Source: Nitrospirota bacterium
Lineage (GTDB): Bacteria; Nitrospinota; Nitrospinia; SZUA-224
DNA: 33,446 bases
Direction: 5' to 3'
NCBI GenBank assembly: GCA_003229375.1
Contig: QIDP01000134.1
Span: 1-33,446 of the forward strand
The stretch's first letter is position 1; each line of letters starts with the position of its first letter. Positions 1-33,446 of this stretch are shown piece by piece. The position numbers and the translations under genes are program-made. Below the pieces are notes generated by a model. That model searched no databases. It was not told the origin of the DNA and saw only the letters and a list, made by a program, of their open reading frames with translations.

Positions 1-157
1 AGGGTTATGCTAAAGACATCTTTTAAAAGATCATTAGTCCATCTTGGCACAAAAATTGAAGAAACAAACACAGAGACAGAGACAAAGAGTTCTGAAAGAC
101 TATATATGTCTTTATAAAGAGTGATGTTTTTCTTTTCTTATCAACCTTGCAGGAGGA

Positions 158-188
158 GGTTGATCCCCGCTGAAAGCGGGGGTCAGCC
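158..188. repeat. REP-like hairpin upstream of the M23 peptidase gene
   Basis: Two 14-nt arms (158-171 and 175-188) pair completely, with two G-U pairs, around a GAA loop. The arms are GC-rich (core CCCCGCT/AGCGGGG) in an AT-rich setting. No T-run follows on the plus strand, so it is not a classic terminator. It could be a REP-type element or an mRNA 5' structure for the gene at 249. Confidence 0.6.
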
Positions 189-248
189 AGGAAATAAAAA
201 ATTATTTTAAAGTGGACATAAAATCCTTCTTCAAGAGTAGGAAGACAG

Positions 249-1196
249 ATGAAAAAGGATAAAAAAAGATTTTATAGTATTATATTATGTTCTGATTTAA
301 CAGGGAAGTTTCGAAGCTTTAGGATTTACAAACATATCCTGAAAACCTGCCTAACCATATTCATCATAATCACCCTATCTATCACAGGATTTTCTGTCTT
401 CTTTATTCAACAGTATATTAAGATGAACAAGGAACTGGTGGATTTAGAGGATGTCCTTAGAGAAAATAGGCTTCAAAAGATAGAGATAGAGAGGTTTGCC
501 CAAAAGATAAGGGATTTCGATGTCCAGATGGTACGCCTTGAGAAATTTGACAAAAAATTGAGAATAATAACTGCCCTTGAAGACTCCGGGAATCCTTCTC
601 TTCTGAAAAAATGGGGTATGGGGGGATCTGACAAATGGGAGATGACCGAATTCTCGGCAGCATTGGAGAAAGACTCTCTAAGAGGCATAAAAAAGCTCTA
701 TAAGGATTTAGAACAGCTCAGATTGCAGGCCAACCTTCGGGAGGTAAGTTTCCAGGAGTTGGATGAATTCTTCAAGGATCAGACCTCCTTCCTATCCTCT
801 ATCCCGTCTATATGGCCCACAAGGGGATGGATTACCTCAAAATTCGGTTACAGGAACTCACCATTTACAGGTTTGAAGGAGATGCATAAGGGACTAGATA
901 TAGCAACGAGGATGAGTAGCCCTATCATATCTCCTGCTGATGGCGTTGTGATACGTGTAACTAGAAATCATGGATTCGGTAATATGTTAGAGGTCGATCA
1001 TGGATACGGTATTATCACACGATATGGGCACAACTCAAAGCACTTATTAAAGGTTGGCGATCGGGTCAAGAGGGGGCAGATAATAGCTATGGTAGGGAGC
1101 ACGGGCCGCAGCACAGGCCCCCATCTCCACTATGAGGTCATAGTAAAAGGTGTTCAGGTAAATCCCTTGAAATATATTTTAGAAGATGAGAGTTAA
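249..1196 (+). CDS. Membrane-anchored M23 (LytM-type) peptidase
   Basis: Predicted periplasmic murein endopeptidase, or an activator of one, tethered to the inner membrane. A basic N-terminus is followed by one membrane segment (about residues 33-55), a coiled-coil region (about 56-105), a linker and a C-terminal M23 domain (about 195-310). The zinc-site pattern is intact: H and D in the HKGLD motif, then H-x-H in GPHLHYEV. An intact metal site favours an active enzyme over a degenerate EnvC/NlpD-like activator, but substrate cannot be read from sequence. The ATG at 249 follows a purine-rich AGGAAGA stretch. It appears to be a single gene, separated from rph by 320 bp. Confidence 0.85.
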   Translation: MKKDKKRFYSIILCSDLTGKFRSFRIYKHILKTCLTIFIIITLSITGFSVFFIQQYIKMNKELVDLEDVLRENRLQKIEIERFAQKIRDFDVQMVRLEKFDKKLRIITALEDSGNPSLLKKWGMGGSDKWEMTEFSAALEKDSLRGIKKLYKDLEQLRLQANLREVSFQELDEFFKDQTSFLSSIPSIWPTRGWITSKFGYRNSPFTGLKEMHKGLDIATRMSSPIISPADGVVIRVTRNHGFGNMLEVDHGYGIITRYGHNSKHLLKVGDRVKRGQIIAMVGSTGRSTGPHLHYEVIVKGVQVNPLKYILEDES

Positions 1197-1516
1197 GTTT
1201 TGATTTTCAATCCCCAAAATATTTCTTCCAATATAATCCCCGATTATATAACATAACTTGTTTTTCAGAAAGATTCTCAAAGCGATCCGATCCATGCGTT
1301 TGGAGAATTTCCAGGAATGCTTCATTTTTTTATCTTCCTTTGTGCCGACTTGATCGGTTTTCTTTATTTACGCTTCATTTGGCTAAATAGTTAATAGTTA
1401 CGAAAAATTATTGTAAAATTTTAGAGAAAATGGTATGGTATCTACTTTCAATAAGGATTGTAACTACTCAGTAGTTACTAAGGGTTAAGCTTTTACTTGA
1501 TTGAGGGTTACTATAT
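1197..1516. other. Intergenic region with a perfect palindrome
   Basis: No gene is visible in these 320 bases. A perfect palindrome, GTAACTACTCAGTAGTTAC, lies at 1460-1478 (9-bp arms, one central base). Its first 12 bases recur at 33357-33368. Related words (AATAGTTAATAGTTACG) lie near 1385-1401. No convincing sigma-70 promoter for rph was found. Confidence 0.5.
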
Positions 1517-2236
1517 ATGAGGAAAAAAAGAGGATCGACTAAGCTGCGCAAAGTAAAGATCATCCCTGATTTCATCAAGCATGCTGAGGGTTCTGTGCTG
1601 ATAGAAATGGGTAATACAAAGGTGATATGTACTGCCACTGTGGAGAATAAGGTTCCACCTTTCCTTAAAGATACAGGGAAAGGCTGGATAACAGCCGAGT
1701 ATTCTATGCTCCCGCGGTCCACCCAAACAAGGGTGTTAAGGGAGGCAATGACGGGTAAGGTCAAGCCCAGGACACATGAGATCCAGCGTCTTATCGGACG
1801 ATCCTTGAGGGCAGTGGTAGATCTTGAAGCGCTTGGTGAGAGGACAGTATGGATGGATTGCGATGTTATACAGGCAGATGGGGGAACACGTACCGCATCC
1901 ATTACAGGTGCATTTGTCGCCCTCTGTGGTGCATTAAGGTTTCTGAAAGAGAAAAAGAAAATAAAAAATATTCCCTTACAAGACTTTGTTGCAGCTGTTA
2001 GTGTGGGAATTGTGAAAGGGAAGGCATTATTGGATATAGACTATGAAGAAGACTCAGCAGCAGATGTAGATATGAATATAGTTATGACCGACAAGGGCAG
2101 ATTCATAGAGATCCAGGCAACAGCAGAGGAATCCACCTTTTCTAAAAGGGATATGTCTGGCCTTATAAAGCTGGCAGAGATGGGAATAAAGGAACTTATA
2201 GATATACAGAGGAGGGTTGTTGGGAAGTTAAGATAA
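1517..2236 (+). CDS. rph: Ribonuclease PH
   Basis: Phosphorolytic 3'-to-5' exoribonuclease that trims the 3' ends of tRNA precursors, acting as a hexamer in the cytoplasm. The 239-residue length is normal for the family. Recognisable family blocks are [14 protein letters not shown], the [15 protein letters not shown] arginine-rich block, and [19 protein letters not shown]. The ATG at 1517 gives the usual short N-terminus before the [10 protein letters not shown] block. Six tRNA genes, the natural substrates, begin about 107 bp downstream, so co-transcription with them is possible. The rdgB gene that often follows rph in related gene orders is absent. Confidence 0.95.
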
Positions 2237-2256
2237 TCAATCGCAAATCGAAAATT
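2236..2256. repeat. Short interspersed word, CGATTT/ACGATTTTCGATTG family (copy 1, inverted)
   Basis: The minus strand reads ATTTTCGATTTGCGATTG here. It resembles words at 2982-3004 and 3221-3250. The word begins at the rph stop codon (TAA, 2234-2236). It is a low-complexity intergenic repeat with no function evident from sequence. Confidence 0.4.
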
Positions 2257-2343
2257 TTAAAAGGGTTTGCAAGGAATCTGTTAAAAAATTATTGCATTTA
2301 TAGGGCTTATATGATAATAATTAAATGTATAAACTAAATTTAG

Positions 2344-2419
2344 CGGGGCGTAGCGCAGCCTGGTTTAGCGCACCTGCCTTGGGAGCAGGGGGTCGGAGGT
2401 TCAAATCCTCTCGCCCCGA
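2344..2419 (+). tRNA. tRNA-Pro (anticodon TGG)
   Basis: The acceptor stem CGGGGCG (2344-2350) pairs with CGCCCCG (2412-2418), with discriminator A at 2419. The anticodon stem CCTGC/GCAGG encloses loop CTTGGGA, giving anticodon TGG. The T-arm is GGAGG-TTCAAAT-CCTCT. No CCA is encoded, so the end must be added by the CCA-adding enzyme. First gene of the tRNA block. Confidence 0.97.
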
Positions 2420-2436
2420 TTAGTATTTAGTATTTG

Positions 2437-2490
2437 GTCGTTAGTATTTAGTATTTGGTTATTATTAACTATTCACTAAATACTAACGAC
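2437..2490. repeat. Perfect 16-bp inverted repeat between tRNA-Pro and tRNA-Arg
   Basis: GTCGTTAGTATTTAGT (2437-2452) is perfectly complementary to 2475-2490, with a 22-nt loop. The surrounding spacer (2421-2504) consists of TAGTATTTAGTATTTGG direct words and ATTCACTAATACT words. The hairpin would form in the tRNA precursor transcript and may be a processing signal. Confidence 0.7.
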
Positions 2491-2504
2491 TATTCACTAA
2501 TACT

Positions 2505-2578
<74 letters not shown>

Positions 2579-2630
2579 CTATATATATAAAATTTCCTGA
2601 AACTTAGGGACAGTATAGAAACCAAATATT

Positions 2631-2750
2631 TAATATCAAAATATACATTTTAAAGGTAAATTATAGACAAGCATATTTCTAAGCCAGAACAGACAAGGAA
2701 GTATTCAAATATATTTACTTTTAAATTGTCTGTTTTGATATTTGATATTA
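2631..2750 (+). repeat. MITE-like repeat, copy A (full length)
   Basis: About 120 bp with imperfect terminal inverted repeats. The left end has ATATCAAAATATACATTTTAAAG; the right end is the inverse, with ACTTTTAAATTGTCTGTTTTGATATTTGATAT split across 2717-2749. The interior word AAGCCAGAACAGACAAGGAA (2681-2700) recurs inverted in copy D. It lies between tRNA-Arg and tRNA-His and contains no ORF. See copies B to E. Confidence 0.75.
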
Positions 2751-2756
2751 AAAAGT

Positions 2757-2833
2757 GGTGAGCGTAGCTCAATTGGCAGAGCACTGGACTGTGGCTCCGG
2801 TGGTTGAGGGTTCAATCCCCTTCGCTCACCCCA
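2757..2833 (+). tRNA. tRNA-His (anticodon GTG)
   Basis: The His-specific extra G(-1) at 2757 faces C73 at 2830. Acceptor GTGAGCG (2758-2764) pairs with CGCTCAC (2823-2829). Anticodon loop CTGTGGC gives GTG. CCA is present at 2831-2833, whether encoded or by chance. Confidence 0.96.
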
Positions 2834-2847
2834 ATTCTCTATTAGTA

Positions 2848-2876
2848 GTTGTTAGTTTTAACTATTCACTAACAAC
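2848..2876. repeat. Inverted repeat between tRNA-His and tRNA-Arg
   Basis: GTTGTTAGT (2848-2856) is the exact inverse of ACTAACAAC (2868-2876), with an 11-nt loop. It is followed by tandem ATTCAC words up to the next tRNA. The design matches the hairpin at 2437-2490 but the arm words differ. Confidence 0.6.
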
Positions 2877-2897
2877 CATTCACTATTCACTAATACT

Positions 2898-2971
2898 GCG
2901 CCCGTAGCTCAGATGGATAGAGCGTCGGACTTCGAATCCGCAGGTCGCAGGTTCGAATCCTGCCGGGCGTG
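2898..2971 (+). tRNA. tRNA-Arg (anticodon TCG)
   Basis: Acceptor GCGCCCG (2898-2904) pairs with CGGGCGT (2964-2970), discriminator G2971. The anticodon loop CTTCGAA gives TCG, reading CGA. The top pair of the anticodon stem is mismatched (U-C), a small oddity. T-arm CAGG-TTCGAAT-CCTG. No CCA is encoded. The upstream ATTCACTAATACT is shared with the first tRNA-Arg. Confidence 0.95.
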
Positions 2972-2981
2972 CTATAATCAT

Positions 2982-3004
2982 GATTTACGATTTTCGATTG
3001 CCGA
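2982..3004. repeat. Short interspersed word, GATTTACGATTTTCGATTG (copy 2)
   Basis: Member of the same word family as 2236-2256 (inverted) and 3221-3250. It sits in the spacer between tRNA-Arg and tRNA-Lys. Confidence 0.4.
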
Positions 3005-3013
3005 TGTATTAGT

Positions 3014-3119
3014 ATTACTACCTTTATGGTGGGCCGTTAGCTCAATTGGTAGAGCAACTGACTCTTAATCAGTAGGTCGCAGGTTCGATCCCTGCACGGC
3101 TCACCATAAGGGTAGTAAT
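3014..3119. repeat. 18-bp inverted repeat bracketing tRNA-Lys
   Basis: ATTACTACCTTTATGGTG (3014-3031) and CACCATAAGGGTAGTAAT (3102-3119) are complementary at 17 of 18 positions. They flank the tRNA and include its first base and its 3' CCA. In the primary transcript the acceptor stem would be extended by a long duplex that buries the CCA until it is processed. Confidence 0.75.
3031..3106 (+). tRNA. tRNA-Lys (anticodon CTT)
   Basis: Acceptor GGGCCGT (3031-3037) pairs with ACGGCTC (3096-3102) with one G-T pair, discriminator A3103. The anticodon arm ACTGA-CTCTTAA-TCAGT gives CTT, reading AAG. CCA is encoded at 3104-3106. Confidence 0.97.
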
Positions 3120-3134
3120 CTGCCATGGATGAAA

Positions 3135-3214
3135 GCGAGAGTGGCGGAATTGGCAGACGCGTCGCGTTTAGGACGCGATGGATAACCATGGGGGTTCGAG
3201 TCCCCCCTCTCGCA
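3135..3214 (+). tRNA. tRNA-Leu (anticodon TAG)
   Basis: Class II tRNA with acceptor GCGAGAG (3135-3141) paired to CTCTCGC (3207-3213) and discriminator A3214. The anticodon loop TTTAGGA between TCGCG and CGCGA gives TAG, reading CUA. The variable arm is short (TGG-ATAA-CCA), making an 80-nt gene. No CCA is encoded. Confidence 0.95.
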
Positions 3215-3220
3215 CTAAAA

Positions 3221-3250
3221 TTTACGATTTCGAATGTCGATTTTCGATTT
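3221..3250. repeat. Short interspersed word, CGATTT family (copy 3)
   Basis: Tandem degenerate words TTTACGATTTCGAA and TGTCGATTTTCGATTT follow the tRNA-Leu gene. They resemble the words at 2236-2256 and 2982-3004. Confidence 0.4.
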
Positions 3251-3315
3251 AAAGAAGGGAAGGCGTTAAGTCCTTCTAACGGAAAACTCCAATTTTAATA
3301 AAAGGATAAAAAAGA

Positions 3316-4632
3316 ATGAAGGTAGAATTAGAAGATCTGGGACAATGTACAAGACATTTAAAGATTGAGATCCCATCCGAAGTATTTATAAAGGAAGTGG
3401 ATATAGCCTATAGTAAACTCAAGAAAAAGGTGAAGATTCATGGATTCAGACAAGGGAAGATCCCCAGAAATATACTGGAGAAATACTATAGCAAGGATGT
3501 TGAGAATGATGCCCTACAGAAAATTATACCGGAAACCTATGAAAAGGCAATAAAGGATTATAAGCTCCGTGTAGTCGGTGAGCCTAAACTGGATAATATA
3601 AAAGTAGAAAAGGAAAAAACCTTATGTTATACCGCTACGGTGGAGGTCCTCCCTGATATTGAGCTTAAGGAATATGATGGATTAGAATTTACCAGGAGGA
3701 ATGTAAATATCTCTGATGAGGATGTTGAAAATGAACTAAAAAGATTGCAGGAAGCACACGCAGAATTTGATAATGTCCCGGACAGATCAGTTAAGGATTC
3801 AGATTATGTGATAATAGATTTTGAAGGATTTGTTGGTGGAATCTCTCTAAAAGGGGGCAAAGGTGTAAATCAGCCATTAGTGATCGGCTCGGGAACCTTT
3901 GTGAAGGAGTTCGAAGAGGGACTAATCGGCATGAATAAGGAGGAAGAAAAGGATATAAGGGTCTCTTTTGCCGGTGATTTTCATAACAAGGAGATAGCCG
4001 GGAAAGATGTAGTATTCAAGGTAAGGATTAAAGAGATAAAGGAAAAGAGATTACTAAAGCTGGATGACGCATTTGCCAAAGAGATCGGTAGGTGTGAGAC
4101 TATCAAGGAGCTCGGGGAAAAGGTTAGGGAAAATCTTGAGAAAAACGAAAGGTTAAATGCTGATGCAAGACTAAAGGGAGAAATTACAGATAGATTAGTT
4201 GAATTAAATCCCTTTGAGCCCACTAAGGGGTTAGTCGAGAATCAGATGGATTTCATGGCAGAGAATGCAAAGAGACGTATGATGTATCAAAAATCTGATG
4301 AAGACAAATCAGATATTGATATCAAAAATCTAAGAGAGGGATTTAGGGAATCGTCAACAAAGATAGTAGCAGGAGAACTCCTCCTTGAAGAGATATCTAA
4401 AAAGGAAGGGGTTGAAGTTACAGATGAAGATATAGATAAGGAGGTTAAGAGGATCGCCGTCCTGAGGAATGAAGCGGTAAATGTATTAAAAGTGAATATG
4501 GAGAAGGATGGTACCTTAGAGAGGTTAAGAAGTCAGATCAAAAGGGAGAAGATACTTAACACACTGATAAATAAATTTAAGATCAACGAGGTATTTGTTG
4601 ACAGATCAGAAATAATTCAGGATACTAATTAA
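3316..4632 (+). CDS. tig: Trigger factor (ribosome-associated chaperone)
   Basis: Ribosome-bound folding chaperone that receives nascent chains at the exit tunnel. The 438-residue length is normal. The N-terminal ribosome-binding loop is clear: GFRQGKIP at residues 43-50. A PPIase domain follows (about 155-245, with DYVIIDFEGFVGG), then the helical substrate-binding C-terminal region. The gene opens the conserved tig-clpP-clpX-lon series, with a 20-bp gap to clpP. An AAAGGA stretch lies upstream of the ATG. Confidence 0.96.
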   Translation: MKVELEDLGQCTRHLKIEIPSEVFIKEVDIAYSKLKKKVKIHGFRQGKIPRNILEKYYSKDVENDALQKIIPETYEKAIKDYKLRVVGEPKLDNIKVEKEKTLCYTATVEVLPDIELKEYDGLEFTRRNVNISDEDVENELKRLQEAHAEFDNVPDRSVKDSDYVIIDFEGFVGGISLKGGKGVNQPLVIGSGTFVKEFEEGLIGMNKEEEKDIRVSFAGDFHNKEIAGKDVVFKVRIKEIKEKRLLKLDDAFAKEIGRCETIKELGEKVRENLEKNERLNADARLKGEITDRLVELNPFEPTKGLVENQMDFMAENAKRRMMYQKSDEDKSDIDIKNLREGFRESSTKIVAGELLLEEISKKEGVEVTDEDIDKEVKRIAVLRNEAVNVLKVNMEKDGTLERLRSQIKREKILNTLINKFKINEVFVDRSEIIQDTN

Positions 4633-4652
4633 AGGGAAAGGGATATTAAATT

Positions 4653-5276
4653 ATGAACTTAATTCCGATGGTGGTGGAACAGACAAGCAGGGGAGAACGT
4701 GCCTATGATATCTACTCACGTCTTTTAAAAGATAGAATAATATTTTTGGGAACACCGATCGATGATTATGTCTCAAATCTAATGATTGCACAGATGTTGT
4801 ATCTAGAAGCTGAGGAGCCGGAGCAGGATATATATATCTATATAAACTGTCCTGGTGGTATAGTCACCTCAGGATTGGCTATATATGATACAATGCAATA
4901 TATCAAGCCGGACATACAGACAATATGTATTGGACAGGCAGCAAGCATGGGTGCCCTTTTATTAGCATCAGGTACAAAAGGAAAGAGATTTACCCTTCCC
5001 AATGCAAGGATATTGATACACCAGCCCTCAGGTGGTTTTCAGGGACAGACGGCTGATATAGATATCCAGGCAAAAGAGATACTGAGGATGAGAGAGACCC
5101 TTGATTCTGTGTTGTCTGAACATACCGGACAGTCTCTGGGTAAGATCAGGGATGATACAGACAGGGATTTTTTTATGAGTGGCGAAGCTGCCAGGGAGTA
5201 TGGTATTGTGGATGAAGTCATAATATCAAGGATTGCAAAGGAAGAAAAAAGTAAAATGGGCCAGGGAGGAAAGTAG
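4653..5276 (+). CDS. clpP: ATP-dependent Clp protease, proteolytic subunit
   Basis: Serine protease that forms the two-ring degradation chamber served by ClpX. The catalytic triad is visible: Ser98 in QAASMGA, His123 in LIHQPSGG and Asp172 in DRDFF. The 207-residue length is normal. The Shine-Dalgarno is AAAGGGA. The stop codon is immediately followed by the clpX ATG, so the two genes are almost certainly co-translated from one mRNA. Confidence 0.98.
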
Positions 5277-6515
5277 ATGGCAGAGAAAAGCAAAGAAGGC
5301 AGCACACTGAGGTGTTCTTTTTGTGGGAAGTCCCAGGAAAAGGTCAATAAGTTGATTGCAGGACCAACAGTCTATATCTGTGATGAATGTGTCGATCTCT
5401 GCAACGAGATAATGCTGGAAGAATGGACACGGAAGAAGGGAGATGAATTTCAACGTCTTCTTAAGCCAAAGGAGATAACTAAGATACTGGATGATTATGT
5501 TATTGGACAGGAGAGGTCAAAGAAGGTACTATCAGTAGCGGTGCATAATCACTATAAGAGGATAGAGGCGAACATCGACCTTGATGATGTAGAGCTCCAG
5601 AAAAGTAATATACTCATGATAGGCCCCACAGGCACTGGAAAGACACTATTAGCCCAGACCCTGGCCAGAATATTGGATGTGCCTTTTACTATCGTTGATG
5701 CTACTACCCTGACAGAGGCAGGCTATGTGGGAGAGGACGTAGAAAATATCATATTAAAACTCCTGCAGGCAGCAGAGTATGATGTGGAGAAGGCTGAGAA
5801 AGGTATTATCTATATTGATGAGATCGACAAGATCAGCAGGAAGTCGGAGAATCCCTCTATAACAAGAGATGTATCAGGAGAGGGTGTTCAGCAGGCCCTT
5901 CTGAAGATAATAGAAGGGACTGTCGCAAGTGTACCTCCTCAGGGGGGACGAAAGCATCCTCATCAGGAATTTCTCCGTGTTGATACAACCCATATCCTCT
6001 TCATATGTGGTGGTGCATTTGTTGGATTAGATAAGATCATTGAGCAAAGGATAGGGAAAAAGACGGTGGGGTTCGGAAGTAAATTACATACAAAGGAAAA
6101 TAACATAGGGAAGATACTTTCTCAGATAAAGCCCGAAGATTTGCTTAAATATGGATTGATCCCTGAGTTTATAGGGAGAATGCCTGTGGTGGCCACCCTG
6201 GACGATCTGGATGAGGATACGCTGGTGAAGATACTGGTGGAACCTAAGAATGCCCTGATTAAACAGTATAAAAAGTTTTTTGAATTTGAAAAAATAAATC
6301 TCAGTTTTACAGATGACTCACTGCGGGCTATTGCAAGAGAGGCGACGAAACGCAAGATGGGCGCAAGGGGGTTACGTTCTATATTAGAAGATATAATGTT
6401 AGACATGATGTATGATCTCCCATCCTACTCGGATATCAAAGAATGTGTTATCAGCAAAGAGGTTGTCACGAATAGGGAGCAGCCTATTATACTATATGAG
6501 AAACGGGCGAGTTAA
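5277..6515 (+). CDS. clpX: ClpX unfoldase (AAA+ ATPase of ClpXP)
   Basis: Hexameric unfoldase that feeds tagged substrates into ClpP. An N-terminal C4 zinc-binding domain has Cys13, 16, 35 and 38. The AAA+ core has Walker A GPTGTGKT (about residues 116-123) and Walker [10 protein letters not shown] (about 178-186), followed by the small domain. The IGF-type ClpP-contact loop region reads KKTVGFGSK, with the tripeptide VGF in place of IGF. Length 412 residues. The start directly abuts the clpP stop and GGGAGG precedes it. Confidence 0.98.
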
Positions 6516-6534
6516 CCACGCTCAGGAGAACTAT

Positions 6535-8979
6535 ATGAATGCAAATAAAGTTAAAGAGATCACTCTATCCAGAACCCTGCCTTTGCTTCCGCTAAGGGAT
6601 ATTGTGGTTTTTCCGTATATGATAATTCCCCTATTTATAGGGAGGGTGAAATCTGTAAAGGCAGTAGAGAATGCCTTATCCCAGGAAAGGAATATTTTAT
6701 TATCTACACAGAAAAATGCAAAGGCAAATAATCCTGAACCAGATGATATTTTTAAAATTGGAACCATAGGAGAGATCCTGCAAATCCTAAAGCTAGCTGA
6801 CGGGACGGTTAAGGTACTTGTTGAGGGAAAAGAAAGGGCAAAAATAGACTCATTTCTTAAGAACGATGACTTCTTTGAGGTAAACGTGACCAGGATAGAA
6901 GAGAAGGTTACTACTAACTCTCCGGACATAAAGGCACTGATGAAGAATATAAATAGTATCTTTGAGAAATATATTAAATTAAATCAGAGAATTCCACCCG
7001 AGATACTATCCTCTATCGCAAATACTGATGATCCATACCTATATGCGGATACTGTTGTCGCTCACCTTACTCTAAAGATTTCTGAAAAGCAACAGATACT
7101 GGAATTAATAGATGTTAACAAGAGATTGGAAAAAATATACAATTTTATTGAGTCCGAGCTTGAGATGTTGAAGGTAGAAAACAGGGTAAGAGGACGTGTT
7201 AAAAAGCAGATGGAGAAGAGTCAGAAGGAATATTATCTAACAGAACAGATGAAGGCAATCCAGAAGGAATTGGGAAAACATGATGATGTAAAGACAGAGA
7301 TCAATGATCTGAGGAATAAGATAAAGAAGGCAAAGATGCCAAAGGATATTAATGAAAAGGCATTAAAGGAACTCAAAAGACTTGAGATGATGCCCCCTAT
7401 GTCTGCTGAGGCTACTGTTGTTCGCAATTATATAGACTGGCTTGTAGATCTCCCCTGGGAGATAAGGACCAAGGACAAATTGAAGATCCCGGAGGCTGAA
7501 AAGATTCTTAACAATGATCACTACGGCCTGGAAAAGATAAAGGAGAGAATCGTGGAATACCTGGCTGTTCGCAAGCTGGTTAAGAAGATGAAAGGTCCTA
7601 TATTATGTCTCGTAGGACCACCCGGAGTAGGAAAGACATCGTTAGGTCAGTCAATAGCAAGGGCAATGGGAAGGAAGTTTGTCCGTATGTCGCTTGGAGG
7701 AGTAAGAGATGAGGCAGAAATAAGGGGACACAGAAGAACATATATTGGGGCACTCCCAGGTAGAATTATCCAGTCTATCAAAAAGGCAAAGACCAAGAAT
7801 CCGGTCTTTATGCTGGATGAGGTAGATAAGATGAGCACAGATTTCAGGGGGGACCCTTCATCTGCTTTATTAGAGGTGCTTGATCCTGAACAGAACAATG
7901 CCTTTGATGATCACTATCTTGAAGTAGGGTTTGATCTCTCAGAGGTCATGTTTATTACTACTGCAAATATACTTTATTCTATACCACAGCCTCTCCAGGA
8001 CAGAATGGAAGTTTTGAGGATACCGGGATATACAGAACATGAAAAGATGAAGATAGCAGATATCTTTCTGATCCCGAAAAAGTTAAGTGAGCATGGGCTA
8101 ACAGACAAAAATCTACACTTTTCACGGGCCTCCATCCAGACAATTATAAAGCAGTATACAAGGGAGGCAGGGGTAAGGAACCTTGAACGTGAGATAGCAT
8201 CGATATGCAGAAAGATAGCAAAGAAGGTTGTTCAGGATGGAAGGAAGACAAAGGTAAGTATAACCTCCCGTAAGGTTGCCAAATATCTGGGGACCCCAAG
8301 ATATCGTGTCGGAAAGGCAGAGGATAAAAACGAAGTGGGTCTGGCAACGGGTCTGGCATGGACCGAAGTCGGAGGTGAATTATTGGCTATAGAGGTGATT
8401 GTAATGGATGGAAAAGGAAAACTTACCCTGACCGGAAAATTGGGTGATGTAATGCAGGAATCCGCACATGCGGCCTTAAGTTATGTAAGATCGAGGTCAA
8501 GCAAGTGGGGGCTGAACAAAAATTTCTACCAGAAGAAGGATATCCATATTCATATCCCGGAGGGTGCTATACCCAAAGATGGCCCATCAGCCGGTATCAC
8601 CATGGCAGCCGCTATTATATCTGGTTTGACTGGTATATCACTAAAAAAGGATGTGGCCATGACTGGTGAGATCACCTTGAGAGGCAGGGTGCTTCCTGTT
8701 GGTGGGGTAAAAGAGAAGATTCTCGCTGCCCATAGGGGAGAGATACGTACAGTAATACTTCCTGAGGAAAATGAGAAGGATATGAAGGATATACCGGCTC
8801 CTGTCAGAAAATCATTGGAAATCATCTTTGTGAAGACTATGGACGAGGTCATAAAGATCGTCATGGTAAAGCAAAAAAAGAGGAGGATTTCTAAAAAATC
8901 ATCATCAAGAGATATTAAAAAGAAATTTATAGAGTCAACCTTTGATAAATCTATACCTGATTTACCATCGGTCAATTGA
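6535..8979 (+). CDS. lon: Lon protease (LonA type)
   Basis: ATP-dependent cytoplasmic protease. An open frame extends upstream to 6412 inside clpX, but ATG 6535 is chosen because AGGAGAA lies just before it and it gives the usual N-terminus (814 residues). Domains are an N-terminal substrate-binding region (about 1-200), a helical linker, AAA+ with Walker A GPPGVGKT (about 361-368) and Walker B FMLDEVDK, and a C-terminal protease domain with catalytic Ser685 (DGPSAG) and Lys728 ([10 protein letters not shown]). It lies 19 bp after clpX and probably ends the proteolysis operon. Confidence 0.97.
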
Positions 8980-9020
8980 GGGTCTCGAAAGTTCGAAATC
9001 AATTTGGAGGGGAAAAATAC

Positions 9021-9073
9021 AAATATCAAATATCAAAATATACATTTTAAAAGTAAATTTAATTTGATATTTT
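9021..9073 (+). repeat. MITE-like repeat, copy B (internally deleted)
   Basis: The left terminus (AAATATCAAATATCAAAATA and following, through AAAAGTAAAT) is joined directly to a short right end, TTTGATATTTT. The interior seen in copies A and D is missing. It ends a few bases before AAAGGAG, the ribosome binding site of the DAHP synthase gene. Confidence 0.65.
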
Positions 9074-9089
9074 AAAGGAGTTGTAAAAA

Positions 9090-10106
9090 ATGATAATCGT
9101 AATGGATGCCGGAGCAACAAAGGAACAGACAGATGAGGTTATAAGAAGGATAAAAGAGATTGGATATACTCCTCATATTATCCAGGGAGTGGAGAGGAAT
9201 ATTATAGGTGCGGTTGGAGACGAAAGGGGTAAGGCAAGGCTCCAATCTTTGGAATCACTCCCGGGGGTGGAGAGTGTTGTCCCTATTCTCAAACCTTACA
9301 AACTCACCAGTAGACAGGTAAAACCGGAAAATAGTATTATATCTATCGGTGATCTCAAGATAGGGGGGGATAATATAATTATAATAGCTGGTCCATGTTC
9401 TGTGGAGAGCATGGAACAGTTGATGGAGGCAGCAAGGGCTGTGAAGGATGCCGGAGCCCAGATATTGAGAGGTGGTGCATTCAAACCACGTACATCACCA
9501 TACAGTTTTCAGGGGATGGAGGAAGAGGGATTAAAGATATTGGCTGAGGTAAGGAATGAGACAGGACTTCCATTCGTTACAGAGGTTATGAATCCCAGAG
9601 AGGTTGGTCTGGTTGCAGATTATACAGATATTGTACAGGTTGGAGCGAGGAATGTTCAGAATTTTTCTTTATTAAAGGAACTTGGCGGGGTAGATAAGCC
9701 TATCCTCCTTAAAAGGGGTCTGATGACTACTATCAAGGAATTTCTAATGGCTGCAGAGTATATCCTCTCAGAGGGAAATCATGAGGTAATCCTCTGCGAA
9801 CGAGGTATCAGGACATTTGAAACCGCTACACGTAATACCCTGGATCTGGGTGCTATACCTGTATTAAAGCAAGAGACCCATCTGCCTATAATTGTGGATC
9901 CCAGCCATGCTACAGGAAACTGGCGGTATGTTGAACCTATGAGCAGGGCAGCCATTGCCGCTGGTGCCGATGGTTTGATGATAGAGGTCCATCCTAGACC
10001 GGAAGAGGCCTTCTCAGATGGTTCCCAATCTCTAAAACCCAAAAAGTTCACTGCATTGATGAATAACCTGAGACCGTTTGTTAAAGCCGCGGGAAGAACC
10101 ATGTAA
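9090..10106 (+). CDS. aroF: 3-Deoxy-7-phosphoheptulonate (DAHP) synthase, type I-beta with ACT-like N-domain
   Basis: Condenses phosphoenolpyruvate and erythrose 4-phosphate, the first step of the shikimate pathway. Residues 1-85 form a small ferredoxin-like/ACT-type regulatory domain. The barrel follows, with the family blocks [30 protein letters not shown] and VDPSHATG. The 338-residue length matches the Thermotoga-type enzyme. The N-domain suggests feedback inhibition by an aromatic amino acid (inference from family). The other shikimate genes in the window are about 19 kb away at 28984-32351. RBS AAAGGAG lies just downstream of repeat copy B. Confidence 0.95.
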
Positions 10107-10121
10107 CATATCAAAATTAAA

Positions 10122-10457
10122 TTAATTATTCTCTATTATGCTCTCGCCTTCCCACTCTTTCATAAGACTATATTTTGTCATAATCTTCTCCAACCTCTGT
10201 ATGATCTCACTCTCTACCATGGAAAGCTCATTTACATGATCTGATTCCCATAAGACTCCTTTAATGAAATCATCAACAGACTTTGTTCCCTTATCCCGAA
10301 AAATTTCACAATCATCCACCTTTCCTAACATTACTTTTGTATTACCATACTTTTCCAGCAGAGCTCTCTCCTCCTCATTTAGTAACAACTGTATTTTTAA
10401 AAAAAATATCCAGTAATCTTCATATTTTTCCTGCTTTTTATTCACTATTATCTTCAT
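10122..10457 (-). CDS. Hypothetical protein (111 aa)
   Basis: I do not recognise this protein. It is charged and probably helical, without a signal peptide, membrane segment or metal motif. It starts 11 bp after the HAMP-protein stop and may be the last gene of a queE-HAMP-hypothetical series. The Shine-Dalgarno is weak (GACAGAAA). Its 3' end converges on aroF with only 15 bp between stops. Its coding status rests on an open frame in a plausible operon position. Confidence 0.6.
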   Translation of the reverse strand: MKIIVNKKQEKYEDYWIFFLKIQLLLNEEERALLEKYGNTKVMLGKVDDCEIFRDKGTKSVDDFIKGVLWESDHVNELSMVESEIIQRLEKIMTKYSLMKEWEGESIIENN

Positions 10458-10468
10458 TTTTCTGTCAT

Positions 10469-11050
10469 TTATTTAAAATAATTAACAGCCGATTCTAACT
10501 CCCTCAGCGTCTTCTGAATACCCTCTATATCCTTGCATATATCAGCTTGTGAGAGGTTGTTGTTCTTTATATCATTCATTAACCTTGTAAATCTCTCTGA
10601 TATTATACCCTCTTTCTTCTTTATCTCCCCTACCCTTTCATCCAGTGCGGCGATCATTTCATTAAAACTCTCGGAATAATCTAACAGATGGTCACCTTTT
10701 CTCAATCTAACCCTTTCTGTAAGGTTCCCCTTAGCGATATCTGAGGCAACGGATTTAAAACGAATGATAGGACCAAAAAACCTATGTGTGGTCAGGATAA
10801 CGTGAATCCCAACCACTATCAGGAATATAAATATCATAGGTAGTACCCTATAATTAAGGTATTCCTCAATCAATGAATATGCATATAACCCACGCTCATC
10901 GGTCAGGGAAAGATTAGCCGGCAGATAGATTATAGTGCTTAAAATGATTGTATAAAGAACGATATAAAAGATAACCCAGAGAACATATTTTCCTTGAGCT
11001 TTTTTATCTACAAAATAATTCCTTCGCCTGAATCTCTTTTTCACTGTCAT
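10469..11050 (-). CDS. HAMP-domain inner-membrane protein without an output domain
   Basis: A 193-residue protein with two membrane segments (about 22-45 and 69-87) flanking a short periplasmic loop. A HAMP domain follows (about 88-141, beginning TTHRFFGPIIRF), then a helical tail. No histidine kinase, methyl-accepting or cyclase domain follows, so any signal must pass to a partner protein. The frame is open to 11080, but ATG 11050 is chosen: GGAGG lies 8 nt upstream and the start overlaps the queE stop as ATGA. The ligand and partner are unknown. The unrecognised small gene downstream is a candidate partner. Confidence 0.8.
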   Translation of the reverse strand: MTVKKRFRRRNYFVDKKAQGKYVLWVIFYIVLYTIILSTIIYLPANLSLTDERGLYAYSLIEEYLNYRVLPMIFIFLIVVGIHVILTTHRFFGPIIRFKSVASDIAKGNLTERVRLRKGDHLLDYSESFNEMIAALDERVGEIKKKEGIISERFTRLMNDIKNNNLSQADICKDIEGIQKTLRELESAVNYFK

Positions 11051-11691
11051 GGATCTGTCCTCCTTTCCTCTGCACCCCATATATACCTGTGAAGTTGCGG
11101 TTGAAAACGGATTTTAAGTTGATCATTAAGTATCCACTTTGCTATATTTTGGGGCTCTATCACACCATATGCAGGAGAAATCAAGACTGTTAATCTATCC
11201 TCGAGCGAATACTCCTTAATTATATTGATTGACCATTCATAGTCCCTCCTGCTGCTCACCACAAATTTTACCTCATCTGTTCCCCTTAGATACCCTAAAT
11301 TTTCCCATTTCATTTCACCAGACATTCCGCTATCCGGACACTTTATATCCATAATTCTTATAACCCTCTCATCTACTCCTCTTATATCTATACTCCCATT
11401 GGTTTCTATCAATACCTTGTTGTTTCTCTTAAGAAGCCCCTCTATCAATCTATAAACATCTTTCTGCAAAAGGGGTTCCCCGCCTGTTATCTCCACAAGA
11501 GGACAAGTATACCCCTCTATTTGGGAGATAATATCCTCAACATGGAGGTCATTGCCTTCGTAATAAGCGTATACTGTATCACAGTATGTGCACCTTAAAT
11601 TACACCCTGTGAATCTGACAAAAACAGTTGAAAATCCTGTATAGCTCGATTCTCCCTGGATATCCTTGAATATTTCGTTTATTTTTAACAT
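11047..11691 (-). CDS. queE: 7-Carboxy-7-deazaguanine synthase (radical SAM)
   Basis: Radical-SAM enzyme that rearranges 6-carboxytetrahydropterin to 7-carboxy-7-deazaguanine in queuosine synthesis. The 4Fe-4S cysteines are Cys30, Cys34 and Cys37 in GCNLRCTYCDT, followed by VEITGGEPLLQ. The N-terminal INEIFKDIQGES block and 214-residue length fit QueE. No other queuosine gene is in the window. The gene overlaps the HAMP-protein gene by 4 bp and is 301 bp from rnc. Confidence 0.92.
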   Translation of the reverse strand: MLKINEIFKDIQGESSYTGFSTVFVRFTGCNLRCTYCDTVYAYYEGNDLHVEDIISQIEGYTCPLVEITGGEPLLQKDVYRLIEGLLKRNNKVLIETNGSIDIRGVDERVIRIMDIKCPDSGMSGEMKWENLGYLRGTDEVKFVVSSRRDYEWSINIIKEYSLEDRLTVLISPAYGVIEPQNIAKWILNDQLKIRFQPQLHRYIWGAEERRTDP

Positions 11692-11992
11692 ATCAAACTT
11701 TTTGAGTGGTTCATCATGAATAATATATAACCTTTTGAGAAAAAAATCCTCTTTTATCTTTTTAATATTTTCACATACTTGATGAAGAATAAAGAGTTAA
11801 AGGGGGAATGAATATAGCTGAATAGTTACAAATTAGTTTATGAGTGGATGAGTTATCCTCGGAATAGTTAGGCTCTGTAAAGGTTATTATTTTTCAGAGC
11901 CTTAGGCTATTTTGAAGGTTTTGTGAATAAAAATCGGTCAAAGATGGTCTGAAGATGAGATGCAAAAGACGGTAGAGATTTGTTACAGGTTA
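11692..11992. other. Intergenic region between rnc and queE
   Basis: No gene is seen. An 8-bp hairpin, AGGCTCTG (11870-11877) with CAGAGCCT (11895-11902) and a 17-nt loop, may be a weak terminator; no clean T-run follows on the minus strand. TAGCTGAATAGTTAC (11815-11829) is repeated exactly, inverted, at 14351-14365. A promoter for queE was not identified. Confidence 0.45.
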
Positions 11993-12715
11993 TCAGTCAT
12001 TAGGAGGAGATTCCTCAAGTAATTTATCCAATGCCTCTTTTGCAGCAGATTGCTCAGCCTCCTTTTTACTCTTACCTTTTCCTTTACCATAGATTACCCC
12101 TCCAATAGTTACATTCACCTCAAATACCTTCTCATGATCCGGTCCTGATTCACTAGAGATACGGTAAGATGGAATACAGTTCAATCGTCCCTGAGTGAGT
12201 TCCTGAAGCTCACTCTTGAAATCTCTATAATGGCAACTATTTCCAACCTCATCAATCTTTTCCTTGAATCTATCTATAATGACTGAATATGTATTTTCCA
12301 ATCCACTATCTAAATATATGGCCGCTGTTATCGCCTCAAAGGTATTAGCCAGAATCGAATTTTTACTCTTTCCACCAGATTGCACCTCGCCCTTTCCTAA
12401 GAGTATAAACTCCCCTATTCCAATACTACGGGCTACCTCTGCCAGGTTAATCTCATTAACCACAGCCGCCCTTATCTTCGAGAGTTCACCCTCGGAATGG
12501 TTCAAAAATCTCTTGATGGAATAATCACCTACTATCAAATCAATAACCGAATCGCCCAGGAATTCTAATCTCTCGTTGTCACGCATATTATTATCCTTTT
12601 CATTGACATAAGACTTATGTGTCAATGCCTCATTCAGGAAGCTAAGTTCCTTGAACCAGTAATTCAACCTCTCCTGAAATATCTCAAGTTCTTTAATTCT
12701 CTCTTCAGATAGCAT
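11993..12715 (-). CDS. rnc: Ribonuclease III
   Basis: Double-strand-specific endoribonuclease for rRNA and mRNA processing. The catalytic domain carries the signature NERLEFLGDSVI (about residues 48-59) and the second acidic motif ANTFEAITAAIYLD. A double-stranded RNA-binding domain occupies about residues 160-235, with KGKGKSKKEAEQSAA near its end. Length 240. The start is 2 bp after the fabF stop, so it is the last gene of the fab operon, a common arrangement. Confidence 0.97.
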   Translation of the reverse strand: MLSEERIKELEIFQERLNYWFKELSFLNEALTHKSYVNEKDNNMRDNERLEFLGDSVIDLIVGDYSIKRFLNHSEGELSKIRAAVVNEINLAEVARSIGIGEFILLGKGEVQSGGKSKNSILANTFEAITAAIYLDSGLENTYSVIIDRFKEKIDEVGNSCHYRDFKSELQELTQGRLNCIPSYRISSESGPDHEKVFEVNVTIGGVIYGKGKGKSKKEAEQSAAKEALDKLLEESPPND

Positions 12716-12717
12716 AG

Positions 12718-13959
12718 TCAGTTTTCGTATTTCCTGAATGCAATGATAGCATTGGTCCCTCCAAAACCAAAAGAATTGGATAGAGCTATTCTTACATCTG
12801 CCTTCCTTGTGGAATTTGGGACGTAATCGAGATCACATTCGGGATCCTGATTTTCATAATTTACAGTTGGGAGTATAACACCCCTGTCTATGGTTAATAC
12901 AGAAAATATGGCCTCAACCCCCCCTGCTGCCCCGAGGAGGTGGCCTGTCATTGATTTAGTAGAGCTTACAGGTAATTTATAGGCATACTCACCAAAGACA
13001 TTTTTTATTGCCAGTGTCTCTACCGCGTCTCCGGTAGGAGTAGATGTTCCGTGCGCATTGATATAATCTACCTCTTCAGGTAAAATATGCCCATCCTCAA
13101 GGACTGCCCTCATACAGTGAGCCGCTCCCTCTCCCTTAGGATCAGGTGACGTGATATGATATGCATCCCCTGACATCCCGTAACCAGTAACCTCTGCATA
13201 TATCTTCCTCACACCTCTATTCAGGGCAACCCCTAACTCCTCTAATAGCAAGATCCCTGACCCCTCACTCATGACAAAGCCATCTCTGTCCCTGTCAAAT
13301 GGTCTGCTTGCCATCTGCGGTTCATTGTTTCGTGTAGAAAGGGCCTTTGCAGCACAAAACCCGCCAACAGCGAGAGGGGTAATAACAGACTCTGTTCCAC
13401 CTGCTAACATGGCATCTGCATCTCCCCGCTGAATAACCTTAAAGGCATCACCTATGGCGTGTGTCCCTGTAGCACAGGCAGTTGAAACACTAGAGTTAGG
13501 CCCCTTTATTCCAAATTTCCTGGATATCTGCCCTGATGCCAGATTAACGATCACCATCGGGATAAAAAAAGGAGATATTTTCTTCGCTCCTCCTTTTAAG
13601 TAAAGAGCCTGATACTTCTCTATTGCCGGAAGTCCTCCCAGGCCCGCCCCAACAATAACACCGATCCTTCCGGCATTTCCGTTATTAATCTTAAGTTCAG
13701 CATCCTCCACTGCCATAATACTAGAGGCAATAGCATAGTGGATAAAGGTATCCATCTTTTTTATCTCTTTTTTCTCAATGTAATTGAGCGGATCAAATCC
13801 CTTTACCTCTCCTGCTATCTGTGACGAAAATCCAGAGGCATCAAAACGTGTTATCTTGCCAATCCCTGATTCTCCTCTGCACAGAGATGTCCAACTACTC
13901 TCAACCCCTATGCCTAATGGCGTAACTAAACCAAGACCTGTTACTACAACCCTTCTCAG
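12718..13959 (-). CDS. fabF: 3-Oxoacyl-ACP synthase II, initiated at CTG
   Basis: Condensing enzyme that elongates acyl-ACP with malonyl-ACP. Active-site Cys is in VSTACATGTH (Cys162 with the start used here). Histidine motifs are NAHGTSTPTGD and MTGHLLGAAGG. The first ATG in frame (13755) would remove about 68 conserved residues. Upstream the frame stays open and encodes the normal family N-terminus (RRVVVTGLGLVTPLG). No ATG, GTG or TTG precedes that block. A CTG at 13957-13959, 7 nt after GGAGG, is the most likely start and gives the usual 413 residues. Two bp precede rnc. Confidence 0.93.
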   Translation of the reverse strand: MRRVVVTGLGLVTPLGIGVESSWTSLCRGESGIGKITRFDASGFSSQIAGEVKGFDPLNYIEKKEIKKMDTFIHYAIASSIMAVEDAELKINNGNAGRIGVIVGAGLGGLPAIEKYQALYLKGGAKKISPFFIPMVIVNLASGQISRKFGIKGPNSSVSTACATGTHAIGDAFKVIQRGDADAMLAGGTESVITPLAVGGFCAAKALSTRNNEPQMASRPFDRDRDGFVMSEGSGILLLEELGVALNRGVRKIYAEVTGYGMSGDAYHITSPDPKGEGAAHCMRAVLEDGHILPEEVDYINAHGTSTPTGDAVETLAIKNVFGEYAYKLPVSSTKSMTGHLLGAAGGVEAIFSVLTIDRGVILPTVNYENQDPECDLDYVPNSTRKADVRIALSNSFGFGGTNAIIAFRKYEN

Positions 13960-13998
13960 GAGATCACCTCCAATAATAAATAGTAAGCATTCTCAATT

Positions 13999-14232
13999 TT
14001 AAACCTGCTTCCCAATATACTCTACAGCATCCTTCACTTTTACAATCTTTTCTGCATCTTCATCCGGAATTTCTATATCAAACTCTTCTTCAAAGGCCAT
14101 TACTAGCTCAACAGTATCAAGTGAATCAGCCCCAAGATCGTCAATGAAGGAGGCCTCCGCAGTAACCTCTTCTTCATCAACGTCCAGTTGATCAACGATA
14201 ATCCCTTTTACCTTTTCCTCTATTGTTGGCAT
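13999..14232 (-). CDS. acpP: Acyl carrier protein
   Basis: Carries growing acyl chains on phosphopantetheine at Ser37 in the [15 protein letters not shown] motif. It is a small acidic protein of 77 residues with the classical four-helix pattern. A very strong Shine-Dalgarno (AAGGAGGTGA) precedes the ATG, fitting its high abundance. It lies between fabG and fabF. Repeat copy C separates it from fabG. Confidence 0.98.
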
Positions 14233-14259
14233 CCGAGCCTCACCTCCTTTATTAATAAA

Positions 14260-14354
14260 ATATCAAATATCAAAATAAACAATTCAAAAGTAAATATATT
14301 TTTTAAGACTACGTTCTCTCTTATGGCTTTCCCCCTAACTTACTTTTAAAGTAA
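14260..14354. repeat. MITE-like repeat, copy C (diverged or truncated)
   Basis: It begins with ATATCAAATATCAAAATAAA and continues through AAAAGTAAATATATTTTT, matching the start of copy D as read on the plus strand. The interior is diverged, and the far end is reduced to CTTACTTTTAAAGTAA. It lies between fabG and acpP within the operon and is followed by GTAACTATTCAGCTA (14351-14365), the inverse of 11815-11829. Confidence 0.6.
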
Positions 14355-14375
14355 CTATTCAGCTATTCATCCCCC

Positions 14376-15116
14376 CTACATTAACATCCCGCCATTCACG
14401 TGGATGACCTGTCCTGTGATATAATCTGAATCATCAGAAACAAGGAAGTTTATACAACTGGCAATATCCTTCGATATCCCCAATCTTCCCATCGGGATCT
14501 GCCTTAACAGCTCTTCCCTTGTCTTTTCCGGTATGGATATTGTCATATCAGTATCAATAAAGCCGGGTGCGATAGCATTTACATTGATACCCCTCGATGC
14601 TAATTCCTTAGCAATAGATTTTGTCAAACCTATTATACCTGCCTTTGAGGATGCATAATTTGCTTGACCTGCATTGCCCGTAACCCCCACTATTGATGTA
14701 ATATTTACTATCCTCCCTCTTCTCTGCTTCATCATATACTTAGTAACAGCCTTCATACAATTGAATGTCCCTGTCAGGTTAATCCTCAGAACCAGATCCC
14801 AATCCTCCTCCTTCATCCTCACCAGAAGAGAATCCCTCGTAATGCCGGCATTATTTATTAATATATCTACCTTACCGAATTCGCCAATACACTTCTCTAC
14901 CATACTATTCACATCACTCGCAATCGAGACATCTGTCTTAATAAATAGAGACCTTCTTCCTATTGATCTTATCTCTTCAGCCGTTTCAGAGATACTCTCA
15001 GGATTTCTGCCAACTACCACAAGATCAGCCCCTTCCTCTGCTAGTGTCAGCGCGATAGATCTACCTATACCACGACCTCCCCCTGTAACAATGGCTACTC
15101 TTCCTTCCAATTTCAT
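14376..15116 (-). CDS. fabG: 3-Oxoacyl-ACP reductase
   Basis: NADPH-dependent short-chain reductase that reduces 3-oxoacyl-ACP. The cofactor motif TGGGRGIG lies near residue 11, then NNAG, the catalytic Ser in NITSIVG, and Tyr/Lys in YASSKAG. The 246-residue length is typical. ATG is preceded by AAAGGA, which lies across the fabD stop, so translation is coupled to fabD. Confidence 0.97.
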   Translation of the reverse strand: MKLEGRVAIVTGGGRGIGRSIALTLAEEGADLVVVGRNPESISETAEEIRSIGRRSLFIKTDVSIASDVNSMVEKCIGEFGKVDILINNAGITRDSLLVRMKEEDWDLVLRINLTGTFNCMKAVTKYMMKQRRGRIVNITSIVGVTGNAGQANYASSKAGIIGLTKSIAKELASRGINVNAIAPGFIDTDMTISIPEKTREELLRQIPMGRLGISKDIASCINFLVSDDSDYITGQVIHVNGGMLM

Positions 15117-15122
15117 CTACTA

Positions 15123-16061
15123 TTATCCTTTAACCTTTTTTATTGTCCTCTCAAGACTCTTTATATCCTCTACATTCAGTCTCTTGATCCCGTTATTTAT
15201 CCTCTTCATAAGACCTGACAGGACCTTTCCCGGACCAATCTCTATCACGGTATCAATCCCTTCATCTATTATGAGCCTCATTGTCTCCTCCCAGCGTACA
15301 GGAGAACTCACCTGCCTCTTTAAAGATACCCTTGCGTCATCACCCGAGTCTATCTTCTTTGCATCTGCATTCGTTATAATCGGGAAGGAAGGTTTACTGA
15401 ATCTCACCTTTTCCAATTCGATCCCGAGTCTATCCTCTGCCGGTTTCATTAGGCTGCAATGAAATGGGGCACTCACGGGGAGTATTACTGCCTTCCTTGC
15501 ACCATTCTCCTCTGCTGCCTGAACAGCAGCCTCAACAGCCCTTGTCTCTCCGGCAATAACAACCTGTTCCTGGCTGTTCAGATTTGCAGGCTGGACAACA
15601 CCTATGGAACTGCACTTCATACATATATCCTCAACTGCTGTCCTGTCAAGTCCGATAATTGCGGCCATTGTCCCTGCCCCGACAGGAACTGCCTCCTGCA
15701 TAAACCTCCCTCTTTTACGTACAAGATCAACAGCATCAGAAAACCTTAAAGATCCTGCTGCTACAAGAGCAGAATATTCGCCGAGGCTATGTCCGGCCGC
15801 TATCTCACATTCTATACCATTTTCCCTTAGTATGCTCAAGGCAATAATACTATTTATAAGAATAGCAGGCTGGGTGTTTTCAGTCAATCTTAGCTCCTCT
15901 TCAGGTCCGTCAAATGAAAGGGAAGAGATATCTATATCTAAGATATCATTAGATTCACGAAACACCTCTTGAGCTATAGGGTAGTTTTCATAAAACTCCC
16001 TTCCCATGCCCACATATTGAGAACCCTGTCCGGGAAACAGAAAGGCTATTCTTTCCCCCAT
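15123..16061 (-). CDS. fabD: Malonyl-CoA:ACP transacylase
   Basis: Loads malonyl groups onto ACP. The GQGSQ motif is at residues 11-15, the nucleophile Ser92 in GHSLGEYSAL, and the catalytic His in SAPFHCSLM. ATG 16061 is preferred over GTG 16070 because AAGGGG then sits 8 nt upstream; the GTG would lie almost on top of it. Length 312. Repeat copy D separates it from fabK. Confidence 0.97.
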   Translation of the reverse strand: MGERIAFLFPGQGSQYVGMGREFYENYPIAQEVFRESNDILDIDISSLSFDGPEEELRLTENTQPAILINSIIALSILRENGIECEIAAGHSLGEYSALVAAGSLRFSDAVDLVRKRGRFMQEAVPVGAGTMAAIIGLDRTAVEDICMKCSSIGVVQPANLNSQEQVVIAGETRAVEAAVQAAEENGARKAVILPVSAPFHCSLMKPAEDRLGIELEKVRFSKPSFPIITNADAKKIDSGDDARVSLKRQVSSPVRWEETMRLIIDEGIDTVIEIGPGKVLSGLMKRINNGIKRLNVEDIKSLERTIKKVKG

Positions 16062-16106
16062 TATATACACCCCTTCTTTCTAAAAGCTCACCCCCAAAAT
16101 AACTTC

Positions 16107-16243
16107 ATATCAAATATCAAAACAAACAATTAAAAAGTAAATATATTTTTGAAATACTTCCTTATCTATTCTGGCTTATTCTGAAGAGACTGAATATGTA
16201 TGGAATAATTTACATTTAAAATGTATATTTTGATATTTGATAT
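16107..16243 (-). repeat. MITE-like repeat, copy D (full length)
   Basis: About 137 bp, in the opposite orientation to copy A. Terminal inverted repeats of roughly 37 bp begin ATATCAAATATCAAAACAAA at one end and ATATCAAATATCAAAATATA (read inward) at the other. On the minus strand the interior AAGCCAGAATAGATAAGGAA matches copy A at 18 of 20 positions. It has no ORF. It lies inside the fab operon between fabK and fabD. Confidence 0.75.
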
Positions 16244-16258
16244 TTTTGAGGGAGAACC

Positions 16259-17197
16259 CTAAATATCACTTAAACGATTCATTACCTTCTCAGCATCTGT
16301 CATAATCCTCTCGATTATCTCCCTGGCAGGAAGTATTTCGTTTACCATTCCGACTATCTGACCCGCCATAACAGACCCAAAATCAATATCACCATTTATG
16401 GCAGCCTCCTTTAGTCTCCCTTCTCCTAACTTCTCATACTCTTCAATAGGTGCACGGGCATCCTCAAGTCTTTCAAACTCCTTTGAGAGTTTATTCTTCA
16501 ATACTCTGACAGGGTGTCCGGTTGGACGTCCTGTAACAACTGTATTCCTATCCTTTGCCTTTAAGAATGCCTCTTTCCATGCTGAATGAACAGTACACTC
16601 AGAGGCACACACAAACCTTGTCCCTATCTGAACCCCTTCTGCCCCCAGAGCCAGAGCAGCTACCAGTCCCCTTCCATCTGCTATACCGCCTGCAGCAATC
16701 ACAGGGATATCTACCGCATCTACTACCTGAGGGACAAGCACCATGGTGGTCAATTCCCCTATATGCCCTCCGGATTCTGTCCCTTCTGCAATCAGTGCAT
16801 CTACCCCCTGACGTTCTAAACGACGTGCAAGGGAAACAGATGGGATAACCGGAATTATCTTCATCCCCCTCTCTTTAAAAGAGGATATGTATTTACCTGG
16901 ATTTCCTGCCCCGGTAGTGATAACAGGAACCCTCTCCTCCAAAACAGTCTTTACTACCTCATCTATAAAGGGGGAAAGGAACATCAGGTTTACCCCAAAA
17001 GGTTTCTGTGTAATCTCTTTTGCCTTCCTGATCTCATTACGTATAAACTCAGCCGGGGCATTCCCTGCAGCAATAATACCGAGTCCCCCGGCATTTGATA
17101 CAGCCACTGCAAGCTCTGCAGTGGATACCCACGCCATCCCGCCCTGAATTATGGGATACTCAATATTCAGAAGATCACATATTTTAGTCTTTAACAT
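16259..17197 (-). CDS. fabK: Enoyl-ACP reductase II (FMN-dependent)
   Basis: Flavin-dependent enoyl-ACP reductase completing the elongation cycle; family members resist triclosan. The N-terminal YPIIQGGMAWV, VSNAGGLGIIAAGNAP, TTGAGNPGKY and AEGTESGGHIG (catalytic His) blocks follow streptococcal FabK rather than generic nitronate monooxygenases. The 312-residue length fits. Position between fabH and fabD supports the assignment. No FabI-type enzyme is in the window. The start lies 4 bp after the fabH stop. Confidence 0.93.
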   Translation of the reverse strand: MLKTKICDLLNIEYPIIQGGMAWVSTAELAVAVSNAGGLGIIAAGNAPAEFIRNEIRKAKEITQKPFGVNLMFLSPFIDEVVKTVLEERVPVITTGAGNPGKYISSFKERGMKIIPVIPSVSLARRLERQGVDALIAEGTESGGHIGELTTMVLVPQVVDAVDIPVIAAGGIADGRGLVAALALGAEGVQIGTRFVCASECTVHSAWKEAFLKAKDRNTVVTGRPTGHPVRVLKNKLSKEFERLEDARAPIEEYEKLGEGRLKEAAINGDIDFGSVMAGQIVGMVNEILPAREIIERIMTDAEKVMNRLSDI

Positions 17198-17201
17198 AAT
17201 C

Positions 17202-18182
17202 CTACCACCTTATTAAGGCTGCCCCCCATGTTAATCCTCCTCCAAATGCTACCATCAACACCAGGTCTCCTTTAGAAACACGTCCTCCCTTTACTGCTTC
17301 ATCCAATGCCAGAGGTATAGATACAGCAGATGTGTTACCATATTTTTCTATATTAACATATACCTTCTCAGACGGTAATCCTATTTTTTTTGATACAGCA
17401 TTTATTATCCTTATATTTGCCTGATGTGGTATAAGAAGATCAATATCATTCACACTTAAACCATTATATGATAATGCCTCCTGAGCTGATGCAGTCATAG
17501 CCTTTACAGCCATCTTAAAGGTTTCATTCCCCCTCATCTTCACAAAGTGGAGCTTCTTATCAACACTCTCATGACTCACTACACATCTGCTTCCACCGCC
17601 CTGCACAAAGAGAGAATCGGCATATGAACCATCAGCATGAATAGAGGTTGATATGATGCCGCTCTTTCTATCATTCGTACTCTGGATAACCATCGCAGCC
17701 GCACCGTCTCCAAAAAGGACACATGTATTTCTATCTGTCCAATCAATATATCTCGTTAGCAGCTCAGATGTAATTAAGAGGATTGTTTTATATTTTCTAC
17801 TCTTGATATACTGCTCAGTAATAGAGAGTGCATAGATAAAACCTGTACATGCAGCAGATATATCAAATGCGCCGGATCCCTTTATCCCCAAAGCTGCCTG
17901 AACTATACATGCAGTAGATGGAAAAAGCATATCCGGTGTAGCAGTTGCCAGGAGGATCAAATCTATATCCTTTGCTTTAACGCCTGCGTCCTTTAATGCC
18001 CTCTTTGCAGCAATTATAGCCAGATCAGAGGCCGCCTCCTTCTTAGATGCTATCCTCCTTTCCACCATTCCTGTCCTGGTACGAATCCACTCATCAGTAG
18101 TATCTACCATTTTCTCTAAATCGTAATTAGTAAGAATCTTCTCAGGGACATAAGAACCTGTTCCTATTATTTTTGCTCTCAT
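17202..18182 (-). CDS. fabH: 3-Oxoacyl-ACP synthase III
   Basis: Starts fatty-acid chains by condensing acyl-CoA with malonyl-ACP. The triad is visible: Cys112 (SAACTGF), His253 (IPHQANIRI) and Asn283 (YGNTSAV). Length 326 is normal. The Shine-Dalgarno is weak. It lies 27 bp after plsX in the conserved plsX-fabH order. Confidence 0.97.
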   Translation of the reverse strand: MRAKIIGTGSYVPEKILTNYDLEKMVDTTDEWIRTRTGMVERRIASKKEAASDLAIIAAKRALKDAGVKAKDIDLILLATATPDMLFPSTACIVQAALGIKGSGAFDISAACTGFIYALSITEQYIKSRKYKTILLITSELLTRYIDWTDRNTCVLFGDGAAAMVIQSTNDRKSGIISTSIHADGSYADSLFVQGGGSRCVVSHESVDKKLHFVKMRGNETFKMAVKAMTASAQEALSYNGLSVNDIDLLIPHQANIRIINAVSKKIGLPSEKVYVNIEKYGNTSAVSIPLALDEAVKGGRVSKGDLVLMVAFGGGLTWGAALIRW

Positions 18183-18209
18183 ATTTTATTCTTATAAAAA
18201 ATATCTGTT

Positions 18210-19295
18210 TTACAACTCATCCCTACTCTTTTCCAAATGGGGGGATATTGAATCCTTAATATGCCTCCAGAGTTTCCTCTTTTTTGGCCCTGAATCCTGT
18301 ATCGTAAGATTTTGTTCGATATCCTGCTGAATATGTGAATTCACATCCTTTTTAACAAACTCTGCAGCAAACCTAATAGCATTTTTGATCGCCTTTGACG
18401 TGGAGTTTCCATGAGAAATAATACAAATACCATTTATTCCCAATAGGGGTGCACCGCCATATTCGGTATGATCAACAGACTTCTTAAAGGCCTTTAAATA
18501 TGGTTTTATAAGCATATAGGCTATTCTACTACGGAGATTTTTGGCAAACATCTTTTTCAGACTTTCCTCAATCATCTCGGCCAGACTCTCACTTATCTTT
18601 AAGGCTACATTCCCTATAAAACCATCACAGATTAGTACTTCTGCATTCCCTTTATATGTCTCTTTCCCTTCTACATTACCGATAAAATTTATAGAACTCT
18701 TCTTGAGCATCTGAAATGCACCTTTTGTAGCCTCATTACCCTTGGTATCCTCTTCTCCTATGCTCAGTAAACCAATAGATGGATTGATCTTTCCTAACAT
18801 ATACTTAGCATATACATGTCCCATAATACCGAACTGAAAAAGCTGTTCTGCTTTGCAATCCACATTAGCACCTGCATCAAGGAGTATAGATGATCCTCTA
18901 ATCGTAGGAAGAGATACTGCAATAGCAGGTCTGGCCACTCCTTTTATCGTACGTAATATTATACTCGATGCTGCCAGAACCGCTCCGGTGTTACCCGCAC
19001 TCACCACCGCCTTTGCCTCACCACTCTTTACAGCCTCTATGGCGACCATTATAGAAGAGTTTCTTTTCTTCCTTAAGGCTATAGAGGGTGCCTCATTCAT
19101 TAAGATTACCTCTGACGCATGTTTTATAGATATAGCAAGATTATCACCCTTATATTTACTTAACTCATCTCTGAGTACCCCTTCATCACCTACAAGGAGG
19201 ATATCCACTCCAAATTCTTTGGATGCCAATACAGCACCCTCGACTATTGTTCCCGGTGCATTATCTCCACCCATTGCATCAACAGCTATCTTCAT
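18210..19295 (-). CDS. plsX: Phosphate acyltransferase PlsX
   Basis: Makes acyl-phosphate from acyl-ACP for phospholipid synthesis, acting peripherally at the membrane. The N-terminal signature IAVDAMGGDNAP, then SAGNTGAVLA and LLDAGANVDCK, identify the family. Its 361 residues are slightly long because of a charged C-terminal tail beyond about residue 325. It follows rpmF in the common rpmF-plsX-fab order. Confidence 0.96.
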   Translation of the reverse strand: MKIAVDAMGGDNAPGTIVEGAVLASKEFGVDILLVGDEGVLRDELSKYKGDNLAISIKHASEVILMNEAPSIALRKKRNSSIMVAIEAVKSGEAKAVVSAGNTGAVLAASSIILRTIKGVARPAIAVSLPTIRGSSILLDAGANVDCKAEQLFQFGIMGHVYAKYMLGKINPSIGLLSIGEEDTKGNEATKGAFQMLKKSSINFIGNVEGKETYKGNAEVLICDGFIGNVALKISESLAEMIEESLKKMFAKNLRSRIAYMLIKPYLKAFKKSVDHTEYGGAPLLGINGICIISHGNSTSKAIKNAIRFAAEFVKKDVNSHIQQDIEQNLTIQDSGPKKRKLWRHIKDSISPHLEKSRDEL

Positions 19296-19413
19296 TCGTA
19301 TTCACCTGAAAATTTCCCCACGGACAAACAAGTTTGTCCATGCCACCCACCCCTGAATTTATGTATTCCCCCAACCACAGCACCGCAACACTGCTTTTCA
19401 TCTATACTACACT

Positions 19414-19596
19414 CTACATCTCTTCTATAATAAGTATTTCCTTACCCTTATATGTCCCACAGTGCGGGCATACTTGATGTGGAAGCTTTGTCTCATTACA
19501 TTGAGGACATATGGAAAGCGCAGGCATGCTTAATCTGCTGTGGGATCTCCTCTTGTTCCTTTTTGTTTTAGATGTCCTTCGTTTAGGTACAGGCAT
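19414..19596 (-). CDS. rpmF: Ribosomal protein L32
   Basis: Small basic large-subunit protein of 60 residues. N-terminal [18 protein letters not shown] is typical. Four cysteines in CPQCN and CPHCG form the zinc-ribbon version of L32. It is the usual upstream neighbour of plsX. The YceD/DUF177 gene often found before rpmF is absent; pyrF lies there. Confidence 0.97.
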
Positions 19597-19689
19597 TCTC
19601 TTCTCCCTTCTACTCTTTCCCCTTCAATAGAATCAGGGAATGATAATAATAAGTAAGCTATAAAAAGTCAAGGCATTTTTCAAACCTTA

Positions 19690-20433
19690 TCACTTAACAC
19701 TTCTATTAAGCAAGGCCTCTTCTATCTCGCCGGCTATCTTTATTGCCGCAGCAACGGGATCATTTGCTTGTCGGATAGGTCTTCCTACAACCACATAATC
19801 TGCCATGTTTCTTATGGCCCCGGCAGGCGTTATAATCCTTCGCTGATCATCGTTATTTACTAAAGACCATGAGGGCCGAATACCGGGTACTACTACGATA
19901 AAATCCAGGCCGAATCTCTCTTTTACAGCACGGACCTCTGAACCGGAGCAGACAACCCCGTCACATCCTGCCTCTATAGCGAATTCTGCCCTGCGCAGTA
20001 CAATCTTTTCAGGTGTCATATCCGGTGAATATCCTAACTCTACCAGACTACCTCTATCAAGGCTTGTCAGGAGAGTAACAGCCAGTACCCTTGTTCCGCT
20101 TATATCCTCTTTTGCTACTGTTTCAAGTAATCTCCTTCCCTCATCACAGTGAACCGTCACAAAGCTTGCGCCATGCATGGAAGCAGCCCGATACGCACCA
20201 CGAACAGTCTCCGGAATATCATGAAATTTCATATCAAGGAAGATGTTTTTCTGATCAACACCAGAAATGGCCATGATTCTCTTTAACGCTTCCGGTCCTG
20301 CACTTACAAATAACTCTAATCCGATCTTAAATAGCCCTACATAATCTTTTAAAATGGTAACATAATATTCGGCTTCTTCCAGTGTCGGACAATCGAGTGG
20401 AAAAATTATCCTCTTTTTTGCAGATATATCCAT
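19690..20433 (-). CDS. pyrF: Orotidine 5'-phosphate decarboxylase
   Basis: Last step of UMP synthesis. The catalytic D-x-K-x-x-D motif is present as Asp67, Lys69 and Asp72 in LDMKFHDIPETV. The phosphate-binding C-terminal blocks VVPGIRPSW and YVVVGRPI are intact. The 247-residue length is normal for the bacterial enzyme. No other pyrimidine gene is in the window. Confidence 0.96.
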   Translation of the reverse strand: MDISAKKRIIFPLDCPTLEEAEYYVTILKDYVGLFKIGLELFVSAGPEALKRIMAISGVDQKNIFLDMKFHDIPETVRGAYRAASMHGASFVTVHCDEGRRLLETVAKEDISGTRVLAVTLLTSLDRGSLVELGYSPDMTPEKIVLRRAEFAIEAGCDGVVCSGSEVRAVKERFGLDFIVVVPGIRPSWSLVNNDDQRRIITPAGAIRNMADYVVVGRPIRQANDPVAAAIKIAGEIEEALLNRSVK

Positions 20434-20539
20434 TACTTTCTATGCTTTTACCTCTCTATATTGTTTAATATTTTTATCACAAAGTATTTGAAATGTCAAG
20501 AAATTCCACAATACGTTGTCGAGTTTCCGAGACGTTAAA

Positions 20540-20923
20540 TTACTTAATTGCTACTATGGCATCTATTTCCAACTTTATATCCATAGGGAGTCTCCCGGCC
20601 TGAATTGTAGTTCGTGCCGGAGGTTCTTTTGGAAAGTATTCCTTGTATGTATTATTAAACCCCTCAAAATCATCCATATTAGAAAGATAGCACGTGACCT
20701 TTAAAACATCTTCCATTTTAGAGCCGGCTTCTTCAATAATGATCTTAATATTTTCAAGAGTTGCTCTCGTCTCGTCTTCGATAGTTCCTCTAATGATATT
20801 ACCCGTATTTGATTCTATTGACACCTGACCTGAAATATATAGAATTCCATTATGAACTATACCTTGAGAATAAGGCCCTTTTGGTTCCGGAGCTTTAGGG
20901 CTATGAAATACTTGTTTTTTCAT
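20540..20923 (-). CDS. ridA: RidA-family enamine/imine deaminase
   Basis: Hydrolyses reactive enamines and imines released by PLP enzymes. Family features are the PKGPYSQG start, SGQV, and the active-site Arg104 in PPARTTIQAGRLP. Length 127. It is transcribed divergently from a run of PLP-dependent enzymes starting at 21228, a fitting neighbourhood because RidA quenches their by-products (inference). The 304-bp divergent region carries a REP-like element. Confidence 0.93.
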   Translation of the reverse strand: MKKQVFHSPKAPEPKGPYSQGIVHNGILYISGQVSIESNTGNIIRGTIEDETRATLENIKIIIEEAGSKMEDVLKVTCYLSNMDDFEGFNNTYKEYFPKEPPARTTIQAGRLPMDIKLEIDAIVAIK

Positions 20924-20970
20924 TTTAATTTTTAATTTACTTTTGATTCCCCTGCAGAAACTCCGAAATT

Positions 20971-21046
20971 GGTAGCCGCAGACTTTAGCCTGCGAAAAAG
21001 CTTGCTATAAATCAGCCACTTACGCAACCTAAAGGTTGCGGCTACC
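20971..21046. repeat. REP-like paired palindrome
   Basis: GGTAGCCGCA at 20971-20980 is the inverse of TGCGGCTACC at 21037-21046. The right half contains the perfect palindrome CGCAACCTAAAGGTTGCG (21023-21040). The left half has a degenerate version, CGCAGACTTTAGCCTGCG. Together they can fold as one long stem or two hairpins, a BIME-like arrangement. TGTTTTT follows on the plus strand. Confidence 0.65.
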
Positions 21047-21165
21047 CTGTTTTTAAAGTTTTTGCAGTAGAGTCACTTTTGAGTCACTCAACTTTTCCAC
21101 GAAAGAACCCAAAATAATAATATCAGATATCTATAATAAAATCCAATTTCTTTTTTAAAAAATAC

Positions 21166-21194
21166 TTGACAAAAATTGTTAAGTTTAATATTAT
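21166..21194 (+). promoter_or_regulatory. Sigma-70-type promoter of the sulfur module
   Basis: Consensus TTGACA at 21166-21171, a 17-bp spacer, and TATTAT at 21189-21194. The predicted start near 21201 would leave a leader of about 27 nt before the ATG at 21228. Confidence 0.6.
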
Positions 21195-21215
21195 AAATTT
21201 ATTACAAAATTTATA
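21192..21215. promoter_or_regulatory. Candidate operator: perfect 9-bp inverted repeat
   Basis: TATAAATTT (21192-21200), six bases, then AAATTTATA (21207-21215). The dyad overlaps the -10 edge and the predicted transcription start, where a bound protein would block initiation. Its 24-bp span suits an Rrf2-type dimer; such a regulator is encoded at 26096 in the same module. AT-richness makes a chance dyad possible. Confidence 0.4.
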
Positions 21216-21227
21216 TGATATTATCAA

Positions 21228-22133
21228 ATGATACAGATAAGAGCAGACAGTATAATTGATCTGATCGGCTCAACACCGATAATAAGGCTGAACAAGATAG
21301 TAAAGAGGAATTCTGCAACGATCTATGCCAAGGTAGAGGCCTTTAATCCTGGTGGTAGCGTGAAAGACCGCATAGCCCTTAGTATGGTAGAGGATGCAGA
21401 GAAGAGCGGACTCCTAAAAAAAGGGGGAACGATTATTGAACCCACCAGTGGCAATACCGGTATTGCTCTTGCTATAGTCGGCGCTGTAAAGGGGTACAAA
21501 GTAATTCTTGTTGTCTCTGAAGGTATAAGTTCTAAAAAGAGGCTTTTCTTGAGTTATATTGGTGCAGAGGTAGAGTTGAGTGATGCTAAAAAAGGAATGA
21601 AGGGAGCCATGGACAGAGCAGAGGAGATAGTTGCCGAAAACCCAAATTATTTTATGCCGCGGCAGTTCGGCAATCTGGCCAACCCTGAAATTCACAGACG
21701 GACAACAGCGAAGGAGATATTAAAGGCCATGAGCGGGGAGCGTATAGATGCATTTGTAGCCGGAGTAGGAACAGGAGGGACTATCACTGGCATCGGTGAA
21801 GTACTGAAGGGAAAAAATTCTACAGTAAAGGTAGTTGCTGTCGAACCTGCTGCCTCACCAGTCATTTCAGGTGGAAAGGTTGGCTCTCACAGGATACCCG
21901 GCATCGGGGCCGGATTTATACCTGAGATATTGAATACTAATATACTTGATGAGGTAATCGCTGTGAACGATGATGATGCATATATTACACAAAAAGATAT
22001 CTTAATAAAAGAGGGACTGATGGTTGGACCATCATCCGGTGCTGCATGTTTTGCTGCTATAAAGATAGCGCAGAGGCTCGGGAGAAAAAAGAACGTAGTG
22101 GTGATCTTCCCTGACAGGGGGAATAGGGTGTAA
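21228..22133 (+). CDS. cysK: Cysteine synthase family protein (short C-terminus)
   Basis: Fold-type II PLP enzyme predicted to make cysteine from O-acetylserine (or O-phosphoserine) and sulfide. PLP-binding Lys46 is in NPGGSVKDR. The substrate loop is EPTSGNTGIALA and the phosphate cradle is GTGGTITGIG. The protein ends at FPDRGNRV, about ten residues short of the usual tail after this motif, so subunit or partner contacts may differ. There is no clear Shine-Dalgarno upstream of ATG 21228. It is the first gene of the sulfur module, 6 bp before the next. Confidence 0.9.
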   Translation: MIQIRADSIIDLIGSTPIIRLNKIVKRNSATIYAKVEAFNPGGSVKDRIALSMVEDAEKSGLLKKGGTIIEPTSGNTGIALAIVGAVKGYKVILVVSEGISSKKRLFLSYIGAEVELSDAKKGMKGAMDRAEEIVAENPNYFMPRQFGNLANPEIHRRTTAKEILKAMSGERIDAFVAGVGTGGTITGIGEVLKGKNSTVKVVAVEPAASPVISGGKVGSHRIPGIGAGFIPEILNTNILDEVIAVNDDDAYITQKDILIKEGLMVGPSSGAACFAAIKIAQRLGRKKNVVVIFPDRGNRV

Positions 22134-22139
22134 GATATT

Positions 22140-23378
22140 ATGGGTTTTGTAAAAGGATTACAATGTAAAGAGTGCAAACGGAGCTATGCAAAGAAGCCGA
22201 TACACGTATGCGAATTCTGTTTTGGTCCTCTAGAAATAGTCTATGACTATGAAGGGATAAAAGAGGCTATTAGCAGAGATTCTATAGAGGCAGGACCAAA
22301 GAGTATATGGCGATATCGTGAACTTCTCCCCATAGATGGGGAACCAACAGTAGGAAAACATGTCGGTTTTACCCCCTTATTAAGAGGGGAGAATCTGGGC
22401 AAGGTACTGGGTCTTACGAATTTATATATCAAAAATGACAGTGTTAATCATCCCACTCTTTCCTTCAAAGATCGTGTTGTTTCTGTAGCTGTTACAAAGG
22501 CAAAGGAATTCGGATATGATACAGTAGCTTGTGCCTCAACAGGGAATCTTGCAAACTCTGTTGCAGCACATGCCGCAGAAGCAGGTCTTAAGAGTTATAT
22601 ATTTATCCCCTCGGATTTAGAATCCGGAAAGGTCCTTGGTACCCTGATATACGGGACAACTCTCGTTGGTGTAAGGGGAAACTACGATGATGTAAACCGG
22701 CTATGCAGCGAAATCGCTGCAAACTATAAGTGGGCATTCGTCAATATAACTATCAGACCCTATTATGGTGATGGGTCAAAGACCTTTGGATACGAAATCG
22801 CTGAACAATTAGGGTGGCGTGCCCCGGATCATATCATTGTTCCGGTTGCCGGTAGTTCACTGATTACCAAGGTGTGGATGGCCCTCAAGGAGTTTGAACA
22901 GTTGGGTCTGATAGATACGGTAAAGACAAAGATATATGCAGCACAGGCAACAGGGTGTTCACCTGTAACCACTGCAATCAAGAATGGTGCCGAGTTTATC
23001 AAACCTGTAAAACCGCACACAATCGCTAAATCCATAGCTATAGGGAATCCGGCAGATGGCTATTATGGTATCAAGACAGTCGTAGAAAGTGGTGGTTATG
23101 GAGAAGATGTCTCTGATGAGGAGATAGTAGAAGGGATGAAGCTCCTGGCCAGGACCGAGGGTATATTTACAGAAACAGCAGGGGGCGTGACTGTTTCGGT
23201 TACAAAGAAACTCATTGAACAGGGAAGGATCAAGAGGGATGATCTCACTGTGATTTCAATCACCGGTAATGGCCTAAAGACACAGGAGGCTGTAGAGAAT
23301 AGTATAGGGGAACTGACAGTAATAGATCCACGTATAGGTTCCTTTCAGAAAACATTTAATATAGAGGAGGAGAAATAA
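22140..23378 (+). CDS. thrC: Threonine synthase-like PLP enzyme with N-terminal zinc ribbon
   Basis: A zinc ribbon (Cys9, 12, 24 and 27) precedes a fold-type II PLP domain with Lys110 in TLSFKDR and a CASTGNLANSVAAHAA loop. Closest to bacterial/archaeal threonine synthase, which converts O-phosphohomoserine to threonine. Cysteate synthase is a close relative, so the reaction is not certain. Lying between cysK and a sulfur-carrier gene, it could use phosphohomoserine as a sulfur acceptor instead (inference only). Length 412. The next gene follows in 2 bp. Confidence 0.82.
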   Translation: MGFVKGLQCKECKRSYAKKPIHVCEFCFGPLEIVYDYEGIKEAISRDSIEAGPKSIWRYRELLPIDGEPTVGKHVGFTPLLRGENLGKVLGLTNLYIKNDSVNHPTLSFKDRVVSVAVTKAKEFGYDTVACASTGNLANSVAAHAAEAGLKSYIFIPSDLESGKVLGTLIYGTTLVGVRGNYDDVNRLCSEIAANYKWAFVNITIRPYYGDGSKTFGYEIAEQLGWRAPDHIIVPVAGSSLITKVWMALKEFEQLGLIDTVKTKIYAAQATGCSPVTTAIKNGAEFIKPVKPHTIAKSIAIGNPADGYYGIKTVVESGGYGEDVSDEEIVEGMKLLARTEGIFTETAGGVTVSVTKKLIEQGRIKRDDLTVISITGNGLKTQEAVENSIGELTVIDPRIGSFQKTFNIEEEK

Positions 23379-23380
23379 AG

Positions 23381-23677
23381 ATGCCAATAAATGTACGTAT
23401 CCCATCTCCCCTTATGAAGCTGACCAATAATCAGGGAGAGGTGTCGGCTGAGGGGAAAAATATAGGAGAGGTGTTATCAGATCTGGAGCGGCAGTATCCC
23501 GGGATAAGGGAGAGGCTCTATGATGAGAATGGTTCTCTCAGAAGATTTATCAATATATATAAAAATGAGGAAGATATAAGGTTCCTGGATGGTGAGTCCA
23601 CACCAACAAAGGATGGTGATGAGATCTCCATTATACCTGCCATAGCAGGAGGTAGTATAAAAAATGTCAGATTTTGA
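23381..23677 (+). CDS. cysO: CysO/MoaD-like sulfur carrier with C-terminal tail after Gly-Gly
   Basis: Ubiquitin-fold sulfur carrier, expected to hold sulfur as a C-terminal thiocarboxylate. The sequence follows mycobacterial CysO closely in pattern: RFINIYKNEEDIRFLDG and IIPAIAGG. CysO normally ends at Gly-Gly. Here Gly90-Gly91 is followed by SIKNVRF before the stop. The frame is unambiguous, and the stop overlaps the start of the E1-like gene by 14 bases. The tail would have to be removed before activation, as established for QbsE and HcyS. No JAMM/Mec-type peptidase is in the window. Confidence 0.88.
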   Translation: MPINVRIPSPLMKLTNNQGEVSAEGKNIGEVLSDLERQYPGIRERLYDENGSLRRFINIYKNEEDIRFLDGESTPTKDGDEISIIPAIAGGSIKNVRF

Positions 23678-24476
23678 TTTCACAGATGAGCAGATACACA
23701 GATATAGCCGGCACATAATCCTGCCCCAGGTAGGTGGTAAGGGACAGAAGAAACTTTTAGAGTCAAAGGTCCTTATCCTCGGCGCGGGTGGGTTAGGCTC
23801 CCCTGCTGCGTATTATCTGGCCGCTGCCGGTATAGGGACAATGGGGATAGTAGATTTTGATGAGGTCGACATAAGCAATCTCCAGCGACAGATACTCCAC
23901 AATACAGCAGACATCGGGAGGCCAAAGGTTGAATCTGCAAAGAAGACAATAGTCTCACTTAATCCTGATGTAAAGGTCGAGTGTTACAGGGAGAAGATTA
24001 CCTCTGAAAATATCAGAAGGATCATTGAGGGATATGATATCATACTTGACGGCTCCGACAACTTCCCGACCCGATACCTGGTAAATGATGCCTGCATAAT
24101 ATCGAACAAAATCAATGTGCATGGAAGTATATTCCGTTTTGAGGGACAGGTCACAGTATTCAAACCAAAAGAGGGACCCTGTTACCGGTGTCTCTACCCT
24201 GAGCCCCCTCCTGCAGGGATGGTTCCCAGTTGTCAGGAGGCAGGGGTATTAGGTGTACTGCCCGGGATTATAGGTACACTTCAGGCAATAGAGGCATTAA
24301 AGTTGATATTGGACATAGGAAAACCACTGGTAGGAAGCCTCCTGCTCTATGATTCTTTGAAAACAGAATTTCGGCAGTTGAAGCTCCGGCAGGATACTGA
24401 ATGTCCTGTATGTAGTGAAAATCCAACTATCACAGAACTGATTGATTATGAGGAATTCTGTGGTGTAAGAATATAA
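23664..24476 (+). CDS. moeB: E1-like sulfur-carrier adenylyltransferase (MoeB/ThiF/HesA family)
   Basis: Activates the carrier C-terminus as acyl-adenylate for sulfur loading. Nucleotide loop GAGGLGSP (40-47); DxSDNFPTRY block (about 129-138); zinc cysteines 173, 176, 247 and 250; and Cys190 in PSCQEAGVLG at the position of the family's reactive cysteine. There is no rhodanese domain, so sulfur must come from elsewhere, perhaps the TusA domain of the next gene. Length 270. It overlaps the carrier gene, indicating a dedicated pair. The stop codon is the first triplet of a hairpin repeat. Confidence 0.92.
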   Translation: MSDFDFTDEQIHRYSRHIILPQVGGKGQKKLLESKVLILGAGGLGSPAAYYLAAAGIGTMGIVDFDEVDISNLQRQILHNTADIGRPKVESAKKTIVSLNPDVKVECYREKITSENIRRIIEGYDIILDGSDNFPTRYLVNDACIISNKINVHGSIFRFEGQVTVFKPKEGPCYRCLYPEPPPAGMVPSCQEAGVLGVLPGIIGTLQAIEALKLILDIGKPLVGSLLLYDSLKTEFRQLKLRQDTECPVCSENPTITELIDYEEFCGVRI

Positions 24477-24540
24477 GGTGAAAGGTGTAAGGTGAATGAT
24501 TATTGTGGGGGCTATTTTCAGCCTTTCACCTTACATCTGA
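24474..24540. repeat. Hairpin repeat beginning at the moeB stop codon (GGTGAAAGG words)
   Basis: TAAGGTGAAAGG (24474-24485) is the exact inverse of CCTTTCACCTTA (24522-24533). A second direct word, TGTAAGGTGAA, follows the first arm. The first TAA is the moeB stop. The word GTGAAAGGTGTAA recurs near 32366-32378 upstream of aroDE. Confidence 0.65.
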
Positions 24541-24561
24541 ATGGCGAGAAGGAGTATCAAT

Positions 24562-25746
24562 ATGGATAAAGTATTAGAGGTAGAAGAAGATATAGATCAA
24601 TCCATACTTACAAAGATAGGAAACACCCCGCTTATAAAGATCAAAAACCTGACAAAGGGACTAAAGGGTGTTGAAATATATGCCAAGGCAGAATGGTACA
24701 ATCTAAGCGGATCTGTAAAGGCAAGGCCTGCCTTGAGGATGATTTTAGATGGTGAGAAATCTGGTATGCTGACAAAGGAAAAGACCATACTCGATTCTAC
24801 CTCAGGGAATACAGGGGTGGCCTACGCCTTAATCGGACAGGTAAAGGGGTATGCTGTTAAACTCGTAGTACCGGCGAATGTATGTATTGAGAGAAAAAAG
24901 GCCATGGCTGAAACATATAATGCAGAAATAGTCCTCTCAGACCCCATAGATGGCTCGGACGGGGCCATTAAGGAGGCACACAGGATATATAATGAAGATC
25001 CTGACAGATACTTCATGCCTGATCAATACAATAATCCATCAAACTGGAAGGCACATTTTGATACAACAGCGGTTGAGATTATAGAACAGACAAAAGGAAA
25101 GATCACCCACTTTGTGGCCGGGATAGGTACAGGAGGGACGGTTATAGGGACAGGAAGAGGATTGAAGAGATATAATAAAGATATTAAGGTCATTGCTGTA
25201 GAGCCATCAGAACCTCTGCACGGTATCGAAGGACTGAAGCATATGGGAAGTTCTATAATTCCAGGCATATATGATGAAGGTTCCCTGGATGGGAAGATAA
25301 GTGTAAAGACAGAGGACTCCTATGAGATGGTTCAAAAGTTGTTCCATGAGGAAGGACTTATAGTTGGTCATTCTTCAGGTGCGGCTATGAAAGCAACGCT
25401 TGAGCTGGCGCGGAGAATAAATGAGGGGGTCATTGTTACTGTATTTCCGGATAGCTGCGAATGTTATGTTGCAGTTGGTGAATTTGAAAAGGGAACAGAA
25501 AAATTGGTTAGAGAGAAGACGATACAGGAGCTTAATATCAGAGGAGAGGTATGTCCTTATACCTTTGTCAGATCAAAACTGGCAATAGAGAAATTAGGAC
25601 ATGGGGATCTTCTCAGGATTATTGTAGATCATTTTCCTGCTATTGATAATGTCCCGCGGAGCTTAACAGATGATGGGCATGAGATATTAGAGATAAATCA
25701 GCTCAATGATACTGATTGGGAGATAATAGTGAAAAAAAGTGCCTAA
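24562..25746 (+). CDS. Cysteine synthase (CysM-like) fused to a TusA sulfur-transfer domain
   Basis: Residues 1 to about 310 form a fold-type II PLP enzyme with Lys53 in LSGSVKARPALRM, STSGNTGVAYA and GTGGTVIGTG. Residues about 320-394 form a TusA-like domain with Cys331 in RGEVCPYTFVRSKLA; the usual CPxP is CPYT here. The fusion suggests that persulfide sulfur is delivered in cis to an aminoacrylate intermediate, or via the CysO-like carrier. ATG 24562 is chosen over 24541 because AAGGAG lies 7 nt upstream. The last codons AGT GCC TAA lie within a repeat. Length 394. Confidence 0.88.
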   Translation: MDKVLEVEEDIDQSILTKIGNTPLIKIKNLTKGLKGVEIYAKAEWYNLSGSVKARPALRMILDGEKSGMLTKEKTILDSTSGNTGVAYALIGQVKGYAVKLVVPANVCIERKKAMAETYNAEIVLSDPIDGSDGAIKEAHRIYNEDPDRYFMPDQYNNPSNWKAHFDTTAVEIIEQTKGKITHFVAGIGTGGTVIGTGRGLKRYNKDIKVIAVEPSEPLHGIEGLKHMGSSIIPGIYDEGSLDGKISVKTEDSYEMVQKLFHEEGLIVGHSSGAAMKATLELARRINEGVIVTVFPDSCECYVAVGEFEKGTEKLVREKTIQELNIRGEVCPYTFVRSKLAIEKLGHGDLLRIIVDHFPAIDNVPRSLTDDGHEILEINQLNDTDWEIIVKKSA

Positions 25747-25829
25747 AGTGAGCTAAAGTGAGCTAAAGTGAGCTAAAGTGCCTAAAATGAAGGAATATAA
25801 TCTTTAACTTTAGCTCACTTTAGGCACTT
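25737..25829. repeat. AGTGCCTAA repeat, copy 1 (contains the cysM::tusA stop codon)
   Basis: The left arm (25737-25760, AAGTGCCTAAAGTG then AGCTAAAGTG) matches the inverse of 25806-25829 at 23 of 24 positions. Between them are further tandem 10-mers AGCTAAAGTG. The gene's last two sense codons and stop (AGT GCC TAA) are the first bases of the arm. AAAGGAG for the next gene follows directly. Confidence 0.8.
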
Positions 25830-25845
25830 ATAAAGGAGAAGAGAT

Positions 25846-26088
25846 ATGGCTAAACTAAAGGTTCATTTAACATTCTCTGGTGAGACGATTAAAAGACCTC
25901 TAATCTATGAGATAGGACAGGAGTTTAAAGTAGTTACCAATATACGGAAGGCAAATGTGGATGGGAAGACAGGATGGGTTGACTTAGAGATCACAGGAGA
26001 AGGGGAAGAGATCGACAGAGCAGTTGAGGCCTTGAAAGAAAAAGGGGTAAGGGTTGATCCCATTGAAGGGGATGTTATAGAAGGATAG
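25846..26088 (+). CDS. Stand-alone NIL-domain protein
   Basis: An 80-residue protein consisting only of a NIL domain, the ferredoxin-like fold found at the C-terminus of the methionine transporter ATPase MetN and in NIL-ferredoxin proteins linked to homocysteine synthesis from sulfide in methanogens. Recognisable by LTFSGETIKRPLIYEIGQ, NIRKANVDGKTGWVDLEI, and the closing ALKEKGVRVDPI. It may bind a sulfur amino acid and sense or modulate the pathway (inference). Strong RBS AAAGGAG, 8 bp before the regulator gene. Confidence 0.85.
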   Translation: MAKLKVHLTFSGETIKRPLIYEIGQEFKVVTNIRKANVDGKTGWVDLEITGEGEEIDRAVEALKEKGVRVDPIEGDVIEG

Positions 26089-26095
26089 ATCAATT

Positions 26096-26563
26096 ATGAG
26101 GATATCAGCAAAAGCTCATTATGCAGTCAGGGCAATGTTGGATATTGCCTCTAATCCACAGAACTATCCTATCTCACTGTCAAGCATCTCTGTAAGACAG
26201 GAGATATCTCTACACTACTTAGAACAGTTGTTCATGAAACTCAGAAAGTCAAAACTCGTAAAGAGTGTCAGGGGGCCCGGCGGTGGATATCTCATGGCAA
26301 AGAAAGCGGACCAGATCAGTATAGGGGATATATTCAGGGCTGTCGACGAATCTATTTCCCCTGCCGTGTGTGTCGACACAGAAAATTTCGATGGTGACCC
26401 TTGTAACAGGGTTGATAGTTGCGTCACCAGGCTTTTATGGCAGAGATTGGCCAAACATATATCAGATATCCTCTATTCAATCTCATTAGAAGATCTCCGT
26501 TGTGAAGAAAAGAATATGAGTCGGGATAAATCGGTAAGACACACTCTCAGTTTTGAAATCTAA
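26096..26563 (+). CDS. Rrf2-family regulator with IscR-like cysteines
   Basis: Winged-helix repressor/activator. The DNA-binding region (about 1-65) carries the SVRQEISLHYLEQLFMKLRK recognition segment and the wing VRGPGGGYLMAK. Three cysteines, 92, 103 and 109, occupy the IscR Fe-S ligand region (spacing 10 and 5 rather than IscR's 5 and 5), so an Fe-S cluster is likely. Cys136 is a fourth. Length 155. Its position in the sulfur module suggests control of these genes by Fe-S, cysteine or redox status. Its stop overlaps the DUF502 start (TAATG). Confidence 0.9.
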   Translation: MRISAKAHYAVRAMLDIASNPQNYPISLSSISVRQEISLHYLEQLFMKLRKSKLVKSVRGPGGGYLMAKKADQISIGDIFRAVDESISPAVCVDTENFDGDPCNRVDSCVTRLLWQRLAKHISDILYSISLEDLRCEEKNMSRDKSVRHTLSFEI

Positions 26564-27198
26564 TGTTCAAAAAGCTAAAGCATAGGATAAGAAATATATT
26601 TATTGCAGGGCTTCTGATAATACTCCCGGTGGGAATTACCTATCTTGTCCTTTCCTTGCTCTTCAATAACGTGGATAAACTTCTTTCCCCTATCCTTACA
26701 AAACTTCTGATATTTATAGATGTACCTATCCGTCCCGGCTATCGCATACCGGGTCTCGGTTTTATATCCACTATTTTAATTGTCTTTTTTGCCGGACTGC
26801 TCACTACAAATATATTTGGCCGCAAATTGGTTAAGTTGGGTGAGCTGATATTGGAAAAAATCCCTGTGGTAAGAAGTATATATACAGCTGTTAAACAGGT
26901 CATAGATACTATTGCCCATACAAATAAGAAGGCATTTCGACAGGTAGTGATATTAGAATATCCAAGAAAGGGCCTCTACTCTGTAGGGTTTATAACCTGT
27001 GATAGCAAGGGGGAGATACAGGATGCTACCGGGGATGATATGATAAACATATTTGTACCAACTACCCCTAATCCTACATCAGGGTATCTGATATTTGCTT
27101 CTAAAAAGGATATTATTCCCCTTTCCATGACGGTTGAGGACGGGATAAAGCTGGTCATATCAGGTGGAATAGTGACACCAAATAATGAAAGAAAATAA
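26563..27198 (+). CDS. DUF502-family membrane protein
   Basis: Two membrane segments (about residues 10-30 and 60-85) precede a soluble C-terminal domain with the conserved blocks IPVVRSIYTAVKQV and FVPTTPNPTSGYL. These identify DUF502. The function is unknown; plant relatives (COV/LCV) affect vascular patterning. Length 211. Translation is coupled to the Rrf2 gene, but a role in sulfur metabolism is not implied by sequence. Confidence 0.88.
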   Translation: MFKKLKHRIRNIFIAGLLIILPVGITYLVLSLLFNNVDKLLSPILTKLLIFIDVPIRPGYRIPGLGFISTILIVFFAGLLTTNIFGRKLVKLGELILEKIPVVRSIYTAVKQVIDTIAHTNKKAFRQVVILEYPRKGLYSVGFITCDSKGEIQDATGDDMINIFVPTTPNPTSGYLIFASKKDIIPLSMTVEDGIKLVISGGIVTPNNERK

Positions 27199-27200
27199 TA

Positions 27201-27270
27201 GCCACAGAGGACACAGAGGTCTCAGAGAGAAATAAAAAGTAAACTCTGTGTTCTCTGTGAACTCTGTGGC
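27201..27270. repeat. CACAGAGG-word hairpin after the DUF502 gene
   Basis: GCCACAGAG (27201-27209) pairs with CTCTGTGGC (27262-27270). Inner words ACACAGAG and CTCTGTGT/CTCTGTGA extend the pairing. It starts 2 bp after the stop codon and is followed by AAATTTTT, so it may work as a terminator. It is the same tandem-words-plus-inverse design as 24474 and 25737 with unrelated words. Confidence 0.6.
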
Positions 27271-27283
27271 AAATTTTTAATTG

Positions 27284-27931
27284 ATGGATTTAGCAAAACT
27301 TATAGATCATACACTACTTAAACCTGAAGCAACGGGAGAGGATATTGCAAATCTGTGTTCCGAGGCAAAGAGATATGGATTCTACTCCGTATGTATCGCT
27401 CCCTTCTATGTTACCCTGGCAAAAAAATTCTTACGGGATACCGGTACCAAGGTCTGTACCGTGGTGGGATTTCCTCTGGGGTTCAGTACAACTCATATAA
27501 AGGTACTGGAGTCAAGAAATGCTGCTGCAAGAGGTGCAGATGAACTCGATATTGTTATAAACATAGGCCTTATAAAGTCTAAAGATGATCACGGTATAGT
27601 GGAAGAACTAAAGAGAATAATAAGGGCTACGCCTGAATCTCTCCACAAGGTAATAATAGAAACCCCCATTCTTACAGATACAGAAAAGGAAAGAACCGCA
27701 CTCCTTGTAGTTGAATCAGGCGCTGAGTTCATCAAAACATCTACAGGTTTTATATCGGATGGCACAAGTATAGAAGATGTCCGTCTGCTGCATAAAACAG
27801 TGGGTAACAAAATAAAGATCAAGGCGGCAGGAGGAATAAGAGATTTGAAGAGATTAGAGGATATGCTCTCTGCAGGTGCCTCGCGTATCGGCACAAGTTC
27901 AGGTGTCAGAATAATGGATGATTATCTATAA
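27284..27931 (+). CDS. deoC: Deoxyribose-phosphate aldolase
   Basis: Cleaves 2-deoxyribose 5-phosphate to glyceraldehyde 3-phosphate and acetaldehyde. The Schiff-base Lys151 is in FIKTSTGF, the helper Lys180 in IKAAGGIRD and Asp89 in ELDIVINIG. ATG 27284 is preferred over TTG 27281. There is no Shine-Dalgarno upstream; the hairpin repeat ends 13 bp before the start. Length 215. No other nucleoside-salvage gene is nearby. Confidence 0.95.
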   Translation: MDLAKLIDHTLLKPEATGEDIANLCSEAKRYGFYSVCIAPFYVTLAKKFLRDTGTKVCTVVGFPLGFSTTHIKVLESRNAAARGADELDIVINIGLIKSKDDHGIVEELKRIIRATPESLHKVIIETPILTDTEKERTALLVVESGAEFIKTSTGFISDGTSIEDVRLLHKTVGNKIKIKAAGGIRDLKRLEDMLSAGASRIGTSSGVRIMDDYL

Positions 27932-27991
27932 TGATGCACATTTTTTCTGGACATCCCCCCAAAAGGCATATATGGGGTCCACTTTAGTTGC

Positions 27992-28033
27992 ATATCAATT
28001 TGCCTTTAAAATGTATATTTTGATATTTGATAT
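27992..28033 (-). repeat. MITE-like repeat, copy E (internally deleted)
   Basis: On the minus strand it reads ATATCAAATATCAAAATATA, continues through CATTTTAAAGGCAAATTGATATG, and is built like copy B: one full terminus joined to a short opposite end. It lies between the convergent deoC and J-domain genes. Confidence 0.6.
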
Positions 28034-28043
28034 GATTAGATGT

Positions 28044-28994
28044 TTATACTCCTTCTTCAGCCAATTCTGTTAATAGTCTTTTCTGTTTATTGTTTAATCT
28101 CTTGGGGACATTTACTATTATTTTTACATACTGATCCCCCTTTCCCCCCCTCTTTAAATGGGGTATACCATATCCCTTTAGCCTTATCTTGCTATGGCTC
28201 TGGGTCCCGGGCTTGATCTTGATCCTCTTTGTCCCCTCCAGAGTCGGCACCTCAATGGATGTCCCCAGCGCTGCATCTGAAAATTTTATCTCCTTATCCA
28301 TATATATATCATCCCCCTCCCTTGTAAAGATGGGATGATCCTGAACTATGATATTGAAATAGATATCTCCACGGGTACCTCCCGGGACTCTACTGGCACC
28401 TTTTCCGGAAAGTCTCAGCTTTTTTCCTGTACTTATTCCTGCCGGGATCTTGACCGTGACCTCTTCTGTTGCTCCCCCCTCCTTTCTCAGGGATATCCTC
28501 TTCTCCCCTCCGAATGAGGCATCGTTAAAGGTAATATATAAATCTGAGGTGAGATCAGCACCCTTCTCAGGTGCTCCTCTCGCTGTGAACATATCTTCAT
28601 ATCCGCAACCAGTGCCTTCCCTCCTGAAGAAGTCACCAAAGCCACTGTTCCTTTTCCCGGTACTTCCTCCAAAGATAGTACTGAAGACATCATTTGTACC
28701 GAAACCAAAATCCTTCAGGATATCACCTATATCAAATCCCCTGAAGATGTCTTCCTGAGAGAACCTCTGATGAAATCCTTTGGCACCAAACATATCATAT
28801 TGTTTTCTCTTCTCATTATCACTGAGGACAGCGTATGCCTCATTTATCTCCTTGAACCTCTCTTCAGCCTTTTTGTCTCCCGGGTTTCTATCAGGATGAA
28901 ACTGCATAGCAAGTTTCCTGTATGCCTTTTTTATATTACTCTCACTGGCATCTTTCTTAACACCTAATATTTCGTAATAATCCCTATTTGTCAT
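28044..28994 (-). CDS. CbpA-like J-domain co-chaperone
   Basis: Stimulates a DnaK-type Hsp70. The J-domain occupies residues about 4-70 with HPD at 33-35. A Gly/Phe-rich region follows to about 135, then the DnaJ C-terminal beta domains. The CxxCxGxG zinc-finger region of true DnaJ is missing, which makes it CbpA-like. Length 316. The start overlaps the aroK stop by 11 bp, so it is co-transcribed with shikimate genes; this looks positional rather than functional. Confidence 0.92.
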
Positions 28995-29505
28995 AATGAG
29001 TTAAATTACAAAATTGAATAATTTTATCTACAACCTCCTCAACATTTCCATCAGATGTATCCAGTGTATAATCTGCTGCCCTTAGATATCTTTCCCGCCT
29101 CTCTTCTATAACCCTCTTCTGCTCTTCTTCAAATGTAATCCCATCTTTTAGAGGAGGCCGGTTGCTATCACCCTTTATTCTATCTATAATACTCTCCATA
29201 TCTGCTGTAAGGAGGACAATCGTACCGTTCTTTTTTAAATTACTTATATTTTCATCCCTTAGAATCACACCACCGCCACAGTCAATAATACAGTTGTCCA
29301 ACCCTGAGATATCCCTGGTAACCGCTGACTCCATATCCCTAAATCTGTCCCATCCATATCTTTCAACGATTTCAGGAATAGTCATTCCTCCCTTCTCAAC
29401 TATAAAGGCATCCATCCCTATCAATCGCCTTTTCAATCTTCCTGCCAGGGCCTTACCAATAGTGGTCTTACCCGTTCCTCTGTATCCTATTAAAACTATG
29501 TTCAT
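28984..29505 (-). CDS. aroK: Shikimate kinase
   Basis: Phosphorylates shikimate. P-loop GYRGTGKT lies at residues 7-14, the shikimate-binding DCGGGV follows, and the lid region has NRPPL. Length 173. RBS AAAGGGGG is 5 nt before the ATG. It lies 11 bp after aroA and its stop overlaps the J-domain gene. Confidence 0.95.
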
Positions 29506-29516
29506 GGCAACCCCCT

Positions 29517-30770
29517 TTAATATAAATCCCCCAACCTTTCAAAAAAATCAGGGAATGACTTGCTTACACATTCAGGATTGCGTATCTTTATTCCCGGGAC
29601 CTTTAGCCCGATGATGGAAAAACTCATTGCCATACGATGATCATCATATGTCTTGACCTCTGTCCCATGCAGAGATGAAGGGATGATTGATATCCCATCC
29701 TCTGATTCCTCTACCAGTCCGCCCGCCTTTGCAAGCTCTGCTGAGAGTGCCTTTATCCTGTCTGTCTCCTTTATCCTTAGATTAGAAATATTGGTTATCT
29801 CGGTCTTACCTTCTGCAAAGAGTGAGATAACAGCTAATGTTTGAACCATATCCGGCATACTGTTCATATCTATTGTAATCCCCTTCAGTTTACCACCTAT
29901 CACCTCGATATGGTCTTTACCCCTTATCACTTTACATCCCATCTTCTCCAGTATATCCAAAAAACGGATATCCCCCTGTGCTGAAGATGGATTGAGATTA
30001 GTGACCTTTACTCTGCCACCGGTTACAGCCGCTGCAGCAAAGAAGTAAGAGGCATTTGATGCATCTCCCTCAATCCTGTATTCCCTATGGTGGTATCTCT
30101 GACCTCTCCTGATGGTAAATCTTTTGTAACCGTCTTTCTCTACATCAACCCCAAATTCTTTCATCATATCTATAGTCATATCAATATATGGTTTAGATGT
30201 CAACTCACCTATCACATCTATCTCTATATCTCTTTCAGCATATGGCGCACATAGCATGATCGAGGTAAAATACTGACTGCTCTTATCACCCCTCAGGGTG
30301 GTTCTTCCGCCTATCATAGTCTCTCCTTCAATAACCACAGGAGGACACCCTGTATCATATTTTGAGTACGCCTTCACCCCTATCCCTCTCAGGCCATCCA
30401 GAAGGTCCTGTATAGGTCTCTCCCTCATCCTCTCATTGCCATTTAATACTGTCCTCCCTGGAGCAAGTGCCGCAAATGTGGTCAGGAACCTCATAGCAGT
30501 GCCGGAATTTCCAAGGAATATCTCTTTCTGAGGTGACTTGATCCTTCCATTAGTCCCTTCAACTATTAAGGTATTGTCCTTCTTGACCATTACACCAAAG
30601 TCTGAGAGGGCATTGATCATATGCCTGGTATCATCACTGACCAATGGATTCTTTATCTTACTTTTTCCCTCTGCCAGTGCAACTATGATTAGCGACCTGT
30701 TTGTGTAACTCTTAGAAGAAGGGGCTATAATAGTTGCGTTTAGATTATCTATAGGTTTTATCTCGATCAT
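29517..30770 (-). CDS. aroA: 5-Enolpyruvylshikimate-3-phosphate synthase
   Basis: Joins phosphoenolpyruvate to shikimate 3-phosphate. Recognised from SSKSYTNRSLI, the GNSGTAMRFLT loop, GDASNASYF, RIKETDR and DDHRMAMSF. Length 417. No Shine-Dalgarno precedes the ATG: the AGTGCCTAA repeat ends about 10 bp upstream. It is the middle gene of the aroDE-aroA-aroK series. Confidence 0.95.
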   Translation of the reverse strand: MIEIKPIDNLNATIIAPSSKSYTNRSLIIVALAEGKSKIKNPLVSDDTRHMINALSDFGVMVKKDNTLIVEGTNGRIKSPQKEIFLGNSGTAMRFLTTFAALAPGRTVLNGNERMRERPIQDLLDGLRGIGVKAYSKYDTGCPPVVIEGETMIGGRTTLRGDKSSQYFTSIMLCAPYAERDIEIDVIGELTSKPYIDMTIDMMKEFGVDVEKDGYKRFTIRRGQRYHHREYRIEGDASNASYFFAAAAVTGGRVKVTNLNPSSAQGDIRFLDILEKMGCKVIRGKDHIEVIGGKLKGITIDMNSMPDMVQTLAVISLFAEGKTEITNISNLRIKETDRIKALSAELAKAGGLVEESEDGISIIPSSLHGTEVKTYDDHRMAMSFSIIGLKVPGIKIRNPECVSKSFPDFFERLGDLY

Positions 30771-30779
30771 TTTAAAATG

Positions 30780-30900
30780 AAGTGCCTAAAGTGCCTAAAG
30801 TGAGCTAAAGTGAGCTAAAGTTAAAGGTATTTAAAATTTTAATATAAAAGATAATTCCTTAACTTTAGGCACTTCAAACTTTAGATCACTTTAGGCACTT
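30780..30900. repeat. AGTGCCTAA repeat, copy 2 (contains the aroDE stop codon)
   Basis: AAGTGCCTAAAGTG (30780-30793) is the inverse of 30887-30900. The left part carries tandem GTGCCTAAA and GTGAGCTAAA words; the right part carries the inverted words. On the minus strand the aroDE gene ends AGT GCC TAA inside this repeat, exactly as cysM::tusA does in copy 1. It fills nearly the whole 120-bp gap between aroDE and aroA. Confidence 0.8.
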
Positions 30901-32351
30901 ATTTTATTTAATACAATCTCCCTCATTATATCGACAGGTGCCTCTCTCTTTGTCCACATCTCAAACTGTGCAACCCCCTGGTTGATAAACATCTCAACCC
31001 CTGGAATAGTTATGCAGCCCTTTGCCTCTGCTTCCTTCAAAAGCCTTGTCTTGATCGGGTTGTAAACAGCATCAAATACAATCATCCCCTCCTTGAGGAG
31101 GGAATCAGGGACAGGAGACCTGTCAACATCGGGATACATCCCGACAGGTGTCGTATTGATAAAAATGTCCATACTTATATTACCTAACTCATCCGGATTG
31201 CAATATTTACAACCGATATCCTTTGAAAGGGAGATAGCCTTATCCGTATCTATATCAGTAATAGTAAGGATTCCTCCTCTTCCCTTGACCCCAAAACCGA
31301 TCGCCCTTGCAACTCCACCTGCACCTATCATAACAGCGTTTTTCCCTTTGATCTCTGTTCTATCTTCTAATGCCATTATAGCACCACTACAATCAGTATT
31401 ATATCCCACCAATTTATCATCTTTCACAACCACTGTATTTACCGCCCCTATATCTTCAGCCTTTTTATCTATTCCATCCAGGAGGTCAATTACCTCCTCC
31501 TTGAACGGCATCGTAACACTCAGTCCCTTAAAGAGACCTTTAAAACCGGTCATGAAGGAATTAATATCTTCGACCAGAAAGGGGAGATAGATATTGTCCA
31601 GATCAAGCTCAGCAAATGCCAGGTTATGGATCAAATACCCCATACTCTCACTAACAGGGTTTCCCACCAAACCATAAATATTTATCTCCTGACCAAGCCT
31701 ATCAACACGATAGACACTCTTAAGCACCCTTGCAGGTATCTGTCCACTGGCACTCTCCTTTCCCTCTTCAAGTGAGCCAAAGGTAAGATAACCTCCAATA
31801 ATAGGTGAAAGTATCCTGCTTATCTCACCATGCCTCCCCATACAGAAAGAGATAATATCCTTTCTCTTCTCATGCCCCTTTATCAGGTCAAATATAACCA
31901 GATTATCATTAATGGAGTTGGCAAAGGTAACAATTTTTATAATATCGCCTCCTGATATAGCTATATCGTCATATAACTCTTTTATATCAGAAGGGGTTTC
32001 AGTGAAATTGTGATAAGAGACAATAACCTTTGTCCCTCTGCTTTCTTCTATCACTCCTTTCCTCAACCTCTCATCCGTACTAAACTCAATGTCGATATAT
32101 TCAGCACCGAGTCTTACTGCCTCCCTTAACAGGCCAGCCCTCTCCTCCTCTGAACCTTTAAATCTTCCCCCTTCCTTTTGGCTCCTGGGTGTAACAATAA
32201 CAGGCTTACTTTTTTCCTTGATCAATTTTGCGATATCAAGATCCCTGATATAGTCTATCCTCAGCTCTAATATATCAGCTATCTCAGCCCCCTTTTTCAT
32301 GTCTCTTATCGCCTCATCTGTTGTTGAGGCAGTAATAGGAATACATATCAC
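30891..32351 (-). CDS. aroDE: Bifunctional 3-dehydroquinate dehydratase / shikimate dehydrogenase
   Basis: Residues 1 to about 215 are a type I dehydroquinase with Schiff-base Lys139 (DIIKIVTFA), His114 and MGRHGEISR. Residues about 225-486 are shikimate dehydrogenase with catalytic Lys284 (VTMPFK), Asp320 (YNTDCSGA) and the NADP loop GAGGVARA. The substrate motif reads SESMGYLIHN: the first Ser is kept but Gly237 replaces the usual second Ser. Such AroD-AroE fusions are known in plants, chlamydiae and some bacteria. GTG start; GGGGG lies 7 nt upstream. Length 486. The last codons lie in a repeat. Confidence 0.94.
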   Translation of the reverse strand: MICIPITASTTDEAIRDMKKGAEIADILELRIDYIRDLDIAKLIKEKSKPVIVTPRSQKEGGRFKGSEEERAGLLREAVRLGAEYIDIEFSTDERLRKGVIEESRGTKVIVSYHNFTETPSDIKELYDDIAISGGDIIKIVTFANSINDNLVIFDLIKGHEKRKDIISFCMGRHGEISRILSPIIGGYLTFGSLEEGKESASGQIPARVLKSVYRVDRLGQEINIYGLVGNPVSESMGYLIHNLAFAELDLDNIYLPFLVEDINSFMTGFKGLFKGLSVTMPFKEEVIDLLDGIDKKAEDIGAVNTVVVKDDKLVGYNTDCSGAIMALEDRTEIKGKNAVMIGAGGVARAIGFGVKGRGGILTITDIDTDKAISLSKDIGCKYCNPDELGNISMDIFINTTPVGMYPDVDRSPVPDSLLKEGMIVFDAVYNPIKTRLLKEAEAKGCITIPGVEMFINQGVAQFEMWTKREAPVDIMREIVLNKISA

Positions 32352-32509
32352 GACTCATCCCCCAAGTGAAAGGTGTAACACAAATTATAACTATAGTAAA
32401 AATAATTAGCAAGCTATTTATGCTGAAAAAAAAATCTGAAAAAATCACTTGACAGAATGAAGGAGGGAGCTTAAATTAACTCTATAATTTCTTAACAAAG
32501 GAGGGATGT

Positions 32510-33271
32510 ATGAAAAAGACTTTTATTTGGATGATCTGCATTTTCGGAGTGATCGGTATAACCCCATCTGCTCAGGCATTTGAGGTGGGAATTCGGGGCT
32601 ATTACTGGTTTCCTACACTAAATGGAGACATCAAGATGGATAGCAGCGGCCTTATCGGCACCACCCTTGACCTGAAAAACGATCTGGGTTTTGAGGATGA
32701 ATACTATCCAATTGTCGAAGCATTTGTCGGGCTTGGCAATCATCACCTGAGTCTTTCTTACTATAGTGCTGATTATTCAGGGACCAAAGTTTTGAGCGAG
32801 CCTATTACCTTCAAGGGTAAGACTTATACTACTGATATCAGTAGTAGTCTGGAGTATGATATCTATGATCTCATGTACCAGTATGATTTGCTGGATTTGG
32901 AAAATATCCTGGCTGGTTTTTCATTGGGAATCATCGGTAAGGTCAAAATTATCAATGGTGACGTTGAGATCAAGTCTACAACGCTAACCAAAAGCGCAAG
33001 CGAAGATTTTACTCTTCCCATCCCCATGGTGGGAGGAAATTTTCACCTCGGTATTATCGCTGATCTTCTGGAAGCCCGGCTTAAGGTCTCAGGCATCAGC
33101 TATGGAGACGGGACAATCTTTGACAGTCAAGCTGACATCTCCTTGACCCCTTTCCCTTTTGTCGATATTCACGGGGGCTATCAGATTTTTCTCATTGACC
33201 TTGACATAGATGGCGAGCAATTCAATTACAATACCTCGGGCCCATACATAGCACTCACTCTAAGTTATTAA
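32510..33271 (+). CDS. Predicted outer-membrane beta-barrel protein
   Basis: A signal peptide (residues about 1-23, ending SAQA) is followed by alternating amphipathic strands such as VGIRGYYWFP, HHLSLSYYSADYSG and HLGIIADLLEARLKVSGISYG. The chain ends in the strand PYIALTLSY with a C-terminal aromatic, the usual barrel-assembly signal. I recognise no specific family or ligand. Length 253. A strong RBS (AAAGGAGG) precedes the ATG. It is divergent from aroDE. Confidence 0.8.
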   Translation: MKKTFIWMICIFGVIGITPSAQAFEVGIRGYYWFPTLNGDIKMDSSGLIGTTLDLKNDLGFEDEYYPIVEAFVGLGNHHLSLSYYSADYSGTKVLSEPITFKGKTYTTDISSSLEYDIYDLMYQYDLLDLENILAGFSLGIIGKVKIINGDVEIKSTTLTKSASEDFTLPIPMVGGNFHLGIIADLLEARLKVSGISYGDGTIFDSQADISLTPFPFVDIHGGYQIFLIDLDIDGEQFNYNTSGPYIALTLSY

Positions 33272-33276
33272 GGTAA

Positions 33277-33302
33277 CCGTTCACAGTTCACGGTTTACAG
33301 TT
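33277..33302. repeat. GTTCACAGTT/CACGGTTTACAGTT word repeat after the outer-membrane gene
   Basis: Tandem degenerate words CGTTCACAGTT and CACGGTTTACAGTT begin 5 bp after the stop codon. Only the direct half is visible, without a clear inverted copy. Downstream to 33446 no gene is seen; GTAACTACTCAG (33357-33368) and TAGCTGAATAGT (33389-33400) belong to a word family also present at 1460, 11815 and 14351. Confidence 0.45.
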
Positions 33303-33446
33303 AATGAAAACAGAAAGTAAGAGGAAGTTATGAGCGCTTCTTTATCTACATGATTCGTAACTACTCAGGTGGATAGTCTATAGGTATTTAGCTGAATAGT
33401 GAGGAAGAAATATGCGAGATCATACAAAGCTCAGAGCGTTTTGGGA

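Follow-up and report, generated by a model that had tools for sequence, protein, structure and literature searches.

The sulfur gene cluster of this Nitrospinota bacterium raises the question of how its cysK promoter is controlled and where the Rrf2-family regulator encoded in the same run of genes would bind. The window, i.e. the whole stretch of 33,446 nt that was analysed, contains six co-directional genes ahead of the regulator gene, all on the forward strand. These are cysK, encoding cysteine synthase A (21228-22133; over the TIGR01139 cut-off), and the genes for a threonine-synthase-like PLP enzyme (22140-23378), a ThiS/MoaD-like sulfur carrier (23381-23677), a ThiF/MoeB-like adenylyltransferase (23664-24476), a CysM-like domain fused to a TusA domain (24541-25746) and a NIL-domain protein (25846-26088). 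The Rrf2-family gene (26096-26563, forward strand, 155 amino acids) follows them in the same run, as the original prediction had placed it. At two other loci (L138 and L139) these two parts are encoded by separate ORFs, one CysM-like and one TusA-like, between which lie more small ORFs that are unidentified. The threonine-synthase-like gene adjoins cysK in most of the Nitrospinota stretches and shows 66–78% identity (95% in the congener G002), above that of CysK, which is 54–68% identical outside the genus. This enzyme may be a dedicated sulfur enzyme. The window also carries a gene for a fused type I 3-dehydroquinase and shikimate dehydrogenase (30891-32351), adjoined by EPSP synthase and shikimate kinase genes.

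Upstream of cysK, a promoter is seen in the sequence exactly where it had been predicted (21166-21194, forward strand), with TTGACA at 21166-21171, a 17-nt spacer and TATTAT at 21189-21194. If transcription starts about 7 nt past the -10 box, the leader would be 27 nt long, and no Shine-Dalgarno sequence is visible ahead of the cysK start codon; the initial description of a leader of about 27 nt lacking this element agrees with the sequence for such a start. The 100 nt before the start codon consist of A or T at 88 positions. No Rfam family matches the leader region at the gathering threshold, and a riboswitch at the cysK leader was rejected on this result. Together with the IscR-type site and its co-occurrence with Rrf2 described below, this supports the proposal that the promoter would be controlled at transcription by the operon's own Rrf2 protein, and not by a riboswitch.

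The operator had been placed in an AT-rich dyad overlapping the edge of the -10 box, TATAAATTT (21192-21200)-ATTACA-AAATTTATA (21207-21215), to which no strand is assigned. The dyad does exist at 21192-21215 with perfect 9-bp arms, and these arms, a position fitting for an operator and the finding of its exact letters only once in the whole genome would speak for binding of the Rrf2 regulator there. However, such symmetry is at chance level in this DNA. Of 5000 versions of the 100-nt leader made by dinucleotide shuffling, 356 had at least one perfect dyad with 9-bp arms and a gap of 3–10 nt, and shuffled whole windows contained 1.5 on average versus one in the real window. The letters of the dyad were found within 3 mismatches at 3 places in the window versus 0.09 expected, a count for which the letters were picked after the fact; of the two extra matches, one is a member of a repeat and the other lies within an ORF. 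The sequence TATACATTTTAAAGGTAAATTATA (2642-2665), located within a cluster of six tRNA genes (2344-3215), is one of 8 near-identical copies of a dispersed repeat in the same genome. Genome-wide, 26 places lie within 3 mismatches of the dyad, 8 of them being the copies of this repeat; the reversed pattern, run as a control, gave 17. A regulon defined by the dyad was rejected on the single exact place and on this comparison. In G002, each arm carries one substitution (TATAAATTC / AAAATTATA), leaving 7 of 9 pairs, and 20 of the 24 letters are identical. None of six other promoters bearing a site of the type described below has a perfect dyad at this position, though an unrelated dyad in which 8 of 9 positions pair is present in that of G076. 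Moreover, as the dyad begins within the -10 box, its left arm would remain untranscribed and no RNA hairpin would form, again assuming a start about 7 nt past this box. The dyad has probably arisen by chance in AT-rich DNA, and its function as the operator, rejected on the shuffles, the broken symmetry in the congener and the other site-bearing promoters, appears extremely unlikely. Two observations had been named as speaking against it: lack of conservation in relatives, which is what we found, and binding of the regulator elsewhere, for which there is now a better candidate site where the protein would bind.

This likely operator, judged from its sequence and absent from the original prediction, is the 25-mer ATACTTGACAAAAATTGTTAAGTTT on the forward strand at 21162-21186. 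It is IscR type-1-like, agreeing at 21 of 25 positions with the type-1 consensus ATASYYGACTRWWWYAGTCRRSTAT published for E. coli IscR (PMC3899308). Its core is a dyad with one mismatch, ACTTGACAA-AAA-TTGTTAAGT (21164-21184); the 25-mer covers the -35 box and its right arm sits in the promoter spacer. In P. aeruginosa, the iscR promoter is overlapped by a pair of sites that are 68 and 76% identical to the consensus (PMC3899308). In a scan of the window with the type-1 consensus, 21162-21186 was the sole site scoring at least 19, and shuffling the leader 5000 times or the whole window 60 times never gave a site that reached 21. In G002 the 25-mer is identical at 24 of 25 positions; upstream of cysK, this genome is unrelated to the window until about position 21160, and the third codon positions of cysK are 72% identical between the two.

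Could this be a strong constitutive promoter without any operator, whose TTGACA box mimics an IscR site? The -35 box does lie inside the motif, TTGACA alone accounts for 5 of the 21 consensus matches, and the phylum-wide counts of two-mismatch matches given below are not above control. However, when TTGACA is held fixed, only about 6e-5 of random sites of leader composition score at least 21. The right arm, although it lies in the spacer, is kept in relatives, and the site co-occurs with Rrf2 among 57 genomes. We consider the absence of an operator very unlikely.

This co-occurrence was examined in a phylum set of 77 genomes; when related enzymes are counted too, 69 of them show a match to CysK. 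Upstream DNA was taken from 58 genomes plus the window's own, and 57 genomes were scored, own included, G035 and G041 being left out for having less than 150 nt upstream. Genomes without a near-full cysK match were left unscored, and two loci were left out as not being the main cysK (L192, best score 15; L193, a cysM, best score 17). Rrf2 orthologs with at least 52% identity are found in 8 of the 77 genomes (G000, G003, G004, G005, G072, G073, G075 and G076). A site scoring at least 19 within 350 nt upstream of cysK is present in 7 of the 8 genomes with an ortholog and in 2 of the 49 without (Fisher 1e-6, a guide only because the genomes share ancestry). With a cut-off of 20 the figures are 5 of 8 versus 1 of 49. 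The two site-bearers at 19 without an ortholog are G002, in which the contig stops short of where the Rrf2 gene would lie, and G068, in which the site is without TTGACA. G072 has an ortholog, yet no site of at least 19 was found upstream of its cysK. As for the genus itself, one of the two other genomes, G002, has cysK (CysK 86% identical), and no cysK was found in G001. The regulator named in the original prediction is thus supported, but its operator is not.

A search pattern derived from the 25-mer-type sites was run over the 77 genomes with the reversed pattern as control. Exact matches (n=5) precede cysK in G005, a sulfite-reductase-like gene in G071 and cysD in G074, G075 and G076, and matches with one mismatch (n=2) precede cysK in G003 and G004. 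All 7 matches with at most one mismatch are located before cysK, cysD or a sulfite-reductase-like gene, two sites of the cysK kind having helped to shape the pattern. The two-mismatch matches include one before the sulfite-reductase-like gene of G072 and one before cysE followed by a cysteine desulfurase gene in G005. Family searches back the CysD, CysE, desulfurase fragment and NIR/SIR domain assignments at these targets; the gene after cysD is presumably cysN, named from reading its start. Within two mismatches there are 31 matches versus 45 for the reversed control, so that a two-mismatch match carries little weight by itself. The counts are 21 versus 8 for 12 of the genomes, G000-G005 and G071-G076 (groups f1, f2, f3 and f9), and 10 versus 37 for the other 65. 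Twelve of 24 two-mismatch matches were inspected: 7 precede cysK, a sulfite-reductase-like gene or cysE, and no evident sulfur gene is located downstream of those at L238, L246, L250, L251 and L252. In all 14 collected sites (12 distinct), TTGACA is followed by TANNNT exactly 17 nt on, a hexamer that formed no part of the site search. In every case the motif thus extends over the -35 box and the spacer of a promoter ahead of sulfur genes, in keeping with a repressor competing with RNA polymerase.

In the bacterium's own genome, the -35 motif gave 4 forward and 4 reverse matches versus 12 and 14 in the control, and a second pattern scan gave 48 and 57 versus 32 and 48. An own-genome regulon defined by the -35 motif was rejected, with counts below or near control and no second convincing site. 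There are 13 two-mismatch places, one being the window site and another L250. Nine of the remaining 11 lie inside ORFs, one (L264) is without a listed ORF and one is a weak candidate (L259:1499-1606, contig C38). At the latter, AATCTTGACAAGAATTACAAGGTTT, which matches the IscR consensus at 16 of 25 positions and has TATGAT 17 nt after TTGACA, precedes a Fur-family gene and is followed by GATAATTATTATCATTATC, a sequence that we take to resemble a Fur box. From the sequence ahead of it, this Fur-family gene may be another target of the Rrf2 protein in this genome. Searches of the genome gave no match for cysD and remote ones only for the sulfite-reductase-like protein. Outside the phylum, 23 of 80 cysK loci were scanned upstream of cysK and none reached 18 (best 17). 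In Geobacteraceae units in which Rrf2 precedes cysK, TCTTGACAA is located shortly ahead of the Rrf2 gene (L023:2488, L024:6266 and L025:6385), scoring 18 in L023 and 17 in L025, with L024 not among the best matches listed. These units could possibly share the same control outside Nitrospinota.

The genome, about 93% complete at 2.56 Mb in 203 contigs, yielded a single Rrf2, the protein encoded at 26096-26563, which scores 128 bits for the Rrf2 winged-helix domain PF02082 (cut-off 30). IscR is its best NCBIfam and PDB match, but at 153.7 bits it stays under the cut-off of the IscR equivalog model (207.55), and at 99.8 bits under that of the CymR model (195). Being below both curated cut-offs, it is filed neither as IscR nor as CymR. 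Over its DNA-binding half, the alignment with E. coli IscR needs no gaps and E43, Q44 and R59 are conserved; at residue 40 the protein has His, where E. coli IscR has Ser. Arg59 is presumably a DNA-contact residue, as in IscR. The roles of IscR E43 and Q44 have been described (PMC3899308, PMC9338935). Three cysteines, Cys92, Cys103 and Cys109, are kept in all 8 orthologs and in 7 of 7 rows of alignment A3. The cluster of IscR is held by three Cys and one His (PMC3899308). Of this ligand set the three Cys are present and the His is missing, the place of IscR His107 being taken by Arg112 here and by Arg or Ser in the orthologs. By analogy, an Fe-S input through the three conserved cysteines is possible.

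The Rrf2 protein also has a C-terminal tail, HTLSFEI (codons 149-155; 26540-26560, forward strand), which is a proposed CysK-docking peptide. CysE, the CdiA toxin and EGL-9 are held by CysK or its homologs through a C-terminal Ile that is anchored in the active site (PMC12895370, PMC5562914), and B. subtilis CymR is named among the proteins with such a motif (PMC12895370). The Ile tail is kept in 5 of the 8 orthologs, the others being HSFDFCI (G072), HSFAFSI (G073) and HAFSFSI (G075 and G076). Three Geobacteraceae Rrf2 proteins whose genes adjoin cysK end in HRFVYYI, HRFMYYI and HRFTYYI, and one adjoining cysK at a Lachnospiraceae locus (one locus) ends in DYSI. The tail is absent from the Rrf2 of G003, G004 and G005, though these genomes have the site, and the cysK-linked homologs at L068 and L088 lack it as well. 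When distinct homologs at the searched loci are counted, 11 of the 16 that share their locus with cysK or cysM are Ile-ended versus 3 of 22 others (Fisher 8e-4, a guide only because of shared ancestry). An [FY]xI ending is found in all 11 Ile-ended cysK/cysM-linked homologs and in 1 of the 3 Ile-ended others. For comparison, among 359 mechanical ORFs of at least 200 amino acids from the window and fetched stretches, non-genes included, 9 have Ile as their last residue and an [FYW]xI ending occurs in none. In a structure predicted from seven sequences, with a mean pLDDT of 76.6, residues 146-155 fall under 50, as does the cysteine loop 89-101, and the tail is probably unfolded in this model. 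The CysK of the window carries TSGNTG, starting at residue 73, as well as Q146; we read these as the CysE-peptide-binding residues named in PMC12895370. By its sequence and by analogy, the Rrf2 tail would be of the kind that docks in CysK.

One may ask whether a plain IscR-type sensor acts at the same operator, with an Fe-S cluster setting the binding, CysK uninvolved and the tail serving otherwise. The best database matches and the invariant cysteines point in this direction, cluster-loaded E. coli IscR binds type-1 sites (PMC3899308), and G003, G004 and G005 have the site without the Ile tail. However, the score is under the IscR cut-off, the histidine ligand is missing, the sites precede cysteine and sulfate-assimilation genes, and the Ile tail is found in most orthologs and in cysK-linked Rrf2 proteins of other phyla. 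We regard a plain IscR-type sensor as rather unlikely. The reading that we favour, with reasonable though not high confidence, is a CymR-like, CysK-coupled and possibly Fe-S-dependent Rrf2 repressor that would occlude the cysK promoter at the 25-mer. The computed elements are the site, its conservation, its co-occurrence with Rrf2, its recurrence before sulfur genes of relatives, and the conserved tail with its predicted lack of folding. Binding and repression by Rrf2, docking in CysK, the effector and any cluster would follow by analogy with CymR and IscR. An Rrf2 dimer would sit on the 25-mer and block RNA polymerase at the -35 box, which would keep cysK, the sulfur-carrier genes downstream of it and the Rrf2 gene itself repressed. 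With ample cysteine and little O-acetylserine, the Ile-ended tail would dock in the active site of CysK, and the DNA would be held by this complex. A rise in O-acetylserine would displace the tail from CysK and open the operon. The three conserved cysteines could provide an added iron-sulfur input. The precedent is the O-acetylserine-sensitive CymR-CysK scheme of Bacillus subtilis (PMC3828012; see also PMC12895370, PMC4961446).

The proposed system shares features with both of these regulators. As with CymR-CysK, an Rrf2 protein is tied to cysteine/sulfur genes with cysK linked, and its sequence has a C-terminal Ile motif with CysK as likely partner. In relatives, the genes preceded by candidate sites are cysK, cysD, cysE and a sulfite-reductase-like one. 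The protein differs from CymR by its three IscR-like cysteines, CymR using none and binding no cluster (PMC9338935), by a score of about half the CymR cut-off, and by its phylum, Nitrospinota. With IscR of E. coli and P. aeruginosa it shares the closest sequence match, E43, Q44, R59, the three cysteines and the type-1-like site over the promoter. Unlike IscR, it has Arg112 for the histidine ligand, five extra residues between the first two cysteines, cysteine/sulfur genes as targets, an Ile tail and a score under the IscR cut-off. The predicted-unfolded tail ending in Ile also recalls those by which CysE and CdiA dock on CysK, but here it belongs to a transcription factor, as in CymR, and its interaction with CysK is presumed. 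It is conceivable, and we propose it only tentatively, that there is an Rrf2 repressor class beyond the Bacillus-type CymR, combining an IscR-type three-cysteine Fe-S/iron sensor with a CymR-type Ile tail that reads cysteine via CysK, using IscR type-1-like sites, and shared through cysK linkage by Nitrospinota, Geobacteraceae and some Lachnospiraceae. Among open-licence papers, none pairing Nitrospinota with Rrf2 was found, which is weak evidence of novelty, and among the open-licence matches listed no title or abstract start dealt with this combination of Rrf2, IscR, CymR, CysK and sulfur.

If this proposal is correct, it would provide a testable wiring diagram for cysteine/sulfur control in the little-studied Nitrospinota, in which a repressor would match cysteine production to need by sensing CysK. 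In the Rrf2 family, IscR and CymR represent the two best-known branches; a single protein would then link them, having the DNA site and the cysteines of the former and the enzyme-docking tail of the latter. The Ile tail could serve as a simple sequence mark for finding CysK-coupled regulators in other bacteria.
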